The notes under the pieces: generated by a model
The model's database searches: none
Seen by the model: the letters and a program-made list of their open reading frames with translations, nothing else
Told to the model about the DNA's origin: nothing
Part shown: positions 1 to 64,000 of the stretch, piece by piece
Position numbering within the stretch: position 1 is the first letter of the stretch
How the letters are laid out: every line of letters starts with the position of its first letter
NCBI GenBank assembly: GCA_902362715.1
Contig: CABIXN010000004.1
Location: 273,337-337,336, forward strand
From: Lachnospiraceae bacterium
Lineage (GTDB): Bacteria > Bacillota > Clostridia > Lachnospirales > Lachnospiraceae
DNA: 64,000 nt
Direction of reading: 5' to 3'
Position numbers and translations under genes: made by a program

Positions 1-341
1 AAAGGTCCTTTTGGAAGCATGCCTTTAACAGCATATTCAACAACTCTTTCAGGATGTTTTGCTAACATTTCTTTTAATGTAGTTTCTTTCATTCCGCCTA
101 CATAGTCAGAATGATGGTAGTAAATTTTCTGATCTAATTTCTTACCTGTTACTTTGATCTTTTCTGCGTTTACAACGATTACGAAATCACCGGTATCAAT
201 GTGAGGTGTAAAAATCGGTTTGTTTTTACCTCTTAATACTTTTGCGATTTCAGAAGATAAACGACCTAATGTATATCCTGTAGCGTCAACTACATACCAT
301 TTTCTTTCAATTGTTGCCGGGCTGGCCATAAATGTATTCAT
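1..341 (-). CDS. rplM: Ribosomal protein L13, partial (C-terminus beyond window edge)
   Basis: The minus-strand frame from the ATG at 341 reads into a protein with the L13 N-terminal pattern: a KWYVVDATG segment near residue 15, [15 protein letters not shown], and later [13 protein letters not shown]13 is a large-subunit protein that binds 23S rRNA early in assembly. A strong GGAGGA ribosome binding site lies about 348-354, eight bases before the ATG. The reading frame is open to the window edge, so roughly the last fifth of the usual ~143 residues is missing; rpsI would be expected next. The gene is preceded by its own consensus promoter and a ~220-nt leader rather than being read only from truA. 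Confidence 0.97.
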
Positions 342-570
342 GATTTTCCTCCTTGAGATTTTCGACAGTATTTCAATGTGAATGTCCGGACACACTGATT
401 GCCTGTCAACTGTAAATAATTGAATAATGTGTCTGCATTATTCGAACGCGGTTTCAGATGAATTTGTGGAGAATCCTCTGTAAACACAGCGTTCCCGCAG
501 AGCGGTCCCACCCGCCTGCATCTATAGGAAAATGTTATCAAAACATTTTTTCACCTTGTCAGACCCAGTT
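342..570 (-). promoter_or_regulatory. Long 5' leader of rplM, possible L13 autoregulatory leader
   Basis: Between the promoter at 571-599 and the rplM start there is about 220 nt of untranslated RNA. It holds a perfect 8-bp hairpin (arms 422-429 and 436-443, 6-nt loop), a 10-nt palindrome TGTCCGGACA, and a GC-rich block near 495-515. L13 leaders are a known r-protein autoregulatory class in Firmicutes; membership here is inference because I could not run a covariance model. A 67-codon frame that spans the leader (338-541) has no ribosome binding site and looks spurious. Confidence 0.55.
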
Positions 571-599
571 ATTATAGTATAAGAAAATGGCAGTGTCAA
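571..599 (-). promoter_or_regulatory. Sigma-A promoter of rplM
   Basis: On the minus strand a perfect -35 TTGACA (594-599) is followed after exactly 17 bases by a perfect -10 TATAAT (571-576). This is as close to consensus as a housekeeping promoter can be, fitting a ribosomal protein gene. Transcription would start near 564. Confidence 0.85.
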
Positions 600-631
600 C
601 ACTTTTTTATAATGGCCACTTGCGGCTGTTT

Positions 632-1126
632 TTAAGCTTCCGCCTCTGTTTTGGCTGTTTCCGGTGTCTGCTCAGTCCCGGCCTCAGCGTGTATCTCCTC
701 TTCTTTCACTTCTCTGAAATCATCTTCCTGCACTTCTTCAGAAACAACTTCCGCTTCCGCAACAATATCTTCTTCTTTTACTTTTGAGCCGCAGGCAGAG
801 CAATACTGGCTTCCATTCTGCACATCGGCTCCGCAGGAATCACATTTCTGATATCCCTTTAAAATTTTGATATCTTCTTTGTAATTTACAATTCTTTTCA
901 GATTTTCCTGTACATTATGAACCGCCTCTTTAAATGCTTCATCCGGATGATCTCCGTAACGGTCCATGTACATCTTACCAATGGTCTGGTAAAGATTCTC
1001 GTTCTTTCTCTGGAGATCCGCAATCTTAACGGATAATTTCGTGATTTCCGTAAGATCTTTTGTTTTGTTTAACACACCCTGGCCTTTCTCTGCTATTACT
1101 TTGCCTAAATCATCAAAAAATGCCAT
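632..1126 (-). CDS. Zinc-ribbon protein with coiled-coil N-terminus and acidic tail
   Basis: 164 residues. The N-terminal ~90 residues are helical and charged (a VKIADLQRKNENLYQTIGKMY segment typical of a coiled coil). A zinc ribbon with two CxxC knuckles (CDSCGA and CSACGS) sits near residues 95-115. The last ~45 residues are almost all Glu, Ala, Val and Thr, a disordered acidic tail. Start: ATG with GGAGGG six to ten bases upstream. The gene sits between truA and rplM, an insertion in an otherwise conserved order; a TATAAT at 1151-1156 could give it its own promoter. Small zinc-ribbon proteins of this layout occur in Lachnospiraceae but I know no assigned function. Confidence 0.8.
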   Translation of the reverse strand: MAFFDDLGKVIAEKGQGVLNKTKDLTEITKLSVKIADLQRKNENLYQTIGKMYMDRYGDHPDEAFKEAVHNVQENLKRIVNYKEDIKILKGYQKCDSCGADVQNGSQYCSACGSKVKEEDIVAEAEVVSEEVQEDDFREVKEEEIHAEAGTEQTPETAKTEAEA

Positions 1127-1162
1127 CTGAATACCCTCCGTTTTTATCTTATTATAGTATAT

Positions 1163-1900
1163 TTATAAAAATTCTATTCCTATCATTGTAAGTCCATGAG
1201 CAGGAGCTGTCGGTCCTGCGGCATGTCTGTCACATGCTTTTAATATTTCAGACATCTGCCAAGGTTCTAAATCTCCCGTTCCTGCCTGTATCAGGGTCCC
1301 TGCCAGAATCCGAACCATATTATACAAAAATCCACTGCCCGTTACTCGTATAGAAATAATATCTCCCTGCTTTTTCACATTTAGAGAATAAATCGTCCTT
1401 ACGGTATCCTCCACTGCCGTATTCACAGAACAGAAACTTTTAAAATCATGGGTTCCGCAAAGCAGTTCTGCTGCCTCCTGCATCTTCTCAATATCCAGAG
1501 GCCGGTAAAAAAAATATGTATCCCGGCGATTGACAGGCTGCGGAAATCTGCGGTTTAAAATTTTATATTCATACGTTTTTCTGCTTTCGCAGTGCCGCGG
1601 ATGAAAATCCAAATCCACCTCACAGGAGTCCTGTACTGCAATATCTTCCGGCAGAAACCGGTTCAGCGCATAAGAAATCTTGTGGGGAGGTATCCTTGTT
1701 TCCGTATCAAAAACAGCCACATTTCCAAGGGAATGTACTCCTGAATCCGTACGGCTGGCACCTGTTACTTTAATATTTTCTTTCAGAAGTCCACTGAGGG
1801 TACGGTTTAACACGCCTTCAATAGTTTCCCCGTTGGGCTGAATCTGCCAGCCACAGTAATTTGTGCCGTCATAAGCCACAACCAGCTTTATTCTTTTCAT
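1163..1900 (-). CDS. truA: tRNA pseudouridine(38-40) synthase TruA
   Basis: Isomerises U38-U40 in the anticodon arm of many tRNAs. 245 residues from the chosen ATG at 1900. Visible are the N-terminal strand MKRIKLVVAYDGTNYCGWQ, the catalytic-Asp motif ASRTDSGVHSLGN near residue 50, and the C-terminal GSGFLYNMVRILAGTL motif. A longer frame exists upstream (to 1960) but adds a Cys-rich 20-residue stretch that overlaps ecfT. The ATG at 1900 forms a 4-base ATGA overlap with the ecfT stop, the usual translational coupling in this operon. Confidence 0.96.
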   Translation of the reverse strand: MKRIKLVVAYDGTNYCGWQIQPNGETIEGVLNRTLSGLLKENIKVTGASRTDSGVHSLGNVAVFDTETRIPPHKISYALNRFLPEDIAVQDSCEVDLDFHPRHCESRKTYEYKILNRRFPQPVNRRDTYFFYRPLDIEKMQEAAELLCGTHDFKSFCSVNTAVEDTVRTIYSLNVKKQGDIISIRVTGSGFLYNMVRILAGTLIQAGTGDLEPWQMSEILKACDRHAAGPTAPAHGLTMIGIEFL

Positions 1901-2697
1901 AAAAGAACCCTCAATACAATCATAACACATAAATAAATCCACGCAACAGCATACGCCCAATAATCCCGGCCCTCATAATGCAGCGGTTTCATTTTTGTCC
2001 GGCCCTCACCGCCATGGTAACACCTAGCTTCCATTGCCAGCGCCAGATCTTCCGCTCTTCGGAAAGAGGACACAAACAAAGGAACCAGCAGAGGAATCAG
2101 AGCTTTTGCTTTTTTTAGCAGTCCCCCGGAGTCAAAATCCGCTCCTCTGGCGGTCTGCGCTTTTTTTATTCTATCTGCTTCATCTCCCAGCAATGGAATA
2201 AAACGCAGTGCAATAGACATCATCATTGCAATCTCATGTACAGGCACGCCAATTTTCTGCAGTGGACGCAGACCTGTCTCCATACCGTCTGTAAGCTTGT
2301 TGGGCGTGGTAGTCAGCGTCATCACAGAAGTGCCAAGGACCAGATAGATCAGGCGGATACTGAAAAATACCGCATTATATACTCCCTGATCCGCAATTTT
2401 TATAAAATACCATCGGAAAAGTATATCCCCCGGCGTAAAAAACAAGTTAAAAAATGCTGTAATACCCACTAATACCCAGATTAATTTCAATCCTTTCAGC
2501 ATTAGTTTTCCCGGGATCCCGGCGATAGCTGTAACAGCAATCAAAAATACAGTTGCCAGAAGAAAACCCGTAAGACTTTGCAGCACAAACAGCGAGACAA
2601 TGTATATAATTGTAGACACCAGTTTAACCCTGGGGTCCAGTTTGTGTATCAGGGAGTTCCCCGGATAATACTGGCCTAATGTAATATCTTTTAACAT
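1897..2697 (-). CDS. ecfT: ECF transporter transmembrane protein EcfT
   Basis: 266 residues, several hydrophobic segments (roughly 30-65, 75-100, 110-135, 240-262). It is the scaffold membrane subunit that couples the two ATPases to exchangeable S-components for vitamins and metals. The two Ala-Arg coupling motifs of the family are visible as TARGADF and MEARCYHG in the cytoplasmic domain (about residues 185-230). The start codon overlaps the ecfA2 stop by 7 bases and the stop overlaps truA by 4. No S-component is encoded here, as expected for a group II (shared) ECF module. Confidence 0.95.
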   Translation of the reverse strand: MLKDITLGQYYPGNSLIHKLDPRVKLVSTIIYIVSLFVLQSLTGFLLATVFLIAVTAIAGIPGKLMLKGLKLIWVLVGITAFFNLFFTPGDILFRWYFIKIADQGVYNAVFFSIRLIYLVLGTSVMTLTTTPNKLTDGMETGLRPLQKIGVPVHEIAMMMSIALRFIPLLGDEADRIKKAQTARGADFDSGGLLKKAKALIPLLVPLFVSSFRRAEDLALAMEARCYHGGEGRTKMKPLHYEGRDYWAYAVAWIYLCVMIVLRVLL

Positions 2698-3533
2698 AAT
2701 TTCAAAATTTCTTCCTTTGCCTCTTCTATTGTAATTGCGTCTGCAGATACTTTGATTCCCCGCTCCCGCAGTTCATGCAGCAGATAAGTTACCTCAGGCG
2801 CCGCAAGTCCGGCCCTCTCCAGCTCTTTATAGTGTGAAAATACTTCCCTGGCTGTCCCGTCCAGCAAAATCCTGCCATGATCAAGTACAATGATTCTGTC
2901 CGCATAATCAGCCACATCCTCCATACTGTGAGAAACCAAAATCACAGTAATCTTTTTTTCCCGATGTAAAAATTGAATCTGGGAAAATAATTCATCACGG
3001 CCTCTAGGGTCCAGTCCCGCTGTAGGCTCATCTAAAATCAAAATTTCAGGTTCCATGGCAAGAACACCCGCAATGGCAGCTCTCCTTTTCTGGCCCCCTG
3101 ACAATTCAAAAGGTGACATTTCCCAGTACTTTTGTGCAAGCCCTACCGTTTTCAGCGCCTCCTGGGCTTTTTTCACAGCCTCTTCTTCCGTCAGTCCCTG
3201 ATTCTTTGGTCCAAAGGATACATCACGAATGACTGTTGTCTCAAAAAGCTGATACTCCGGATACTGAAAGACCAGTCCTACTTTTCCTCTCAACTGCTTT
3301 AAGCTAAAACCCGGTTGATGAATATCCTGATTATGAAACAAAATCTTTCCGGCATCTGGTTTTAAAAGCCCGTTCAGCAGCTGAATTAAGGTAGACTTTC
3401 CGGAACCGGTATGACCGATTATTCCAATAAATTCTCCGTCATTTATTTTAAAACTGATATCATCCAGAGCCTTTTGTTCATAACTTGTCCCACCGCCATA
3501 AATATAAGTTACATTTTGTATTTCCATTGACAT
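2691..3533 (-). CDS. ecfA2: ECF transporter ATPase EcfA2
   Basis: 280 residues, one of two nucleotide-binding subunits of the energy-coupling-factor module. Walker A GHTGSGKST near residue 40, Q-loop in VFQYPEYQLFE, signature LSGGQKRR, Walker B LILDEPTAGLDP and the switch histidine in VSHSMED are all present. The start ATG at 3533 lies inside ecfA1 (25-base overlap); a second ATG two codons later is possible. Ordered second, as in Bacillus subtilis, hence EcfA2 rather than EcfA1. Confidence 0.95.
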   Translation of the reverse strand: MSMEIQNVTYIYGGGTSYEQKALDDISFKINDGEFIGIIGHTGSGKSTLIQLLNGLLKPDAGKILFHNQDIHQPGFSLKQLRGKVGLVFQYPEYQLFETTVIRDVSFGPKNQGLTEEEAVKKAQEALKTVGLAQKYWEMSPFELSGGQKRRAAIAGVLAMEPEILILDEPTAGLDPRGRDELFSQIQFLHREKKITVILVSHSMEDVADYADRIIVLDHGRILLDGTAREVFSHYKELERAGLAAPEVTYLLHELRERGIKVSADAITIEEAKEEILKLC

Positions 3534-4369
3534 ATTGCTTCCACCAATTCTTCTCTCGTTAAGACATCTGCCGGCACCGGCACTCCTGCCTGATGCAGTT
3601 CATAAGCAAGCTGTGTAATCTGAGGCACCGAAAGCCCAAGACTCTTTATTTTCTCTATCTGTCCAAAAACTTCTCTGGGAGCTCCCGTCAGTGCAATCTC
3701 GCCGTCATTCATCACATACATATGATCAGCGAAAACCACCTCTTCCATATAATGAGTAATCAGGATTACCGTTACACCTTTTTTCCGGTTCAGCTCTAAA
3801 ACGGTCTGAAGAACCTCCCTTCTCCCGTGGGGATCCAGCATAGCCGTGGATTCATCCAGAATAATACACTTTGGTTCCATAGCTACAATACCGGCGATGG
3901 CAATCCGCTGCTTTTGTCCCCCCGACAGCCGGCCGGGCGGCTGATAGCGGTATGCCGTCATCCCCACCGCTTCCAGACTGGCGGCTACTCTCTCCCAGAT
4001 TTCCTCTGTAGGAATGCCTATATTTTCCGGTCCAAATGCCACATCTTCTTCCACAACACCTGCTACCATCTGATTATCCGGATTCTGAAAAACCATACCA
4101 GCGGCCTTTCGGATATCCAGCGTATTATTTTCATCCCCTGCATCCATACCATCCACCCAGAGTGTTCCTCCGGTTGGAGTTAACAAAACATTTAGATGCT
4201 TGGCCAGTGTAGATTTTCCTGAGCCGTTGTGGCCCAGTATGGCCACAAACTCTCCCTCCTTAATATCCAGGTCTACATCTTTTACAGCTTCTATTACTTC
4301 TTTAATTTCACCCTGTTCATCCCGCCGGGCAAATTCATGCTTCAATTTTCTAGCTTTCACAAAGGACAT
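3509..4369 (-). CDS. ecfA1: ECF transporter ATPase EcfA1
   Basis: 286 residues from the ATG at 4369, preceded by AAGGA about ten bases upstream; a longer frame with a TTG start at 4408 lacks a convincing site. Walker A GHNGSGKST (near residue 50), signature LSGGQKQR, Walker B IILDESTAMLDP (Ser in place of the usual Pro after Glu) and the switch His in THYMEE are intact. First gene of the ecfA1-ecfA2-ecfT-truA unit; it energises vitamin uptake with EcfT and separately encoded S-proteins. About 100 bases separate it from trmL upstream. Confidence 0.95.
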   Translation of the reverse strand: MSFVKARKLKHEFARRDEQGEIKEVIEAVKDVDLDIKEGEFVAILGHNGSGKSTLAKHLNVLLTPTGGTLWVDGMDAGDENNTLDIRKAAGMVFQNPDNQMVAGVVEEDVAFGPENIGIPTEEIWERVAASLEAVGMTAYRYQPPGRLSGGQKQRIAIAGIVAMEPKCIILDESTAMLDPHGRREVLQTVLELNRKKGVTVILITHYMEEVVFADHMYVMNDGEIALTGAPREVFGQIEKIKSLGLSVPQITQLAYELHQAGVPVPADVLTREELVEAICQWKYKM

Positions 4370-4468
4370 AGTTTTTGTTTCCTTCTTATCTCTTTTATGA
4401 ATAATCAATCCATAAGTCTCTCGATTCTGCTGCCTGTACGGCTCAGAACTTTATTACAGCGCATTTGA

Positions 4469-4975
4469 TTATTCAATATAATCATCAAATTTTGTAAGAC
4501 TTCCCTCCAGCTTCATATGAGAAAACGCATTCTGGCGAAGCGCCTCATACAATACAATCGCCACGGAATTTGCCAGATTCAAAGAGCGGCTCTCTCCCGC
4601 CATGGGAATCCGAATGCAGTCTGCCCGGTGATGAGCCAGTATTTCTTCTGGAATACCCCCGCTCTCTTTTCCAAACATAATATAACAATCCGGCTCATAA
4701 GAAACATCTGTATACACATTTTTTCCTTTTGTAGTGGCCATATAAATTTTTGCTCCCGGATTTTTATCCAGAAAATCCTGATAATTAATATATCTTACTA
4801 CATCAAGTTCCTTCCAGTAATCCATTCCGGCCCGTTGAATGGCCTTTTCATTCAGCTTAAATCCCAGGGGTTCTATTAAATGCAGGCGAGAATCTGTGGC
4901 TGCACAGGTTCTCCCGATATTTCCGGTATTTGACGGTATTTCCGGCTCAAATAAAACAATATTCAATTTTGCCAT
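4469..4975 (-). CDS. trmL: tRNA (cytidine/uridine-2'-O-)-methyltransferase TrmL
   Basis: 168 residues, the full length of this small SPOUT family. It 2'-O-methylates the wobble base of tRNA-Leu isoacceptors using SAM. The family's trefoil-knot motifs are readable: NIVLFEPEIPSNTGNIGRT at the N-terminus, IMFGKESGGIPEEIL near residue 100 and RIPMAGESRSLNLANSVAI near 125-143. Start ATG at 4975, followed upstream by the aminotransferase 17 bases away, so the two are probably cotranscribed. An 11-base inverted repeat spans its stop codon (4398-4408 with 4465-4475). Confidence 0.94.
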   Translation of the reverse strand: MAKLNIVLFEPEIPSNTGNIGRTCAATDSRLHLIEPLGFKLNEKAIQRAGMDYWKELDVVRYINYQDFLDKNPGAKIYMATTKGKNVYTDVSYEPDCYIMFGKESGGIPEEILAHHRADCIRIPMAGESRSLNLANSVAIVLYEALRQNAFSHMKLEGSLTKFDDYIE

Positions 4976-4991
4976 TTCATTTATTGCCTTT

Positions 4992-6167
4992 CTATAATTT
5001 CTGTTCTGCCCGGAGTTTTTCTACGAACCGCTCCAGCCGCCCCACTGCCAGTTTTAAGTTTTCCAGAGAATATGCATAGGATATTCTAAGAAAGCCTTCT
5101 CCGCAGGCTCCAAACGCCGTTCCTGGCACCACTGCCACCTTTTCTTCTTCTAAAAGCTTTGTGGCAAACTCTTCAGAAGTCATACCAAACTCCTTAATAC
5201 ATGGGAAAACATAAAAGGCACCGTAGGGCTCAAAACATTTCAGTCCCATTTCTTTAAACCGATGCAGAAGATAACGTCTTCTTCCATTATATTCTTCCCG
5301 CATACCGGCTACACTTTCATCACCGTTTTTCATAGCTTCCACAGCCGCATACTGACTGGCAGTAGGCGCACACATAATAGCAAACTGATGAATCTTTAAC
5401 ATCTCCCGGATAATTACTTCCGGTCCGCAGGCATAGCCAAGACGCCATCCTGTCATGGCGTGAGACTTGGAAAATCCATTAATATAGACGGTCCGCTCCC
5501 TCATCCCCGGAAGAGATGCTATAGATATATGCCGGTCCAGATAAGTCAGCTCTGAATAGATTTCATCTGTCAGCACAAAAAGATCATGCTCCAGAATAAT
5601 ATCTGCAATATCCTCCAGATCTTTTTTCTCCATAATGGCACCGGTGGGATTATTGGGAAAGGGAAGTATCAGAATTTTAGTTTTGGGTGTAATGGCCCCA
5701 AGCAGCTCTTGGCGGGTCAGTCGAAATTCATTTTCTTCCTTTAATTCTATCACCACAGGCACACCGCCGGCCAGACGGGTACATGGCAGATAAGAAACAT
5801 AGCTTGGCTGTGGAATCAACACCTCGTCCTCCGGGTCAAGCATCGCCCGCAGCGCAATATCAATTGCCTCGCTTCCGCCTACGGTCACAAGGGTTTCATG
5901 AGCATAATCATAGGAAAGTCCATACCGGCGCTTTAAAAATTTCGTTATCTCAATTTTTAATTCCTTTAATCCCGCATTAGATGTATAAAAGGTTCTCCCC
6001 CGTTCCAGCGAATAAATTCCCTCATCTCTGATATTCCACGGTGTATCAAAATCGGGCTCCCCAACACCAAGGGAAATGGCATCCTTCATCTCACTTACAA
6101 TGTCAAAAAACTTCCGGATACCTGAGGGTTCAATTTCAGTAATTACTTTTGATAAAGGATTTCTCAT
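4992..6167 (-). CDS. Pyridoxal-phosphate-dependent aminotransferase, class I/II
   Basis: 391 residues. Family motifs: GVGEPDFDTPWNI near residue 35, FPNNPTGA near 170, TDEIYSELTY near 200, and the PLP-binding lysine in GFSKSHAMTGWRLGY near residue 235. The closest named relatives would be PatA/AspC-like aminotransferases. The amino-acid substrate cannot be read from sequence. The start overlaps the upstream Lrp/AsnC gene by four bases (ATGA), so enzyme and regulator are translationally coupled, which suggests an amino acid as both ligand and substrate (inference). Confidence 0.93.
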   Translation of the reverse strand: MRNPLSKVITEIEPSGIRKFFDIVSEMKDAISLGVGEPDFDTPWNIRDEGIYSLERGRTFYTSNAGLKELKIEITKFLKRRYGLSYDYAHETLVTVGGSEAIDIALRAMLDPEDEVLIPQPSYVSYLPCTRLAGGVPVVIELKEENEFRLTRQELLGAITPKTKILILPFPNNPTGAIMEKKDLEDIADIILEHDLFVLTDEIYSELTYLDRHISIASLPGMRERTVYINGFSKSHAMTGWRLGYACGPEVIIREMLKIHQFAIMCAPTASQYAAVEAMKNGDESVAGMREEYNGRRRYLLHRFKEMGLKCFEPYGAFYVFPCIKEFGMTSEEFATKLLEEEKVAVVPGTAFGACGEGFLRISYAYSLENLKLAVGRLERFVEKLRAEQKL

Positions 6168-6646
6168 GGGCTCATCAACATCCTTTCATCTTTTGCCTTC
6201 TCAGTCATTACAGTACCGTGGTCCTTATACTTCTTTAAAATAAAATTCGTTTTTGTACTGAGAACGGAATCCAGGGTAGAGAGTTTATCCGACACAAACT
6301 GCGCTGCATCCCGGAGAGATTTCCCCTCCAGAGTAACCAAAAGATCATAGCTGCCAGAAATAAGATATACCGCATTTACTTCTGAATAATTATAAATACG
6401 CTCCGCAATTTTATCAAATCCCTGTCCTCTCTGAGGGGCAACACTTACCTCAATGAGGGCAGAGACTTTTTCTATAGAGGTTTTGTCCCAGTTAATCAAT
6501 GTGTGGTAACCGCAGATCACATGCTCCGCCTCCATAGCTTCCAGTTCATTCATAACCGCAGCCTCATCTTCCCCTAAAATAACTGCCAATTCTGCCAGAT
6601 CAATCCTGCTGTTTTTTTCAATAAATGTCAATATTTTTTCTCTCAT
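6164..6646 (-). CDS. Lrp/AsnC-family transcriptional regulator
   Basis: 160 residues. The N-terminus (about 1-45) is a short winged helix-turn-helix that begins at MREKILTFIEKNSRIDLAELA, and residues ~60-140 form the RAM/AsnC ligand-binding domain (VSALIEVSV, YLISGSYDLLVTLEG, FVSDKL). The family assembles octamers that sense amino acids. A clean GGAGGAATT site lies just before ATG 6646. It is the first gene of a two-gene unit with the aminotransferase. The C-terminal ~20 residues extend past the domain. Confidence 0.92.
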   Translation of the reverse strand: MREKILTFIEKNSRIDLAELAVILGEDEAAVMNELEAMEAEHVICGYHTLINWDKTSIEKVSALIEVSVAPQRGQGFDKIAERIYNYSEVNAVYLISGSYDLLVTLEGKSLRDAAQFVSDKLSTLDSVLSTKTNFILKKYKDHGTVMTEKAKDERMLMSP

Positions 6647-6718
6647 TACAATTCCTCCCTTTCATCTTTTCTATATTCTCTCAGGAGATGGAATATTTTT
6701 ACATGCCGTCAGCCCCGG

Positions 6719-7702
6719 TTAAATCACTTTATATAGTTGGTCTGTCTTTGGAGGTTCCAGAAACCTGTGTTCCTCTCCATTTATCAAAACACGGTCATTT
6801 CCCTTAACCGCCTTGCCTACAACAGTCCCATGGATTCCGTTTTTCTCTAGATCCCGCACAAGCTGATTTCCGTCCGCTGCGGCAATAAGCATACTTCCGC
6901 TGGATATCAGCTCATAAGGATTAATTCCAAAAAATTCGCAGACCTCCACCGTCTCCTGCCGGATTGGAATTTTCTTTAAATCAATTTCAAGTCCGATGCC
7001 GGAAGCTTCCGCCATCTCCCAGAGGGCTCCAAAGATACCGCCCTCTGTTACATCATGCATGGCGTGAACCCCTGTTTTTACTGCCACAGCCCCATCCGCA
7101 ACTACAGAAAGGTACTGCTCTAGCTCTCTGGCAGCCGCTACAAAACCGGCAGGAAAACGCGATAAAAGTTCCTGCTCTTTTTCTTTCGCCAAAATTACTG
7201 TTCCTTCAATAGCTATCCATTTTGTGATAACAATATCATCTCCAGGCTTTGCTCCGGCTGTAGATACCATCTGATTTTTTTTCACTTTCCCGATACCTGT
7301 AACTGTTAAAAGAGGCTGATTAACTGCCTTTGTCACCTCTGTATGGCCGCCTACAACCTGGACATTATATTTTTCACATTCGCCGTCGATCTGCTGCATC
7401 ATTTCCCTGATCTGCAGTTCTGTAATATCCTCAGGAAACAGCGCCGTCAGCAAAACACCCACAGGCTGTGCACCGGCGCTGGCCAGATCATTCAGTGTAA
7501 TCAGCATGGCCATCTTTCCAATGTCCTGCACCGTTCCGGTAATCGGGTCTGTAGACACCACAAACAGTTCATCCTCCTTCAGGGCAATTGCCGCGCAGTC
7601 CTCCCCCACGCCGGCCCCCTGGCAGACCTCTTTCCTTTTAGTATGTAACTGTTTAAAAACAGATCTTTTTAATACACTCTCTGGTAATTTTCCAATTTTC
7701 AT
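6719..7702 (-). CDS. AIR synthase-related (HypE/PurM-like) protein
   Basis: 327 residues with the two-domain PurM/HypE fold. The N-terminal half carries GVGEDCAAIAL and STDPITGTVQDIGKMA near residues 32-65, matching the ATP-binding face, and VVGGHTEVT near 115. The C-terminal half has MHDVTEGGIFGALWEMAEASG near 215-235. HypE makes the cyanide ligand of [NiFe] hydrogenases, but no hyp or hydrogenase gene is nearby and the protein does not end in the modified C-terminal Cys of true HypE (it ends YKVI). It is therefore better called an orphan AIR-synthase-like protein of unknown substrate. Confidence 0.88.
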   Translation of the reverse strand: MKIGKLPESVLKRSVFKQLHTKRKEVCQGAGVGEDCAAIALKEDELFVVSTDPITGTVQDIGKMAMLITLNDLASAGAQPVGVLLTALFPEDITELQIREMMQQIDGECEKYNVQVVGGHTEVTKAVNQPLLTVTGIGKVKKNQMVSTAGAKPGDDIVITKWIAIEGTVILAKEKEQELLSRFPAGFVAAARELEQYLSVVADGAVAVKTGVHAMHDVTEGGIFGALWEMAEASGIGLEIDLKKIPIRQETVEVCEFFGINPYELISSGSMLIAAADGNQLVRDLEKNGIHGTVVGKAVKGNDRVLINGEEHRFLEPPKTDQLYKVI

Positions 7703-7778
7703 CTTTCTTCTATTCTCCGGAAATATTCTTAATATTTTTCCTCTGTCTTTCTTAATTCGCTATTAATATCTATGCAGG

Positions 7779-7806
7779 CAGGGCTGTCTCCTCTGAGACA
7801 GCCCTG
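7779..7806. other. Perfect 12-bp stem-loop between VanW-type gene and HypE-like gene
   Basis: CAGGGCTGTCTC (7779-7790) and its exact complement (7795-7806) flank a 4-base loop. There is no T-run on either side, so it is not a canonical intrinsic terminator. It lies about 50 bases past the VanW-type stop on the minus strand and could be a processing or stabilising hairpin, or a factor-assisted terminator. Confidence 0.6.
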
Positions 7807-7858
7807 TCATACATTGCGGCGCCCTGACACCTGATGCTGCAGAGCCCCGCTTTAAATA

Positions 7859-9448
7859 TCATTCTTCAGATTTTTTATCATCTGTATCCTGTTTATTCTG
7901 ATCAGAGCCCGAATTTTCAGGCTTCTGATTTTCAGAATCCTGTTTCTCCTGTTCTTCCTTCTTCTGCTCTTCTTCTTTTTTCTGTTCTTCCTGCTTTTTA
8001 TCTGCTTCCTGCTGAGCCTTCCATTTTGAAACAGCTGCCTTTACAGTTCCCAGATCACCGCTGGCAATGGCCTTTTTAATAGCAGCGCTGGCTTCTTCAC
8101 TGGCACCGCCCAGACCTACCTCATAAATTGCAGGAGATGCGTTGTAGGTGCTCTTGTTAAATACCTCCCGGCTTTTTTCTACCCCTCCAACTTTTACGAC
8201 TTTCCAGAGCTGGGCTTTCCTTCCGGTATGGGAACTTTGAACCTTTGTGATACTGCCCAGGGCAGCACCTGATGTTTTAAACTCCGTCTTTGGCTGCGTA
8301 GTACTTAAAGTCTCACTTTCAAAGATAACCTCCCGGTCAGAATCCCTTGTCTCCTGTCCGTAAATAGTAAAATACAGCTCTCTGCCGCTTGTATATCCTT
8401 CAATATAAACAGGTGTTTTTGTATTATTTTTAAACTTCAGATTTTTATAGGTTCCCGCAATGGCCGCATCACTGGAAGGATCTACATAAGATACAATCAT
8501 AGAGTGGGCAAACCTCTCCGTAATTTCAAGCTCCGCCCGGATTACAGCATTATAAAGCGTAGTTGATACCTGGCAGACGCCGCCTCCATATGACTGCACG
8601 GTTGTTCCATTCTCATAAGAACCGGCCAGCGCATATCCATGCTCTGCATCCATAGGCGAGATCACATCATACACCGAAAATTCTTCTCCGGGGTAAATTA
8701 CACTGCCATTTATTTTTCCCGCCGCGGTCTGAATATTTTTCACCCTGCCGGACGCTGAAGAGCTGAAGTTTGTATGGTAGGTCCCCAGAACATCCTTCAC
8801 TTTCGAAAGCTCCTCTTTGGAGCCCTTAGGCTCTGCAGTGCTTACTTCTAGTTCTATCTGCGCATCGGATTTCCAGCCCTCTGCAAAATACTGATCTACA
8901 GTTTCCAATGATTTTTCTATATTTACTTCCACGCCGGCCTCACCGTCAATCACTGTAAACGCTCCGTTTTTCCTCTCAAGGCCGAAATCTTTCGCGTCCT
9001 GTCCCAGATCATCTTTATGCTCTTCTAAATATTTGGTGGTTTTTTCTTTATCAGCCTTTAAAATAACCGGAAATACTTTATCCTCGTGTTCAAGATCTTT
9101 GTTAGCTTTATATCTGGAAATAAGATTTCCTGTTTTCCCATAGTTCAGCGCATCCTCCGCCACAGTCTCATCACCCCAGACCAGCCCCAGCTCTTCAACT
9201 GTTGCCGTGATGGTGTTTTTTCCGGCTTTTAATGTAACTTCCTCATCCTGAAGCTCCTTCACATATTCTTCTACTGCTTTGGATGCCTCTTCTTCCGTCA
9301 TTCCGCTCACATCAACTTCCCCGATATGAATCCTTTGTGCAATTGTACCCGCCGAATCCTTCTCAGACTGTGCTGATACTCCTGCTGTTAAAGCAGTTAC
9401 CGCAGCGGCTGCTGCCGCAACAGCACAAATATACTTCCATCTTCTCAT
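7859..9448 (-). CDS. VanW-family surface protein with peptidoglycan-binding-like repeats
   Basis: 529 residues. An N-terminal signal/anchor (RRWKYICAVAAAAAAVTALTAG) is followed by an E/K-rich region with the PG-binding-4 type motif VSGMTEEEASKAVEEYV near 50-65. The VanW domain at about 230-350 contains NIQTAAGKINGSVIYPGEEFS, GYALAGSYENG and SYGGGVCQVSTTLYNA. A G5-like strand region follows, and the last ~50 residues are Lys/Glu/Gln/Asp low-complexity sequence, probably extracellular. VanW proteins are common in Clostridia outside vancomycin-resistance clusters, and nothing here suggests resistance. ATG 9448 with GAGAGGA upstream. Confidence 0.9.
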   Translation of the reverse strand: MRRWKYICAVAAAAAAVTALTAGVSAQSEKDSAGTIAQRIHIGEVDVSGMTEEEASKAVEEYVKELQDEEVTLKAGKNTITATVEELGLVWGDETVAEDALNYGKTGNLISRYKANKDLEHEDKVFPVILKADKEKTTKYLEEHKDDLGQDAKDFGLERKNGAFTVIDGEAGVEVNIEKSLETVDQYFAEGWKSDAQIELEVSTAEPKGSKEELSKVKDVLGTYHTNFSSSASGRVKNIQTAAGKINGSVIYPGEEFSVYDVISPMDAEHGYALAGSYENGTTVQSYGGGVCQVSTTLYNAVIRAELEITERFAHSMIVSYVDPSSDAAIAGTYKNLKFKNNTKTPVYIEGYTSGRELYFTIYGQETRDSDREVIFESETLSTTQPKTEFKTSGAALGSITKVQSSHTGRKAQLWKVVKVGGVEKSREVFNKSTYNASPAIYEVGLGGASEEASAAIKKAIASGDLGTVKAAVSKWKAQQEADKKQEEQKKEEEQKKEEQEKQDSENQKPENSGSDQNKQDTDDKKSEE

Positions 9449-9575
9449 AAATGCTGCGTCCTCTCTTCAGAAAACAGATCTTTCATCTGCCCTGCCACTC
9501 ACCTAACGAACACACCAGCGCCTTACTGGCATTTGTGGATTATTGTATCACATTTCTATCCGTTTTCAATAGTGC

Positions 9576-9680
9576 CTATACAACAAGCGCTGACAGTACC
9601 ATAGTAACAACCATGGCAATAATTAATACAATTACAATTACGGCTGCCGCCACTCTTTTTTTTCTGGAATTTCTATACAT
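9576..9680 (-). CDS. 34-residue single-pass membrane miniprotein
   Basis: A short frame overlaps the end of the exonuclease gene by 8 bases. It starts ATG 9680 behind purine-rich GGAAGG/AGGGAG sites and stops at TAG 9576. The peptide begins MYRNSRKKRV, a strongly basic head, and the remaining ~24 residues are almost purely hydrophobic (Ala, Val, Ile, Leu, Met), one membrane span with no further charge. Basic-head-plus-span miniproteins such as Prli42 and DUF4044 have a similar build, but I claim only the architecture, not homology. The ribosome binding site, coupling to the upstream gene and clean hydrophobic run argue that it is real. Confidence 0.6.
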   Translation of the reverse strand: MYRNSRKKRVAAAVIVIVLIIAMVVTMVLSALVV

Positions 9681-10401
9681 GCTCCCTGCCTTCCCTCCTT
9701 CTGCCACAGGCAGATAAAATCTGATCAATCATTCTGGATGCCTCACTTCTGGTAAGACTTTCAATTTCAATATCTGTACTTATTTTATGATATGATATCA
9801 AATCCATCAAGTCTCTTTTTTGCGCGGGAGTTAAAGGGCCCTGCTTCTTTGCCTTATATTGAAGGGGCCGTGGAACAAATAGTTCCGGATACCTTTCTGC
9901 ATATTCCTCCTGGAGAATCTCAAATAAATCTGCCGTTAATCCTGCATCTGACAGCGCCCTGTGCTTCTGCTTACTGCATAGTCCATAATATCTGCCCAGA
10001 TATTCCAATCGTTTAGATTCTAACTGCGGAAGACATTTCCTTGCAATTTTCAGCGTATCAACAGCCTGTTTCTGATAATTAATATCATAATTAACCGCAC
10101 ATTGCTTTAAAAATCCATAATCAAATATAATATTGTGGCCAAGCAATGGCAATTCCCCGCAAAACTCAATAAGCTTAAGCAGCGCCTCCTTATCTTCTTT
10201 GGCACCTTCAAGCATTTTTGATGAAATACCGGTGAGCGCTTCCACCTGTTTTGTCAGCTTTCTATGGGGATTAACAAAACATTGAAACAGAGCCGTCGTT
10301 TTGTGAGATACCACTCTCACTGCTCCGATTTCCAGTATTCTGTCACGCCGGGCATTTAGTCCTGTCATTTCAAGGTCCAGCGCAACATAGGAATCTAACA
10401 T
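9673..10401 (-). CDS. DnaQ/PolC-type 3'-5' exonuclease family protein
   Basis: 242 residues. The DEDD nuclease motifs are ALDLEMTG (residues ~7-14), LLGHNIIFDYGFL near 90, and HRALSDAGLTADLF near 150, the last carrying the His-Asp of the DEDDh subclass. It would remove nucleotides from 3' ends of DNA or RNA, as in the epsilon proofreading domain. The C-terminal ~70 residues are an extra helical region without a recognised domain. The start overlaps nth by 7 bases, indicating a coupled DNA-repair pair. Confidence 0.9.
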   Translation of the reverse strand: MLDSYVALDLEMTGLNARRDRILEIGAVRVVSHKTTALFQCFVNPHRKLTKQVEALTGISSKMLEGAKEDKEALLKLIEFCGELPLLGHNIIFDYGFLKQCAVNYDINYQKQAVDTLKIARKCLPQLESKRLEYLGRYYGLCSKQKHRALSDAGLTADLFEILQEEYAERYPELFVPRPLQYKAKKQGPLTPAQKRDLMDLISYHKISTDIEIESLTRSEASRMIDQILSACGRRREGREHV

Positions 10402-11027
10402 TTCTTATCCTCAGCCTGGCATAAATCACTGAGAAAACATTCCCCGCATTTTGGATTTCTGGCAGTACAGATTTCCCGTCCCAGTGTAATAATCTGCATA
10501 TTATATAAAATCCAGTGATCCTTAGGCAGCACTTTCATTAAATCATACTCTGCCTTTTCCGGATCTGATTCCTTCGTAAAGCCCAGCCGCTTAGAAATTC
10601 GTTTTACATGGGTATCCACTACAATGCTGGGGTCGTTATAGATATTTCCACGAATCACATTCGCCGTCTTTCGTCCCACTCCGGCCAGAGAAGTAAGATC
10701 CGAAAGATCTGACGGCACTTCTCCCTGAAACTCCTCTATGAGACGTCTGGCACATAAAATAATATTTCTGGCCTTATTTCGGTAAAATCCGGTAGAATGA
10801 ATATCCTGTTCCAATTCCGCTATATCTGCATCCGCAAACTTCTGCAGCGTATCATACTTGACAAATAAGTCTTTTGTAACAATATTAACTCTGGCGTCCG
10901 TACACTGCGCACTAAGAATCACTGCTATTAATAACTGCCAGGCATTGTCATGATTCAGATAACAGATAAAATCCGTACCATAAGCAGTATCCAGCCGGTT
11001 TAAGATTTCTTTTGTCCGTTTAGTCAT
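10395..11027 (-). CDS. nth: Endonuclease III (DNA glycosylase/AP lyase)
   Basis: 210 residues, the normal length. It removes oxidised pyrimidines and cleaves the AP site. The helix-hairpin-helix LTSLAGVGRKTANVI (about residues 107-121) carries the catalytic lysine, and VVDTHVKR (about 135) carries the catalytic aspartate. The C-terminal [4Fe-4S] ligands are in the canonical C-x6-C-x2-C-x5-C arrangement (CTARNPKCGECFLSDLC). ATG 11027 with GGAGAA upstream. It is first of a two-gene overlap with the exonuclease. Confidence 0.97.
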   Translation of the reverse strand: MTKRTKEILNRLDTAYGTDFICYLNHDNAWQLLIAVILSAQCTDARVNIVTKDLFVKYDTLQKFADADIAELEQDIHSTGFYRNKARNIILCARRLIEEFQGEVPSDLSDLTSLAGVGRKTANVIRGNIYNDPSIVVDTHVKRISKRLGFTKESDPEKAEYDLMKVLPKDHWILYNMQIITLGREICTARNPKCGECFLSDLCQAEDKKC

Positions 11028-11063
11028 AGTTTTCTCCTCTTTTAAAGTGCTTTATTCATACTA

Positions 11064-12800
11064 TTACTGCCAGAGGGCAAGATCAGCAAAAGAAATTTTT
11101 GCCTGTCCGTTTAATGGATTTTTCTGTTCATACTCAAACAAAATCCATATTTTTCCATTGTTTCCGCTCATGTATTTTTTTGCATCCTTCTCTCTAAGTA
11201 TTTCTGTTTTTCCTATAAATTTTGCAGAAAACCTCTCCAGATGACAGTATTTTTTCTCTTTCCCTTCATGCCGCAGATATGTAAGCTGAGCTTTCCTCCA
11301 TAATGACAAATCTTCCGCCCAGAATGGACGGCTCTTCATATTTTCTCTGGCATACAGATCAAATAAAAGAGCTTCCCCCGCATACTCTTCCTGCTCAGGA
11401 AAACGTTCCCGTACAAATTCCAGAAGAATTTCACTGCGGCGCATTCTGCTGAAATTCTGCCCGTAATACCCCATCTTAAAATAAAAATCCCCAAGTTCCT
11501 GATACATCCGGAAGGGACTTTGATACTCCGCTTCCAGTATATGCAGGGCCTGTTCAAACTGATGACTATTATAATGAATTTCTACCATTTCTTCAATTCT
11601 ACGTATCTTTAAAATGTCATCAAAACTCAGCCACCGGGTAGAAAGCACTTCATAAGGGGGTTTTCTTCTATATAAAATCTGGTAATCTTCACAATGCTCA
11701 TACATATGAGAGCCCTTTAAAATTTTTAAAAACCCAAGCTGAAGCTGTTCCGGGTGCAGATTATATATTTCATCAAAAGAATTTTGAAAACTGAAAAAAT
11801 CTTCAAATGGAAGACCTGCAATCAGATCCAGGTGCTGATGTACATTCCCGCCCTCCTGTATTCTGCATACAATATTTTTTAGTTTAGGAAGATCCATTCT
11901 CCGTCTGATCTCTTTGATTGTCTGAGGATTTGCAGACTGAACCCCTATTTCCAGCTGAATCAGCCCCGGCCTCATCCTTCCAATCAGTTCCAGCTGTTCC
12001 TCCTCTAAAAGATCTGCTGAGACCTCAAAATGAAAATTTGTTATCCCGTTGTCATGTTCCAGCAGATACTGCCAGATAGCGTCCGCATGACTGCGATTGC
12101 AGTTAAAAGTTCTATCTATAAACTTCACCTGCGGCACTTTATGATCAATAAAAAACTGAAGTTCTTTCCGTACAAGCTCCAGCTTTCTGAATCTTAGCCT
12201 TTTATCCACAGAAGAAAGACAGTAACTGCAGGAATAAGGACATCCTCTGCTTGATTCATAATAAATAATTCTATGCTCAAATTCTGTCAGATCTCCATAA
12301 CAAAAAGGCAGCATATTCATATCCAGAATATCCCGCTCTCCGGTCTTTACAATCTTCTGACTTTCGTCCCTAAATACAAGTCCTGCAATCTCATTCAAAT
12401 GCGCTTTGCCTGTTCCTCTGTAATATCTGCTCAGCTCCAGAAATGTCTGCTCGCCCTCCCCGCGCATCACACCGCGAAAGGCAGGATTCTCCTTCACAAA
12501 CTGTTCTGTTTCAAAGGAAACCTCAGGGCCTCCTGCCCAGATCTCCATCCCCGGACACAGACGTTTTAATTCATACGCAAGTTCCTTTACATATTCAATA
12601 TTCCATATATAGCAGGAAAAACACAAAACATCCGGCCGTTTCCGATATAATGCTTCCAATATATCTTCTATCCGGTGGTTAATGGTATACTCCGCCAGCT
12701 CTGTCTCCTCACCGTACTTGCGGGCATAGGCCCGCAGACTGTAAACTGCCAGATTTGAGTGAATGTACTTTGCGTTAATCGCCGTTAATAAAATATTCAT
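11064..12800 (-). CDS. B12-binding-domain radical SAM protein, DUF4080 type
   Basis: 578 residues. The N-terminal ~130 residues resemble a cobalamin-binding Rossmann domain (ILLTAINAKYIHSNLA, VLCFSCYIWN, AGGPEVSF). The radical SAM cluster motif CxxxCxxC is C187, C191, C194 in SRGCPYSCSYC. A DUF4080-like C-terminal region follows from about 370. Members are predicted B12-dependent methylases or related enzymes, substrate unknown. The start lies 26 bases inside the upstream corrinoid-protein gene, so both are read together, a pairing that may mean shared corrinoid chemistry (inference). Confidence 0.9.
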   Translation of the reverse strand: MNILLTAINAKYIHSNLAVYSLRAYARKYGEETELAEYTINHRIEDILEALYRKRPDVLCFSCYIWNIEYVKELAYELKRLCPGMEIWAGGPEVSFETEQFVKENPAFRGVMRGEGEQTFLELSRYYRGTGKAHLNEIAGLVFRDESQKIVKTGERDILDMNMLPFCYGDLTEFEHRIIYYESSRGCPYSCSYCLSSVDKRLRFRKLELVRKELQFFIDHKVPQVKFIDRTFNCNRSHADAIWQYLLEHDNGITNFHFEVSADLLEEEQLELIGRMRPGLIQLEIGVQSANPQTIKEIRRRMDLPKLKNIVCRIQEGGNVHQHLDLIAGLPFEDFFSFQNSFDEIYNLHPEQLQLGFLKILKGSHMYEHCEDYQILYRRKPPYEVLSTRWLSFDDILKIRRIEEMVEIHYNSHQFEQALHILEAEYQSPFRMYQELGDFYFKMGYYGQNFSRMRRSEILLEFVRERFPEQEEYAGEALLFDLYARENMKSRPFWAEDLSLWRKAQLTYLRHEGKEKKYCHLERFSAKFIGKTEILREKDAKKYMSGNNGKIWILFEYEQKNPLNGQAKISFADLALWQ

Positions 12801-13467
12801 TTACTGCTTTACATCTCCCATTTTCCTGCATCCATTTTTTTGCTTTCAGCGCGGCTTCCCCGGCATCTCCCGTATAGATATCCGCCCCTATCCGATGGGC
12901 ATAGCGGCCTGTAACAGGCGCCCCGCCAATCATTACACAATACTTATTTCTCAGCCCCTTATTCTCCAGAAGCTTTATAACACCCTGAATCTGAGGCATT
13001 GTAGTGGTAAGCATCGCCGACATACAGATGATATCCGCGTTCACCTCTTCCGCTTTTTTTATTAAAGCATCCGCCGATACGTCACATCCCATATTATATA
13101 CTTTAAACCCTACGTTGCGCAGCATCATACTGACAAGATTTAATCCAATATCATGAAGATCTCCCCGGACAGTAGCCGTTACTGCCGTCCCTAAGGTTTT
13201 TGCCATTTCCAGTCCCATAGATTCCTCAACGACAACCGTAGCCACATTCATCGCCCGGGAAGCCAGAATTACATCCGGCACAAACTTAAGATCGGAAGAA
13301 AATGCTTCCGCAATTTTATCCATGGCTTTTAACAAACATCTGTCAATAATAACCTGCCCCTCAAGTCCATCTTCCAGAGCCTGTTCAATAAGCTTTTTTG
13401 CCCCTTTGGCTTTTCCATTTTGAATAGCCTGGCGAATATCCTCCAGCATTTGTTCCCGATCTTTCAT
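12775..13467 (-). CDS. Corrinoid protein (methyltransferase corrinoid subunit), copy 1
   Basis: 230 residues. The N-terminal ~90 residues form the helical cap domain of B12-binding proteins, and the C-terminal domain has the base-off cobalamin motif DxHxxG at D103-H105-G108 (GDLHDIGLN), followed by ADIICMSAMLTTTMPQ and VMIGGAPVTGRYA. The family (MtaC, MttC, MtbC, MtgC) shuttles a methyl group on Co between a substrate methyltransferase and a pterin methyltransferase. It overlaps the B12 radical SAM gene at its 3' end. It is clearly paralogous to the protein at 15472-16110 but has different codon preferences. Confidence 0.93.
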   Translation of the reverse strand: MKDREQMLEDIRQAIQNGKAKGAKKLIEQALEDGLEGQVIIDRCLLKAMDKIAEAFSSDLKFVPDVILASRAMNVATVVVEESMGLEMAKTLGTAVTATVRGDLHDIGLNLVSMMLRNVGFKVYNMGCDVSADALIKKAEEVNADIICMSAMLTTTMPQIQGVIKLLENKGLRNKYCVMIGGAPVTGRYAHRIGADIYTGDAGEAALKAKKWMQENGRCKAVNEYFINGD

Positions 13468-13604
13468 TCATACCTCTTTCTTCTCCCGGCCCCCTTCCGG
13501 AAGCCAGTCTTTTGTTAAATAAAATGTTGGCGCACATTTTTGTCTGCTTCAGACTGCTGTAACCATATCACTGCCTTCTGCCGGTGCGCCGCCATACAGG
13601 CATT

Positions 13605-15173
13605 TTATTCAAAAAACATATAATCCGTATAAAAACGGTTAAAATCTTTATCTGTTGACAGTGCAATTTCTTCTGAAGTTTCAATAATATGCTCCATACG
13701 CTCTTGTGCATCATCCTGTGTCAGATAAGTAACCGTTCCCCCCAGAGAGCTGTTTCCCACTGCAGTAATTTTATCATGAAGCTCCTCCGGAAGCAAACCA
13801 ATGCCAATAGCCTTCTCCAGATTGATTTTATAGCCAAAGCCTCCTGCAAGATATACTTGATCAACTTCATCGTACCCTATGCCGTATCTGAGCAGCAGAG
13901 TTTCAACGCCGGCCCGTACTGCTGATTTCGCCAGCTGTATTTCTCTGACATCCTGCTGTGTAAAAGTGATCTTTTCTCCGTCAGCCTTCTTCGCCAGCAG
14001 ATACCCGTCGTCAAAATAATCTTCATCCAGCATTCCGGTTTCGTCAATCAGCTCTTCCCTGAGCAGTTCGTTCACTGTTTCAATAACGCCGGTACCGCAC
14101 AAACCGATGGGGGCCTGATGGCCTATGGTTTTTACATGAACCTCTCCGTCTTTAATTTCAACTCCGCAAATGGCTCCTTTTACAGAACCCATGCCGCAGG
14201 AGATATTTCCACCCTCAAAGGCCGGCCCCGCCGCTGTGGATGTAACCATGATTTTCTCACAGTTTCCCAGTCCCATTTCTCCGTTAGTTCCAAGGTCCAG
14301 CAGCAGACACGGCTTTTTCGCTCTATCCATGCCGCAGGATAACATTCCGGCAGAAATATCAGCTCCTACATAAGTAGAAATACCCGGAAGCAATGTGATT
14401 TTTACATCTGCAAAACCTCTCTCTGCACCTCCGAAAAGCTCCTCAAATGTACAGTAAATAGTTCCGATATTGACAGGTGTAAACGGAAATACCCCCAGCG
14501 TTTCGCAGGAATATCCCATCAAAAGATGTCCCATTGTGGTATTCCCGGCAATCACAATCTGCCTAAGCTTTTGGGGAGCTGCCGCTCCTTCTTCTAGCAC
14601 CTGTAAGATGCCATCATATAAATCTCTCCGGATACTGTTGGTTAACTCTTTCAGCTTCCCGTCATTTGCCGCCTGGATTCTTGAAATCACATCTGCCCCG
14701 TAAGCCCGCTGACGGTTAATGGTTGTGTAGGTACCACAGACCTTTTTACTCTTTGCTCCAATAAGATTTAAAGCAATCGTTGTAGTCCCGATATCTATTC
14801 CAATATCATAGGCTTCTTCTATTGACCTTTGGGTATCATCAGAACGTTCCTGATAATCTGACACGATTTCAAAGTCAGATTCATCTCCTGTTTCAATTAC
14901 CACACTGCACTCCCCCGCCGGGTAAGACAGGCAGGATAAACGCCAGCCATCTTTTAATTCCTCCTCCGAAAAAAACTTCCGGTCCATATCCGTTATTTCT
15001 GTGGAGCCTTCTGTTATCTTCACTCCGCACTTTCCGCACTTTCCGGCTCCGCCGCAGGATGCACTGATGTAGATATCATTCCGGATAAATGCATCCAGCA
15101 AAGACTCTCCCCTTTTGATTTCAATTTGTTTTTGTACTCCGTTCCTGGTGACACAGACATTATAGTTCTCCAT
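13605..15173 (-). CDS. RACo-like reductive activator of corrinoid proteins (2Fe-2S, ASKHA/DUF4445)
   Basis: 522 residues from ATG 15173, which has AAGGAG eleven bases upstream; a TTG extension to 15254 was rejected. An N-terminal plant-type ferredoxin has the cluster ligands C40, C46, C49 and C81 (SCGGAGKCGKC, LSCLSY). An ASKHA-type ATPase domain follows, with DIGIDIGTTTIALNLIG near 125 and LLLDLGTNGEMGLG near 290. This family uses ATP to reduce inactive cob(II)alamin back to Co(I) in corrinoid proteins. Its two likely clients, the corrinoid proteins, flank it. About 140 bases separate it from copy 1 downstream. Confidence 0.92.
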   Translation of the reverse strand: MENYNVCVTRNGVQKQIEIKRGESLLDAFIRNDIYISASCGGAGKCGKCGVKITEGSTEITDMDRKFFSEEELKDGWRLSCLSYPAGECSVVIETGDESDFEIVSDYQERSDDTQRSIEEAYDIGIDIGTTTIALNLIGAKSKKVCGTYTTINRQRAYGADVISRIQAANDGKLKELTNSIRRDLYDGILQVLEEGAAAPQKLRQIVIAGNTTMGHLLMGYSCETLGVFPFTPVNIGTIYCTFEELFGGAERGFADVKITLLPGISTYVGADISAGMLSCGMDRAKKPCLLLDLGTNGEMGLGNCEKIMVTSTAAGPAFEGGNISCGMGSVKGAICGVEIKDGEVHVKTIGHQAPIGLCGTGVIETVNELLREELIDETGMLDEDYFDDGYLLAKKADGEKITFTQQDVREIQLAKSAVRAGVETLLLRYGIGYDEVDQVYLAGGFGYKINLEKAIGIGLLPEELHDKITAVGNSSLGGTVTYLTQDDAQERMEHIIETSEEIALSTDKDFNRFYTDYMFFE

Positions 15174-15407
15174 AGCAAAACTTCTCCTTTCCCGGTGCTC
15201 TCTGCCGGCGGCAGGAGCGGACAGTTTCCATTCTTTTACTTTTCCATCAGCCAAAATTTTTTCTATTATTTATAATGCCACAAAATCAGCTCTTCGTATA
15301 GAAGAATCTATCCTAAAAATAAGACGTATTTTGGAAGAAATTCAAACATCCTCCGCCCTAGTGTACCCCTGTATAAAGTGTTTTCGGATTGACAGGAATT
15401 CCCTAAC
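15174..15407. other. Intergenic region upstream of the RACo-like gene
   Basis: About 230 bases between the reactivase start and the terminator at 15408. It must hold the reactivase promoter. Several weak TATAAA/TATTTT -10 candidates exist on the minus strand but none pairs with a good -35. No cobalamin-riboswitch-like conserved blocks were seen. Confidence 0.4.
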
Positions 15408-15443
15408 CCAAAAAAGAATCCCGTAAAAGGGATTCTTTTTTGG
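15408..15443. terminator. Bidirectional intrinsic terminator
   Basis: A perfect 15-bp stem (15408-15422 with 15429-15443) closes a 6-base loop, and the A-rich and T-rich arms give a U-run in either direction. It lies 29 bases past the stop of the 212-residue corrinoid gene on the minus strand and separates that transcript from the RACo-like gene. Confidence 0.85.
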
Positions 15444-15471
15444 ATATAATAAATATTACTAATAATTGGAA

Positions 15472-16110
15472 TTATTTCTCAGTTACAGCTTTTTTTGCAA
15501 CCTCTGCAGCTGTTGCTGCATCTGGTGTATAATAATCTGCTTCGATCTGCTCAGCAAAGCTCTGGTTTACAGGAGCACCGCCAACCATAACGATATATTT
15601 ATCTTTCAGTCCTCTTTCTTTTAATGCATCAATAACTGCTTTCATAGAAGGCATTGTAGTTGTAAGCAGAGCGGACATACAGATAATGTCTGCGCCAACT
15701 TCTTCTGCTTTGTCGATAAATACGTCAGGCTCCACGTCAACGCCAAGATCCACAACTTCAAAGCCAACACCTTTCATCATCATAGCTACAAGGTTTTTAC
15801 CGATATCATGCAGGTCACCTTTTACAGTACCGATTACAACTTTACCTACCGGTTCATTTCCAACTTCAATTAATTTCGGCTCTAAAATAGAAAGACCTGC
15901 GTTTAATGCACGTGCTGCAACCAGTACTTCCGGTACGAAAACTTCATTATTTTTAAATTTCTCTCCGATAATCATCATACCTGCAAGTAAGCCGTCATTT
16001 AAAATGGCTTTTGGATCCTGTCCCTCTTCCAGAGCTTCTGTTACAAGCGCTTTTACATTTTTTGCGCGGCCTTTCTGTAAAAATTCACTGATTTCTCTAA
16101 TTTCTGCCAT
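15472..16110 (-). CDS. Corrinoid protein (methyltransferase corrinoid subunit), copy 2
   Basis: 212 residues, the usual length for MttC/MtgC-type corrinoid proteins. DxHxxG lies at D99-H101-G104 (GDLHDIGKN), followed by GADIICMSALLTTTMPS and VMVGGAPVNQSFA. It starts at ATG 16110 behind a perfect AGGAGGAG site, has its own terminator, and by eye favours GGT, GTT and GTA codons more than copy 1, as strongly expressed genes here (rplM, metK) do. It is probably the main methyl carrier of the module. No methyltransferase gene is adjacent. Confidence 0.94.
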   Translation of the reverse strand: MAEIREISEFLQKGRAKNVKALVTEALEEGQDPKAILNDGLLAGMMIIGEKFKNNEVFVPEVLVAARALNAGLSILEPKLIEVGNEPVGKVVIGTVKGDLHDIGKNLVAMMMKGVGFEVVDLGVDVEPDVFIDKAEEVGADIICMSALLTTTMPSMKAVIDALKERGLKDKYIVMVGGAPVNQSFAEQIEADYYTPDAATAAEVAKKAVTEK

Positions 16111-16226
16111 TGGTATCTCCTCCTAAAACTTATTACTTCCATGTGTTGTTATAACCAGTATAGCTAACATAGTTCAGCAGTTTGGTACTTTCTTTAGAAT
16201 GATGGTATTTTTTTTGCCTTATTTTT

Positions 16227-16284
16227 TATAATCCATGCCAATCTTTATTTATTCTGCTAAAATAAATACAAAAATGATTGGAGG
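16227..16284 (+). promoter_or_regulatory. Promoter -10, RBS and hairpin ahead of the small plus-strand gene
   Basis: A perfect TATAAT (16227-16232) lacks a good -35. Just after the expected start point, CCAATC (16238-16243) can pair with GATTGG (16276-16281), with further TATTTA/TAAATA pairing inside. The right arm overlaps the GGAGG site (16280-16284), so the hairpin could mask it. Confidence 0.4.
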
Positions 16285-16291
16285 TCCGTCT

Positions 16292-16573
16292 GTGATACAG
16301 TATACCGATATTTTTAATATTAATTACTATAAGAAAGAAATTTTTCATGGAAGCTATAAATCTATGCGCTATCAAATTAAAAAAAGCGAAAAAAAAGATG
16401 CTGATGAATCAGCAGTCCTTCTTGTTACAACCTGGCCCGGCCCTTATAATTTCGAAACTACTGCCCAGGAGCAAAATCAATACTGCGAATTTGAGTTCAG
16501 CAATGACGGCCTGAAGCAGGCCGTCGATTATCTGAATCAGCAGTATCAGCAGCACTATCTGACACAGCGTTAG
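16292..16573 (+). CDS. Small conserved-looking protein of unknown function
   Basis: 93 residues from a GTG at 16292, chosen because GGAGG lies exactly seven bases upstream; the in-frame ATG at 16235 has none. The protein is mixed alpha/beta, rich in Tyr, Gln and Asn, with LLVTTWPGPYNFETT at about residues 43-57 and a C-terminal helix ending in a Gln/Tyr run. I do not recognise a family. It is convergent with the TetR gene and their stop codons overlap by four bases, leaving no room for a terminator between them. It faces away from corrinoid copy 2. Confidence 0.75.
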   Translation: MIQYTDIFNINYYKKEIFHGSYKSMRYQIKKSEKKDADESAVLLVTTWPGPYNFETTAQEQNQYCEFEFSNDGLKQAVDYLNQQYQQHYLTQR

Positions 16574-17148
16574 AGGGGAGCGCACATATCTTCAAGGACA
16601 TCGGACAAAGAACGTGAAATGATAAAATCATATACCTGCGCAAGCTCTTCCGGCTGGATTTCCATTCCCCCCTGTATCCATGTCATCAAAATATATGTAA
16701 TTGTCTGAGAATAATACTCTGACAGGTGCTCGGGGGTAAGCCAGCGGTTCATGGGCTCTTTGCTTCCCATCTGATCTGCAATCATACTGCAGAGAACCAG
16801 CTGGATCCCTAACTCCACCATCCCCCGGAAAGAGTTTTGACCTTCCAGCTTGCTGGCATGCATATAAAATTCTTTCTCTTTGCGCATATTCTGAAAGATC
16901 AGGATCATTGCTTCATTAATCATTCCATTGCTTAAAAGCGGCTGTACCGGTGTTACGATATCTTTAATCATAATCCACTGCAGCAAACTGTATTTGTCTT
17001 CAAAATGATTATAGAAGGTAGGGCGTATCACCCCCGCTCCATCTGTGATCTGTTTTATTGTAATTTTCTCAATGGGCTGCTGGCACGCCAGTTTTTTAAA
17101 ACTATCTGCCAGCCGTTCATTTACGGATTTTCTATCTTTTCCAATCAT
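16570..17148 (-). CDS. TetR/AcrR-family transcriptional regulator
   Basis: 192 residues. The N-terminal helix-turn-helix spans about residues 20-50 (ITIKQITDGAGVIRPTFYNHF, with the family YxHF ending). The C-terminal half is the helical ligand-binding and dimer domain. Its neighbours are the small plus-strand gene (convergent, overlapping by four bases) and the corrinoid module, so it may control either, but no matching palindrome was found at their promoters. It stands alone in its transcription unit, with the DUF134 gene upstream 52 bases away. Confidence 0.9.
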   Translation of the reverse strand: MIGKDRKSVNERLADSFKKLACQQPIEKITIKQITDGAGVIRPTFYNHFEDKYSLLQWIMIKDIVTPVQPLLSNGMINEAMILIFQNMRKEKEFYMHASKLEGQNSFRGMVELGIQLVLCSMIADQMGSKEPMNRWLTPEHLSEYYSQTITYILMTWIQGGMEIQPEELAQVYDFIISRSLSDVLEDMCAPL

Positions 17149-17200
17149 ATTTTCTCCGTGGGCAATAAGCTCCTTATACTTACATCTGAACCTTTAAATG

Positions 17201-17953
17201 CTAGTGGCAGCCATGTCCGCAGGACTCGCTGCTGTGATCATGACAGCCCTCACCTTCTGCATGAGCATGGTCCTTACATACAGTATCCGGATCATAGTTC
17301 AGGGTTCCTGCCAGAAATGCCGCAACCTGTCCGTCTGCCAGTCCCTGAGCTCCCGGATATAAAGTAATCCCGCATTCAGCCAAAGCATTCCTTGCTCCGC
17401 CGCCGATTCCTCCGCAGATTAACACTTCCACGCCAAGATCCGCAAGAAATCCCCCCAGCGCACCGTGTCCGCTTCCATTTGTATCAACCACTTTGCTATT
17501 TACCACCTTTCCGTCCTCTACCTCATAAACCTTAAACTGTTCTGTATGTCCAAAATGCTGGAATACACTTCCGTTTTCATAAGTAACTGCAATTTTCATA
17601 ATCCTTCTTCCTCCTGATTTACTGATTTTTTTCTGAATCTGACATCTGCAGCTGACCTCCCGGCAGAGCCGGTATGTTCCTCCGCTGATCTTAAGCCTGG
17701 CGCCCTCAACCAGAAATCTTGCAATCTTTTTTCTGGCGTCCGCATAGATGGACTGAACGGTGGCCCGCCCTACCTGCATCTGAGCCGCACACTCCTCCTG
17801 GGTCATCCCCAGATAATCAATCAGTCGGATCGTCTCAAACTCATCTACTCCCAAAAGCAGCTGACGATCATCTTTGCAGGCCAGATCCTTTGCTTCAAAA
17901 TTCTGATATACAGGCAGCCTGCATATCCGTTTTTCTTTTCCCGGTCTTGGCAT
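17201..17953 (-). CDS. DUF134 (UPF0251) DNA-binding domain fused to NifX/NafY-type FeMo-cofactor domain
   Basis: 250 residues from ATG 17953 (AAAGGAGC upstream); a TTG extension was rejected. Residues ~1-100 are UPF0251: MPRPGKEKRICRLP, then a helix-turn-helix around MTQEECAAQMQVGRATVQ. Residues ~115-225 are a dinitrogenase Fe-Mo cofactor biosynthesis fold (MKIAVTYENGSVFQHFGH, ICGGIGGGARNALAECGI). The tail is His/Cys-rich (DHAHAEGEGCHDHSSESCGH), a probable metal-binding segment. The usual arrangement is two separate genes. Fused, this would be a metal- or cluster-sensing regulator (inference). No nitrogenase genes are present. Confidence 0.88.
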   Translation of the reverse strand: MPRPGKEKRICRLPVYQNFEAKDLACKDDRQLLLGVDEFETIRLIDYLGMTQEECAAQMQVGRATVQSIYADARKKIARFLVEGARLKISGGTYRLCREVSCRCQIQKKISKSGGRRIMKIAVTYENGSVFQHFGHTEQFKVYEVEDGKVVNSKVVDTNGSGHGALGGFLADLGVEVLICGGIGGGARNALAECGITLYPGAQGLADGQVAAFLAGTLNYDPDTVCKDHAHAEGEGCHDHSSESCGHGCH

Positions 17954-17968
17954 TTGTTCGGCTCCTTT

Positions 17969-18011
17969 ATTGGCATATGTCAATTATATATTTGTTTCTG
18001 ATTTTTTACAA
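17969..18011 (-). promoter_or_regulatory. Promoter of the DUF134-NifX gene with overlapping operator-like palindrome
   Basis: On the minus strand -35 TTGTAA (18006-18011), a 17-base spacer and a perfect -10 TATAAT (17983-17988). A 16-base near-palindrome ATTGGCATATGTCAAT (17969-17984, one mismatched pair) overlaps the end of the -10 and the start point, where a repressor would act. The encoded protein has its own helix-turn-helix, so autoregulation is plausible. Confidence 0.65.
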
Positions 18012-18066
18012 TGTTTTTTTATATAAACTGTTAATTTTAACTTTTCCCCTGCTTTTCGGCTCTGTT

Positions 18067-18208
18067 TTTACATTTATTTAACATAGATTTAACATACGTA
18101 TTTTCTATTACCGAAATGTTAAAACTATATATTGACAAACAAAATTTTCTTCGATATGGTGGGGATTGTAAAGCACATGAAAAATATTGAGTTTATGAAA
18201 ATACGTAT
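18067..18208 (+). promoter_or_regulatory. PhoP-box-like repeats, promoter and inverted repeats before the Na/phosphate transporter
   Basis: Three hexamers TTTACA, TTAACA, TTAACA start at 18067, 18078 and 18089, an exact 11-base period as in Bacillus PhoP boxes. A -35 TTGACA (18132-18137) with a 17-base spacer and -10 TATGGT (18155-18160) follows; a TATATT at 18127 is an alternative. A 12-base inverted repeat ATACGTATTTTC (18094-18105) and its complement (18197-18208) brackets this promoter, each arm containing the octamer ATACGTAT. The right arm ends two bases before the GAGGAGGA ribosome binding site. Confidence 0.6.
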
Positions 18209-18225
18209 CTGAGGAGGAGAAATCC

Positions 18226-20001
18226 ATGGACATTTTTGGAATACTGTCAATGATTGGCGGGCTTGCTTTATTCCTTTACGGAATGAATGTTATGGGCAGC
18301 GGACTGGAAAAAGTTTCCGGCGGACGTCTAGAACAGATTCTGGAGAAATTAACATCCAATCCAATCAAAGCCGTTTTGCTGGGAGCCGGAGTGACCGCAG
18401 TTATTCAGTCATCATCTGCCACAACAGTTATGGTGGTAGGCTTTGTTAATTCAAGCATTATGAAATTATCTCAGGCCATCGGCCTGATTATGGGCGCAAA
18501 TATTGGAACAACCATCACCGCCTGGCTGTTAAGCCTTACGGGAATTGAAAGTTCCAATGTATTTCTGCAGATGTTAAAACCAAGCTCTTTTTCACCGATT
18601 CTGGCCGTGATAGGTATTTTACTTTATCTTGGCGGAAAAAACAGCAAAAAGAAAGATATCGGCGAAATTATGCTGGGTTTTGCAACACTAATGTTCGGAA
18701 TGGACGCCATGAGTGCAGCTGTGGCTCCTTTAGCGGACGTTCCTGAGTTTACTAACATCCTTACTTTATTTAGCAATCCCCTGTTTGGTGTTATCGCCGG
18801 AGCCGTTCTAACCGGCATTATCCAGAGCTCTTCCGCATCAGTAGGTATTCTTCAGGCGCTGTCTATTACCGGCGGATTTACTTACGGGTCTGTAATTCCT
18901 ATTATTATGGGACAGAATATAGGAACCTGTGTAACAGCGATTATTTCCTGTCTCAGCGGAAACAGAAACGCAAAACGAACTGCTCTGGTGCATCTGTACT
19001 TTAATATAATAGGTACTATCATATTTCTTGCGCTGTATTATATACTGAATGCAATTATCCATTTCCCTTTTACAAACTCAGTTGTAGGGCCGGGAGGAAT
19101 CGCACTGATCCACAGTATATTTAACATTTTTACAACTTTTATTCTGCTGCCATTTACCAAAGGACTAGAGAAACTGGCTTATCTTACACTTCCGCGTACA
19201 ACGGAAGAGGAACAGACAGAATCCAAGGAAGACCGTTTCCGTATGCTCAGCGACCGCTATTTGTCAAGCCCTGCATTTGCATTAGAAAACGTCAGAATCC
19301 TTTCCTGTGACCTGGCTAATCTTGCAAAGGAATCTGTAGGCAAGGCCATGAATCTGTTATTTAATTATTCGCAGAAGGAATTTGACCAGCTGGAAGAGTT
19401 AGAAAATACTGCTGATATGTATGAGGACCGGCTGACAAGCTATCTGTCAAAACTAAATGGTCAGAACGTGACCTTTAAAGACGGCCGGGATATTTCAGTC
19501 CTGCAGCACTGTATCACAGACTTTGAACGAATCAGCGATTTATCCATAAATATCGGACAATATGCCTCTTCCATCCATCAGCAGAATTTTGAATTTTCCA
19601 AAAAAGGCCGGGAGGAGTTGTCTGTATACAGCGAAGCACTGAAAGATATCAGCAGCCGCTGTGCTCAGGTATTTATTAACAAAGATCAAGAGCTTGCACT
19701 TTCTGTAGAACCTCTAGAAGAAGTAATTGACAGCATTAATAAAACTGTCAACAAACAGCATATGAAACGCCTGAGAAACGGCAAATGTTCTGTGGAACTT
19801 GGTATGCTTCTGTCTGATATTACAACACATATGGAGCGCATTTCCGATCACTGTTCCAATATTGCTATTTATGAGCTGCAGCTTGCAGACAGCAGCATTG
19901 AAGAACATGCCTACCGGGAGCAGCTTGACGAAATAGAGACAGAGACATTCAACCGTGAATACGAAGCATTCAAAGAAAAATATCAGATCAAAAAATCATA
20001 A
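18226..20001 (+). CDS. Na/Pi cotransporter family protein (PNaS) with PhoU-like domain
   Basis: 591 residues. Two inverted membrane repeats each carry the QSSSA motif (VIQSSSATTVMVVGF near 65 and IIQSSSASVGILQAL near 200), the signature of NptA/PNaS sodium-phosphate symporters. The C-terminal ~230 residues are a soluble helical PhoU-like domain (LLFNYSQKEFDQLEELENTADMYED, DFERISDLSINIGQYA, HMERISDHCSNIA) that in this family links transport to phosphate status. ATG 18226 follows GAGGAGGA. It is a single-gene transcript with its own terminator. The PhoP-box-like repeats upstream fit induction by phosphate starvation. Confidence 0.95.
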   Translation: MDIFGILSMIGGLALFLYGMNVMGSGLEKVSGGRLEQILEKLTSNPIKAVLLGAGVTAVIQSSSATTVMVVGFVNSSIMKLSQAIGLIMGANIGTTITAWLLSLTGIESSNVFLQMLKPSSFSPILAVIGILLYLGGKNSKKKDIGEIMLGFATLMFGMDAMSAAVAPLADVPEFTNILTLFSNPLFGVIAGAVLTGIIQSSSASVGILQALSITGGFTYGSVIPIIMGQNIGTCVTAIISCLSGNRNAKRTALVHLYFNIIGTIIFLALYYILNAIIHFPFTNSVVGPGGIALIHSIFNIFTTFILLPFTKGLEKLAYLTLPRTTEEEQTESKEDRFRMLSDRYLSSPAFALENVRILSCDLANLAKESVGKAMNLLFNYSQKEFDQLEELENTADMYEDRLTSYLSKLNGQNVTFKDGRDISVLQHCITDFERISDLSINIGQYASSIHQQNFEFSKKGREELSVYSEALKDISSRCAQVFINKDQELALSVEPLEEVIDSINKTVNKQHMKRLRNGKCSVELGMLLSDITTHMERISDHCSNIAIYELQLADSSIEEHAYREQLDEIETETFNREYEAFKEKYQIKKS

Positions 20002-20034
20002 CAGCCAAGTCATATCACAATAGCATTTTTTCAA

Positions 20035-20088
20035 AGAAGGTGTGCCGCCGTCTGCCAAAAACAGAAGGGGCACACCTTCTTTCCTTTT
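20035..20088 (+). terminator. Intrinsic terminator of the Na/Pi transporter gene
   Basis: AGAAGGTGTGCC (20035-20046) pairs perfectly with 20069-20080 across a 22-base loop, then TTCCTTTT. It sits 34 bases after the stop. On the minus strand the same stem is followed by TTTGAAAAAA, so it may also catch lactate dehydrogenase transcripts. Confidence 0.8.
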
Positions 20089-20143
20089 ATCTGCAAATGA
20101 TACTGCATTGAAAGCAGTACAAGCTTTCTATTTGTTGATACTG

Positions 20144-21094
20144 TTATATCTTCATATTCAGTTTCTCTATTACCGCTCTTAACTGCCCAGCAGAAGCCAG
20201 AAGGGCACTGCGCTCCTTTTCATTCAGCGGAATTTCCAGAATCTCTTCTACACCATGCTTCCCGGTTACAGAAGGAATACTCAGCGCCATATCAGAAAGT
20301 CCATACTGCCCATTAAGCACTACAGATAGAGGAAGTACAGAATGCTCATCTTTAACAATGCTCTCTGCTATCCGCGTTACAGCCATTGCGATACCGTAAT
20401 AAGTAGCGCCTTTTCTGCTGATAATTTCATACGCACTGTCCCGAACGCCTTCGTACAGCCTCTCCATAGACTCTTCATGCTTAAAATGTCCTCTGAGCTC
20501 ACAAAAATGATGCAGATCAATCCCGGAAACATTCGCCCCGCTCCAGACCGCCAGCTCACTGTCTCCATGTTCTCCTATAATAAATGCATGGACACTCCTT
20601 GCATCAACACTTAAATGCTCTCCTAAAAGCTGCTTTAAACGGGCAGTATCCAGCACCGTTCCAGACCCAATAACCCGGTTCACCGGAAATCCTGATATTT
20701 GATAAGCTGCATAAGTCAGCACATCCACCGGATTTGATACAATCATCAGGATTCCCTCTACCCCTCTTTTTTGAATTTCCGGTACTATCTTTTTCAGAAT
20801 TTCCACATTTCGGTCAATCAGATCTAAACGGGTCTCCCCTGGTTCCTGACTGGCCCCTGCGGTAACAATAATCAGCGCACAGTCTGAAATATCCTCATAG
20901 CTTCCTGCATAAATATCCATGGAAGCCGCATAAGGCATCCCGTCGGCCAGGTCCATGGCCTCGCCTTCCGCCTTCTTTTTATTTGCGTCAATAAGCACCA
21001 ATTCTGAAAATAAACCTCTCTGCATCAGACTAAATGCAATGGACGAGCCTACGAAACCGCATCCTATAATAGCTGCTTTTCTTATATTTATCAT
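20144..21094 (-). CDS. ldh: L-lactate dehydrogenase
   Basis: 316 residues. NAD-binding GxGxxG appears as IIGCGFVGSSIA at residues 9-20. GASQEPGETRLDL near 80-92 places Gln, not Arg, at the substrate-specificity position, favouring lactate over malate. VSNPVDVLTYAAY and the active-site His in IIGEHGDSELAVWSG (about residue 175) are intact. The enzyme reduces pyruvate to lactate and regenerates NAD in fermentation. It lies 56 bases downstream of the GH13 gene and is probably cotranscribed, linking maltodextrin breakdown and lactate formation (inference). Confidence 0.95.
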   Translation of the reverse strand: MINIRKAAIIGCGFVGSSIAFSLMQRGLFSELVLIDANKKKAEGEAMDLADGMPYAASMDIYAGSYEDISDCALIIVTAGASQEPGETRLDLIDRNVEILKKIVPEIQKRGVEGILMIVSNPVDVLTYAAYQISGFPVNRVIGSGTVLDTARLKQLLGEHLSVDARSVHAFIIGEHGDSELAVWSGANVSGIDLHHFCELRGHFKHEESMERLYEGVRDSAYEIISRKGATYYGIAMAVTRIAESIVKDEHSVLPLSVVLNGQYGLSDMALSIPSVTGKHGVEEILEIPLNEKERSALLASAGQLRAVIEKLNMKI

Positions 21095-21149
21095 AAAAGC
21101 CTCCTTTTTATTTATAGGCTTTCACAATCAAGATGCTCTTATTCAGCTC

Positions 21150-23276
21150 CTACACATTATCTTCTTTTGTTTCGTCTGCATCCGCTTTCTTCAACACAAC
21201 ACTGGACTTTTTGGGCAGTGTAATTCTCAGACTGCCTCCGTGGACCTTATACTCCACCGGCACAGTGGAATAGGAATCTTCCTTTGTATACATCACCTGC
21301 TGCAATACCGCCTCTTTTTCAATTCCCAAAGGGCTTACAGAGAATTCAGCGCAGCGGGAGCAGGCATCATTATTTACAATGATGACAAACTGCTCTGCTC
21401 TTGTAAAACGTCCATAGCAAAGCAGATTTTGTTCACCGTTTAAAAATTTCACAGAACCTCTTTTTAAAGCCGGACTGGATTTATGCAGAGCAATCATCTC
21501 TCTGTGAAATTCAAGAAGATCTTTATCCTCGTGTCCCCACGGATATGTTCTCCGGTTATCCGGATCAGTAAAGCCGCACACACCTGCTTCATCTCCATAA
21601 TAGATGGTTGGTGCCCCCGGCCAGGTCATCTGGATTACAACAGCTGCTTTCATTACGCCCTTATCAATATCTTCTGACGCCGCCCCAGCCCCGAGGGAAT
21701 AGGCTCTCCCTACTTTGTGGTTGGTTCTTGTAAGGAATCTGGAATGATCATGATTCGAAAGCTGATTCATTGCACACTGCAGCGAATTAGTCATAAAATT
21801 TGCCATATAGTGCCCCATGGCATCCTGAAAGCTCTTTAGATTTCCCAGCATATAATCCTTATATTCTTCACTGTGCTTTTCCATTCCAGTGAGAAACCAG
21901 CTGACCGGTTCCATAAATGCATCATAGTTCATCACAGAATCCCACTGATCTCCGCCAAGCCAGGCTTTGGGATCTCCGTAATGTTCCGCAAGAATCAGGG
22001 CCTTGGGATTTGCCTCCTTTACAACACGCCGGAATTCTCTCCAGAAATGGTGATTATACTCCTGAGAATGCCCCAGATCTGCAGCCACATCCAGACGCCA
22101 TCCATCCGCATTAAAAGGCGGCGAAACCCACTTTGCAGCGACCTTCAGAATATAATCTTCCAATTCCTTAGAGCCTTCATAGTTTAACTTCGGAAGCGTA
22201 TCATGTCCCCACCAGCCTTCATAAGTCACATTATCCGGAAAAGAATTTTCATTTTGAAAATGAAAATACCGGTGGTACGGACTGTCTTTATCAATATAAG
22301 CGCCAGGAGGAAATCCTTCTTTTCCTTCATAGATTTTTTCCCGGTCCAGCCATTTATTAAATGAGCCGCAGTGATTAAACACTCCATCCAGTATTACTCT
22401 CATTCCACGGCTGTGGGCCTCATGAACCAAACGGATAAACAGCTGATTGCTGGCTTCTAGATTTTTCAGGCTCGTTACACGCCTCTGATATTTTCCGGCC
22501 TTCCGGTTATCCGTATCGCCGGCATTCATCAGCTGGTTGTCATCCTCCAGTATTACACCAAAATGAGGATCTATATAATCATAATCCTGGGTATCATATT
22601 TATGGCTGGAAGCAGACACAAACAGCGGATTAAAGTACAATACCTCAACACCCAGATCCTTTAAATAATCAAGCTTTGAAATAACCCCTTCCAGATCTCC
22701 TCCGTAAAAATCCGCAACGTCAAAATCATCCGGACATTTATCCCAGTTTTCCACTTTTTTTGTCAGGCGGTTAATATAATAATATTCGCCGCTTTCTACA
22801 TCATTAGAAAGATCCCCATTACAGAAACGGTCCGTAAAAATCTGATACATCACCGCTCCTCTGGCCCAGTCTGGCACCTTAAATCCCGGCACAATTACAA
22901 AATTATACTGCGGCCTGCACTCCTTAGCCACGCCAACTTTATCATAGTAACAGCAAAGCATCCCCGAAATAATCTCAAAATAATATTCACAGCGTTCGCA
23001 CCCCAGCTTCACTTCTGCCTGGTAATAATCAAATTCACCCTCCTGCTCCGCCAGCTTCATTTCGATTCTTCTGCCGTCAAAGCAAAGAACTACACGATCC
23101 ACATTATCCATTGCAGTCCTGAATCTTATGGTTACTGTATCATAAAAATCCGGCTCCTGAGGACTTCTGTAATCCTGGGTTTCATCAGAAAACAACGCCC
23201 ACTTCATCAAAATAGGCCGCATCTGCATAATATAGTTATGCATACTGTTCCACTTCCTAATAGAATCGTAATTCAT
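21150..23276 (-). CDS. GH13 alpha-amylase-family glycoside hydrolase (neopullulanase/maltogenic type)
   Basis: 708 residues with no signal peptide, so cytoplasmic. An N-terminal CBM34-like beta domain (about 1-130) precedes the GH13 barrel. VMYQIFTDRFCNGD opens the barrel. Region I is GMRVILDGVFNHCG. The nucleophile Asp is in ADGWRLDVAAD, the acid/base Glu in LILAEHYGD, and the transition-state Asp in LSNHDHSRF. A C-terminal beta domain ends the protein. Layout and active-site spacing fit GH13_20 enzymes acting on maltodextrins and cyclodextrins. The ribosome binding site is weak (AAGGCGG), and an intrinsic terminator lies only 39 bases upstream of the start. Confidence 0.93.
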   Translation of the reverse strand: MNYDSIRKWNSMHNYIMQMRPILMKWALFSDETQDYRSPQEPDFYDTVTIRFRTAMDNVDRVVLCFDGRRIEMKLAEQEGEFDYYQAEVKLGCERCEYYFEIISGMLCCYYDKVGVAKECRPQYNFVIVPGFKVPDWARGAVMYQIFTDRFCNGDLSNDVESGEYYYINRLTKKVENWDKCPDDFDVADFYGGDLEGVISKLDYLKDLGVEVLYFNPLFVSASSHKYDTQDYDYIDPHFGVILEDDNQLMNAGDTDNRKAGKYQRRVTSLKNLEASNQLFIRLVHEAHSRGMRVILDGVFNHCGSFNKWLDREKIYEGKEGFPPGAYIDKDSPYHRYFHFQNENSFPDNVTYEGWWGHDTLPKLNYEGSKELEDYILKVAAKWVSPPFNADGWRLDVAADLGHSQEYNHHFWREFRRVVKEANPKALILAEHYGDPKAWLGGDQWDSVMNYDAFMEPVSWFLTGMEKHSEEYKDYMLGNLKSFQDAMGHYMANFMTNSLQCAMNQLSNHDHSRFLTRTNHKVGRAYSLGAGAASEDIDKGVMKAAVVIQMTWPGAPTIYYGDEAGVCGFTDPDNRRTYPWGHEDKDLLEFHREMIALHKSSPALKRGSVKFLNGEQNLLCYGRFTRAEQFVIIVNNDACSRCAEFSVSPLGIEKEAVLQQVMYTKEDSYSTVPVEYKVHGGSLRITLPKKSSVVLKKADADETKEDNV

Positions 23277-23314
23277 ATTATACCGCCTTTTTATTTTTAA
23301 TTTTATATATAAGA

Positions 23315-23348
23315 AAAAAAGGCAGCCTGTCGATCTGCTGCCTTTTTT
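23315..23348 (-). terminator. Intrinsic terminator between ftsH and the GH13 gene; possible attenuator
   Basis: AAAAAAGGCAGC (23315-23326) and its complement (23337-23348) form a 12-bp stem with a 10-base loop and U-runs both ways. It ends ftsH transcripts, but it also lies inside the only leader available to the GH13 gene, whose ATG is at 23276. Confidence 0.8.
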
Positions 23349-23419
23349 AGGAGAAGGTATTTTTTACTATGGGGTGTAGCAAAAAACTATATAATGTATT
23401 GGGGGTTTTTACAGTTGTT

Positions 23420-23428
23420 ATTATAGCA
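23420..23428 (-). promoter_or_regulatory. Extended -10 promoter upstream of the GH13 gene
   Basis: TGCTATAAT on the minus strand is a perfect -10 (23420-23425) with the TGn extension and no good -35. Initiation near 23413 would give a ~137-nt leader that includes the terminator hairpin at 23315-23348. Confidence 0.5.
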
Positions 23429-23561
23429 TCCATCTATATAGAAGTGTGCACAAAGATAAAAAAAATTATCACGAGTTTTTGTAACTTTTCAAAGTTACCG
23501 AAAAGTTATGTTCTATCTTCTTTATAGGAATTCTGTATATTCCAAACTGCTCTGCCCATCC

Positions 23562-25436
23562 TTACTCTTCAAACATCTCAGTATCAGCCGCCTGGGCTCC
23601 AACACTTTCCTTCTCAAACAGCGCTTCAAATTCTTCACGCCCGATTTTCTCTTTTTCCAGAAGCAGCTGTGCACAGCTTTCAAGAATATCTCTGTTTTCC
23701 CGGATCATCTGCCGCGCTTTTGCATAGCATTCGTCTATAATCCGTTTGATTTCCTGATCAATTACACCTGCAATCTGCTCTCCGTAACCCCTTGTATGAG
23801 CAAGATCCCTTCCGATAAACACTTCATCGTCTTCATTGTCATAATTAATCAGGCCGACATTTTCAGACATTCCATACTTAGTAACCATTGCCTTTGCAAC
23901 TGCTGTAGCCTGCTTAATATCCTGTGATGCTCCCGTTGTAATATCATCAAAAATCAGCTCCTCTGCAACACGGCCGCCTAGATCCACAACAATCTCCTGA
24001 AGCATTCTTCCTTTCGTATTAAACATCTCATCCCGCTCTGGCAGCGGCATCGTATATCCTGCCGCCCCTACTCCTGTAGGAATAATAGATACTGAATACA
24101 CAGGTCCCACATCCGGCAGCAAGTGGAACAAAATTGCATGACCGGCCTCATGATACGCAGTAATCCGCTTCTCTTTTTCCGTAATAATTCTGCTTTTCTT
24201 TTCAGCTCCAATTCCAACTTTTACAAAAGCTTTTTTAATATCCCCCTGCTCAATATAAACACGGTTTTCCTTTGCTGCACCGATTGCTGCTTCATTCATC
24301 AGATTTTCCAGATCTGCTCCGGAAAAGCCTGCGGTAGTCTGCGCAATCTGTTTCAGGTCAACATTGTCACCGACGGGCTTATTTTTCGCATGTACTTTCA
24401 AAATCTCTTCACGACCGCCCACATCCGGACGCCCCACATGCACCTTTCTGTCAAAACGGCCCGGACGCATAATGGCCGGATCTAGAATATCCACACGGTT
24501 TGTTGCCGACATTACAATAATTCCTGCATTCACGCCAAACCCATCCATCTCCACAAGGAGCTGATTTAACGTCTGCTCACGCTCATCATGGCCGCCGCCC
24601 ATTCCGGTTCCTCTCCTTCGGGCTACAGCGTCAATCTCATCAATAAATACGATACAGGGAGCATGTTTTTTGGCATCCTCAAATAAATCTCTAACACGGG
24701 AAGCCCCGACACCTACAAACATTTCCACAAAATCAGAACCGGAAATGCTGAAAAACGGGACCCCGGCTTCTCCTGCAACCGCTTTGGCCAGCAAGGTTTT
24801 TCCGGTTCCCGGAGGGCCTACCAAAAGAACCCCCTTTGGTATTCTTGCACCAAGTTTTGTATATTTTTCCGGTTCTTTCAGGAAATCAACAAGCTCTTCT
24901 AACTCCTCTTTTTCCTCTTTCAATCCAGCCACATCGGCAAATCCTACCTTTATGTTTTCACCGGTAGTCATTCTGGCCCTGCTTTTTCCAAAGTTCATCA
25001 TTTTATTATTGCTGCCGCCGCTTCCTGCTGCCTGAGCATTCATAAACAGCATAATAATCAAGAACAGAACAATCCCCTGTATCAGCGCCGGAAGAATATA
25101 GACCATCCAGTTTGTCCCCGGAATATCCGACAGGGTAAAATCCTTAAAATTCTGACTTTCCAGATAAGTCTGTACTTCATTTACATCACTGACCTGAAAA
25201 CTTTTCTGGCTGTCATCTGTAAGCTTCACAAGCACCTCGCCAGTGGGAACTTCCCGGTTCTGATTAATCTGCACCGAGGAAACCTCTTCCTTTTGCAATG
25301 CCTCTTTAAATTGATCATAGGTATATGTATTACCCAGTGTACGCCGTGCATCAAAAGAATACCAGATTCCCATGATAATCAGCAGCACCAGAACATAGAT
25401 ACCTATGCTTCTAAACGGTGACCTTTTCAACTGCAC
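23562..25436 (-). CDS. ftsH: ATP-dependent zinc metalloprotease FtsH
   Basis: 624 residues. Two N-terminal membrane helices (about 10-27 and 108-130) flank a small extracytoplasmic domain. The AAA module has Walker A GPPGTGKT near 205, Walker [11 protein letters not shown], and the second region of homology ([22 protein letters not shown]). The zinc protease motif HEAGH is near residue 428. It degrades membrane and regulatory proteins as a hexamer. The start is a GTG at 25436 behind GGAGGAG; no ATG is available near it. It is last gene of the hup-to-ftsH cluster, 10 bases after hpt. Confidence 0.97.
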
Positions 25437-25445
25437 TACTCCTCC

Positions 25446-25970
25446 TTAATCAAATTCTACAATCCCTATATATGGAAGATTTCTGTATTTCTGAGCATAA
25501 TCCAGTCCATATCCAACAATAAAGGTATCCGGAATTTCAAACCCTACATAATCCACAGGCACATCCACTACCCGGCGCTCCGGTTTACTCAGCAGAGTAC
25601 AAAGCTTCACACTTTTTGCCCCTCTGCTTCTTAAGTTTTCCAGCAGATACCCAAGAGTTCTTCCGGAATCTATAATGTCTTCTACAACGAGAACATTTTC
25701 TCCTTTTATAGAACTGTCTAAATCTTTTAATATCCGTACCGTTCCGCTGGATTCCGTTTCATCTCCATAGCTGGAAACAGACATAAAATCAATAAATACA
25801 GGAACCGTTATTCTCTTCGCTAGTTCACATGCAAAAAAACATGCGCCTTTTAAAATACAGATGAGCTTCACTGGCTCACCCTTCATATCTTCGCTGATGG
25901 CAGCGGCAAGCTCCGCAATCTTTGCATTCACCTTTTCCTCTGGATACATCACACGAATTGATTCACTCAT
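25446..25970 (-). CDS. hpt: Hypoxanthine phosphoribosyltransferase
   Basis: 174 residues. The PRPP-binding motif VLVVEDIIDSGRTLGYLL (about residues 100-117) and the CILKGACFFACEL loop near 38 identify a purine PRTase that salvages hypoxanthine and guanine with PRPP. The start overlaps the tilS stop by four bases. tilS-hpt-ftsH is a classic Firmicute arrangement; in Bacillus TilS and HprT form a complex that regulates ftsH, which gives this adjacency a functional meaning. Confidence 0.96.
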   Translation of the reverse strand: MSESIRVMYPEEKVNAKIAELAAAISEDMKGEPVKLICILKGACFFACELAKRITVPVFIDFMSVSSYGDETESSGTVRILKDLDSSIKGENVLVVEDIIDSGRTLGYLLENLRSRGAKSVKLCTLLSKPERRVVDVPVDYVGFEIPDTFIVGYGLDYAQKYRNLPYIGIVEFD

Positions 25971-27382
25971 TTCTCATTTCCTCCGCTTACGTATACTTCC
26001 AAAATCCGTTTTGTCTCCTGCGTTACTTTATAGGCTTCACTGATTCTATAGCCTACGATCCACAAAATATGGGAGCCATCTGCCAGAAGCCACACCAGGT
26101 CCCTTTGCAGTCTTGGAACTTTTTCCTGAATAAAAAACGCCTTCAGCTTTTTATGGTTTCCGGACGAATCTGTTATAAAATAGTCCCCTGTCCGCCTTTT
26201 CCGCAGCAGCACATTACTATTTATCTTATCATAATCAAACCATTTCGTATATCTTTTTTCAGGAATTTTTTTACAATCTCCGTCAAAGTCAAATACCCTG
26301 GCCTCAAGCTTTCTGCCGTCTTTCAAATCCCAGACACCCGGAGGGGCAAGGACTATTTCATCCGGCGCATTCTCCCGCCGGTACAATTCCTGATTAAATA
26401 TCCATACATAATCATATTCACAGACAGCCTTCAGACTGTAGGGCAGATTCAGCTCTTTTCCTGCCTGCTGCCCGAAAAGTTCAAAAAGCGCCGTTACATG
26501 CACACTTCCAATATCCTTCCTGCTGCCGGCCAGCCTGCCAAGCAGCTGATACAGGAAATTTTTTTGAAGCACCGGATGCATACGCGCCAAAACATCTTTC
26601 CTCATGCGCAGCTCCCGGATCCTTTCTGTATCCGCCTTATCATAAGAAATTATAACGCCTTCGCTTCCGGCATCCCAGGCCGCTGTATCCAGGAAATCAC
26701 ATACTTCTGCCGCCAGCTTGGCCGTACGCTGCATATGCTCCACCGCCTGATTATTAATCTGCAAAAGCTGCGGAATTACATACTTTCGTATCCGGTTTCT
26801 GGCATAAACATCCTGATCGTTCGTGCTGTCCGTACAGTATTCCTGCCCTCTCTCTTTTAGAAATTCAAGAATCTCCTTGCGGCTGACGCAAAGAAGCGGC
26901 CGTATAATGTTATCCCGTACAGGCATAATTCCGGTTAGTCCGCGGATACCGCTCCCTCTGCTCAGCTGAAACAGCATCGTCTCAGCGCAGTCATCACTAT
27001 GGTGAGCTACTGCTATCTTATTCCCGCCGAAACGTTCACATGCATCATAAAAACATTGATACCGCAGCTGCCTGGCCATCTCCTCAAGTCCCATTCCTGC
27101 AGCTGCCGCTTTAGCCGGCACATCTACATGAAATACCTCTATTTTAATTTCATTCTGCTGGCAGAATTTTTGGGCAGACTTTGCATCTTTTTGGCTCTCC
27201 TCCCCACGAATGCCATGTTCTACATGCACCGCCATAAATTCGAAATCAAGGCATTCCCGCAAAAGCTTAAGCACCAGCAGCAGGCAGACAGAGTCTGCAC
27301 CGCCGGAAAACCCCGCCACAATTTTGTCTCCTTCCTGAATCATATGATATTTTTCCTGAAATTCCAGAATCTTGTTTATCAT
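25967..27382 (-). CDS. tilS: tRNA(Ile)-lysidine synthase TilS
   Basis: 471 residues from ATG 27382. It attaches lysine to C34 of tRNA-Ile(CAU), changing it from Met to Ile decoding. The PP-loop SGGADSVCLLL lies near residues 25-35, and a C-terminal TilS domain (LLRKRRTGDYFITDSSGNHKKLKAFF) near 395-420. I chose the internal ATG because it makes an ATGA overlap with the spoIIE stop and has GGGAG nine bases upstream. The ATG five codons earlier is possible. Confidence 0.95.
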   Translation of the reverse strand: MINKILEFQEKYHMIQEGDKIVAGFSGGADSVCLLLVLKLLRECLDFEFMAVHVEHGIRGEESQKDAKSAQKFCQQNEIKIEVFHVDVPAKAAAAGMGLEEMARQLRYQCFYDACERFGGNKIAVAHHSDDCAETMLFQLSRGSGIRGLTGIMPVRDNIIRPLLCVSRKEILEFLKERGQEYCTDSTNDQDVYARNRIRKYVIPQLLQINNQAVEHMQRTAKLAAEVCDFLDTAAWDAGSEGVIISYDKADTERIRELRMRKDVLARMHPVLQKNFLYQLLGRLAGSRKDIGSVHVTALFELFGQQAGKELNLPYSLKAVCEYDYVWIFNQELYRRENAPDEIVLAPPGVWDLKDGRKLEARVFDFDGDCKKIPEKRYTKWFDYDKINSNVLLRKRRTGDYFITDSSGNHKKLKAFFIQEKVPRLQRDLVWLLADGSHILWIVGYRISEAYKVTQETKRILEVYVSGGNEK

Positions 27383-29220
27383 GTTTCTTTCTCCCATATT
27401 CCAGCTACCATCACAGTCATATCATCCCGTACCTGGCCTCCGGTATACAATAAAATATGCTCCAGAATCTGCTTGGCCATCTGTCCCGGATTGTTGGTAT
27501 CCAGCGAAGTTATAATTTCCGCCATAGCCACATTGGCATCAGGCACATGCAGGTGATCCAGCACGCCGTCCGATACCATTACCACAAAATCACCGCTGTG
27601 CAGCTGTCTTCTGATATTTTGTATTTCCATTTTTGAAAAAACGCCCACCGGGGGATTTACAGATGCCAGACATTCCACCGTATCTTTCTTTCTTATAAAA
27701 GTAGAGGCCGCTCCAATTTTATAAAACTCGCACTGGCCGCTGTCCAGATCTGCATTCATAATATCTACCGTTGAAAACAAATTATTCTCTCCATGGGTTA
27801 CCATGGCCGAATTCATCATACGAATAGCTGTCTCCGGATGAAATCCTGCTTCCAGAAATTTCTCCAGTAAATCAATTACCATCTCACTCTCTTTGCAGGC
27901 CTGTACACCGCATCCCATACCGTCAGACAAACTCATAACAAAGTTTCCGTTATCCAGGGGCAGAAAAGAAAAATTATCCCCGGAAAGCTGCTCTCCCTCC
28001 TTCATCATCCTTGCAATTCCGTGGTACACAGAAAATCTGGTATCCTCCAAAAACGTAAACAATACGGTTTCCTGTCCAAGCAGGGCCCGGTTTTCCCTTC
28101 CGGATACATAGCGCGCTCCGGCAAGATGTGTAATCAGCTTTGCAATCTCTCTTGCAGGAATACACTTTGAATTTCTAGACCTGCCCTGAAGCAGAAATTC
28201 CTTCTTTCCATTTGCCTTTTCCAGCAGCTTTAAATATTCCACCTGCACCCCGGCCTCTTTTAGGGCATACTTTACCGTGGCCAGCAGTTTTCCCTCTTTC
28301 AAACTGATATCTTTATTTTCTTTCGCACAGTCTTCCATAATATAAGCCATGGCATTCAGCTGCTGTGCAATCACTTCCCGGTTCTCCTGCAGTCTGTTGT
28401 ACCAGGCCATATTCAGCCGGGCCTTTTCAAAGATCTGAAGGATCTGCTCAATTAGTTCTCCATAATATGGACAATACTGCTCCAGCTCCTGCGTATTCTC
28501 TTCAATATCCTGACCTCTCTGGAGCTTCTGCAAAAAACGGTACAACACCTGATACATGGGCGGATTCTCTGAATCCCAGCATACCGCACACTGACCGCAG
28601 GAGACGCACACCCTCCCGGTGACTTCTGACTGCATCCTGCCAAGCTCCTCCGCAGTAAAATCTTCCTTATAACGATTCATCTGATTAAATGTCTTTGACA
28701 GCTTTTCAAAAGATTCCGCATAACCCTCCAGACGCTGTCCTCCGCCTACCAGTATCTGGGGCGGCACCTTATGTAATGGTTCCCATTCCATAAACAAATA
28801 TCCATACCTCCCAAGGGCATGAACAAATCCGGTTATAAAAACGCCTTCTAATATACTGATAGGTATACTCCCGCCGGTGCGCAGATGCAGTCCATAACCA
28901 AACACAGTCATACAAAGAGTACTCCCCCCCGCAATCAATGCTGACTGAATACAGGAGCAGTTCTTTTTGTACCACTCAAGACCTTTCACAAGGATCATGG
29001 CAAGAATCAGCGCCAGACTGTACTTTATTAAAAAAACCACCGGAACAAATACCAAAAGCCCCGCCAGCGAGCAGAAAAAAAGCAGGCTCCTGTTCACTCC
29101 GGACATAAATCCTACCATAAATACCGCCGGTATAAAAGGATACGCACCCGCCACACCTGCCTTTGCCGATAATACTGCCGCCGCATAAATACATAGCTGT
29201 TTCCAATCAAATCGTTTCAT
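27379..29220 (-). CDS. spoIIE: Stage II sporulation protein E (PP2C phosphatase), short membrane domain
   Basis: 613 residues from ATG 29220 (AGGAGGGG upstream). The N-terminal ~150 residues have hydrophobic segments. A central oligomerisation region holds two CxxC-like pairs (VCVSCGQCAVCW). The C-terminal PP2C domain runs from about 395 with SLSDGMGCGVQA and VMVSDGVLDHL. SpoIIE sits at the polar septum and dephosphorylates SpoIIAA to activate sigma-F. B. subtilis SpoIIE has ~827 residues and ten spans; this membrane domain is clearly shorter, with about four to six. Its promoter matches the Spo0A-dependent type. Confidence 0.94.
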   Translation of the reverse strand: MKRFDWKQLCIYAAAVLSAKAGVAGAYPFIPAVFMVGFMSGVNRSLLFFCSLAGLLVFVPVVFLIKYSLALILAMILVKGLEWYKKNCSCIQSALIAGGSTLCMTVFGYGLHLRTGGSIPISILEGVFITGFVHALGRYGYLFMEWEPLHKVPPQILVGGGQRLEGYAESFEKLSKTFNQMNRYKEDFTAEELGRMQSEVTGRVCVSCGQCAVCWDSENPPMYQVLYRFLQKLQRGQDIEENTQELEQYCPYYGELIEQILQIFEKARLNMAWYNRLQENREVIAQQLNAMAYIMEDCAKENKDISLKEGKLLATVKYALKEAGVQVEYLKLLEKANGKKEFLLQGRSRNSKCIPAREIAKLITHLAGARYVSGRENRALLGQETVLFTFLEDTRFSVYHGIARMMKEGEQLSGDNFSFLPLDNGNFVMSLSDGMGCGVQACKESEMVIDLLEKFLEAGFHPETAIRMMNSAMVTHGENNLFSTVDIMNADLDSGQCEFYKIGAASTFIRKKDTVECLASVNPPVGVFSKMEIQNIRRQLHSGDFVVMVSDGVLDHLHVPDANVAMAEIITSLDTNNPGQMAKQILEHILLYTGGQVRDDMTVMVAGIWEKET

Positions 29221-29254
29221 TTCATTCCCCTCCTGGTTTTTCGATGTAGGAGCT

Positions 29255-29319
29255 ATTCTAAAACGATTTATCAAAAATGTTTGTCAAACGGCCGCGGCCT
29301 GAAAAAAAACTTTTCGCCA
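29255..29319 (-). promoter_or_regulatory. Spo0A-dependent type promoter of spoIIE (21-bp spacer)
   Basis: Minus strand: perfect -35 TTGACA (29282-29287) and -10 TAGAAT (29255-29260) separated by 21 bases. B. subtilis spoIIE and spoIIG promoters are known for sigma-A hexamers 21-22 bases apart and need for phosphorylated Spo0A. TGACAAA overlapping the -35 matches the 0A box TGNCGAA at 6 of 7 positions, and TGGCGAA at 29313-29319 matches at 7 of 7. Confidence 0.75.
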
Positions 29320-29413
29320 AAAAATGCTTTCAAAAATTAGATTTTCCCGATTCGAGGGACTTCGTCTTTTTTAAGATTTTAACACGAAAGAACCCGGCCT
29401 GCAGAAATTTTTT

Positions 29414-29480
29414 CCGCCGCAGTGCGATCCACAGCGGAGCGTTTTTTATATCATAGGAGCGATTTCTTATGATATGAAAA
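29414..29480 (+). repeat. Dispersed hairpin repeat, copy A (boxes II and III)
   Basis: Box II begins CCGC at 29417 and has the stem CCGC-A-GTG, loop CGATC, CAC-A-GCGG, then GAGCG. Box III is an AT hairpin (ATATCATA 29448-29455 with TATGATAT near 29468-29475) flanked by T and A runs. It lies between the divIC terminator and the spoIIE promoter. See copies B to E. Confidence 0.85.
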
Positions 29481-29518
29481 AACTCCTTTTGTATCTGCTG
29501 CAGCAGTCACAAAAGGAG
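29477..29518 (-). terminator. Intrinsic terminator of the hup/yab/divIC transcript
   Basis: CTCCTTTTGT (29483-29492) pairs with 29509-29518, with an inner CTGCTG/CAGCAG palindrome, and on the minus strand the stem is followed by TTTTTT. It lies 27 bases after the divIC stop. It separates divIC from spoIIE, which has its own promoter. Confidence 0.85.
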
Positions 29519-29544
29519 CTCATCCTAACCGCCAATATACTGGC

Positions 29545-29850
29545 TTATTTCTCTTTAAAAACAATCTCATTGTCATAGGTCATCCCGAGCTTTGACTTGG
29601 CAATATCTTCTATGTACTCCTGGGAGCCTACATAATCTTCTTTCTCTTTCAGCTGCTTTGCCCGTTCCTGCTGCTCTTCAAGCTGGGCCTGAAGCTGCTC
29701 CTGCTGGGCCTTATAGGTCTGATTCTTATGGTACAAATGCAGAATCTGCACAGACAAAATCATAACAAGAAAAAGTACTGTAAAACTGACGCACACTTTA
29801 CCAACACGATTTTTCTGATTTTTTCTTTTTCGCCTTTTGCTGTAATTCAT
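29545..29850 (-). CDS. divIC: FtsB/DivIC-family septum formation initiator
   Basis: 101 residues from ATG 29850 (AGGTGGA upstream; a GTG three codons earlier is less well placed). A short basic cytoplasmic head (NYSKRRKRKNQKNR) leads into one membrane span (about 18-40), an extracytoplasmic Gln/Glu-rich coiled coil and the conserved end KSKLGMTYDNEIVF. It bridges FtsL and late divisome proteins. yabR, which follows divIC in Bacillus, is absent here. Confidence 0.93.
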   Translation of the reverse strand: MNYSKRRKRKNQKNRVGKVCVSFTVLFLVMILSVQILHLYHKNQTYKAQQEQLQAQLEEQQERAKQLKEKEDYVGSQEYIEDIAKSKLGMTYDNEIVFKEK

Positions 29851-29863
29851 ATGATCCACCTGC

Positions 29864-30313
29864 TTATAGTTTACATAATCCCATTCTAATGGTTTTCCAT
29901 ATTTTTTTCAATCGTTTTTTTAAGAAACGTCCGTTTTTTTTCAACACAAAGCGAATGGGGGCCGTAATCGTTTTCACAATAAACACCAGAGCTTTTACTA
30001 TGCCGCCAAATATCTTCACTCCAGCCTTTATAATAAATCTGCTCAGCAGCCAGTTATACAGCAGCATTCCCACAAAGATTGCAATCATGGCAAAGCCCCG
30101 GATTAATCCGTCATTCTGACGGTACAGCATACGAAAAATCATCAGCGCACAGCCACACCAGTACAAAATGTCTTCCACCGCAATCCAGACAGTTCCATGG
30201 GAAACAACTCTCCTAAAGATCCGCAGCAAATCATACACAAACAGCATACACAGTCCACAGATTAGTCCCGCTAAAAACAAATGCCCCTGATTTAAAATAT
30301 CAAGACTGACCAT
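29864..30313 (-). CDS. yabQ: Spore cortex biosynthesis protein YabQ
   Basis: 149 residues, mostly membrane. Three or four hydrophobic stretches (about 10-30, 50-68, 72-95, 100-120) with the family pattern GLICGLCMLFVYDLLRIFRR at the N-terminus are followed by a very basic C-terminus (KKNGRFLKKRLKKIWKTIR). In B. subtilis YabQ sits in the mother-cell membrane and is needed for cortex formation. It follows yabP by one base and is presumably cotranscribed from a sigma-E promoter. Confidence 0.92.
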   Translation of the reverse strand: MVSLDILNQGHLFLAGLICGLCMLFVYDLLRIFRRVVSHGTVWIAVEDILYWCGCALMIFRMLYRQNDGLIRGFAMIAIFVGMLLYNWLLSRFIIKAGVKIFGGIVKALVFIVKTITAPIRFVLKKNGRFLKKRLKKIWKTIRMGLCKL

Positions 30314-30314
30314 A

Positions 30315-30602
30315 TTATTTAAATAACCGGCTGAAAATAGATTCGTTTGATTTTGTACCCTTTTTAGCTACATCAGAATAAAGAAGTGAATCAATATGAC
30401 CGGATATATCAATCTCTCCCTTTTCCAGCGTAAGCCGGTTCACATGCAGGTCTTTTCCTTTAATCATGAGCATTCCCTGCTCTGTTTCCAGTATAATTTC
30501 ATTTACATCAAATGCCAGAATATCAAGGACACCACTTAAAATCCCGCCGGCCCGGTCTGTGATAATCATTTTATGCTGTCTGGATGCCTGTCTTTCTTCC
30601 AT
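30315..30602 (-). CDS. yabP: Sporulation protein YabP
   Basis: 95 residues of the YabP/YqfC family: HKMIITDRAGGILSGVLDILAFDVNEIIL near 10-40, then a beta-rich segment (GMLMIKGKDLHVNRLTLEKGEIDISGHIDSLLY). It is made in the mother cell under sigma-E in Bacillus and is tied to spore assembly, molecular role unclear. ATG 30602 has GGAGGG upstream. It is separated from rqcP by 56 bases that hold a candidate sigma-E promoter, so it can be expressed apart from the vegetative hup-rqcP genes. Confidence 0.92.
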   Translation of the reverse strand: MEERQASRQHKMIITDRAGGILSGVLDILAFDVNEIILETEQGMLMIKGKDLHVNRLTLEKGEIDISGHIDSLLYSDVAKKGTKSNESIFSRLFK

Positions 30603-30622
30603 ATCGTTCCCTCCCTTTGATA

Positions 30623-30653
30623 ATTTATATGAAGGGAAGTTTAATTTATGTCA
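30623..30653 (-). promoter_or_regulatory. Candidate sigma-E promoter of yabP-yabQ
   Basis: CATATAAAT on the minus strand (30623-30631) resembles the sigma-E -10 (CATAYAHT), with an AT-rich CATAAATT about 13 bases upstream as a weak -35. Support comes mainly from position before yabP. Confidence 0.3.
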
Positions 30654-30658
30654 GTATT

Positions 30659-30898
30659 TTATAAATATCGAAACAATTCACCGGCCTCTTCTTTCCTGGA
30701 TGTATCGGCCACCTTAAGCACCTCTACTTTCACAGACTTTGTCCCAAAGGCAATCTCAATTAGATCACCTTCCTTTATACTGCAGGACGCCTTGGCCGGA
30801 CGGTCATTTACCAATACCCTGCCTGCATCGCAGGCTTCATTTGCAACCGTTCTGCGTTTTATTAACCGGGAAACTTTTAAAAATTTATCTAATCTCAT
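30659..30898 (-). CDS. rqcP: S4-domain RNA-binding protein RqcP (YabO)
   Basis: 79 residues, a single S4 domain from MRLDKFLKVSRLIKRRTVANEACDAGRVLVN through IKEGDLIEIAFG. RqcP binds 50S subunits carrying stalled peptidyl-tRNA and works with RqcH in adding C-terminal alanine tails. The position directly after hup, before yabP, is the same as in B. subtilis. Dispersed repeat copy B and the hup terminator lie upstream, so it may need read-through or a promoter I could not identify. Confidence 0.93.
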   Translation of the reverse strand: MRLDKFLKVSRLIKRRTVANEACDAGRVLVNDRPAKASCSIKEGDLIEIAFGTKSVKVEVLKVADTSRKEEAGELFRYL

Positions 30899-30942
30899 AT
30901 TTCACCTCTGCTGATACAAAAACTAAAAAGAATGCAACTCTG

Positions 30943-31040
30943 CCGCAGTGCGATCCACAGCGGAGCGTTTTTTTGCTCTATAGGAATCGGCACTTTTCAG
31001 CTTTATCACAACACGGTATTTCCTATAGATTAAAGAAAAA
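30943..31040 (+). repeat. Dispersed hairpin repeat, copy B (boxes II and III)
   Basis: Box II starts CCGC at 30943 and is identical to copy A. Box III is of a second type shared with copy D: CTATAGGAA (30978-30986) pairs with TTCCTATAG (near 31020-31028) around a ~33-base loop, flanked by T and A runs. It lies immediately downstream of the hup terminator. Confidence 0.85.
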
Positions 31041-31070
31041 GGCTGTTCCCAAACATTTTTGAGAACAACC
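31034..31070 (-). terminator. Intrinsic terminator of hup
   Basis: On the minus strand GGTTGTTCTC (31061-31070) pairs with GGGAACAGCC (31041-31050) including G-U pairs, loop of ten bases, then TTTTTCTTT. It lies 12 bases after the hup stop. Confidence 0.8.
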
Positions 31071-31081
31071 TCTGCTCATCA

Positions 31082-31354
31082 TTAGTTTAACATGTCTTTT
31101 AAAGCTTTACCTGCTTTGAATTTCGGAGATTTAGAAGCCGGGATTTTCATTTCTGCTCCAGTCTGTGGGTTTCTTCCAACTCTTTCTGCTCTTTCAGAAA
31201 CTTCAAAGGTACCAAAACCAACTAACTGAATTTTATCACCATTCTTTAAACCTTCTGCAACTACCTCTGTAAATGCGGCCAATGCTTTATCTGCATCTTT
31301 TTTCTGTAATCCTGCTTTCTCAGCCATAGCTGCAACTAATTCAGATTTGTTCAT
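31082..31354 (-). CDS. hup: DNA-binding protein HU
   Basis: 90 residues, the canonical HU length. MNKSELVAAMAEKAGLQKKDADKAL begins the helical dimer body; VGFGTFEVSERAERVGRNPQTGAEM is the beta-arm region with the conserved RNPxTG tip that intercalates DNA; ASKSPKFKAGKALKDMLN closes it. It is a nucleoid architectural protein. It has its own strong promoter and terminator, so it is mostly monocistronic despite its position ahead of the rqcP/yab genes. Confidence 0.98.
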   Translation of the reverse strand: MNKSELVAAMAEKAGLQKKDADKALAAFTEVVAEGLKNGDKIQLVGFGTFEVSERAERVGRNPQTGAEMKIPASKSPKFKAGKALKDMLN

Positions 31355-31414
31355 TAATATTTCCTCCTACATTATAAAAATATAGCCTCTTTCTCATGAT
31401 AAGCTTATAGAATA

Positions 31415-31443
31415 TATATACTTGGTTTCCATATGTTTGTCAA
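31415..31443 (-). promoter_or_regulatory. Sigma-A promoter of hup
   Basis: Minus strand -35 TTGACA (31438-31443), 17-base spacer, -10 TATATA (31415-31420), giving a ~55-nt leader that ends in AGGAGGAAAT before the ATG. Confidence 0.8.
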
Positions 31444-31512
31444 GAAATTTATTCCGCCCTAAAGGGTTCTTCACAAAATCATCACGGCTAATTTCCATAA
31501 TTTTCCATTTTT

Positions 31513-33246
31513 CTACAGCATTGGTTTTACAAGTTCCTGTACAGCACTTCCCAATGCCTCTGATTTCGCTTTTGCATCCTTAAGACTATCTGCTTTTACA
31601 CCATAATAAAACTTTACTTTTGGCTCCGTACCGGATGGTCTTACGCAGACCCATGCGGCATCCGGAAGATCATAATAAAGAACATTAGACGCCGGAAGTC
31701 CTGTAGAGGTCTCACTTCCGTCACTCATATTCTTTACAATCCCTTTCTTATAATCTCTTGCAGACACTACCTGGTAAGCACCGATTTTTTCCGGTGTGTT
31801 TTCCCTGAGGGTATTCATAATTGTCTGGATCTTCTCTAGACCCTCGATTCCCTTCAGGGTAATGGAAGTGACATCGTCCAGATAATAACCATATCTTTCA
31901 TAAAGTTCTATCATCGCATCCCAAAGGGTTTTTCCCTGGGTTTTATAAAATGCGGCAGCTTCACACAATACCATAGACGCGGCCACTGCATCCTTATCCC
32001 TGCAGTAGGTGCCCGGCAGGCAGCCATAACTTTCTTCTAATCCAAACAAGTACGTTCCGGTACCCTTGGTCTCAAATTCCAGCATTTTCTGGCCGATAAA
32101 TTTAAATCCTGTGAGAACCTCACAAAGCTGTATCCCATAATCTGCAGCAATTGCATCTGCCAGATTCGTTGTTACAATGGATTTCACCAAAGCTCCATTC
32201 TCAGGAAGGCCATAAAGCGCTTTTCTCTGGCCAATCTCATAAGCTCCAATCAAACAGCCGGACATATTACCGGTCAGGGCATGATATTCACCAGTCTTTT
32301 GATCCTTAACATAAACACCCAGGCGGTCCGCATCCGGATCTGTTGCCAGAACAAGATCAGCATCCACTTCCTGTGCCAGTTTCAGCCCAAGTTCAAATGC
32401 CTCCTCAGCCTCCGGATTCGGGTAGCTTACCGTTGGGAAATCGCCGTCCGGCAGTTCCTGCTGAGGTACTACAAATACATGCTTAAAGCCCAGCTCGCCA
32501 AGTACCCTGCGTACCGGAATATTTCCGGTGCCATGAAGAGGCGTATATACAATTTTTAATTCATCCGCAGCCGCCTTAATAGCCTCCGGATGAAGGATCA
32601 GTTTTTTGAGCTCCTCAATATACGGAACATCTATATCTGCTCCGATGGTTTCATACAAACCGGCCAGCACGGCGCTCTCCCGCTCCATAGTCTTTACCTG
32701 TCCGTAATCAGTCACCTGCTTTACTTCGTCCATAATTCCGCTGTCATGAGGCGGTGTAATCTGAGCCCCGTCTGCCCAGTATACTTTATATCCGTTGTAT
32801 TCCGGCGGATTATGGCTGGCTGTAATATTAATGCCGGCTGTACAGCCCAATTTACGCACTGCATAGGACAGTTCCGGCGTGGGACGAAGGCTGTCAAATA
32901 CATATGCTTTAATTCCGTTAGCAGCCAGGCAGAGCGCAGCCTCATCGGCAAACTCCGGAGACATATGTCTAGAATCATACGCAATAGCCACCCCCTGCTT
33001 TTGTGTATTTAACCCCAGAATATAATTTGCAAGTCCCTGCGTTGCTTTTCGAACAGTATAAATATTCATTCTATTTGTTCCTGCGCCAATGACTCCCCGC
33101 AGTCCCGCTGTTCCAAATTCAAGCTCTTTATAAAAGCGGTCTTCTATTTCTTTCTCATCATTTGCGATTTGTTTTAACTCATCTTTTGTAGCCTCATCAA
33201 AATAAGGATTTTTCAGCCACGCTTCATAAATTTCTTTGTAACCCAT
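31513..33246 (-). CDS. pgcA: Alpha-phosphoglucomutase/phosphomannomutase
   Basis: 577 residues, four-domain alpha-D-phosphohexomutase. FGTAGLRGVIGAGTNRMN near 45, the active phosphoserine loop ITASHNPPEYNGYK near 142, metal-binding ATDPDADRLGVYV near 303, the sugar-recognition loop GLEESYGC near 405 and phosphate-binding RPSGTEPKVKFY near 535 are present. It interconverts glucose-1-P and glucose-6-P, linking glycogen (glgC/glgD in this window), cell-wall precursors and glycolysis. It has no obvious cotranscribed partner. Confidence 0.95.
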   Translation of the reverse strand: MGYKEIYEAWLKNPYFDEATKDELKQIANDEKEIEDRFYKELEFGTAGLRGVIGAGTNRMNIYTVRKATQGLANYILGLNTQKQGVAIAYDSRHMSPEFADEAALCLAANGIKAYVFDSLRPTPELSYAVRKLGCTAGINITASHNPPEYNGYKVYWADGAQITPPHDSGIMDEVKQVTDYGQVKTMERESAVLAGLYETIGADIDVPYIEELKKLILHPEAIKAAADELKIVYTPLHGTGNIPVRRVLGELGFKHVFVVPQQELPDGDFPTVSYPNPEAEEAFELGLKLAQEVDADLVLATDPDADRLGVYVKDQKTGEYHALTGNMSGCLIGAYEIGQRKALYGLPENGALVKSIVTTNLADAIAADYGIQLCEVLTGFKFIGQKMLEFETKGTGTYLFGLEESYGCLPGTYCRDKDAVAASMVLCEAAAFYKTQGKTLWDAMIELYERYGYYLDDVTSITLKGIEGLEKIQTIMNTLRENTPEKIGAYQVVSARDYKKGIVKNMSDGSETSTGLPASNVLYYDLPDAAWVCVRPSGTEPKVKFYYGVKADSLKDAKAKSEALGSAVQELVKPML

Positions 33247-33375
33247 CCAAACTTCCTCCTGATTTCATTTTCTGTCCGCACATCAGACCGACAGTTTATC
33301 CCAGTCATTTAAAGACCTGAAGTCATTATACCACATCTGCAAAATATTCCATACCATTCTTCCCCAAAAATTTCC

Positions 33376-34365
33376 TTAAACCTCTTTATTTAACGCCTCT
33401 AGAAGGCCGGTCAGATACCGGCATCTTGACTTATGCTGATGGATCTCCTTTTGAAGTTTCTCCAGATTTCTGTTTGATATCCACACTTTATTTGAACCGT
33501 AATAGTGATTTGCAATTTTCCAGAATTTTTCCGGGTATGACAGCCGGTAATACAGCTGTAGAAAATCCCCGCGGTTTAACGGATTTACTCTGTGGTATTC
33601 CTCAAGCATTGCAGTTCCAAGGCTTTCCTCCCAATTATATTTTTCCATGATCTTGCGCATAAAATTACCAAAATCAGCAATCTGCACGCCGTATTTTGCC
33701 TTTTCAAAATGAATCATAACCGGATCAGCCGCACGAAACAAAATATTATGCTGATTAAAATCCCCGTGGCAGATTCCGGTCTTTCCGGTAATTTCCTTTT
33801 CCTCCGCCATCTGCAGAGCCTCTTCCACTTTCAGACACTGTTCAAAAAAATCGGAAAAGCATTTTGTAAACAGCCGCTCAAAATCATTCTTCTGTTTTCG
33901 CTTTCTTATATAATTGCGAATTTTTATCAGCTCCCGGTTATGGCGGCTGTATTCAGAAAGCACACTTTCTTTCCGGTATGCTAAAGTCTCTTCCCCGCAG
34001 GAAAATCCCCGGACAGCACTGTGAAATCTGGCCAGATGGGACACCGTCATCAAAATATCCATTCTGTTTTTCACATCACATTCTCTTCCTTTGTACCACT
34101 GATGCATAATGTAACGTATGCCGTCGGGGCCTTCCGTAATCAGCTCACCCTCCCTGTTCTTTTTCGGCCTGTCATTTACAATTCCCTGTTCTGCAAGATA
34201 GCCGCCCAGCAGGTATAAAAATTCTCCTTTTTCCTGAGACCCCTGAAACTCTTTTAAAGCCCATAGCTCATGATTTTTTTCGCATACCAGTACACCTCTT
34301 CCTTTATAAGTCTGTGCATCGCCCAGACCGTATGTTTCCAGCACTTGTTCTATCTGATAATACAT
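33376..34365 (-). CDS. CotS-family spore coat protein (kinase-like fold)
   Basis: 329 residues from ATG 34365. The aminoglycoside-phosphotransferase/choline-kinase fold shows ICHGDFNQHNILF near residue 200 and a degenerate metal-binding region (HFEKAKYGVQIADFGNFMRK) near 220-240. The family is found in spore coats and its catalytic activity is doubtful. The ribosome binding site AAGGGGTG lies in the right arm of an intrinsic-terminator-like hairpin, suggesting tight silence during growth. A GTG six codons upstream was rejected because it would sit inside that arm. Confidence 0.88.
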   Translation of the reverse strand: MYYQIEQVLETYGLGDAQTYKGRGVLVCEKNHELWALKEFQGSQEKGEFLYLLGGYLAEQGIVNDRPKKNREGELITEGPDGIRYIMHQWYKGRECDVKNRMDILMTVSHLARFHSAVRGFSCGEETLAYRKESVLSEYSRHNRELIKIRNYIRKRKQKNDFERLFTKCFSDFFEQCLKVEEALQMAEEKEITGKTGICHGDFNQHNILFRAADPVMIHFEKAKYGVQIADFGNFMRKIMEKYNWEESLGTAMLEEYHRVNPLNRGDFLQLYYRLSYPEKFWKIANHYYGSNKVWISNRNLEKLQKEIHQHKSRCRYLTGLLEALNKEV

Positions 34366-34434
34366 AAAAAAACACCCCTTCACACGAAGTTTAAGACAAC
34401 TATTTATGTCTATTCATCATATGAAAAGGTGTTT
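34366..34434 (-). terminator. Terminator of cca that also encloses the cotS ribosome binding site
   Basis: On the minus strand AAACACCTTTTC (34423-34434) pairs over 12 bp, three of them G-U, with GAAGGGGTGTTT (34370-34381), followed by a U-run and then directly the cotS ATG. The ~41-base loop holds CATATGATG, which resembles a sporulation-sigma -10. Confidence 0.65.
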
Positions 34435-35767
34435 AAAAGTATTCTCTTTGTCGGCATCTCTTTAATAAAATCTCTTTTTGATTCCATTCCGGATGTTTCA
34501 GCACATCCTGCAAAAGCAGTAAAAGAGCCTCGCCAATCTGTTTTCCCCGCTCCATCCCTGCAGCAATCAAATCATCTCCGCTGACAGCAAGGTCTTTTAT
34601 CAAAAGACAGTCGCCTCTGCGAAGAATTTCCTCATACAATCTTTCATATCCACAGACGTATGCCAGCTTTTCCTTCCGCTGATACATACTCTGAGCGCAG
34701 ATATCAGCGCGTTTTACTTCAAAAAGCTCCGGATACTGCTCCAGCCCGTTTCTGGATATCGTCTGGCGGACTTTCACTATTTGTAACGGCGGCTTTTGAT
34801 CGTGAATCTCTACCAGTGCAGTCACCCGCTGAATAGTGGCATTATCAAACCGAAGCCTGCGCAGTATTTGTTCCGTCATTTTGGCTCCTGTCTGAGGATG
34901 CTGCCTGAAATGATCTACCCCGTCCTCATCGGTGGTTCTGCAGACCGGTTTTGCCACATCATGAAACAGCATGGTAAGGCGCAGTACCTTATCCGGCCTG
35001 ATCAGCTCCAGGGCATGAATCGTATGTTCTCCCACAGAGTACATGTGATGGATATTATGCTGAGGTGTCCGCATCATAACCGAAAACTCCGGAAGGACAA
35101 CATCGGAAATCCCCAGTTCATACACCTGGCGCATAGCCTCCGGATGAGGCGAAATCAGCAGCTTTACAAGTTCCGTCTGAATCCGTTCCGCACTAATTTT
35201 AGCCAGGGAAGGGGCAAGCTTTTTTATCGCATCCTGAGTCTGCACTTCAACTTCAAAGCCAAGCTGGGCGCTAAACCTTACTGCGCGCAGCATTCTTAAG
35301 GCATCTTCGCCAAACCGCTCCTTGGCATCTCCCACACAGCGGATTACGCCGTTTTTCAGATCCAAAGCTCCCCCAAAACAGTCCACAAGCCCTTCCGAAT
35401 CATTGTACGCCATGGCATTAATGGTAAAATCCCTGCGCTTTAAGTCTTCCTTCAGATCAGGCGTAAATATTACCTCATCAGGATGCCTGGCATCCGCATA
35501 TTCCCCATCTATCCGGTATGTGGTAACTTCAAACCCCTCATGCCCTAACATCACGGTAACCGTACCGTGGGCAATTCCGGTATCAATTGTATGAGGAAAC
35601 AGCCGCTTTACATCCTCCGGCTTTGCAGAGGTGGTAATGTCCCAGTCATCCGGCTCTTTCCCAAGTATGCTGTCCCTGACACATCCGCCCACAGCATAGG
35701 CCTCATACCCATAAGACTGAAGACAATCAATGATTTTTGCTACTTTCTGCGGCAGCTTAATGTTCAA
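34433..35767 (-). CDS. cca: CCA-adding tRNA nucleotidyltransferase with HD domain
   Basis: 444 residues. The nucleotidyltransferase core has AYAVGGCVRDSILGKEPDDWDITT (about 23-46) with the catalytic DxD, then RRDFTINAMAYN near 110 and the RNA-binding helical region; an HD domain (MLFHDVAKP) lies near 265. It builds or repairs the tRNA 3' CCA end. The start is a TTG at 35767: no ATG is near and AGGAGGTG sits at ideal spacing, so the rare start is well supported. Its stop codon lies in the arm of the downstream terminator hairpin. Confidence 0.95.
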   Translation of the reverse strand: MNIKLPQKVAKIIDCLQSYGYEAYAVGGCVRDSILGKEPDDWDITTSAKPEDVKRLFPHTIDTGIAHGTVTVMLGHEGFEVTTYRIDGEYADARHPDEVIFTPDLKEDLKRRDFTINAMAYNDSEGLVDCFGGALDLKNGVIRCVGDAKERFGEDALRMLRAVRFSAQLGFEVEVQTQDAIKKLAPSLAKISAERIQTELVKLLISPHPEAMRQVYELGISDVVLPEFSVMMRTPQHNIHHMYSVGEHTIHALELIRPDKVLRLTMLFHDVAKPVCRTTDEDGVDHFRQHPQTGAKMTEQILRRLRFDNATIQRVTALVEIHDQKPPLQIVKVRQTISRNGLEQYPELFEVKRADICAQSMYQRKEKLAYVCGYERLYEEILRRGDCLLIKDLAVSGDDLIAAGMERGKQIGEALLLLLQDVLKHPEWNQKEILLKRCRQREYF

Positions 35768-35867
35768 CGGCTGTCACCTCCTTCCTTATTAACACAATCT
35801 GTTTTATCCAGCAGTACCACTATCCGATGTGCAGGTATGATGCCTGCCTGCTGTGTCTGGACGCCGC

Positions 35868-37307
35868 TTAATACGCCTTCCCCCAGTATACCAGTTTACG
35901 GGCAGGTTTTCCACAGCACACACAGGTGCCTGCTATCTGCTCCTGATCATGAAATGGCATACAGCGTGAGGTTGCACCTGTTTCCTCTTTGATTTTATCC
36001 TCACATGCCTGATCCTCACACCACATTCCACGAATAAATCCTGGTTTTGACTCTGCAATTTCCTTAAATTCATCATAATTATGAGCATCCCAAATATGAG
36101 CATCCCTATGTGCTTTTGCCCGTTCAAACATATCATTTTGAATCTGCTCCAGCAGCTTTGGAACTGCTGTGTCGATTTCATCCAGAGAAACAACTGTCTT
36201 TTCCCTTGTATCACGGCGCACAAGTACACACTGGTTTTTTTCAATATCTTTTGGTCCCAGTTCTACACGCACCGGTATCCCGCGCATTTCCTGCTCTGAG
36301 AACTTCCATCCGGGACTTTTATCTGAATCATCCAGCTTCGCCCGGCATACTTTACTCAGGCGCTCTTTGACCTTGCCGGCTTTCTCTAAAACGCCTTCTT
36401 TATGCTGCATAATCGGTATTACCATTACCTGTGTCGGGGCGATTCTCGGGGGCAGTACCAGTCCGGAATCATCTCCGTGCACCATAATAATAGCGCCGAT
36501 CAGCCGCGTTGTCATGCCCCAGGAAGTCTGGTGAACATACTTTAATGTATTGTCCTTATCTGTATATTGAATGCCAAAGGCTTTGGCAAAACCATCTCCA
36601 AAATTATGACTGGTACCTGACTGAAGAGCCTTTCCATCATGCATCAGTGCCTCAATGGTGTAGGTCGCCTCCGCTCCGGCAAATTTTTCCTTCTCAGTTT
36701 TCCTTCCTCTTATTACCGGCATAGCTAGAACCTGCTGGCAGAAATCTGCATACACATTCAGCATTAAAACGGTTCTTTCCTCTGCTTCTTCCGCTGTGGC
36801 ATGTGCAGTATGACCCTCCTGCCACAAAAATTCTCTGGAGCGAAGAAACGGTCTCGTTTCTTTTTCCCAGCGCACCACTGAGCACCACTGATTGTAATTC
36901 TTTGGCAGATCACGGTAAGACTGAATCAGGTTCTTATAAAAATCACAGAACAGAGTTTCTGAGGTGGGACGTACACAAAGCCTCTCCTGCAGTGGATTTA
37001 ATCCCCCATGAGTCACCCAGGCAACCTCAGGTGCAAATCCTTCTACATGATCTTTTTCTACCTGAAGAAGACTTTCCGGGATAAACAGCGGCATATATAC
37101 ATTTTCAACGCCGGTTTCTTTAAAACGCGCATCCAGTTCCTTTTGAATATTTTCCCAGATGGCATACCCCGCCGGTTTAATAATCATACAGCCCTTTACG
37201 CTGGAATAATCAATAAGTTCTGCCTTCTTCACCACATCTGTATACCACTGGGCAAAATCTGCCTCCATAGATGTAATTGCTTCTACCAATTTCTTTTCTT
37301 TCGCCAT
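35868..37307 (-). CDS. proS: Prolyl-tRNA synthetase (short, archaeal/eukaryotic-type)
   Basis: 479 residues, the class II ProRS without the editing insertion found in E. coli-type ProS. Motif 1 region is [21 protein letters not shown] near 45-65, motif 2 [18 protein letters not shown] near 150-168, motif 3 [14 protein letters not shown] near 275. A C-terminal zinc-type domain with [10 protein letters not shown] and CVCCGKPA ends the protein. It charges tRNA-Pro. A T-box riboswitch and a promoter of its own precede it. Confidence 0.96.
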
Positions 37308-37383
37308 ATCTCTAATTCTCCTTAATCATGCTTCTTATATAAAATCCAAAGGAATTTCCCCGTATGTAACAAACAGCAGTCAG

Positions 37384-37621
37384 CAAAAAAACACCGGTAT
37401 TTCCGTCCCCTAGGGACCGGAATACCGGCGGTACCACCCTGATTAACATGCAGACGCATGTTCTCTCTCTGTCCATAACGCAGACCTGCGCAGTATTTTT
37501 CATACTGGGCTTAAAGGGCCGGTTCCCGCCATTCCAACCAAAAATCTCCCACCACTGATTTTCTCTCTGAAGATCTTCCTGACCGTACTATTCCTCATCT
37601 TCGCCTTTACCTCTGTTTACG
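37384..37621 (-). promoter_or_regulatory. T-box riboswitch of proS
   Basis: The hallmark AGGGTGGTACCG is present on the minus strand (37429-37440), the antiterminator sequence that pairs with uncharged tRNA. It is followed by a long GC-rich terminator stem (about 37388-37428) ending in TTTTTTT. Upstream elements include a Stem I start (GATGAGGAATAGTAC) and the AGAGAG distal motif. A CCC or CCG proline specifier lies in the GGAACCGGCCC segment, but I could not fix it without folding. Low tRNA-Pro charging should allow read-through into proS. Confidence 0.92.
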
Positions 37622-37627
37622 ATGCAT

Positions 37628-37656
37628 ATTGTAAGTGAAACCCTCCTAATTGTCAA
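37628..37656 (-). promoter_or_regulatory. Sigma-A promoter of the proS T-box transcript
   Basis: Minus strand -35 TTGACA (37651-37656), 17-base spacer, -10 TACAAT (37628-37633). The -35 is inside the end of the ytvI frame. Confidence 0.8.
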
Positions 37657-38686
37657 GTATGGAAAAATAGGAACTTCGACCTATTTCACGTATTAAAACA
37701 AGAGAAACCGGTCCAAGTATCACTCCGGGCAGTCCATATACACAGATTCCTACATACAAGCTGACCATAACCGCCACCGGATGCACAGAAAGGCCGTTTC
37801 CCATAATTCTAGGTTCTAGTATCTCCCTTAAAAATGTACACAGTGCAAAGGCTCCTGCATAAACACAGGCCAGCAGGTACTCTCCTCTTAACAGGTCCAC
37901 CAGCGCCCAGGGAACAAATATCATTCCCGTGCCAATAAAGGGAAGCGCATCGCAGATACCAATAGCAATACCAATTGGGACAGCATACGGATTTTTGCAC
38001 AGAGCTAAAATCCCCACGCATACCCCGCTGATAATTCCCATAACAACTACCTGAGTCTTTATATAAGTGCCGCATGTATGGAGCACTACATTTCCAATAT
38101 TTATCAGCCAGTTTCCCCACTGGTTTTTTCGGATTCTGGCCTTAATCTGCACATAATCTCTCAGAATTAAAAAAGATGAGACAATAGCTGCCAGGGCAAT
38201 TCCACAGACTGTAAGAAATCCCTTCATACTTTTCGCCGACCAGTTCATTACCTGGCTCATGGCCGCCTGTTCAATCTTACCGCCCAAATCCGGCATTTTT
38301 GTCTGCAGAAACTCCCCCATCTGGTCAATTCCCTCAAATCCTGTGGCATCTGCTATTCTGCAGCAGCAGTCGTCCCATACAGCCATCAGCTGTCCGCCGA
38401 TTGCATCCCGTTCCTGCCAGACCTGCTGGCAGGAAACCACAATCCCCCATATCAGCAGCCCAATGCCAACCGCAATCAGCGCAAATAGAATAATTAACAG
38501 AACACCTCCCGCTCCCTTCCAGCGCTTCTGCAGTTTTACAGCCAGAGGATGCAGCCACTTAGCCAGCAGAAAAGCAATTAAAAAGGGAATTACCAATATC
38601 AAAAGCCACTTTAACACAGCAAAGACAACAAGGGTAATTCCCGTATATTTTATTCCCGTTAAAATAAATTTTCGTCTCTCTGTCAT
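37646..38686 (-). CDS. ytvI: AI-2E-family transporter, YtvI-like sporulation membrane protein
   Basis: 346 residues with seven or eight hydrophobic segments in the AI-2E exporter/PerM pattern: two N-terminal spans (FAVLKWLLILVIPFLIAFLLAKW), a soluble middle region (about 95-150), and C-terminal spans including PYAVPIGIAIGICDALPFIGTG and LVDLLRGEYLLA. In Clostridia this subfamily is annotated YtvI, a sporulation integral membrane protein of unknown substrate; the symbol is therefore tentative. There is no clear ribosome binding site, and the ATG is the left edge of a 16-base perfect palindrome. Confidence 0.85.
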   Translation of the reverse strand: MTERRKFILTGIKYTGITLVVFAVLKWLLILVIPFLIAFLLAKWLHPLAVKLQKRWKGAGGVLLIILFALIAVGIGLLIWGIVVSCQQVWQERDAIGGQLMAVWDDCCCRIADATGFEGIDQMGEFLQTKMPDLGGKIEQAAMSQVMNWSAKSMKGFLTVCGIALAAIVSSFLILRDYVQIKARIRKNQWGNWLINIGNVVLHTCGTYIKTQVVVMGIISGVCVGILALCKNPYAVPIGIAIGICDALPFIGTGMIFVPWALVDLLRGEYLLACVYAGAFALCTFLREILEPRIMGNGLSVHPVAVMVSLYVGICVYGLPGVILGPVSLVLIREIGRSSYFSILDN

Positions 38687-38699
38687 ACTAGCTAGTATG
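38684..38699. promoter_or_regulatory. 16-bp perfect palindrome over the ytvI start codon
   Basis: CATACTAGCTAGTATG contains the ytvI ATG (38684-38686) and the 13 bases where its ribosome binding site should be. It holds two CTAG tetramers, which are rare in many bacterial genomes. It could be a regulator site. Confidence 0.5.
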
Positions 38700-38786
38700 T
38701 CAGAATCACTTCTTTTTATTCTTTGAACACATCCGTTTCCACGGCCTGCAGATATCTAAAACAATCTCTGGGAAAAACAAATATTT

Positions 38787-39470
38787 TTACAAATTCACAT
38801 GCTCAAACAGCTCAAAATATTTATTTGAAGGCCGGATGGAAAACTCCATTTTCTTCTTTGTAACAGGATGTACAAATCCGATTTTAAAAGAACAAAGGGC
38901 GATATTTTCACTGCCTCTCCAGCCGGGATTATACTTCCGGTCTCCCTCCAGCGGAAACCCCGCATTGGCCATCTGCACTCTGATCTGATGGTGCCGCCCG
39001 GTTTCAAGATCAATCCTCACCAAAGACGCTGCCCCATCCGGCGTATATCCAAGCACCTGATAGGACAGCCTGGCCAGCTTTGCCCCAGGCGTCCCCGCAG
39101 GAACCACTCTGGATATATTTTGTCTGCCATCCCGCAAAAGATAATCCTCTATCCGTCCCTGCCCGGAGTTTACTGCACCGGATGCAACGGCAAGATAACA
39201 TTTATCCATCCCCTGATCCGCCATCTGACGGCTTAAAGCTGCCGCCGCCATTTTAGTTTTTGCAAATACCATAACCCCTTCCACAGGCTGGTCCAGCCGG
39301 TGAACCAGTCCAAGATAAGGCTCTTCCTTTCGGGCAGCCCGGTAATTTTTAAGAACACTTACCATATCCTGACGCCCTAAACCCGCTGTCTGCACCGGCA
39401 TTCCCGCCGCTTTTATACAAACCAGAACTGCTTCATCTTCATATATAATTTCTGGTGCACTGTTTCTCAT
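38787..39470 (-). CDS. RluA-family RNA pseudouridine synthase (no S4 domain)
   Basis: 227 residues from ATG 39470, where AGGGGA is six bases upstream; longer frames run back into the response regulator gene. The catalytic motif GLVHRLDQPVEGVMVFAKT (about residues 52-70) contains the active Asp, and LETGRHHQIRVQMANAGFPLEGDRKY lies near 160-185. The absence of S4 and the short length place it with small RluA-like enzymes whose RNA target cannot be predicted. It is 20 bases after the response regulator and likely shares its transcript. Confidence 0.93.
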   Translation of the reverse strand: MRNSAPEIIYEDEAVLVCIKAAGMPVQTAGLGRQDMVSVLKNYRAARKEEPYLGLVHRLDQPVEGVMVFAKTKMAAAALSRQMADQGMDKCYLAVASGAVNSGQGRIEDYLLRDGRQNISRVVPAGTPGAKLARLSYQVLGYTPDGAASLVRIDLETGRHHQIRVQMANAGFPLEGDRKYNPGWRGSENIALCSFKIGFVHPVTKKKMEFSIRPSNKYFELFEHVNL

Positions 39471-39489
39471 TTCCATCCCCTGAATCTTT

Positions 39490-40179
39490 CTACAATTTAA
39501 AACGGTACCCCACACCCCAGATTGTCTCGATATACTGAGGCTTTGCTGTATTATATTCAATCTTCTCTCTGATTTTCTTAATATGAACCGTAACGGTTGC
39601 AATATCTCCAATGGATTCCATGTCCCATATTCTGCTAAACAATTCTTCCTTGGTAAACACATGATTAGGGTTCTGAGCCAGAAATGTCAGCAGATCAAAT
39701 TCCTTTGTGGTAAACTGCTTCTCTTCATCATTAACCCAGACACGACGGGCCGTTTTATCTATCCGAATCCCTCTGATCTCAATAACTTCATTTTCCTGAA
39801 CATTACTAGAAATGAGCCTTTCGTAACGGGCAAGATGCGCTTTCACTCTGGCCACCAGTTCACTTGGTGAAAAGGGTTTTGTGATATAATCATCAGCACC
39901 CAGACCAAGTCCCCTTATTTTATCAATATCATCCTTCTTTGCAGATACCATTAAAACAGGTGTATTCTTTACTTCACGAATCTGCTTACAGATTTCAAAT
40001 CCATCCACACCAGGCAGCATCAAATCCAGAATAAACATATCAAAATCGTGATTCAGCGCCCGCTCTAGTCCGCTGTCTCCCCGGGTTTCAATTTCCACCT
40101 CAAACCCGCTTAACTCCAGATAATCTTTTTCAAGATCCGCTATCGCCTCTTCATCTTCAATAATCAAAATCTTACTCAT
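39490..40179 (-). CDS. OmpR/PhoB-family response regulator
   Basis: 229 residues. The receiver domain has acidic pair EDEE at 8-11, phospho-acceptor Asp in DMFILDLMLPGVDG (about 52), Thr/Ser switch VSAKKDD and Lys in DDYITKPFSPSELVARV. The C-terminal winged helix spans ~130-229 (KQFTTKEFDLLTFLAQNPNHVFTKEEL, VTVHIKKIREKIE, WGVGYRF). Its start overlaps the histidine-kinase gene by 8 bases. The signal is unknown and no transporter or target operon adjoins. Confidence 0.95.
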   Translation of the reverse strand: MSKILIIEDEEAIADLEKDYLELSGFEVEIETRGDSGLERALNHDFDMFILDLMLPGVDGFEICKQIREVKNTPVLMVSAKKDDIDKIRGLGLGADDYITKPFSPSELVARVKAHLARYERLISSNVQENEVIEIRGIRIDKTARRVWVNDEEKQFTTKEFDLLTFLAQNPNHVFTKEELFSRIWDMESIGDIATVTVHIKKIREKIEYNTAKPQYIETIWGVGYRFKL

Positions 40180-41680
40180 TCACTACCTCCTGATATTTCC
40201 GGATTACAAAATACATAATTGTACCCGTATTTTCCTTACTGGTTGCCCAGATTTTTCCGCCATGATCTTCAATAATTTTCTTAACAATAGACAATCCGAT
40301 CCCGCTGCCTCCGGTACTGGAATTTCTAGAAGAATCCGTCCGGTAAAAACGGTCAAAAATGTACGGAAGCTCCCTGGGCGGGATACCGCATCCGTTATCT
40401 TCCAGTTCCACTTGTATAAAATCACCCACATCTTTAATTCTTATATTGATAAATCCCTTGGGTTTATTCATATACTTAACAGAATTACTGATAATATTAC
40501 TGATTACCCGCTTCAACTGCTCCGGATCAGCAATAATATCCGTCTTTTCATCCGCGTAATTATAATATGCCAGTCCGATTCCGCCTGCCTCAAGTTCCAG
40601 TCCAATATCCTCAATACAGTCATTGAAATAGTCCGCTACATTTATCTTCTTAAAATTGTATGGAATACGATTGGTATCAATTTTAGAATAAAGGGTCAGT
40701 TCATTAATCAGCCTGTCCATCTCATTTGCTTTATTATATATTGTGCGGATATATTTATCCCGTTTCTCCGGAGTATCCGCAACCCCGTCAATAATACCCT
40801 CAGCATAACCTTTTACAGTAGTTATGGGGGTCTTCAAGTCATGGGCAATGTTACTGATCAGTATCTTATTTTCCTTTTCCGAAGAAATATTCTCCTCTGT
40901 AGAATACTTCAGCCGCTGCCGCATCTGCTCAAAGTTTCTGCAAAGCTCACCGATCTCATCATCATTTTCCGCATCTATAGTAAAGTCCAGATTTCCATCC
41001 CGGATATTCTGTGTAGCCACTTTCAGCTTGGCAATGGGATTTATAATACCCTTATAAATCCATATGGTCATCACTGCAGCTGTCAAAATAAGAATCAGTA
41101 CAATGGAAATCCCCATATCCAAAATAAGCTGCCGCATTTCCGGTAAAATACTGTCTGTATCTGTTAAAAGATACAAACTCCCTTTCACCCCAGCTGAATC
41201 CTCAAAATTTACCTGTTTCACAATCAGCTGCATGGCGTCATCTAGATAATATCCGCTCTCTTCTTTTCCATTACTTTTATCACTGTAATCGGGAAGCATT
41301 TTAGCAAGTTCCTGTTCTGTATAGGCACTGCTTCCCTCATCACCATTATAAATAATCTGATTTCCTTTACTGACCACAAGAAATGTTTCTTTTTCTTTTA
41401 GCTTTTCATTTTTTTCTTTCAGATAGGATACATTCTCAAGCTTGTCAGCATTTGTCCGGGCCAGTTTCTGAAACTCCTCAAAATCAGCCTTTGTATATCT
41501 ATTCAGCACCTGAACGGAATTCATAAAAAAAATAGAGCCTTCTTCTTTTTCCAGCCCATAAGTCTGCTTCATAGAATGCACCTGAAGCTGATAAAATCCA
41601 AACAATACCGCACAGGAAAGAGCAATGGGCAGAAAGAGGATAAAACAAAATGAAAAGATTAGACGTGTTTTTAATTTCAT
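40172..41680 (-). CDS. Membrane sensor histidine kinase
   Basis: 502 residues from ATG 41680. TM1 (about 5-30) and TM2 (about 185-212) bracket a ~155-residue extracytoplasmic sensor. HAMP (~213-265), HisKA with the phospho-His in SNIAHDLKTPITTVKGYAEG (near 285) and HATPase with NGCGIPPRELPYIFDRFYR and GSGIGLSIVKKI follow. The sensor domain matches nothing I recognise. It phosphorylates the adjacent regulator, with which it overlaps by 8 bases. Confidence 0.94.
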   Translation of the reverse strand: MKLKTRLIFSFCFILFLPIALSCAVLFGFYQLQVHSMKQTYGLEKEEGSIFFMNSVQVLNRYTKADFEEFQKLARTNADKLENVSYLKEKNEKLKEKETFLVVSKGNQIIYNGDEGSSAYTEQELAKMLPDYSDKSNGKEESGYYLDDAMQLIVKQVNFEDSAGVKGSLYLLTDTDSILPEMRQLILDMGISIVLILILTAAVMTIWIYKGIINPIAKLKVATQNIRDGNLDFTIDAENDDEIGELCRNFEQMRQRLKYSTEENISSEKENKILISNIAHDLKTPITTVKGYAEGIIDGVADTPEKRDKYIRTIYNKANEMDRLINELTLYSKIDTNRIPYNFKKINVADYFNDCIEDIGLELEAGGIGLAYYNYADEKTDIIADPEQLKRVISNIISNSVKYMNKPKGFINIRIKDVGDFIQVELEDNGCGIPPRELPYIFDRFYRTDSSRNSSTGGSGIGLSIVKKIIEDHGGKIWATSKENTGTIMYFVIRKYQEVVNE

Positions 41681-41724
41681 AGCTTCACCTGTCACTATCT
41701 TTCTAAAACAGTAAAATTTTTTAT

Positions 41725-41733
41725 ATTATACCA
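41725..41733 (-). promoter_or_regulatory. Extended -10 promoter of the histidine kinase-regulator-rluA unit
   Basis: TGGTATAAT on the minus strand with a perfect -10 (41725-41730) and no good -35; initiation near 41718 leaves a ~38-nt leader. Confidence 0.55.
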
Positions 41734-41832
41734 TTTTTTCATCTCTGACGGCACTGATTCGCATATATTTAATAAACTTTTCACAGGTGAACCTATTTAT
41801 TGTTCAAAAAGCCCTGCCGGATCTTAATTTTT

Positions 41833-41962
41833 AAAAAGAATCTCGCTTGCAAGATTCTCCGCCTGCGGCGGGTCGCCATAACGGCATAATTCCGTTCCGC
41901 CGCAGTGCGGTCCACAGCGGAGCGTTTTCTATATCATAGGAGCAATTTCTTATGATATAAAA
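41833..41962 (+). repeat. Dispersed hairpin repeat, copy C (boxes 0 to III)
   Basis: Order: box 0 hairpin (AGAATC near 41837 with GATTCT at 41853), box I CCGCCTGCGGCGG (41859-41871), a variable small hairpin, box II from 41900 with loop CGGTC instead of CGATC, and box III (TATATCATA near 41930-41938 with TATGATATA near 41951-41959), of the same type as copy A. It lies between the metK terminator and the histidine-kinase promoter. Confidence 0.85.
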
Positions 41963-41998
41963 AAATAAAGACTGCGCCGTTACAAAAATGGCGCAGCC
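41963..41998 (-). terminator. Intrinsic terminator of metK
   Basis: On the minus strand GGCTGCGCC (41990-41998) pairs with GGCGCAGTC (41970-41978), 11-base loop, then TTTATTTTTTT. It is 13 bases past the metK stop. Confidence 0.85.
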
Positions 41999-42011
41999 TT
42001 TGGTCATTCAC

Positions 42012-43199
42012 TTATAAATATTTTTTTAAATCCTCAGCTTTATCCAGTGCTTCCCAGGGAAGGTTCAGGTCATTTCTTCCAAAATGTCCATATGCAGCTG
42101 TAGGTTTGTAGATTGGTCTTCTTAAATCAAGCATTTTAATAATACCAGCGGGACGAAGATCAAAATTTTCACGTACAATCTCTACCAGTTTATCATCAGA
42201 CAGCCTGCCGGTTCCAAATGTGTCCACCATAATAGAAGTGGGCTGTGCAACGCCGATTGCATAAGAAAGCTGAATCTCACATTTATCTGCAAGACCTGCC
42301 GCAACCAGATTTTTCGCAACATAACGCGCTGCATACGCTGCAGAACGGTCTACCTTTGTGCAGTCTTTTCCGGAAAATGCGCCGCCACCGTGACGTGCAT
42401 ATCCACCGTATGTATCAACAATAATCTTACGTCCTGTTAAACCTGCGTCACCATGAGGTCCGCCGATTACAAAACGTCCGGTAGGATTAATGAAAAATTT
42501 TGTTTCATCATCAATCATTTCTTTTGGAAGCACCGGATCAAATACATATTTCTTGATATCCTCATGAATCTGTTCCTGTGTTACATCATCATCATGCTGG
42601 GTAGATAAAACTACCGCTTCTAGTCTTTTTGGAGCTCCGCTTTCATCGTATTCTACAGAAACCTGGGTCTTTCCATCCGGTCTTAAATAGCTTAATGTAC
42701 CGTCTTTACGCACCTTGGTAAGCTGAAGAGCCATTTTATGAGCAAGTGAAATGGGATACGGCATAAATTCTTCTGTCTCATTAGATGCATATCCGAACAT
42801 CATTCCCTGATCTCCGGCTCCGATTGCCTCAATCTGTGCATCTGACATGCTGTTTTCCCTTGCTTCTAATGCTTTATCAACACCCATTGCAATATCCGGT
42901 GACTGCTGATCTAACGCTACCATAACCGCACATGTATGTCCGTCGAATCCGGTCTCTGCTCTGTCATATCCTATCTCATTTACTGTTTCACGAACAATTG
43001 CAGGAATATCCAGCTGAGCTTTTGTTGTAATTTCTCCTGTCACAAGCACAAATCCTGTACAGCTTGCAGCTTCACAGGCAACACGGCTCATGGGGTCCTG
43101 AGCCATGCAGGCATCTAGAATCGCATCAGAAATCGCGTCACACATTTTATCTGGATGTCCTTCTGTAACTGATTCAGAAGTAAATAATAATTTCTCCAT
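42012..43199 (-). CDS. metK: S-adenosylmethionine synthetase
   Basis: 395 residues, full length. [24 protein letters not shown] at the N-terminus, the [12 protein letters not shown] methionine-loop region near 117, the P-loop-like [21 protein letters not shown] near 255 and [22 protein letters not shown] near 277-298 are intact. It makes SAM from ATP and methionine, the cofactor of several enzymes in this window. Start ATG behind GGAGGAG. The ~250-base upstream region shows no S-box (SAM-I riboswitch) motifs, so control differs from Bacillus metK. Confidence 0.97.
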
Positions 43200-43445
43200 A
43201 ATTTCTCCTCCGTTTTATTTATCTCAATCAACTGCCACAAAGTATATCGGTAATTTATCAGATTGAATATATGCAATCTTTTATTTTTGTATTTTGTTTT
43301 TATACACTGATACATTTTTGTATATTTTCAAAATACATTTTTTAAATTTTATTTCTTTTTAGTGATCATCTTATACTATTTGTCTTAAACCTTATCCGCC
43401 CCCAGAGCGATTCCCCTCAGGTGTTTTTTATGAAGGCCCCATGTC
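43200..43445. other. Untranslated region upstream of metK
   Basis: AT-rich, ~245 bases between metK and the murA stop. It holds a small hairpin (GATTG at 43261 with CAATC) and several TATA-like minus-strand elements, none forming a convincing promoter, plus a GC-rich patch near 43398-43425 just after murA. No SAM riboswitch signature found by eye. Confidence 0.4.
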
Positions 43446-44738
43446 TTAAGATATTTTCAACTTAAATTTCTGTATTTCCTTCTCTGAACTGACCCGTTCA
43501 ATCCGGGCTCCCAAAGCCATAAACTTTTTCTCTAACGCTTCATAACCCCGTTCTATATAAAAAATATCATCTACAACTGTAATTCCCTCAGCTGACAGCC
43601 CTGCAATTACAAGAGCTGCGCCTGCTCTTAAATCCGGCGCACTGACGCGAGCACCAGTATATCTGTGGACTCCACTGATAATGGCAATATTGCTCTCCAC
43701 CTTTATAGCCGCCCCCATTTTTGTGAGTTCATCCACATACCGGAAACGATTTTCAAAAATACTCTCTGTAATTGTGCTGATTCCCTGGGAAATTCCCAGA
43801 ACAACCCCCATCTGAGGCTGCATATCTGTAGGGAAACCAGGATAAGGCAGTGTCGTAACCTGGGTGTGCTTTAACTGCTCAGGGGCAACGACTCTAACAT
43901 AATCATCCCCTTCTTCTACCCGGCAGCCAACCTCAAGAAGTTTGGCGGTAGTTGCCTCAAGATGTTTGGGAATTACATTCAGCACCGTTACATCTCCTCT
44001 AGTAGCAGCAGCGGCAAACATAAACGTTCCCGCCTCAATCTGATCAGGTATTATGGAATATTCTGTTTTATGTAACTTTTCCACGCCTTCAATGCGGATG
44101 ACATCTGTACCCGCACCGCGGATATTAGCGCCCATACAATTCAAAAAGTTTGCCACATCTACAACATGAGGCTCCTTTGCCGCATTCTCTATGACAGTTT
44201 TTCCCTCTGCCATGGCAGCAGCCATCATAATATTAATGGTAGCTCCTACGGAAACCTTATCCAGATAAATATGACTTCCCCGCAGATTCTCAGCTTTCAC
44301 CGAAATCAATCCTCCGCGGATTTCCACTTCTGCACCCAGAGCCCGGAAACCTTTCTGATGCAGATCAATGGGTCTGCTTCCAATATCACAGCCCCCCGGA
44401 AGCGCAACCTCAGCCTTCTTATATTTTCCAAGTAATGCCCCCAGCAGATAATAGGAAGCTCTGATTTTTTTTATAAATTCATTATCAACGCTTATGTCAT
44501 GGATAAAAGAGCCATTGATCTTCACCGAGTGCTCACCGGTTCTCTCAACCTTTGCCCCAATCTCCTGAATGGCCTGAAGCAGTACATTGATATCTCTTAC
44601 ATTTGGCAGGTTATCTATTACAACAGTTTCATCCGTCATAACAGCAGCGGCCAAAATAGGCAGAGCCGCATTTTTTGCGCCGCCGATTTCAACTTTACCG
44701 TTTAACGGGATTCCACCCTTTATTACATATTGATCCAT
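43446..44738 (-). CDS. murA: UDP-N-acetylglucosamine 1-carboxyvinyltransferase
   Basis: 430 residues. The first committed step of peptidoglycan synthesis: it moves enolpyruvate from PEP to UDP-GlcNAc. GGAKNAALPILAAAVM (about 19-34) with the catalytic Lys, and the active-site Cys in LPGGCDIGSRPIDLH (near 115) are visible; Cys rather than Asp predicts fosfomycin sensitivity by this mechanism. PYPGFPTDMQPQ near 300 is the conserved loop. It stands alone, with two candidate promoters upstream. Confidence 0.97.
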   Translation of the reverse strand: MDQYVIKGGIPLNGKVEIGGAKNAALPILAAAVMTDETVVIDNLPNVRDINVLLQAIQEIGAKVERTGEHSVKINGSFIHDISVDNEFIKKIRASYYLLGALLGKYKKAEVALPGGCDIGSRPIDLHQKGFRALGAEVEIRGGLISVKAENLRGSHIYLDKVSVGATINIMMAAAMAEGKTVIENAAKEPHVVDVANFLNCMGANIRGAGTDVIRIEGVEKLHKTEYSIIPDQIEAGTFMFAAAATRGDVTVLNVIPKHLEATTAKLLEVGCRVEEGDDYVRVVAPEQLKHTQVTTLPYPGFPTDMQPQMGVVLGISQGISTITESIFENRFRYVDELTKMGAAIKVESNIAIISGVHRYTGARVSAPDLRAGAALVIAGLSAEGITVVDDIFYIERGYEALEKKFMALGARIERVSSEKEIQKFKLKIS

Positions 44739-44775
44739 ATCGCACCTCTATGCTGTCTATTTATAACAAGTTCTT

Positions 44776-44805
44776 ATTATAGTAACTTTTCATTCTCAAT
44801 GTCAA
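44776..44805 (-). promoter_or_regulatory. Proximal sigma-A promoter of murA
   Basis: Minus strand -35 TTGACA (44800-44805), 18-base spacer, -10 TATAAT (44776-44781). Start near 44769 leaves ~30 nt of leader. Confidence 0.8.
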
Positions 44806-44878
44806 TCATTTCAATTCATTATTTTCAGACAAGTTCAAACAACCAGTGTTTCAATCAGCCCAAAAAGATTCAAAATAT

Positions 44879-44906
44879 ATTATATCATAAATAAAATCCT
44901 TGTAAA
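44879..44906 (-). promoter_or_regulatory. Possible distal promoter of murA
   Basis: Minus strand TTTACA (44901-44906), 16-base spacer, TATAAT (44879-44884), about 100 bases upstream of the proximal promoter. Confidence 0.45.
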
Positions 44907-44993
44907 ATCAAAAAATATTAACTTTCCATTAACAGAATTTTACATAATTGACAAAAGTTCTCTTATTATATATATGCGAATCCCGTTATTTTG

Positions 44994-45497
44994 TTACTGT
45001 TCTTCAAGGGCACGGCGGACAGCCGAAACTGTATCTTCAATACCAAGCCCGTATTCATCCACAACAATATCGGCATACTTTTCATAAAGTAATGTCCGTT
45101 CCCGGTATAAATCTTTTAACGTCTGCCCTTTTTTTAAAACCACACCCCGGTTCCGAATATTCTTAAGCCTTTTTTCCAGGACAGAAAGAGACTGCTTTAA
45201 GTAAACCACCGTACCAATAGATTTTAAGTGTTCCATAGCCTCTTTGCCATATACCACACTTCCCCCGGTAGCCACAATCGAATGCTCCACCTGCAGGTTA
45301 CTGTTGACTCTGTTCTCCACCTCAATAAAACCCTGTGTCCCTTTTTCTGCAATAATTTCTTTCAGCAGCTTTCCCTCTTCCTTTTGAATTACCAGGTCGG
45401 CATCTATAAACTGATATCCCAGCACCTTTGCCAGAATCACTCCAATAGTACTCTTACCCACACCGGGCATTCCAATTAAAATTACATTTTTCAACAT
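44994..45497 (-). CDS. aroK: Shikimate kinase
   Basis: 167 residues. Walker A GMPGVGKST near 9-17, shikimate-binding Asp in FIDADLVIQ (about 31-39), Arg in GFIEVENRV, the GG motif ATGGSVVYG near 77 and the lid Arg in RNRGVVL near 115. It phosphorylates shikimate on the way to chorismate and aromatic amino acids. It is not in an aro cluster. A 25-codon aromatic-rich frame ends 15 bases before its start and may be a leader peptide. Confidence 0.94.
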   Translation of the reverse strand: MLKNVILIGMPGVGKSTIGVILAKVLGYQFIDADLVIQKEEGKLLKEIIAEKGTQGFIEVENRVNSNLQVEHSIVATGGSVVYGKEAMEHLKSIGTVVYLKQSLSVLEKRLKNIRNRGVVLKKGQTLKDLYRERTLLYEKYADIVVDEYGLGIEDTVSAVRRALEEQ

Positions 45498-45512
45498 TTT
45501 TCGCCTTTCTCA

Positions 45513-45590
45513 TTAGAGTTTCTTTATATTTTTTAATTTTCTTTTAGATTCCTTAAGATAGTTTTCATAGTTTTGCCACACTTCGTACAC
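45513..45590 (-). CDS. Possible aromatic-rich leader peptide upstream of aroK
   Basis: GTG start at 45590 with AGGAA seven bases upstream; stop TAA at 45513. In the first 11 codons the 25-residue peptide has three Tyr and one Trp (MYEVWQNYENY), then a basic tail (KESKRKLKNIKKL). Placement directly before shikimate kinase and this composition resemble a translation-sensing leader. An overlapping ATG frame at 45592 encodes a different 19-residue peptide, so the call is tentative. Confidence 0.3.
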   Translation of the reverse strand: MYEVWQNYENYLKESKRKLKNIKKL

Positions 45591-45708
45591 ATTTGATTCC
45601 TATAATAAAATCATCAAATACGAAATATCTCTTATTCATCTTTATTGAACCCCCCAATGTTCAATAAAAGATATAGATTAACATTTTCATAACTCAATCT
45701 CCCCAAGA

Positions 45709-45736
45709 AAAAGACAGCCCACCGGCTGTCTTTTTC
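45709..45736. terminator. Bidirectional terminator downstream of the lipoprotein gene
   Basis: AAAAAGACAGCC (45709-45720) pairs exactly with 45725-45736 around a 4-base loop, with U-runs on both strands. It isolates the pth-mfd-lipoprotein unit from aroK. A weak promoter for aroK (TTGAGT 45693-45698, 16 bases, TATATC 45671-45676) follows. Confidence 0.85.
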
Positions 45737-45744
45737 ATTTACTT

Positions 45745-46770
45745 TTATTCTTGAGTCTCAGTTTCATCTGAAACTACATTAAAAAGTTCTTTAAAAGCCA
45801 CTTTTTTCCACTGTGCTTTATTCACTTCTATCTTTACATCATTCCGAAAGCTTTCCAGCATTTCATTATAAAATTCTGTCTTTTTCTGGGCAAGCAGCTC
45901 TTCTTTCTTCGCTGCAGTCGCCTCTTTATCATGTTCGCTGTCAAGGCGGAGCACATAATACTTATCTTCTCCCTGAATCAGATCAGAGACTTCTCCTTCT
46001 TTCAGACTGTCTGCTTCTTCGATAACAGCATCATCCATACTCTCATCATCAGCCCCGTAAGAATATGTGGATGCTTCTAGATCATTGTCTTTAGCAGCCG
46101 CATCAAAGTCCTGTTTTGCCTTTTCTGCAATCTCTTCTGCCTTTTTAAGCTGCTGCTTTGACTCATCCTCACTGTATTCTACGTAATTCTGATCAGAATC
46201 CCGATAGCCTTTCACATCAAAGCTCAGATAACTGAATGTTCTCTGGGCCGCCTCTTTTTCCGTTACTGTTACATCGGCAGTATCCTGGATGGCTGTTTTC
46301 ATTTTGCTCTCCAGCAGGTAATAATAAAGCATCTGCTCCACATATTCCTGTTTTGCTCCGACCTGTTCTACTGCAGCTTTGGAATTGTCATCCATAAAAA
46401 GCTCTGCTGCTTTTTTAATTTCCGCCTTCTCATCTTCTGAAACTGAAACTTTATAAGTTTCTTTATTGGCATCCAGCAGACACCAGTTTTCCAGCATTTC
46501 CATAATAGTACTTTTTTGTGCTTCCTGCCGGGTTTTCCCTGAATCAGCACTGGATTCCTGCTGCCAGGCATCTTCACCAATATACGGAATGTAATACTGA
46601 TCATATAAAGCCTGCTGATATCTTGCCACAAAATTGGCAAATCCCATAGATACCTCTGTTCCATCTACTGTTACGGCTGCTGCCTGTGGATCTATACTTC
46701 CACAGCCGGTTAAAGATGCCGCAGTAAGTGCCCCTGCCATCATTAACGCCGCTATTCTTTTTATTTTCAT
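45745..46770 (-). CDS. SurA/PrsA-like peptidylprolyl isomerase lipoprotein
   Basis: 341 residues. A signal peptide ends in the lipobox LTGC (Cys at about residue 23), so the protein is membrane-anchored outside the cell. A SurA-N-like helical region (about 40-175) is followed by a region in parvulin position (about 215-300: LKEGEVSDLIQGEDKYYVLRLD matches the parvulin end). The parvulin core is weak, so chaperone function may outweigh isomerase activity. It helps fold exported proteins by analogy with PrsA. It is downstream of mfd in the same direction. Confidence 0.87.
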   Translation of the reverse strand: MKIKRIAALMMAGALTAASLTGCGSIDPQAAAVTVDGTEVSMGFANFVARYQQALYDQYYIPYIGEDAWQQESSADSGKTRQEAQKSTIMEMLENWCLLDANKETYKVSVSEDEKAEIKKAAELFMDDNSKAAVEQVGAKQEYVEQMLYYYLLESKMKTAIQDTADVTVTEKEAAQRTFSYLSFDVKGYRDSDQNYVEYSEDESKQQLKKAEEIAEKAKQDFDAAAKDNDLEASTYSYGADDESMDDAVIEEADSLKEGEVSDLIQGEDKYYVLRLDSEHDKEATAAKKEELLAQKKTEFYNEMLESFRNDVKIEVNKAQWKKVAFKELFNVVSDETETQE

Positions 46771-46826
46771 CTGATTCCTCCTGTAGCCTGTCTTCCTTTG
46801 TTTTTTACAGTATATCTTCTTTCCGC

Positions 46827-49800
46827 CTATCCTGCAATGTTTTCACTTATAACGATAGATTTCAAATCCGTTAGAATCTTTCCAATGATCGTTACCGCTT
46901 CCGGACTTCCCTTTTTCCTTTTGTAAGAAAGAATCGGAGCCTTGCTGTCAGCCCGAAACAGCAGATCAGGCTGATATTTTAAAACCAGTTCCGGAATTTT
47001 TGCCGGATCAATACAGGCTTTCTCATAAAAGCTAAATTGAATCTGAGTACCTGTTTCCTTGATCTCAGTAAGATATACTTCATGAGCCATGGCTTTTAAT
47101 TTTGCAATCAGCAATAGATTTTCCACACTCTTTGGAGGTTCCCCAAACCGGTCAATTAACTCATCAAGCATTTCCACGCTTTCATCCTCATTTTCTATGC
47201 ATGCAATCCGCTTATAAATATCCAGCTTCTGCCCCTCATTCTGAATATAAGAAGGCGGTATAAACGCATCCAGCTCCACGTCCATCACCGTATCAAATTC
47301 TTCCTGACTGCTTTCACCTTTCAGCGTTTTCACTGCCAGATTCAGCATTTTACAATACATATCATATCCCACAGCTTCCATATGTCCATGCTGCTGCTCC
47401 CCTAAAAGATTTCCTGCTCCCCTGATCTCCAAATCTTTCATTGCTATTTTAAATCCGCTGCCCAGCTCTGAAAACTCCCGGATGGCGGACAGCCGCTTCT
47501 CTGCAACTTCTCTGAGCATTTTATTCCTTCGATACATCAAAAATGCATAGGATGTACGGCTGGATCTGCCGATCCTTCCCCGGAGCTGATAAAGCTGGGA
47601 CAATCCCATATTGTCTGCGTCATGGATAATCATCGTGTTGGCATTTGAAATATCCAGTCCTGTCTCAATAATTGTCGTTGAGACCAGCACATCAATTTCA
47701 CCGTTAATAAAACGGTACATAATATCTTCCAGCTGCCGTTCATGCATCTGCCCGTGGGCAAATGCCACCGCTGCGTTTGGAACCAGTGCCGACAACCGGG
47801 CCGCCATATCCTCAATCTGGTTGACACGGTTAAACACATAATATACCTGGCCGTCTCTTGCCAGCTCCCTCAAAATCGCCTCTCTGACCATTTCTTCATC
47901 GTATTCCATCACATAAGTCTGCACCGGCATTCTGTCATTTGGCGGCTCTTCCAGCACACTCATATCCCGGATACCGATAAGACTCATATGTAAGGTTCTT
48001 GGAATTGGCGTCGCCGTCAGCGTCAATACATCAACATCCTGTTTCATCTGTTTGATTTTCTCTTTATGGGTCACCCCAAAACGCTGCTCTTCATCAATAA
48101 TCAGCAGTCCCAGATTTTTAAATTCCACATCTTTTGACAAAAGCCGGTGTGTTCCAATCACTACATCACACATCCCCCGCTTTAAATCCTGGATTGCCTG
48201 TCTTTGTTCTCCGGCGGTCTTAAATCTGCAGAGCAGATCTACCTGAACGGGAAAATCTTTCATCCTTTTTGCAAAGGTATTATAGTGCTGCTGAGCCAGA
48301 ATCGTCGTGGGAACCAGATATGCCACCTGTTTTCCATCCTGCACTGCCTTAAATGCCGCCCGTATAGCAACCTCCGTCTTCCCGTAACCTACATCACCAC
48401 AGATCAGCCGGTCCATAATTTTACGGCTCTCCATATCCTTTTTGACTGCCTCAATGGCGCTGAGCTGATCCTCTGTTTCTTCATATAGAAACATTTCCTC
48501 AAACTCCCGCTGCCAGACAGTATCCGGACTGTAGGCATATCCTTCCCGGTTCTGCCTGACCGCATACAGGTTTACCAGCTCCTGGGCAATTTCCCATACC
48601 GCACCTTTCACCTTTGACTTTGTCCTGACCCACTCCTGGCCCCCCAGCCGGTTCAGTTTTGGCTTCCTGGCATCGGAACCGGCATATTTTTGAATCAAAT
48701 CCAGCTGTGTGGCCAGAATATATAAATTCCCGCCCTTGGCATATTCAATTTTAATATAATCCTTTACTACTTTATTGATTTCTACTTTCTCTATTCCGCG
48801 GTAAATCCCAAGTCCATGATTCTCATGAACTACATAATCCCCAGTATTTAATTCAGAGAAGCTGTGAATTTTTTCCCCTTCATATTGACGGCGTTTTTTA
48901 CGCCTGGTCTTTTCGGCACCAAAAATATCCGTCTCCGTAAGCACTACAAACTTAACTTCCGGATACTCAAAGCCTCTGGCCAGCTTGCCGTACTGAACCA
49001 TAATCTCACCCTGAGCCAGAATGCGGTCCGTATCCTCACTGTAAAAGGCTCCGATATTTTCCTGCTGCAGATTCTCTGCCATCCTGGCAGCTCTTGTTCT
49101 GGACCCGCACAAAACAATCACCCGGTACTTTTGCTTCTGATAATTTTTCAGATCTTTCACTAGAAGCTCAAAGCTGCTGTTATATGTATTCACAGCTCTT
49201 ACCTGAAAGCGGCAGATATTTTGAAAAGAAATATTTTCCAAAGCAGCATCCAGCATAGAAAAAAATACCGAGCAGCAATTGCTGCATCTGGCAAAAATCT
49301 CTCCGGCTCCATACAAAACATCCAGCTGCCGGGCAAGAACATAACCTTTCTCCAGCCGATGACGCATACTCTCTGAAAACTCCTTTTCCAAAGCCTTTGC
49401 GCGCCCCTGGCATCTGACCGGCTCATCAATCAGCAGCAGCGGCTGCCGGCCATTCCCCACCGCCAAAAAGTAGTCTATAACGCTGACAGCCTCATCATAA
49501 AAATACGGCAGACATGTTTCTGCACCCGCAATGTTACTTAATTCCCCAAGCTGCTCTAACAGCATATCCGTATGTTCTTTTAGCCGAAAAGCTTCCTCTG
49601 TTTTCATCTCCTGGCGAAATCTCTCACAGAGAACATCCCGCTCTTCTTTTATTTTTCGTACGCCGATCTTCAGTGTCTCATCATCCAAAACCAGCTCCGT
49701 GGCCGGATAAATCCGGATTTCCTCCAGATTCTGCATAGATCTTTGACTGCCGGGTTCAAAGCTTCTGATAGAATCTATTTCATCTCCCCAGAACTCAATT

Positions 49801-50372
49801 CGGTAGGGAACCTCTTCCGTTAAAGGAAAAACATCCACAATACCTCCCCGCACAGCAAACTGACCGGGCTGTTCAGCTTGATAGCTACATTCATAGCCAT
49901 TTTGAACCAGTTTTAAACGCAGCTGTTCCAGATTCCACTCCTGACCGCTCTGCAGCCCCACTACCGCATCTTTTAACAGCTCCGGCTTGATTAGTTTTTC
50001 CAGCAGGGAATCTACAGTCGTAATAACTACCGGATATTCTTCTTCAAAAATTGCCTGATACGCCAGCATCCGGTCTCTAGTCAGCACATTCCCTCTGATA
50101 TCCGACTGGTAAAATAAAATATCTCTGGCCGGATAATAAACTGCCTTCCGGTTGTAAAAATGATATTCCGCCAGCAGCTCTCTGGCCCTCTGCTCACTGT
50201 AAGTAACAATTAATCTGCTGCTTTCATCCCTCTTTAACGCACTCATAATATGAGGCTTTAAAGGATCAATACATCCTGCCGCCAGGGCCGGCCCCTGATT
50301 ATGACAAACGTGTTCTTCCAGCAGCCTGTAACATTCCAGTTCTTGTAATGGTTGATAAAATCCCTCAAGCAT
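46827..50372 (-). CDS. mfd: Transcription-repair coupling factor Mfd
   Basis: 1181 residues, full length. An N-terminal UvrB-like module (FAVRGGIVDVFPL near 168) precedes the RNA polymerase-interacting domain (NTGDYVVHENHGLGIYRGIEK near 510). The RecG-like translocase has Walker A GDVGYGKTEVAIRAAF near 650, DEEQRFGV near 760, LTATPIPRTLH and the TRG region (DNMGLSQLYQLRGRIGRSSR). A C-terminal TRCF domain ends the protein. It removes stalled polymerase and recruits UvrA. Its start overlaps pth by 8 bases. Confidence 0.98.
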   Translation of the reverse strand: MLEGFYQPLQELECYRLLEEHVCHNQGPALAAGCIDPLKPHIMSALKRDESSRLIVTYSEQRARELLAEYHFYNRKAVYYPARDILFYQSDIRGNVLTRDRMLAYQAIFEEEYPVVITTVDSLLEKLIKPELLKDAVVGLQSGQEWNLEQLRLKLVQNGYECSYQAEQPGQFAVRGGIVDVFPLTEEVPYRIEFWGDEIDSIRSFEPGSQRSMQNLEEIRIYPATELVLDDETLKIGVRKIKEERDVLCERFRQEMKTEEAFRLKEHTDMLLEQLGELSNIAGAETCLPYFYDEAVSVIDYFLAVGNGRQPLLLIDEPVRCQGRAKALEKEFSESMRHRLEKGYVLARQLDVLYGAGEIFARCSNCCSVFFSMLDAALENISFQNICRFQVRAVNTYNSSFELLVKDLKNYQKQKYRVIVLCGSRTRAARMAENLQQENIGAFYSEDTDRILAQGEIMVQYGKLARGFEYPEVKFVVLTETDIFGAEKTRRKKRRQYEGEKIHSFSELNTGDYVVHENHGLGIYRGIEKVEINKVVKDYIKIEYAKGGNLYILATQLDLIQKYAGSDARKPKLNRLGGQEWVRTKSKVKGAVWEIAQELVNLYAVRQNREGYAYSPDTVWQREFEEMFLYEETEDQLSAIEAVKKDMESRKIMDRLICGDVGYGKTEVAIRAAFKAVQDGKQVAYLVPTTILAQQHYNTFAKRMKDFPVQVDLLCRFKTAGEQRQAIQDLKRGMCDVVIGTHRLLSKDVEFKNLGLLIIDEEQRFGVTHKEKIKQMKQDVDVLTLTATPIPRTLHMSLIGIRDMSVLEEPPNDRMPVQTYVMEYDEEMVREAILRELARDGQVYYVFNRVNQIEDMAARLSALVPNAAVAFAHGQMHERQLEDIMYRFINGEIDVLVSTTIIETGLDISNANTMIIHDADNMGLSQLYQLRGRIGRSSRTSYAFLMYRRNKMLREVAEKRLSAIREFSELGSGFKIAMKDLEIRGAGNLLGEQQHGHMEAVGYDMYCKMLNLAVKTLKGESSQEEFDTVMDVELDAFIPPSYIQNEGQKLDIYKRIACIENEDESVEMLDELIDRFGEPPKSVENLLLIAKLKAMAHEVYLTEIKETGTQIQFSFYEKACIDPAKIPELVLKYQPDLLFRADSKAPILSYKRKKGSPEAVTIIGKILTDLKSIVISENIAG

Positions 50373-50955
50373 CTTCCTGTTTCACCGTTTTCTTTCTATT
50401 ATATCGGTTCATCGCCTCATCCGTCTCACCCTGAACCATCAGCCCAAGCGCCTCCACAGCTTCCATTACCGCCTCATCCACAAGACAGCGTTCACCTGTT
50501 GAAAATCTGCTTAGTACGTAATCAGCCAGATCCCAGTCTGCAGGCTTTTGACCTACTCCAACTTTTATTCTGGAGAATTGATCCGATCCGGTTTTGGCAA
50601 TGATATCCTTTATTCCGTTGTGGCCTCCGGCGCTTCCTTTTCTGCGGATTCTTAAATTTCCGGGCTCCAGACTGATATCATCATAGATAATAATCATCTG
50701 ATCCGCCGGATCCAATTTATAAAACTTCATCAAAGGAGCGATACTGTCTCCCGAAAGATTCATAAAGGTCTGCGGCTTTACAAGCAGAACCTTCTGCCCC
50801 TCCATATAGCCGCTGCCACAATAAGCTTTTGATTTTTTTTCTGTTACATGTATATTATATCTGTCCGCTACAGCATCAATGACATCAAATCCAATATTAT
50901 GACGGGTTTTTTCATATTTAGCTGCAGGATTTCCAAGTCCGGCTATTAAATACAT
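50365..50955 (-). CDS. pth: Peptidyl-tRNA hydrolase
   Basis: 196 residues. MYLIAGLGNPAAKYEKTRHNIGFDVID contains the catalytic His (H19) and Asn9. VKPQTFMNLSGDS near 58-70 and IIIYDDISLEPGNLRIRRKGSAGGHNGIKDI near 88-118 carry the Asp and Asn of the active site. It releases peptides from drop-off peptidyl-tRNAs and is essential. The pth-mfd order is the conserved Firmicute pair. First gene of its unit. Confidence 0.97.
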   Translation of the reverse strand: MYLIAGLGNPAAKYEKTRHNIGFDVIDAVADRYNIHVTEKKSKAYCGSGYMEGQKVLLVKPQTFMNLSGDSIAPLMKFYKLDPADQMIIIYDDISLEPGNLRIRRKGSAGGHNGIKDIIAKTGSDQFSRIKVGVGQKPADWDLADYVLSRFSTGERCLVDEAVMEAVEALGLMVQGETDEAMNRYNRKKTVKQEDA

Positions 50956-51054
50956 TATTTCCCTTTCCTTTTCTTCTTAAAACATAACGCTTTTCTGGTT
51001 TCAGATTTTATTCTACCCAATTTTCCTGCGGATGTCATCTATTTTTCATAAGCA

Positions 51055-51096
51055 AAAGACCTGCGGCGCAATTCTTACGAATCGTGCCGCAGGCCT
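51055..51096 (-). terminator. GC-rich terminator of glgC-glgD
   Basis: A long stem CCTGCGGC...GCCGCAGG (arms about 51060-51074 and 51079-51094, one internal mismatch) is followed on the minus strand by TCTTTT. It lies ~80 bases after the glgD stop. Confidence 0.65.
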
Positions 51097-51176
51097 TCTG
51101 CCTGAATTATATAATAATCCAATACATTATAGAACAGTATCCAGCTTTCCTGGCCAATCCCCGCCGCGGATCATTC

Positions 51177-52295
51177 TTACATTATGTATCTTTCATTTCG
51201 CTCGTGTACAATTTTAACGCTGTCTTCCCCACTCAGATAGGTGTTAGCATGAATAGTATCATGGCTCTCCACAATACAGTTCTCAATATGTGTATTATCA
51301 CCAATATATACGTCATTCAGTATAATGGAATTTTTAATCACACAGTTTTTTCCCACAAATACCTGTTTGAATAAGACAGAATTCTCAACAGTACCATTCA
51401 CAATACAGCCGCTTGCAACTAAACTGTTGTGTACATCCGCGCCGATATTGTATTTCGCTGGTGCAAGATCATCAATTTTCGAATAAACTGCTGGTTCCTG
51501 TTTAAAGAAGAAGCTGCGTACCTTAGGATCCAGAAAATCCATATTGGTTCTGTAATAGTCGTCAACCGTAGCAATGTTGCTCCAGTAGCTGTCCATTTTG
51601 TATCCATAAATACGCTTCATGTTCTTGTAACGAATTAAAATATCATTTACAAAATCAAAGCGTTCTTCTTCCGCACATTTCTCCAGCATTTCAATGAGCT
51701 GCCGTCTTCTCAGTATGTATATACCTGTGGAAATCGTATTGGAGTTGGCAACCATAGGCTTTTCCTCAAATTCCACAATTCTGGATTCTTCATTCATACG
51801 GACCACGCCAAACCGGCTGACATCTGTTCCTACCGGCATGTCCTTGCATACAATGGTAATATCCGCCTTCTTTTCAATATGAAAATCCAGAACTTTATTA
51901 TAATCTATTTTATATACACAATCTCCCCCTGCAATTATGACATATGGCTCATGGCTGCGTTTCAGAAAATCAATATTCTGATAAATAGCATCTGCCGTCC
52001 CCCGATACCAGAAGCCATTATCTGCTGTCAATGTAGGCGTAAAGACATATAAGCCGCCCTGTTTACGTCCAAAATCCCACCATTTAGAAGAGCTTAAATG
52101 CTCATTCAAAGACCGCGAATTGTACTGGGTCAGCACCGCTACTCTCTGAATACGCGAGTTGCTCATATTACTGAGGGAAAAATCTATACAGCGGTAACTT
52201 CCTCCTACAGGCATAGCCGAAATCGCACGTTTATTTGATAATTCCTGCATTTTATTGTTATTGCCGCCTGCTAAAATAATTCCAAGAGCTTTCAT
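51177..52295 (-). CDS. glgD: GlgD, glucose-1-phosphate adenylyltransferase regulatory subunit
   Basis: 372 residues. The N-terminal nucleotidyltransferase-like fold is recognisable ([32 protein letters not shown]) but degenerate compared with GlgC, and the left-handed beta-helix C-terminus is present (NSVLFKQVFVGKNCVIKNSIILNDVYIG). In Clostridia and Bacilli GlgD pairs with GlgC to form the active heterotetramer. Its start overlaps the glgC stop by one base (TAATG). Confidence 0.95.
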   Translation of the reverse strand: MKALGIILAGGNNNKMQELSNKRAISAMPVGGSYRCIDFSLSNMSNSRIQRVAVLTQYNSRSLNEHLSSSKWWDFGRKQGGLYVFTPTLTADNGFWYRGTADAIYQNIDFLKRSHEPYVIIAGGDCVYKIDYNKVLDFHIEKKADITIVCKDMPVGTDVSRFGVVRMNEESRIVEFEEKPMVANSNTISTGIYILRRRQLIEMLEKCAEEERFDFVNDILIRYKNMKRIYGYKMDSYWSNIATVDDYYRTNMDFLDPKVRSFFFKQEPAVYSKIDDLAPAKYNIGADVHNSLVASGCIVNGTVENSVLFKQVFVGKNCVIKNSIILNDVYIGDNTHIENCIVESHDTIHANTYLSGEDSVKIVHERNERYIM

Positions 52296-53566
52296 TATCT
52301 GCCACCTGCCTTAATAATATATTCTCCGCCGTCTAGTAATCCTCCGGGATAATCCTCCGGTTCTGTTACACCGGCAATGGCTGTATTCTTTCCGATCTTT
52401 ACATTGGGCGGCACAACAGAATCCTCCCCGATGGTCACCAGGCCAAAGGAATATACGGATTCTTTTAATTTATTTGGCTTCTCTTCTCCAATGCCAAGTT
52501 CACAGCCGGAACCAATCTTACAATTCTCCGCTATAATAGCTTTATCTATCATTGTATGATCCCCGATCTTGGTATCCCCCATAATAATAGAGTCATGAAC
52601 CACACAGCCTTTTCCAATAGTAACATTAGAGCCGATCACAGAGTTTTTAACTTCTCCGTATATCTCTGTTCCCTCCCCAAGGATACAACGCTCCACCTTT
52701 GCCCCGGCTGCAATATACTGAGGTGCATTTACTTCTGTACGGGTATAAATCTTCCAATACTCTTCGTAAAGATTAAACTCTGGTATCAGATCAATTAATT
52801 CCATATTGGATTCCCAATAGGACCCCAATGTACCTACATCTTTCCAGTAACCATTATATTCATATGCAAATATACGATCGCCCTTTCCATGACAATACGG
52901 AATAATATGCTTTCCGAAATCACAGTCCTCCACATCTGCCATGGCGATCAGAGCTTCTCTTAAAACCTTCCATGTAAAAATATAAATACCCATGGAAGCA
53001 AGATTACTGCTTGGATTGGCAGGCTTTTCCTCAAATTCCCTGATCCGTTTCTCCTCATCTGTCACCACAATACCAAAACGGCTGGCTTCCTCCATGGGAA
53101 CCGGCATAACAGCAAGGGTGACATCCGCCTTATTTTCTTTATGGAAATCCAGCATCACCTCATAATCCATCTTATAAATATGGTCACCCGAAAGAATCAG
53201 CACATATTCCGGATCATAGCTATCAATATAGTTCATATTCTGATAAATGGCATTTGCAGTACCAGAATACCACTCACTGCATTCACTCTTCTCATAGGGC
53301 TGAAGTATGGTAACGCCTCCATGATTACGATCTAAATCCCAGGGAATTCCTATTCCAATATGTGTATTTAACCGTAACGGCTGATACTGTGTTAATACTC
53401 CCACCGTATCAATTCCGGAATTAATACAATTGCTCAATGGGAAATCAATAATTCTATATTTACCACCAAAAGCAACTGCCGGCTTTGCAACTTTTGATGT
53501 AAGTACCCCCAATCTGCTTCCCTGTCCCCCGGCCAGAAGCATAGCTATCATTTCCTTACGGATCAT
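52295..53566 (-). CDS. glgC: Glucose-1-phosphate adenylyltransferase (ADP-glucose pyrophosphorylase)
   Basis: 423 residues from ATG 53566, with AGAGGTGA eleven bases upstream; a longer frame to 53650 adds an unrelated 28-residue stretch that runs over the promoter. [44 protein letters not shown] is the catalytic N-terminus; [11 protein letters not shown] near 115 and GDHIYKMDY follow; the C-terminus is a left-handed beta-helix. It makes ADP-glucose, the glycogen precursor. Phosphoglucomutase at 31513 and the GH13 enzyme at 21150 belong to the same carbon-storage theme. Confidence 0.96.
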
Positions 53567-53609
53567 ATTGTTCACCTCTTGTTTCTTTTCATTAAAAAAT
53601 CTCATAAAT

Positions 53610-53618
53610 ATTATAACA
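53610..53618 (-). promoter_or_regulatory. Extended -10 promoter of glgC-glgD
   Basis: TGTTATAAT on the minus strand, -10 at 53610-53615 with TG extension; no clear -35. Start near 53603 gives a short leader to ATG 53566. Confidence 0.6.
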
Positions 53619-53764
53619 CAACTTTCATAAATCGTACACATTTTTACCAATAATTTTCATTTTTTTTGTATTTTTTTGACATTTCATACAATTTCACTAT
53701 ATTTTTACAACGAATCCTCCCTTCCACATACTGTATATTATTTTATTTTCAAATCATAAATTTA

Positions 53765-53773
53765 TGGTATAAT
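53765..53773 (+). promoter_or_regulatory. Extended -10 promoter at the head of the tandem array
   Basis: TGGTATAAT on the plus strand (-10 53768-53773). Expected start near 53780, within a few bases of the first repeat unit at 53783, so the array is placed as the first transcribed sequence of the murC leader. Confidence 0.6.
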
Positions 53774-53782
53774 ATATCATAT

Positions 53783-54166
53783 CAGTAAAAAATCAAGCGG
53801 CTGTGGAACAGACATTTGATTTTTTGTTGATATGATAACGACAGAATCTTTGAGTGTCTTTAGGCACGGCAGCTGCTTTTGCAGCTGGATTCTGGAGTGC
53901 TTTTACTTTTCAGTAAAAAATCAAGCGGCTGTGGAACAGACATTTGATTTTTTGTTGATATGATAACGACAGAATCTTTGAGTGCCTTTAGGCACGGCAG
54001 CTGCTTTTGCAGCTGGATTCTGGAGTGCTTTTACTTTTCAGTAAAAAATCAAGCGCTATGAAACAGACATTTGATTTTTTGCCAGATTCTTAAGTACTTA
54101 TCGCTAATACGATAACTACAGAATCGTCAAATACTTTTCATCTAAATCTATAACAGGCAGGTATTT
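53783..54166 (+). repeat. Tandem 128-bp structured repeat units in the murC leader
   Basis: Units begin at 53783, 53911 and 54039, exactly 128 bases apart. Units 1 and 2 differ at one base (T to C in GTGYC, which keeps pairing). Unit 3 keeps the first ~47 bases and then diverges. In unit 2: hairpin AAAAAATCAA (53915-53924) with TTGATTTTTT (53944-53953), capped by CTGT/ACAG; then a three-way junction closed by CAGAATC (53970-53976) with GATTCTG (54016-54022), holding GTGCC/GGCAC (53982-53995) and CAGCTGC/GCAGCTG (53998-54015), both with four-base loops. No reading frame or protein-coding signal is present. Confidence 0.85.
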
Positions 54167-54168
54167 TT

Positions 54169-55545
54169 ATGTATGAAATAAATTTCAACTCACCAATCCA
54201 CATTCATTTTATTGGTATCGGCGGCATCAGCATGAGCGGCCTTGCCGAAATATTATTAAAAGAAAAATTCACAGTTTCCGGTTCTGATGCAAGAGAGTCT
54301 CATCTTACCAAACTGCTGGCTTTACAGGGGGCACGAATCTATATCGGACAACGGGCGGCAAATATTTCAGATGATACAGATCTCGTTGTTTATACAGCGG
54401 CCATCCATGAAGATAATCCGGAATTTGCACAGGCAGTGAAACAGGAGATTCCCATGCTGACCCGTGCCGAGCTCCTTGGTCAGATTATGAAACATTACCA
54501 TAACTCTATCGCCGTCTGCGGTACCCACGGTAAAACCACAACAACTTCAATGCTTACAGAAATTCTGCTCACTGCAGAGGCAGATCCCACTATCTCTGTA
54601 GGCGGTATGCTTTCATCAATTGGCGGGAATATCAGAGTGGGAAGTTCCGATATCTTTTTAACGGAAGCCTGCGAATACACAAACAGTTTTTTAAACTTTT
54701 ATCCAAAATACAACATCATATTAAATATAGAAGAAGATCATCTGGACTTTTTCAAAGATATTCAGGAGATCCGTCACTCTTTCCGGCAGTTTGCCGCAAA
54801 TACCGCAGAGAACGGAATTGTATTTATAAACAGCGGTATTCCGGATTATTCGGAAATTACTACGGATCTTTCCTGCCGGGTTATAACCTTTGGCCTGTCC
54901 GGTACAGAAGATTATTTTGCTTCGGATATTACTTACAATAATCATGGCTGCGCCTCATTTACTGTAAACCACAGCCAAAACACATATCCTGTTCAGATTC
55001 AGGTTCCCGGCGAACATAACGTTTCAAACGCTCTGTCTGCATTTGCCTGCGCCCTTGAGGCCGGCATCAAACCGGATAGAATCATTTTGGGGCTAAAATC
55101 CTTTGGGGGTGCCGCCAGACGTTTTGAATTTAAAGGAAAACTTGGCAGTGTCACCGTCATAGATGACTATGCACACCATCCAACCGAGATTAAAGCCACC
55201 TTATCTTCCGCAAAAAATGTAGCTCACGACCGGATTATATGTGTTTTTCAGCCTCACACATACACCCGTACCAAAGCATTCTTTCATGAATTTGCAGATG
55301 CTCTGGCCCTGGCCGACATTGTTGTACTGGCTGATATTTATGCCGCAAGGGAAACCGATACACTGGGAATTTCTTCCAGAGATCTGGCTGCCGCTGTTTT
55401 GGCCGCAGGTACAGAATGCCATTATTTTCCAAGCTTTGATGAAATAGAAAACTTTTTATTAGAAAATTCTATGAACAACGATCTGTTGATAACTATGGGT
55501 GCCGGAGATGTATATAAAATCGGCGAAAGCCTTCTGGGACTGTAA
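54169..55545 (+). CDS. murC: UDP-N-acetylmuramate--L-alanine ligase
   Basis: 458 residues. IHFIGIGGISMSGLAEILL (about 10-28) is the UDP-binding loop; the ATP P-loop is in CGTHGKTTTTSMLTEIL near 110-126; NIEEDHLDFF near 185 and DDYAHHPTEIKATL near 330 complete the Mur ligase signature. It adds the first amino acid of the peptidoglycan stem. ATG 54169 with AGGCAGG upstream. With murA elsewhere in the window it belongs to the same pathway but a separate transcription unit, read from behind the 128-bp repeat array. Confidence 0.97.
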   Translation: MYEINFNSPIHIHFIGIGGISMSGLAEILLKEKFTVSGSDARESHLTKLLALQGARIYIGQRAANISDDTDLVVYTAAIHEDNPEFAQAVKQEIPMLTRAELLGQIMKHYHNSIAVCGTHGKTTTTSMLTEILLTAEADPTISVGGMLSSIGGNIRVGSSDIFLTEACEYTNSFLNFYPKYNIILNIEEDHLDFFKDIQEIRHSFRQFAANTAENGIVFINSGIPDYSEITTDLSCRVITFGLSGTEDYFASDITYNNHGCASFTVNHSQNTYPVQIQVPGEHNVSNALSAFACALEAGIKPDRIILGLKSFGGAARRFEFKGKLGSVTVIDDYAHHPTEIKATLSSAKNVAHDRIICVFQPHTYTRTKAFFHEFADALALADIVVLADIYAARETDTLGISSRDLAAAVLAAGTECHYFPSFDEIENFLLENSMNNDLLITMGAGDVYKIGESLLGL

Positions 55546-55546
55546 G

Positions 55547-55742
55547 TTATCCACATTATCCACATAATTATCGTGTACAGATGCGATATTTTATGTGGAT
55601 ACTTTTTTACCTTATTCATGTTTGGACAAGCCTGTTTATATCCTAATGTATGCGGCGTTTTCTTAAAACATTCCAGGTTTCTACTATATTTTATTGTCAA
55701 TTTTCCACATTATCCACATTTTCCACACTCTGTTTATCCATA
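55547..55742. promoter_or_regulatory. Cluster of seven DnaA boxes upstream of dnaD
   Basis: Plus-strand TTATCCACA at 55547-55555 and 55556-55564 (abutting), GTATCCACA on the minus strand at 55594-55602, TTTTCCACA 55701-55709, TTATCCACA 55710-55718, TTTTCCACA 55719-55727 (three abutting), and TTATCCATA 55734-55742. Three are perfect DnaA boxes; the rest differ at one position. The cluster fills most of the 296-base murC-dnaD gap and ends 56 bases before the dnaD -10. It is too far from dnaA/dnaN markers to be assumed an origin. Confidence 0.8.
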
Positions 55743-55794
55743 CTTTTTAAAGAGTTGAAACGAGGTTTTATAGCTTCTCATTTTATTTTAGTTA

Positions 55795-55803
55795 TGCTAT
55801 AAT
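55795..55803 (+). promoter_or_regulatory. Extended -10 promoter of dnaD-dnaI
   Basis: TGCTATAAT on the plus strand, -10 at 55798-55803, with the TGn extension and no good -35. Start near 55810, ~31 nt before the dnaD ATG. Confidence 0.65.
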
Positions 55804-55840
55804 GTGAACCAGTTTTATTGGGTGAAAGAGAGAGAGTTTT

Positions 55841-56890
55841 ATGGCAAATATTACACTGTACAACAGCTTGTCCGACACTGCAACCTATGTCCCAAACAAG
55901 TTTATTGACGACTATATGACCACGGCTAACGGCGAGTATGTTAAAATTTATTTATATCTTCTGCGCTGTATCAATCAGCCTGGCTGCAATTTTTCGCTGT
56001 CTAAACTGGCTGACCATTTTGATCACACGGAAAAAGACATCCGCCGGGCACTAAAATACTGGGAAAAAGTACAGCTTTTAAAACTGGAATACGATGGAGA
56101 AAATCATCTTTCCGGTATTTGTCTGCTGCCCAGCCAGCCGGAAAGCACAGACACACTCCCCCGTCCGGCATCATCAGGCAGTGAAAATACCGCCCCAAAG
56201 ACAGATCTTACTGCCGACGGGATGAAGGCCTTCTGCCAGCGTGAGGAAATACGGGAGCTTATTTTTCTCACCGAAACCTACCTTGGCCGTACTATGAATC
56301 AGAGCGATTTGAATTTTATATTTTCATGGTACGATCAGCTTTCTTTTTCTCCGGAATTAATTGAATTTCTGGTAGAAAACTGTATTGCCAAGGGACACTC
56401 CAGCCTTCACTATATGCAAAGAGTCGCTGAAGACTGGGCCTCTGAGAATATTAAAACACCAGAAGAAGCCAAACGCCTCGTAAGCAGTAATAACGAGACT
56501 TACTATATGGTAATGAAAGCTTTTGGCATCCGGGGACGCAATCTAGTTCCTTCTGAAATGAATTTACTGAAAAAATGGACAGGCAGCTATGGTTTTTCCA
56601 GAGAGATTATTTCAGAAGCATGCCGGCGCACAATCCAAAAGATACACGAACCCAGCTTTGAATATGCAGATTCCATTCTTAGCAACTGGCATCAGGCCGG
56701 CGTTCATACTATAGAAGATATTAAAAATGCGGATGAAGCTTTTCAAAAAAGCAAAGCGGCCAAAACTGCGTCCAACCGTATTAAAATTACCGGAAACACA
56801 GCCAAAAACAACAAATTTAATAATTTTCAGCAGCGGGACTATGATTACGATCAGCTCTCCCGAAAACTGCTTGAGAAATCTATACGTTAA
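55841..56890 (+). CDS. dnaD: DnaD-domain replication initiation protein
   Basis: 349 residues. A winged-helix N-terminal DDBH1-type region (about 10-90; FSLSKLADHFDHTEKDIRRALKYW) precedes two DnaB_2/DDBH2 repeats at ~140-215 and ~220-295. The second carries the YxxxIxxxW-type ending YADSILSNWHQAGVHTIEDI, and the tail is Lys/Asn-rich. DnaD-family proteins open origins and help load the replicative helicase. It is followed 12 bases later by the DnaI/DnaC-type loader, and preceded by the DnaA-box cluster. Confidence 0.94.
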   Translation: MANITLYNSLSDTATYVPNKFIDDYMTTANGEYVKIYLYLLRCINQPGCNFSLSKLADHFDHTEKDIRRALKYWEKVQLLKLEYDGENHLSGICLLPSQPESTDTLPRPASSGSENTAPKTDLTADGMKAFCQREEIRELIFLTETYLGRTMNQSDLNFIFSWYDQLSFSPELIEFLVENCIAKGHSSLHYMQRVAEDWASENIKTPEEAKRLVSSNNETYYMVMKAFGIRGRNLVPSEMNLLKKWTGSYGFSREIISEACRRTIQKIHEPSFEYADSILSNWHQAGVHTIEDIKNADEAFQKSKAAKTASNRIKITGNTAKNNKFNNFQQRDYDYDQLSRKLLEKSIR

Positions 56891-56901
56891 GGAGCTGTCT
56901 A

Positions 56902-57885
56902 ATGTCTTTAACAAATGCTCAATATGACGAAATAATGCGTCAATATAACCACAGACAATTAAAGGCCCATGAGGCCTCAAAAAAGCTGAAAAATGAACTT
57001 TACCAAAAAGCTCCGAAGCTGGCCCGGATTGATGAGGAAATTGCATCTATCAGCGTTTCCCAGGCTAAAAACTTTATTAACGGAAATACAGCCTCCCTTA
57101 TCGGTCTTACAGAGTCCATACAAAAACTGGCACTCCAAAAGGAACATATTTTACAGGAGCTGGGCTATCAACCACAGGATCTAGAACCACAGTATCATTG
57201 TCCGGACTGTAAAGATACCGGATATATAAACGGAAAGAAATGCCACTGTTTCCGTCAGGCTGAAGTTGACTATGTTTATAAGCAATCAAATCTGCGGACG
57301 ATTTTGAAACGGGAAAATTTCAATACATATACATTTCAGTATTACCCGGAAAACCTGATAGATCCGGAAAGCCAGGTCTCTTCCCTGGAGCTGGCCCGTC
57401 ATGCAGCGGCTAAAAGCAAAGCATTTATCAGCGAATTTGATCAGACGCACCCTAACCTGTTATTATATGGAAATACCGGCACCGGGAAAACTTTTTTAAC
57501 AAACTGCATCGCAAAAGAGCTTTTAGACAGCGGCCATTCTGTTATTTACTTTTCCGCCTTTCAGTTATTTGATATTTTAGCAAAAAATGTATTTGGAAAA
57601 TCTCCGGAAACTGCCGGCGACTACCAGAATATTTTTAACTGCGATCTGCTGATTATTGATGACCTTGGAACAGAGGTTCCCAATTCCTTTACAATTTCGC
57701 AGTTTTTCCAATGCCTCAACGAAAGAATATTAAGACATAAATCCACGATTATATCAACAAATCTGGCTTTAAATGATATTGCTGGAATCTATTCAGAAAG
57801 AATTGCATCCAGAATCACAAGCCACTTTGTATTATTAAAGCTTTTCGGAGATGATATCCGGATTTTAAAGAAACTTTCCGACTAG
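56902..57885 (+). CDS. dnaI: DnaC/DnaI-type helicase loader ATPase
   Basis: 327 residues. The N-terminal helicase-binding part (~1-100) is helical; a zinc-binding cluster CPDCKDTGYINGKKCHC follows near 106-122. The AAA+ domain has Walker A LLYGNTGTGKTFLTN near 196-210, Walker B LLIIDDLGTE near 250, sensor 1 ISTNLAL, and the arginine finger region SERIASRI. The zinc cluster and N-domain match DnaI-type loaders more than E. coli DnaC. Start ATG 56902 with AAGGAG upstream. Last gene of the dnaD-dnaI unit. Confidence 0.94.
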   Translation: MSLTNAQYDEIMRQYNHRQLKAHEASKKLKNELYQKAPKLARIDEEIASISVSQAKNFINGNTASLIGLTESIQKLALQKEHILQELGYQPQDLEPQYHCPDCKDTGYINGKKCHCFRQAEVDYVYKQSNLRTILKRENFNTYTFQYYPENLIDPESQVSSLELARHAAAKSKAFISEFDQTHPNLLLYGNTGTGKTFLTNCIAKELLDSGHSVIYFSAFQLFDILAKNVFGKSPETAGDYQNIFNCDLLIIDDLGTEVPNSFTISQFFQCLNERILRHKSTIISTNLALNDIAGIYSERIASRITSHFVLLKLFGDDIRILKKLSD

Positions 57886-57890
57886 AACCT

Positions 57891-57932
57891 GCCGTTTTAC
57901 AGTTTTACTTTCAGGTAAAAGGCGATTTTTTT
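57891..57932 (+). terminator. Intrinsic terminator of dnaD-dnaI
   Basis: GCC-G-TTTTAC (57891-57900) pairs with GTAAAAGGC (57915-57923), one bulge, then ATTTTTTT. It lies only five bases after the dnaI stop and overlaps the -35 region of prs. Confidence 0.8.
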
Positions 57933-57933
57933 C

Positions 57934-57962
57934 TTGTAATGCAACTTACGGAATGCTATAAT
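57934..57962 (+). promoter_or_regulatory. Sigma-A promoter of prs
   Basis: -35 TTGTAA (57934-57939), 17-base spacer, perfect -10 TATAAT (57957-57962), then ~80 nt of leader to the ATG at 58051 with GGAGGAAC as binding site. Confidence 0.8.
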
Positions 57963-58050
57963 GCATACGTTGCAAATTTAACCGACTTCGTTTTGAGGTA
58001 TGAAGCCAATAATATATAACCAAAAGAAAAGATGATGGAGGAACTTTTCA

Positions 58051-59238
58051 ATGCAAGATGACGGAAGAAATTTACAGACGATCCCTGCGGGAGCTTTAGG
58101 TTTACTGCCATTAGAAAGCTGCCGTTCTATCGGCGAAGAAGTTGATAAGTATCTTGTAAAATGGAGACGCGTACGCGAACATGAACATGAGGGAGATATA
58201 ACTTTTACAGGGTATACAAGAGATTCCTATTTAATCAAAGGGAACTGCCCCCGTTTTGGTACCGGCGAAGCTAAAGGTACATTAAACGAGTCTGTCCGCG
58301 GTTATGACTTATTTATTTTAGTAGATGTTACCAATTACAACTTGACCTATAAATTATGCGGCATGGTTAACCACATGTCCCCGGACGATCACTATCAGGA
58401 TTTGAAACGTATGATCGCTGCCGTTGCCGGAAAAGCCAGAAGAATTACAGTTATTATGCCTTTCCTGTACGAAAGCCGCCAGCACAGACGTACTTCTAGA
58501 GAATCCTTAGACTGCGCCCTTGCTCTTCAGGAATTAATTTCTATGGGCGTAGATAACATTATTACCTTTGATGCTCATGATCCCCGGGTGCAGAATTCCA
58601 TACCTTTAAACGGTTTTGAAACAGTTAACGCATCTTACCAGTTTATTAAGAGCATTCTATATTCTGAACCCGACCTGCAGTTAGACAACAACCATATGAT
58701 GATTGTAAGCCCGGATGAGGGGGGAACTAACCGCGCTGTATATCTGGCAAACGTTCTTGGTATTGATATGGGTATGTTTTACAAACGACGGGATTACAGC
58801 CGCATTGTAGACGGACGCAACCCCATTGTAGCACATGAATTTTTAGGTTCCTCTGTAGAAGGCAAAGACATCATTATTGTGGATGATATGATCTCTTCCG
58901 GAGACAGCATGATTGATGTAGCAACTGAGCTGAAAAAGAGAAAAGCCAACAGAATTTTCGTTGTGGCAACCTTCGGTTTATTTACCAACGGCCTTGCAAA
59001 ATTTGACAAAGCAGTAGAAGACGGTACTATTTACCGTATTGTTACTACAAATCTTACATATCAGACACCTGAGCTTTTAAGCAAACCATACTACATTAAC
59101 TGTGATATGGGCAAATATATTGCTTATATCATAGATACCTTAAATCACGACACTTCCATCAGTGATTTACTGGATCCATACGAGAAAATCCAGCGTCTGG
59201 TATCCAAATATATTGCAAATAACGGTGATCTATCTTAA
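58051..59238 (+). CDS. prs: Ribose-phosphate pyrophosphokinase (PRPP synthetase), long divergent form
   Basis: 395 residues against ~315 for standard Prs. DHYQDLKRMIAAVAGKARRITVIMPFLYESRQHRR (about 112-147), TFDAHDPRVQNSIP near 173, IVSPDEGGTNRAVYLA near 220 and the PRPP-binding loop IIIVDDMISSGDSMIDVA near 275-292 identify the family. The extra ~50 residues at the N-terminus include LLPLESCRSIGEEVDKYLVKWRR. It makes PRPP for nucleotides, His and Trp. Long forms are typical of some Clostridia; regulation by ADP may differ from Bacillus Prs (inference). Confidence 0.93.
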   Translation: MQDDGRNLQTIPAGALGLLPLESCRSIGEEVDKYLVKWRRVREHEHEGDITFTGYTRDSYLIKGNCPRFGTGEAKGTLNESVRGYDLFILVDVTNYNLTYKLCGMVNHMSPDDHYQDLKRMIAAVAGKARRITVIMPFLYESRQHRRTSRESLDCALALQELISMGVDNIITFDAHDPRVQNSIPLNGFETVNASYQFIKSILYSEPDLQLDNNHMMIVSPDEGGTNRAVYLANVLGIDMGMFYKRRDYSRIVDGRNPIVAHEFLGSSVEGKDIIIVDDMISSGDSMIDVATELKKRKANRIFVVATFGLFTNGLAKFDKAVEDGTIYRIVTTNLTYQTPELLSKPYYINCDMGKYIAYIIDTLNHDTSISDLLDPYEKIQRLVSKYIANNGDLS

Positions 59239-59249
59239 GAATGTACAAA

Positions 59250-59410
59250 AGAATCCTGCCACGGCAGGATTCTCCGCCTGCGGCGGGTTGCGCAAGCAAC
59301 ATGATTTCACTCTGCCGCAGTGCGATCCACAGCGGAGCGTTTTTTTGCTCTATAGGAATCGGTGCTTTTCAGCTTTATCACAACACGGTATATCCTATAG
59401 AGCAAAAAAA
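59250..59410 (+). repeat. Dispersed hairpin repeat, copy D (complete, boxes 0 to III)
   Basis: Box 0 is GAATCCTGCC (59251-59260) with GGCAGGATTC (59263-59272). Box I is CCGCCTGCGGCGG (59274-59286). A linker hairpin GTTGC-GCAA-GCAAC follows at 59287-59300. Box II starts at 59315. Box III has arms TTTTTTTGCTCTATAGGA (59340-59357) and its exact complement (59393-59410). It is the fullest copy and lies between the convergent prs and DUF3783 genes. Protein frames through it (for example 59241-59900) are artefacts. Confidence 0.88.
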
Positions 59411-59453
59411 GAACACGAAGCATCATGAATTTAATGCTTCGTGTTCTTTTTTT
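59411..59453. terminator. Bidirectional terminator between prs and DUF3783
   Basis: GAACACGAAGCAT (59411-59423) pairs perfectly over 13 bp with 59434-59446, then TTTTTTT. On the minus strand the same stem is followed by TTTTTTT from box III of copy D. The arm 59434-59453 also codes for the last residues of the DUF3783 protein. Confidence 0.9.
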
Positions 59454-59794
59454 AACTCTTCATACAGTTCTAAAGAAGACCAGACTACATTATCCGGTGT
59501 TAAGATTGCTTTTAATGAGACTTTCCCGGCACCACTGGCCTTTAACTCTCTCAGAAACCGGTCCAATGTTCCATTATCAAACCCTTTAAATACAAGCATC
59601 TCATCCCCAAAGCCGTTTCCTTCATATACTGTACCCGCCGGCTCTATTCCAGACACCCCAGCCAGACTGCCAATGGGCTCTAGATACTGTCCGGAAGAAA
59701 CCATTATGATCCTTAATTTCATCTTTAAACAGATCATCTTTATCTTTCTTCCCTTTTCAGAATCCAGATTATACATTAAAACCGCCCGGGTCAT
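59423..59794 (-). CDS. DUF3783 domain protein
   Basis: 123 residues from ATG 59794, which overlaps the upstream HPr-like gene by four bases (ATGA); a GTG three codons earlier is less likely. The protein ends in the terminator stem (KKEHEALNS). GDEMLVFKGFDNGTLDRFLRELKASG near residues 65-90 matches the DUF3783 core, a small predicted regulatory domain of unknown role; the N-terminus (MTRAVLMYNLDSEKGRKIKMI) is a strand-helix unit. It is probably coexpressed with the HPr-like protein, which suggests a joint role (inference). Confidence 0.8.
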   Translation of the reverse strand: MTRAVLMYNLDSEKGRKIKMICLKMKLRIIMVSSGQYLEPIGSLAGVSGIEPAGTVYEGNGFGDEMLVFKGFDNGTLDRFLRELKASGAGKVSLKAILTPDNVVWSSLELYEELKKEHEALNS

Positions 59795-60048
59795 CTTTGG
59801 CACTTCAAAAAATCTGACATTGCTTTTACCGCGTCCGTTTCGTCCTCTCCGCTGGCCTCAATGTCGACTTCCATTCCTTTGCACAATTGAAATGCCATGA
59901 TTCCCATAATACTTTTTGCATTAATCTTTTTACTGCCATTTAAAAGATTAATATCACTTGAAAACCGACATGCAACCTGAACCAGCTCACCAATGGGATT
60001 TTCATATTGTTTTATAATATCAGCAGCGACAATTCTTTCTTTAAGCAT
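59791..60048 (-). CDS. HPr-family protein lacking His15 (Crh-like)
   Basis: 85 residues, HPr length. The HPr-kinase site is intact: Ser46 in AKSIMGIMAF aligns exactly with Ser46 of HPr. The PTS phosphorylation site is lost: position 15 is Tyr (KQYENP) where HPr has His, and Arg17 is Asn. It therefore cannot carry phosphate from enzyme I but could be phosphorylated on Ser46, like Bacillus Crh, a partner of CcpA in catabolite control. Sequence identity to Crh beyond this is not established. GGAGGT lies six bases before ATG 60048. Confidence 0.85.
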   Translation of the reverse strand: MLKERIVAADIIKQYENPIGELVQVACRFSSDINLLNGSKKINAKSIMGIMAFQLCKGMEVDIEASGEDETDAVKAMSDFLKCQR

Positions 60049-60196
60049 AGCATTACCTCCAACTATTACTGCTTGTTACTATAGACCGAAAATATACTTT
60101 TTACAAGCATCTTTAAACAAAACTGTTATTTTCAACGAAGGAAATATTTTTTTTGTTTTTTTATTATGCATTTTTATAGTCAAATAATACTGCCAA
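60049..60196. other. Short intergenic region between HPr-like and CDF genes
   Basis: About 150 AT-rich bases after the CDF stop and before the HPr-like start on the minus strand. No obvious terminator; the HPr-like promoter is not clearly identifiable. Confidence 0.4.
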
Positions 60197-61366
60197 TTAA
60201 CCTGTATATGATTTGTCAACTTGTATCACTGTGGTATATTCCGTTCCCATCTGCTCTTTTACTTTTATTTCTATAATCTTTTCCACCTCTTCATCCGACA
60301 TTCGATAGCGGAACGGAACAACTACATCAAAGATCAGATTTGTATGAGTAGGACCTGCAACAACTCTAAAATCATGTATAGACATTTTTTCATCAATCTG
60401 ACGGACCAGCTCGTACACCTGCTGCTTTAATTTTAAAGCCACAGGGTCCCGGGTTATTACCGGGTCCATATGAATCACTGCCTCACATTTCATTTTTTCC
60501 CTAATTTTTTGTTCTGCATTATCTATCACATCATGCAGAATTAAAATGTCTCCCTGGGCAGAAACCTCTGCGTGAAGTGAAACCATTACCCTTCCGGGCC
60601 CATAATCATGAACAATCAGATCATGAATCCCCCTGATTTCTTTATACTCCATCACGATCCGCTCAATCTCCTCTACAAACTCCGGTTCCGGCGGCTGCCC
60701 CAGCAGCGGATTCAGCGTTTCCCTGGCCGCACTGATACCTGCATAAAAAATAAATATGCTGACAGCGGCACCGCACCAGCCGTCAATCCCGATTCCTGCT
60801 GTTTTTGATACAATGGCAGAAACAAGAACCACTCCGGTAGCTGCCGCATCACTGAAGCTGTCCACGGAAGTTGCTCTCATAGCGGCAGAACGTATTCGTT
60901 CTCCAATCCGCCGATTATAAAACGCCATATATAATTTTACCAGTATAGACACGGCCAGTATTAAAATCGCTGCAAAGCTGAAATCTACCTCTTCCGGATG
61001 AATTATTTTTTCTACAGATGTTTTCAGCAGTTCAAATGCCATAAGCAGAATAATCGCAGATACGATAAGCCCGGAAACATACTCAATACGCCCATGCCCA
61101 AAGGGGTGTTTCGAGTCCGGTTTGGCCCCGGCCAGCTTAAATCCAACCATAGTTACCAGGGATGAACCTGCATCCGACAGGTTATTAAAGGCATCTGCCG
61201 TAATAGCAATGGAACCGCTTAAAGTTCCTGCCAGAAATTTCCCTGCAGACAACAGCAAGTTCAGGCAAATTCCTACAAGTCCGCACAGAATACCATATGC
61301 TTCCCGCTCCCCGGCGCTCCCTGCCTCCTGGCGTTTAAGAAATATCTTTGCCAGTAGTTTAATCAT
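60197..61366 (-). CDS. Cation diffusion facilitator (Zn/Fe/Mn efflux) family protein
   Basis: 389 residues from ATG 61366 (GGGAGAAAAG upstream; a TTG extension was rejected). Six membrane segments in the CDF pattern: metal site A residues in ITADAFNNLSDAGSS (about 55-69) and VDSFSDAAATGVV (about 165-177), the HPFGHGRIEY loop near 85, and a cytoplasmic C-terminal domain (~200-389) with RVMVSLHAEVSAQGDI and MDPV segments. It exports divalent metal in exchange for protons; the metal cannot be fixed from sequence. The C-terminal region is longer than in CzcD. Confidence 0.92.
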   Translation of the reverse strand: MIKLLAKIFLKRQEAGSAGEREAYGILCGLVGICLNLLLSAGKFLAGTLSGSIAITADAFNNLSDAGSSLVTMVGFKLAGAKPDSKHPFGHGRIEYVSGLIVSAIILLMAFELLKTSVEKIIHPEEVDFSFAAILILAVSILVKLYMAFYNRRIGERIRSAAMRATSVDSFSDAAATGVVLVSAIVSKTAGIGIDGWCGAAVSIFIFYAGISAARETLNPLLGQPPEPEFVEEIERIVMEYKEIRGIHDLIVHDYGPGRVMVSLHAEVSAQGDILILHDVIDNAEQKIREKMKCEAVIHMDPVITRDPVALKLKQQVYELVRQIDEKMSIHDFRVVAGPTHTNLIFDVVVPFRYRMSDEEVEKIIEIKVKEQMGTEYTTVIQVDKSYTG

Positions 61367-61422
61367 AAATCTTTTCTCCCTTTTCTTCAGACTCAACAGT
61401 CAATGCTGTCCTTCCCCACATG

Positions 61423-61458
61423 CAAAGAAGACCGCACCGTCTCACAGGCGGTGCGGCC
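61423..61458 (-). terminator. Terminator of gdhA
   Basis: On the minus strand GGCCGCACCG (61449-61458) pairs with CGGTGCGGTC (61430-61439), then TTCTTTG. It lies 22 bases after the gdhA stop. Confidence 0.75.
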
Positions 61459-61480
61459 GTTTTATCCAAACTGTAAACTA

Positions 61481-62818
<1,338 letters not shown>

Positions 62819-62845
62819 TCAAATCTCCTTTATCTTATTCTTTAA

Positions 62846-62905
62846 AAGAATCCCGCATATGCAGAATTCTCCGCCTGCGGCGGGCCGCATCAGCGGCATA
62901 ATTTA
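62846..62905 (+). repeat. Dispersed hairpin repeat, copy E (boxes 0 and I) inside the gdhA leader
   Basis: Box 0 (AGAAT near 62847, ATTCT near 62866), box I CCGCCTGCGGCGG (62871-62883), and a linker hairpin GGCCGC-ATCA-GCGGC. The linker pairing differs in sequence from copy D but is still paired, a covariation sign. No box II or III. Read in reverse complement, it lies between the gdhA promoter and its start codon, so it is transcribed in the leader. Confidence 0.8.
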
Positions 62906-62927
62906 TTACGTTAACTTGTCGATATCT

Positions 62928-62956
62928 ATTTTAGTATTTTGTTTCCAAATGTGCAA
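62928..62956 (-). promoter_or_regulatory. Sigma-A promoter of gdhA
   Basis: Minus strand -35 TTGCAC (62951-62956), 17-base spacer, -10 TAAAAT (62928-62933). Start near 62921 gives a ~105-nt leader that includes copy E. Confidence 0.65.
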
Positions 62957-63069
62957 TCTTTTTTTCTCTGATTTCACACTTTTTTTGTATTTTTGTGCTT
63001 ATAACATAATCCTCACTAATTTTTTCTACTATTTTTTGCACTTTGTCTAGAACTAAATAATTATTTTTA

Positions 63070-63150
63070 TTACTCAATAAGTTCTATATAATTATTTTTA
63101 TTTACTTTCTTACTCAAAAAGTACCAACTTTATTATTCGTGATTACTCAA
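63070..63150. repeat. Three TTACTCAA direct repeats upstream of gdhA
   Basis: TTACTCAA occurs at 63070-63077, 63110-63117 and 63143-63150, spaced 40 and 33 bases apart, in a very AT-rich stretch that also holds a duplicated ATAATTATTTTTATT block. Could be binding sites or chance in AT-rich DNA. Confidence 0.4.
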
Positions 63151-63192
63151 GTGTTTTTACAGCCCAAAAGCTCCTCTTTCCCTCCCTAAAGC

Positions 63193-63231
63193 AAAAGAGC
63201 AGAAATGACACCTGCTCATCATCTCTGCTCT
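63193..63231 (-). terminator. Terminator of the FtsL-like gene
   Basis: AGAGCAGA (63224-63231, minus strand) pairs with TCTGCTCT (63196-63203) and is followed by TTTTGC. It overlaps the stop codon of the gene. Confidence 0.65.
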
Positions 63232-63739
63232 AATCTGTTTCCTCTATATCCTGATACTGAAGCATATAATCTTCACTGGCCACAGAATAATATTTAATTT
63301 GTCCCGGGTCTGCTGCCGTCATGCCAAGCTCCCTATCTGCTTTTTCTTTTATTTCCTTTAAATTCTGACTGGCATCTATTCTTTTCTCGTAAGCGTCATT
63401 GTCTGATACAGACTCTTCTAACTGCTGCTCTAACGCCGCAACCTCCGTCATCTGGGAAGCCACTTCTCCCTGAAGGGAAATATAGATATAACAGACAAAT
63501 CCACAGATTCCCAGTGCGATAGTCATAAAAAAAATAAAGCCTATATTCATGGACGCCGCACGTTCACGATTTTTTACTACATTCCGCTGTATTTCTTTTT
63601 TTCGAAACTGCTCTTTTCGTTCTGCCAGAACATGAGCAGGAACCTTAACCGGCTTTAATACAACGGAACCTTTAGCACCCGTTTCAAACTTATAGTACCG
63701 TCCTTTTGGCTCATAATCTATGTTATAATCTGAATCCAC
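63230..63739 (-). CDS. FtsL-like cell-division membrane protein
   Basis: 169 residues from a GTG at 63739 with GGAG six bases upstream; no ATG before residue 64. A basic cytoplasmic head (~1-65, RKKEIQRNVVKNRERAASM) precedes one membrane span (about 66-90, IGFIFFMTIALGICGFVCYIYI) and an extracytoplasmic Glu-rich coiled coil ending in DRELGMTAADPGQIKYYSV, the pattern of FtsL/DivIC septum proteins. An mraW (rsmH) gene would be expected upstream beyond the window edge. The longer cytoplasmic head than in Bacillus FtsL is typical of Clostridia. Confidence 0.78.
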   Translation of the reverse strand: MDSDYNIDYEPKGRYYKFETGAKGSVVLKPVKVPAHVLAERKEQFRKKEIQRNVVKNRERAASMNIGFIFFMTIALGICGFVCYIYISLQGEVASQMTEVAALEQQLEESVSDNDAYEKRIDASQNLKEIKEKADRELGMTAADPGQIKYYSVASEDYMLQYQDIEETD

Positions 63740-63810
63740 TTTTTACTCCAAACTGCTGTACATAATTTTTTCCGACTTGTAGAATAATATTTGTTAACTA
63801 CTATATCTAG

Positions 63811-63840
63811 TATATACGAAAATTCGTCATAAGTGTACAA
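63811..63840 (-). promoter_or_regulatory. Candidate promoter of the FtsL-like gene
   Basis: Minus strand TTGTAC (63835-63840), 18-base spacer, TATATA (63811-63816), ~65 nt before the GTG. The spacer contains the small palindrome ACGAA-AA-TTCGT. Confidence 0.45.
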
Positions 63841-64000
63841 AAAATTACATTTTTTTCAATTTTATGTAAATCTACCAAAGGACGTTTTTATTTCCTTCCG
63901 TTTCTGATTCAATTCTTATATTTTTCACAAAAACACTATATATATGGTTTCCTTTTATTTCCTCTACCAGATAACTTTATTTGAAATTTCTTCCAGCTTC
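63841..64000. other. Right edge, no gene seen
   Basis: AT-rich sequence with no reading frame above ~30 codons with a binding site, and no RNA gene or terminator that I can see. It may hold the 3' end of a transcript entering from beyond the window. Confidence 0.4.

Follow-up and report, generated by a model that had tools for sequence, protein, structure and literature searches.

The tandem array in front of murC in the window (the whole stretch of Lachnospiraceae DNA that was analysed, 64,000 nucleotides) is best read, with a probability that we put at about 60%, as a 2.4-unit copy of a dispersed, non-autonomous, non-coding hairpin repeat that would spread by being recognised in its folded form and would spare the promoter beside which it settles. 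The family to which it belongs has a covarying structure, occurs in multiple copies distributed as sense leaders of genes, and is present in one genome and absent from two relatives at one orthologous site. The array is not a murC-specific RNA and is not part of murC; the family is a new one of a known kind, the small interspersed palindromic repeats, for which its promoter-anchored sense placement is unusual.

The features of the locus are given below in window coordinates, where R1 denotes a covariance model of P1 plus AACGA (74 positions) built from 13 family members including the window.

52295..53566, minus strand: divergent neighbour gene from the ORF list, presumably a glgC-like gene
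53746..53773, plus strand: murC promoter, a -35-like TTTTCA and an extended -10 (TG at 53765-53766, TATAAT at 53768-53773)
53772-53846, plus strand: R1 covariance match of unit 1, 82.5 bits
53775..53837, plus strand: P1 hairpin of unit 1, outer arms 53775-53784 / 53828-53837, triloop GGA at 53805-53807
ATCAAGCG/CATTTGAT, plus strand: inner conserved stem of P1 in unit 1, from the family consensus and covariation
53782..53909, plus strand: unit 1, from tandem repeat comparison
53838..53898, plus strand: P2 of unit 1, closed by ACGA ... GAGT (tandem G.A), with an AGAATC/GATTCT stem
53854-53867 and 53870-53887, plus strand: sub-hairpins of P2 in unit 1, from the predicted fold
53910..54037, plus strand: unit 2, R1 match at 53900-53974 (66.3 bits), outer 5' arm unlike that of unit 1
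54038..54128, plus strand: diverged unit 3, with a P1 core hairpin (54038-54081) and a weakly similar remnant; R1 match at 54028-54101 (32.1 bits)
54150..54168, plus strand: end of the murC leader with an SD-like AGGCAGG, by eye much like the leaders of relatives that lack the element (in the first 20 of 80 loci)
54169..55545, plus strand: murC, an ORF of 458 aa, whose product we take to be UDP-N-acetylmuramate--alanine ligase

The array is the top tandem repeat of the window (score 572, against 64 for the runner-up), and its anatomy agreed with the preliminary description in most respects. The two 128-bp units, at 53782-53909 and at 53910-54037, agree at 127 of 128 positions, the single difference being T53857 versus C53985, which changes GUGUC to GUGCC and thereby a G-U to a G-C pair in GUGUC/GGCAC, while the diverged third unit has its first ~44 nt (54038-54081) in common with them and a weak nhmmer alignment beyond 54081 as far as 54128. 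Upstream stands the extended -10 promoter (TTTTCA-16-TATAAT with TG; -10 at 53768-53773), from whose position a start at unit 1, near 53780, would be expected. Units 1 and 2 are each predicted to form a long hairpin (P1) followed by a three-way junction (P2), with z = -3.4 and -4.3; in unit 3 the predicted fold keeps the first hairpin and differs in the remaining stems, and the 401-nt leader as a whole has a predicted folding z of -7.3. The earlier label 'terminator-like' for the first hairpin did not hold: its U tract lies inside the stem and there were 0 terminator-like sites in 53600-54300 (0.4 expected), so that it is simply a hairpin with A and U strands. Other short tandem repeats in the window lie at 699-752 (24-nt period) and 7938-8013 (18-nt period). 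An assembly artefact, which the 99% identity of units 1 and 2 might suggest, is hardly credible as the source of their exact duplication, given that the units differ at one position and that arrays of two to five copies of the family occur in other assemblies.

Comparison with 80 other murC loci showed that a minus-strand gene is the upstream neighbour of murC in 70 of 77 scorable relatives, with a median spacer of 255 nt, and that the best TATAAT-like site within 150 nt upstream lies a median of 59 nt before the murC ATG (70 loci). The units gave no blastn match at any of the 80 loci, and R1 (E<=1) detected the element at one of them (L079 2766-2837, 53.9 bits), where it again lies directly behind a TATAAT. 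In the window, inspection by eye suggests that the -10 and the SD-proximal part of the leader are native and that the array lies between them; it extends the murC 5' leader to about 390 nt, compared with roughly 50 nt in relatives. At three of the loci (L005, L008 and L013) the murC promoter spacer holds other palindromic or GC-rich repeats that look unrelated, and this spacer may therefore be a common landing place for repeats.

A first DNA search of 397 Lachnospiraceae genomes gave ten with E<=0.001, one of which (L099) was matched over a short stretch only and looks like chance. With R1 at E<=0.001, homologues with conserved pairing were found in 60 of the 397 sampled genomes, which is a lower bound because 12 candidates per genome were scored under strict filters; rescoring of eight element-rich genomes with 150 candidates each yielded 12-49 matches per genome (E<=0.01), some of which may be opposite-strand echoes of the same palindrome. 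A phylum-wide sample gave matches in two of 398 genomes (G198 and G279), both already among the matching family genomes. There was no element match in IMG/VR viral contigs searched with exact patterns or in plasmids and phages searched by blastn, and no Rfam 15 family overlay the element at the gathering threshold, the best overlapping match in relaxed scans being AaHKsRNA41 in L094 (33.2 bits; cut-off 97). In the window, a T-box leader (RF00230, 37409-37610, minus strand, 111.9 bits) is the only sequence to reach the gathering threshold of an Rfam family, and a Clostridiales-1 RNA (RF01699, 119.9 bits; L091 1617-1784, plus strand) adjoins one element copy elsewhere. No description of the repeat family was found in the open-access literature searched.

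In being short, multi-copy, non-coding and dispersed, the element resembles a MITE-like small interspersed repeat of the BOX/RUP type. The genome with 41 matches (G107) carries many near-identical copies at unrelated places, and several arrays, that of the window with its unit 3 among them, break off within a further unit, which is what tandem expansion and loss would produce. Among the readings offered in the preliminary description, that of a recently expanded structured repeat is the one borne out.

The 5' part of the family consensus (drawn by eye) consists of TATA-ATGTAAC, a variable arm, GGAAGGAAA, [A/T]CAAGCG and an apical hairpin, and the 3' part of CATTTG[A/T]TTTCACC, a variable arm, GTTAACGA, P2 and GAGT. 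P1 is an imperfect hairpin with a conserved bulge, the inner strands CAAGCG and CATTTG likewise being conserved, and ACGA/GAGT closes the stem of P2. Over 144 distinct rows, 93.5% of the pair cells were paired (77.3% in column shuffles and 39-45% in slid controls), the covariation score was 0.416 (0.141 shuffled, at most 0.085 slid) and double-sided changes occurred at 19 of 24 pairs, although this alignment leans towards structure because it was fitted to R1 and retains two palindromic echoes. These reverse-strand echoes (in L174 and L145) were dropped from the array counts and kept in the 149-row alignment from which the 144 distinct rows derive. An independent MAFFT alignment of 13 members showed double changes at 13 of the 24 predicted pairs. 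A strand-specific G.U pair in P1 stays G.U in 140 of 144 rows, and 120 of 164 copies had the CGA/GAG closing of P2 (tandem G.A), where shuffling of the downstream sequence gave a mean of 6.25 (15 of 179 copies had no ACGA-type motif and were left out); the next pair outside this closing covaries (A-T 76, G-C 10 and C-G 4 of 94 distinct). Reading P2 as a kink-turn was dropped because there is no 3-nt bulge between the stem and the tandem GA, and a likeness to integron attC sites (AAC/GTT cores) was dropped because the positions vary between subfamilies.

Placement was examined in 103 arrays from eight genomes chosen for many matches, with a crude ORF caller; five arrays had no downstream gene, and three were left out of the promoter count because a contig end was too close. 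In 88 of 98 arrays the element and the gene downstream share a strand, and in co-directional spacers 49 arrays are sense and 5 antisense (p=4e-10), with 33 of the 98 arrays in divergent and 5 in convergent spacers. Three arrays of G350 (L243, L245 and L246) that are antisense to both neighbours are the main exceptions to the sense rule. A -10 box with at most one mismatch precedes 75 of 100 leading copies, compared with 20% in shuffles, and these boxes fall within an 11-position range and mostly at one of two offsets; an extended TG was seen at 46 leading copies, and a -35 (at most one mismatch) at 14 of the 75 that bear a -10, as opposed to 2% in controls. The box is not confined to leading copies, since 14 of 44 inner tandem units also have a -10-like box at the usual offset. 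Where the upstream gene is on the same strand, 6 of 14 leading copies lacking a -10 lie between -20 and +5 nt relative to its stop codon, against 7 of 42 with a -10. Two operon copies in G107 (L211 and L218) both begin with AGCTGTAG, which at the same time supplies the last Lys-Leu codons of the upstream gene and its stop.

Tandem small RNAs had also been proposed, and genes for them with their own promoter would be in keeping with the start of three quarters of the leading copies behind a -10 box, the 128-nt monomer of the window and the weak promoter-like matches (9/12) within its units (53809-53836 and 53937-53964, plus strand). Against this, the median distance from the end of P2 to the start of the sense gene is 70 nt (59 arrays measured), no run of five or more T occurs near the 3' end of P2 in any of 67 arrays (those of the 103 with a well-scoring P2), and the -10-like box is present in only the minority of inner units given above. 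Because the stem has no U-tract and a sense gene begins so soon behind it, small RNA genes are very unlikely.

The downstream genes have no function in common. A Pfam scan of all 88 same-strand downstream proteins returned 162 families, the commonest of which (ABC_tran and LytTR) occur in three proteins, and 30 hand-picked proteins had 30 different best Pfam families, with targets including methionine aminopeptidase-like, ZapA, Asp23, MatE, MreB, homoserine succinyltransferase and DHFR proteins as well as RecD2, acetate kinase, FtsK, Tyr-tRNA synthetase, Fur and tRNA pseudouridine synthase. Among 106 downstream proteins from 25 genomes, eight cross-genome pairs were similar at E<=1e-15, which by a rough estimate is roughly chance level; about four of these are orthologue-like, including murC and a deoB-like gene, the murC pair being inflated because murC was deliberately searched. 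A regulon was considered and rejected on the gene functions and the lack of shared targets. The preliminary description had also suggested that the leader could control cell-wall synthesis as a riboswitch or attenuator, and a tandem structured leader does stand before murC, as does a copy before the murC of L079. Yet the element was found at that single locus among the 80 other murC loci, its targets are unrelated with no conserved association with one pathway across the 88 downstream proteins, and neither a terminator-like site in the leader, a U-tract at P2 nor an Rfam family at threshold was detected, so that the cell-wall reading is unsupported and highly improbable.

Since the targets are unrelated, P2 lacks a U-tract and an operon site is empty in two relatives, the array is a dispersed small repeat that occupies sense 5' leaders. 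That site is the L218 copy, where the element lies in a 120-nt spacer between a stop codon and the start of an ACT-domain gene; the corresponding spacers in G415 and G416 are 11 and 40 nt long and element-free, and comparison of the filled and empty sites revealed no clear target duplication. No promoter-type empty site was found for L165, L166 or L223: the counterpart of L166 in G415 has a different downstream gene, and that of L223 in G811 was matched in its upstream part only. Other repeats were seen as well: a second multi-copy repeat of ~70 nt, part of the downstream flank of L208 in G107, matches many places in G415 (for example in L302-L304 and L306-L311), and the 3' flanks of L157, L163 and L166 (G107) share a palindrome around ATAATGTCGCTAAGACATTAT and a second -10-like box after the element.

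The strongest rival to the mobile hairpin repeat is a selected cis-acting leader RNA, in which P1 and P2 at the 5' end would protect unrelated mRNAs from 5' decay or insulate their translation, and which would spread because it is useful. The sense placement in leaders, the strand-specific G.U pair kept through the alignment, the tandem-GA closing of P2 and the missing U-tract there, from which readthrough would be expected, all accord with such an RNA, as does the enrichment of BOX, RUP and SPRITE, by contrast, between convergent genes, as stated in PMC3049150. On the other side, 337 of the 397 family genomes gave no match (12 candidates scored per genome), orthologous genes manage without the element, and both the outer arm of P1 and the loops, considered next, count against it. 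A useful leader RNA is possible but doubtful.

The +1 is expected about seven bases past the -10, so that the outermost pairs of P1 involve DNA that would stay untranscribed from the very -10 that they follow. Among copies with a promoter, these outer-arm pairs between the -10 and the expected +1 are nevertheless intact in 360 of 374 cells, with many compensatory types; the figure is 103 of 124 for leading copies that lack a promoter and 117 of 184 for inner tandem units, in which the unit border often truncates the arm. The same pattern could arise without selection if imperfect palindromes are corrected by template switching. The loops are of the DNA GNA type and not GNRA or UUCG: C(GNA)G caps 32 of 56 distinct P1 apices (9 of 65 distinct P1 interiors lacked a simple hairpin and were left out) and, within the 70 nt that follow P1, 74 of 178 hairpins. 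When each 5-bp stem of the P2 region is counted once, it caps 23 of 72 unique stems, GNA making up 23 of the 30 C(NNN)G stems. In controls, C(GNA)G was found in 2 of 94 terminator-like hairpins and 0 of 298 murC-locus hairpins with stems >=7, an enrichment with p=6e-8 and 1e-30, the stem criteria differing between the sets.

Triloops of the GNA type can also form in RNA. ViennaRNA gave one energy to all twelve triloops tried within each of two parameter sets, and these uniform values favour neither RNA nor DNA hairpins. According to PMC4686876, loops of the GNA and GNNA type on G-C stems make 'extraordinarily stable' DNA mini-hairpins, with a Tm of 78 C for GCGAAGC. The kept outer-arm pairs and the C(GNA)G loops are together a hint in favour of folded single-stranded DNA. 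The window copy itself has the loops T(GGA)A, TTTA and TTTT, so that C(GNA)G is a trend of the family and no proof for this copy.

Orientation might instead be set by replication, lagging-strand transposition of single-stranded DNA giving a sense bias that mirrors the leading-strand bias of genes. The leading strand was estimated from GC skew at four-fold sites in 40 windows of 14-20 kb holding 49 arrays, picked mainly for divergent and antisense arrays, and 11 rows from G107 were left out post hoc because their skew was weak or contradictory. Outside G107, all 27 arrays in leading orientation were sense, but 11 of 38 arrays were in lagging orientation and 7 of these 11 were still sense, where about 25% would be expected under the assumed gene bias (p=0.008); the four antisense arrays were all in lagging orientation. 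Divergent arrays lean towards the leading strand (18 leading versus 7 lagging, p=0.04), and on contig C5 of G163 the ten matches listed all lie on one strand. Replication may therefore contribute to the sense bias, although it leaves the whole pattern, and in particular the anchoring at the -10, unexplained, and as the determinant of orientation it is unlikely.

On the preferred reading of a mobile hairpin repeat, the element would spread as a small non-autonomous element whose strand is recognised folded, probably as single-stranded DNA. It would land in sense orientation beside promoters or in operon spacers, which would place most leading copies directly behind a -10 box and some close behind a stop codon within operons, and landed copies could then duplicate in tandem. 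With the promoter spared, the element would become the structured start of the host mRNA, and we propose that survival of the promoter is what makes it tolerable; any influence on the expression of murC, through 5'-end protection or changed translation, would be a putative by-product. A specific version, in which a mobile single-stranded DNA hairpin inserts into the transcription bubble of open promoters by means of an enzyme other than the Pfam Y1 transposase, is rather improbable. Here the folded strand, often C(GNA)G-capped, would be attached immediately behind the -10 hexamer to the non-template strand that is exposed there, which would account for the -10 offset and the sense orientation as well as for an intact promoter and the covarying arm that lies between -10 and +1.

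Several observations count against a mobile element. No transposase partner emerged: the Y1 transposase family PF01797 showed no association with the element (three of eight element-rich and five of eight R1-match-free genomes, in draft assemblies) and was absent from the draft assembly of G107, which carries 41 element matches. No target duplication is proven, and the only clean empty site is operonic and not behind a -10. The strong sense bias and the few convergent sites are unlike a neutral parasite, the lean of divergent elements towards the leading strand points to a possible share of replication in the bias, some inner units too have a -10-like box in front of them, and the window copy lacks the C(GNA)G loops that would be its DNA signature.

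Small bacterial repeats are often regarded as parasites that settle behind genes. This repeat settles ahead of genes, mostly with the same orientation and at a similar distance from the -10, and the genes concerned are as different as murC and those for Tyr-tRNA synthetase and acetate kinase. A mobile repeat with this placement would be one that targets promoters and leaves them intact; a selected one would be a leader module of general use to many unrelated genes of gut bacteria.

Known systems resemble the element in part. The put antitermination RNAs of phage HK022 form two adjacent stem-loops at the start of the transcript, a similar arrangement, whereas the Lachnospiraceae element is chromosomal, multi-copy and in front of unrelated genes. 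Non-autonomous derivatives of IS200/IS605 likewise have ends that are folded single-stranded hairpins, in which the transposase contacts unpaired bases (PMC8266576); they differ in that no parent element or transposase came to light here in an unsystematic inspection of the copies' surroundings. REP elements with their TnpA-REP/RAYT, as described in PMC8266576 and PMC3733652, are also strand-specific hairpins in many copies, some with a conserved bulge, and many REP families have very short loops like those of our element. REPs are, however, 20-50 nt long and preceded by GTAG (or tagged CGTC), whereas the element is a two-domain structure of ~100-130 nt with no GTAG foot (the commonest hairpin-foot tetranucleotides of 100 leading copies were GTAA 29, ATAA 20 and ATGA 18, with GTAG outside the 12 commonest), and REPs lie mostly downstream of genes according to PMC3733652, the element upstream. 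Further parallels are BOX, RUP and SPRITE of Streptococcus pneumoniae (PMC3049150). BOX and RUP have TIRs and TSDs, while the Lachnospiraceae family is sense-oriented and tied to a -10, with no clear TSD, and convergent spacers hold 5 of 98 of its arrays as opposed to 16 of 86 for BOX (Table 1 of that paper). Notwithstanding these differences, all three are likewise small dispersed intergenic repeats, typically under 200 bp, RNA-foldable and lineage-restricted, and BOX is modular with a variable tandem number, as is the Lachnospiraceae family.
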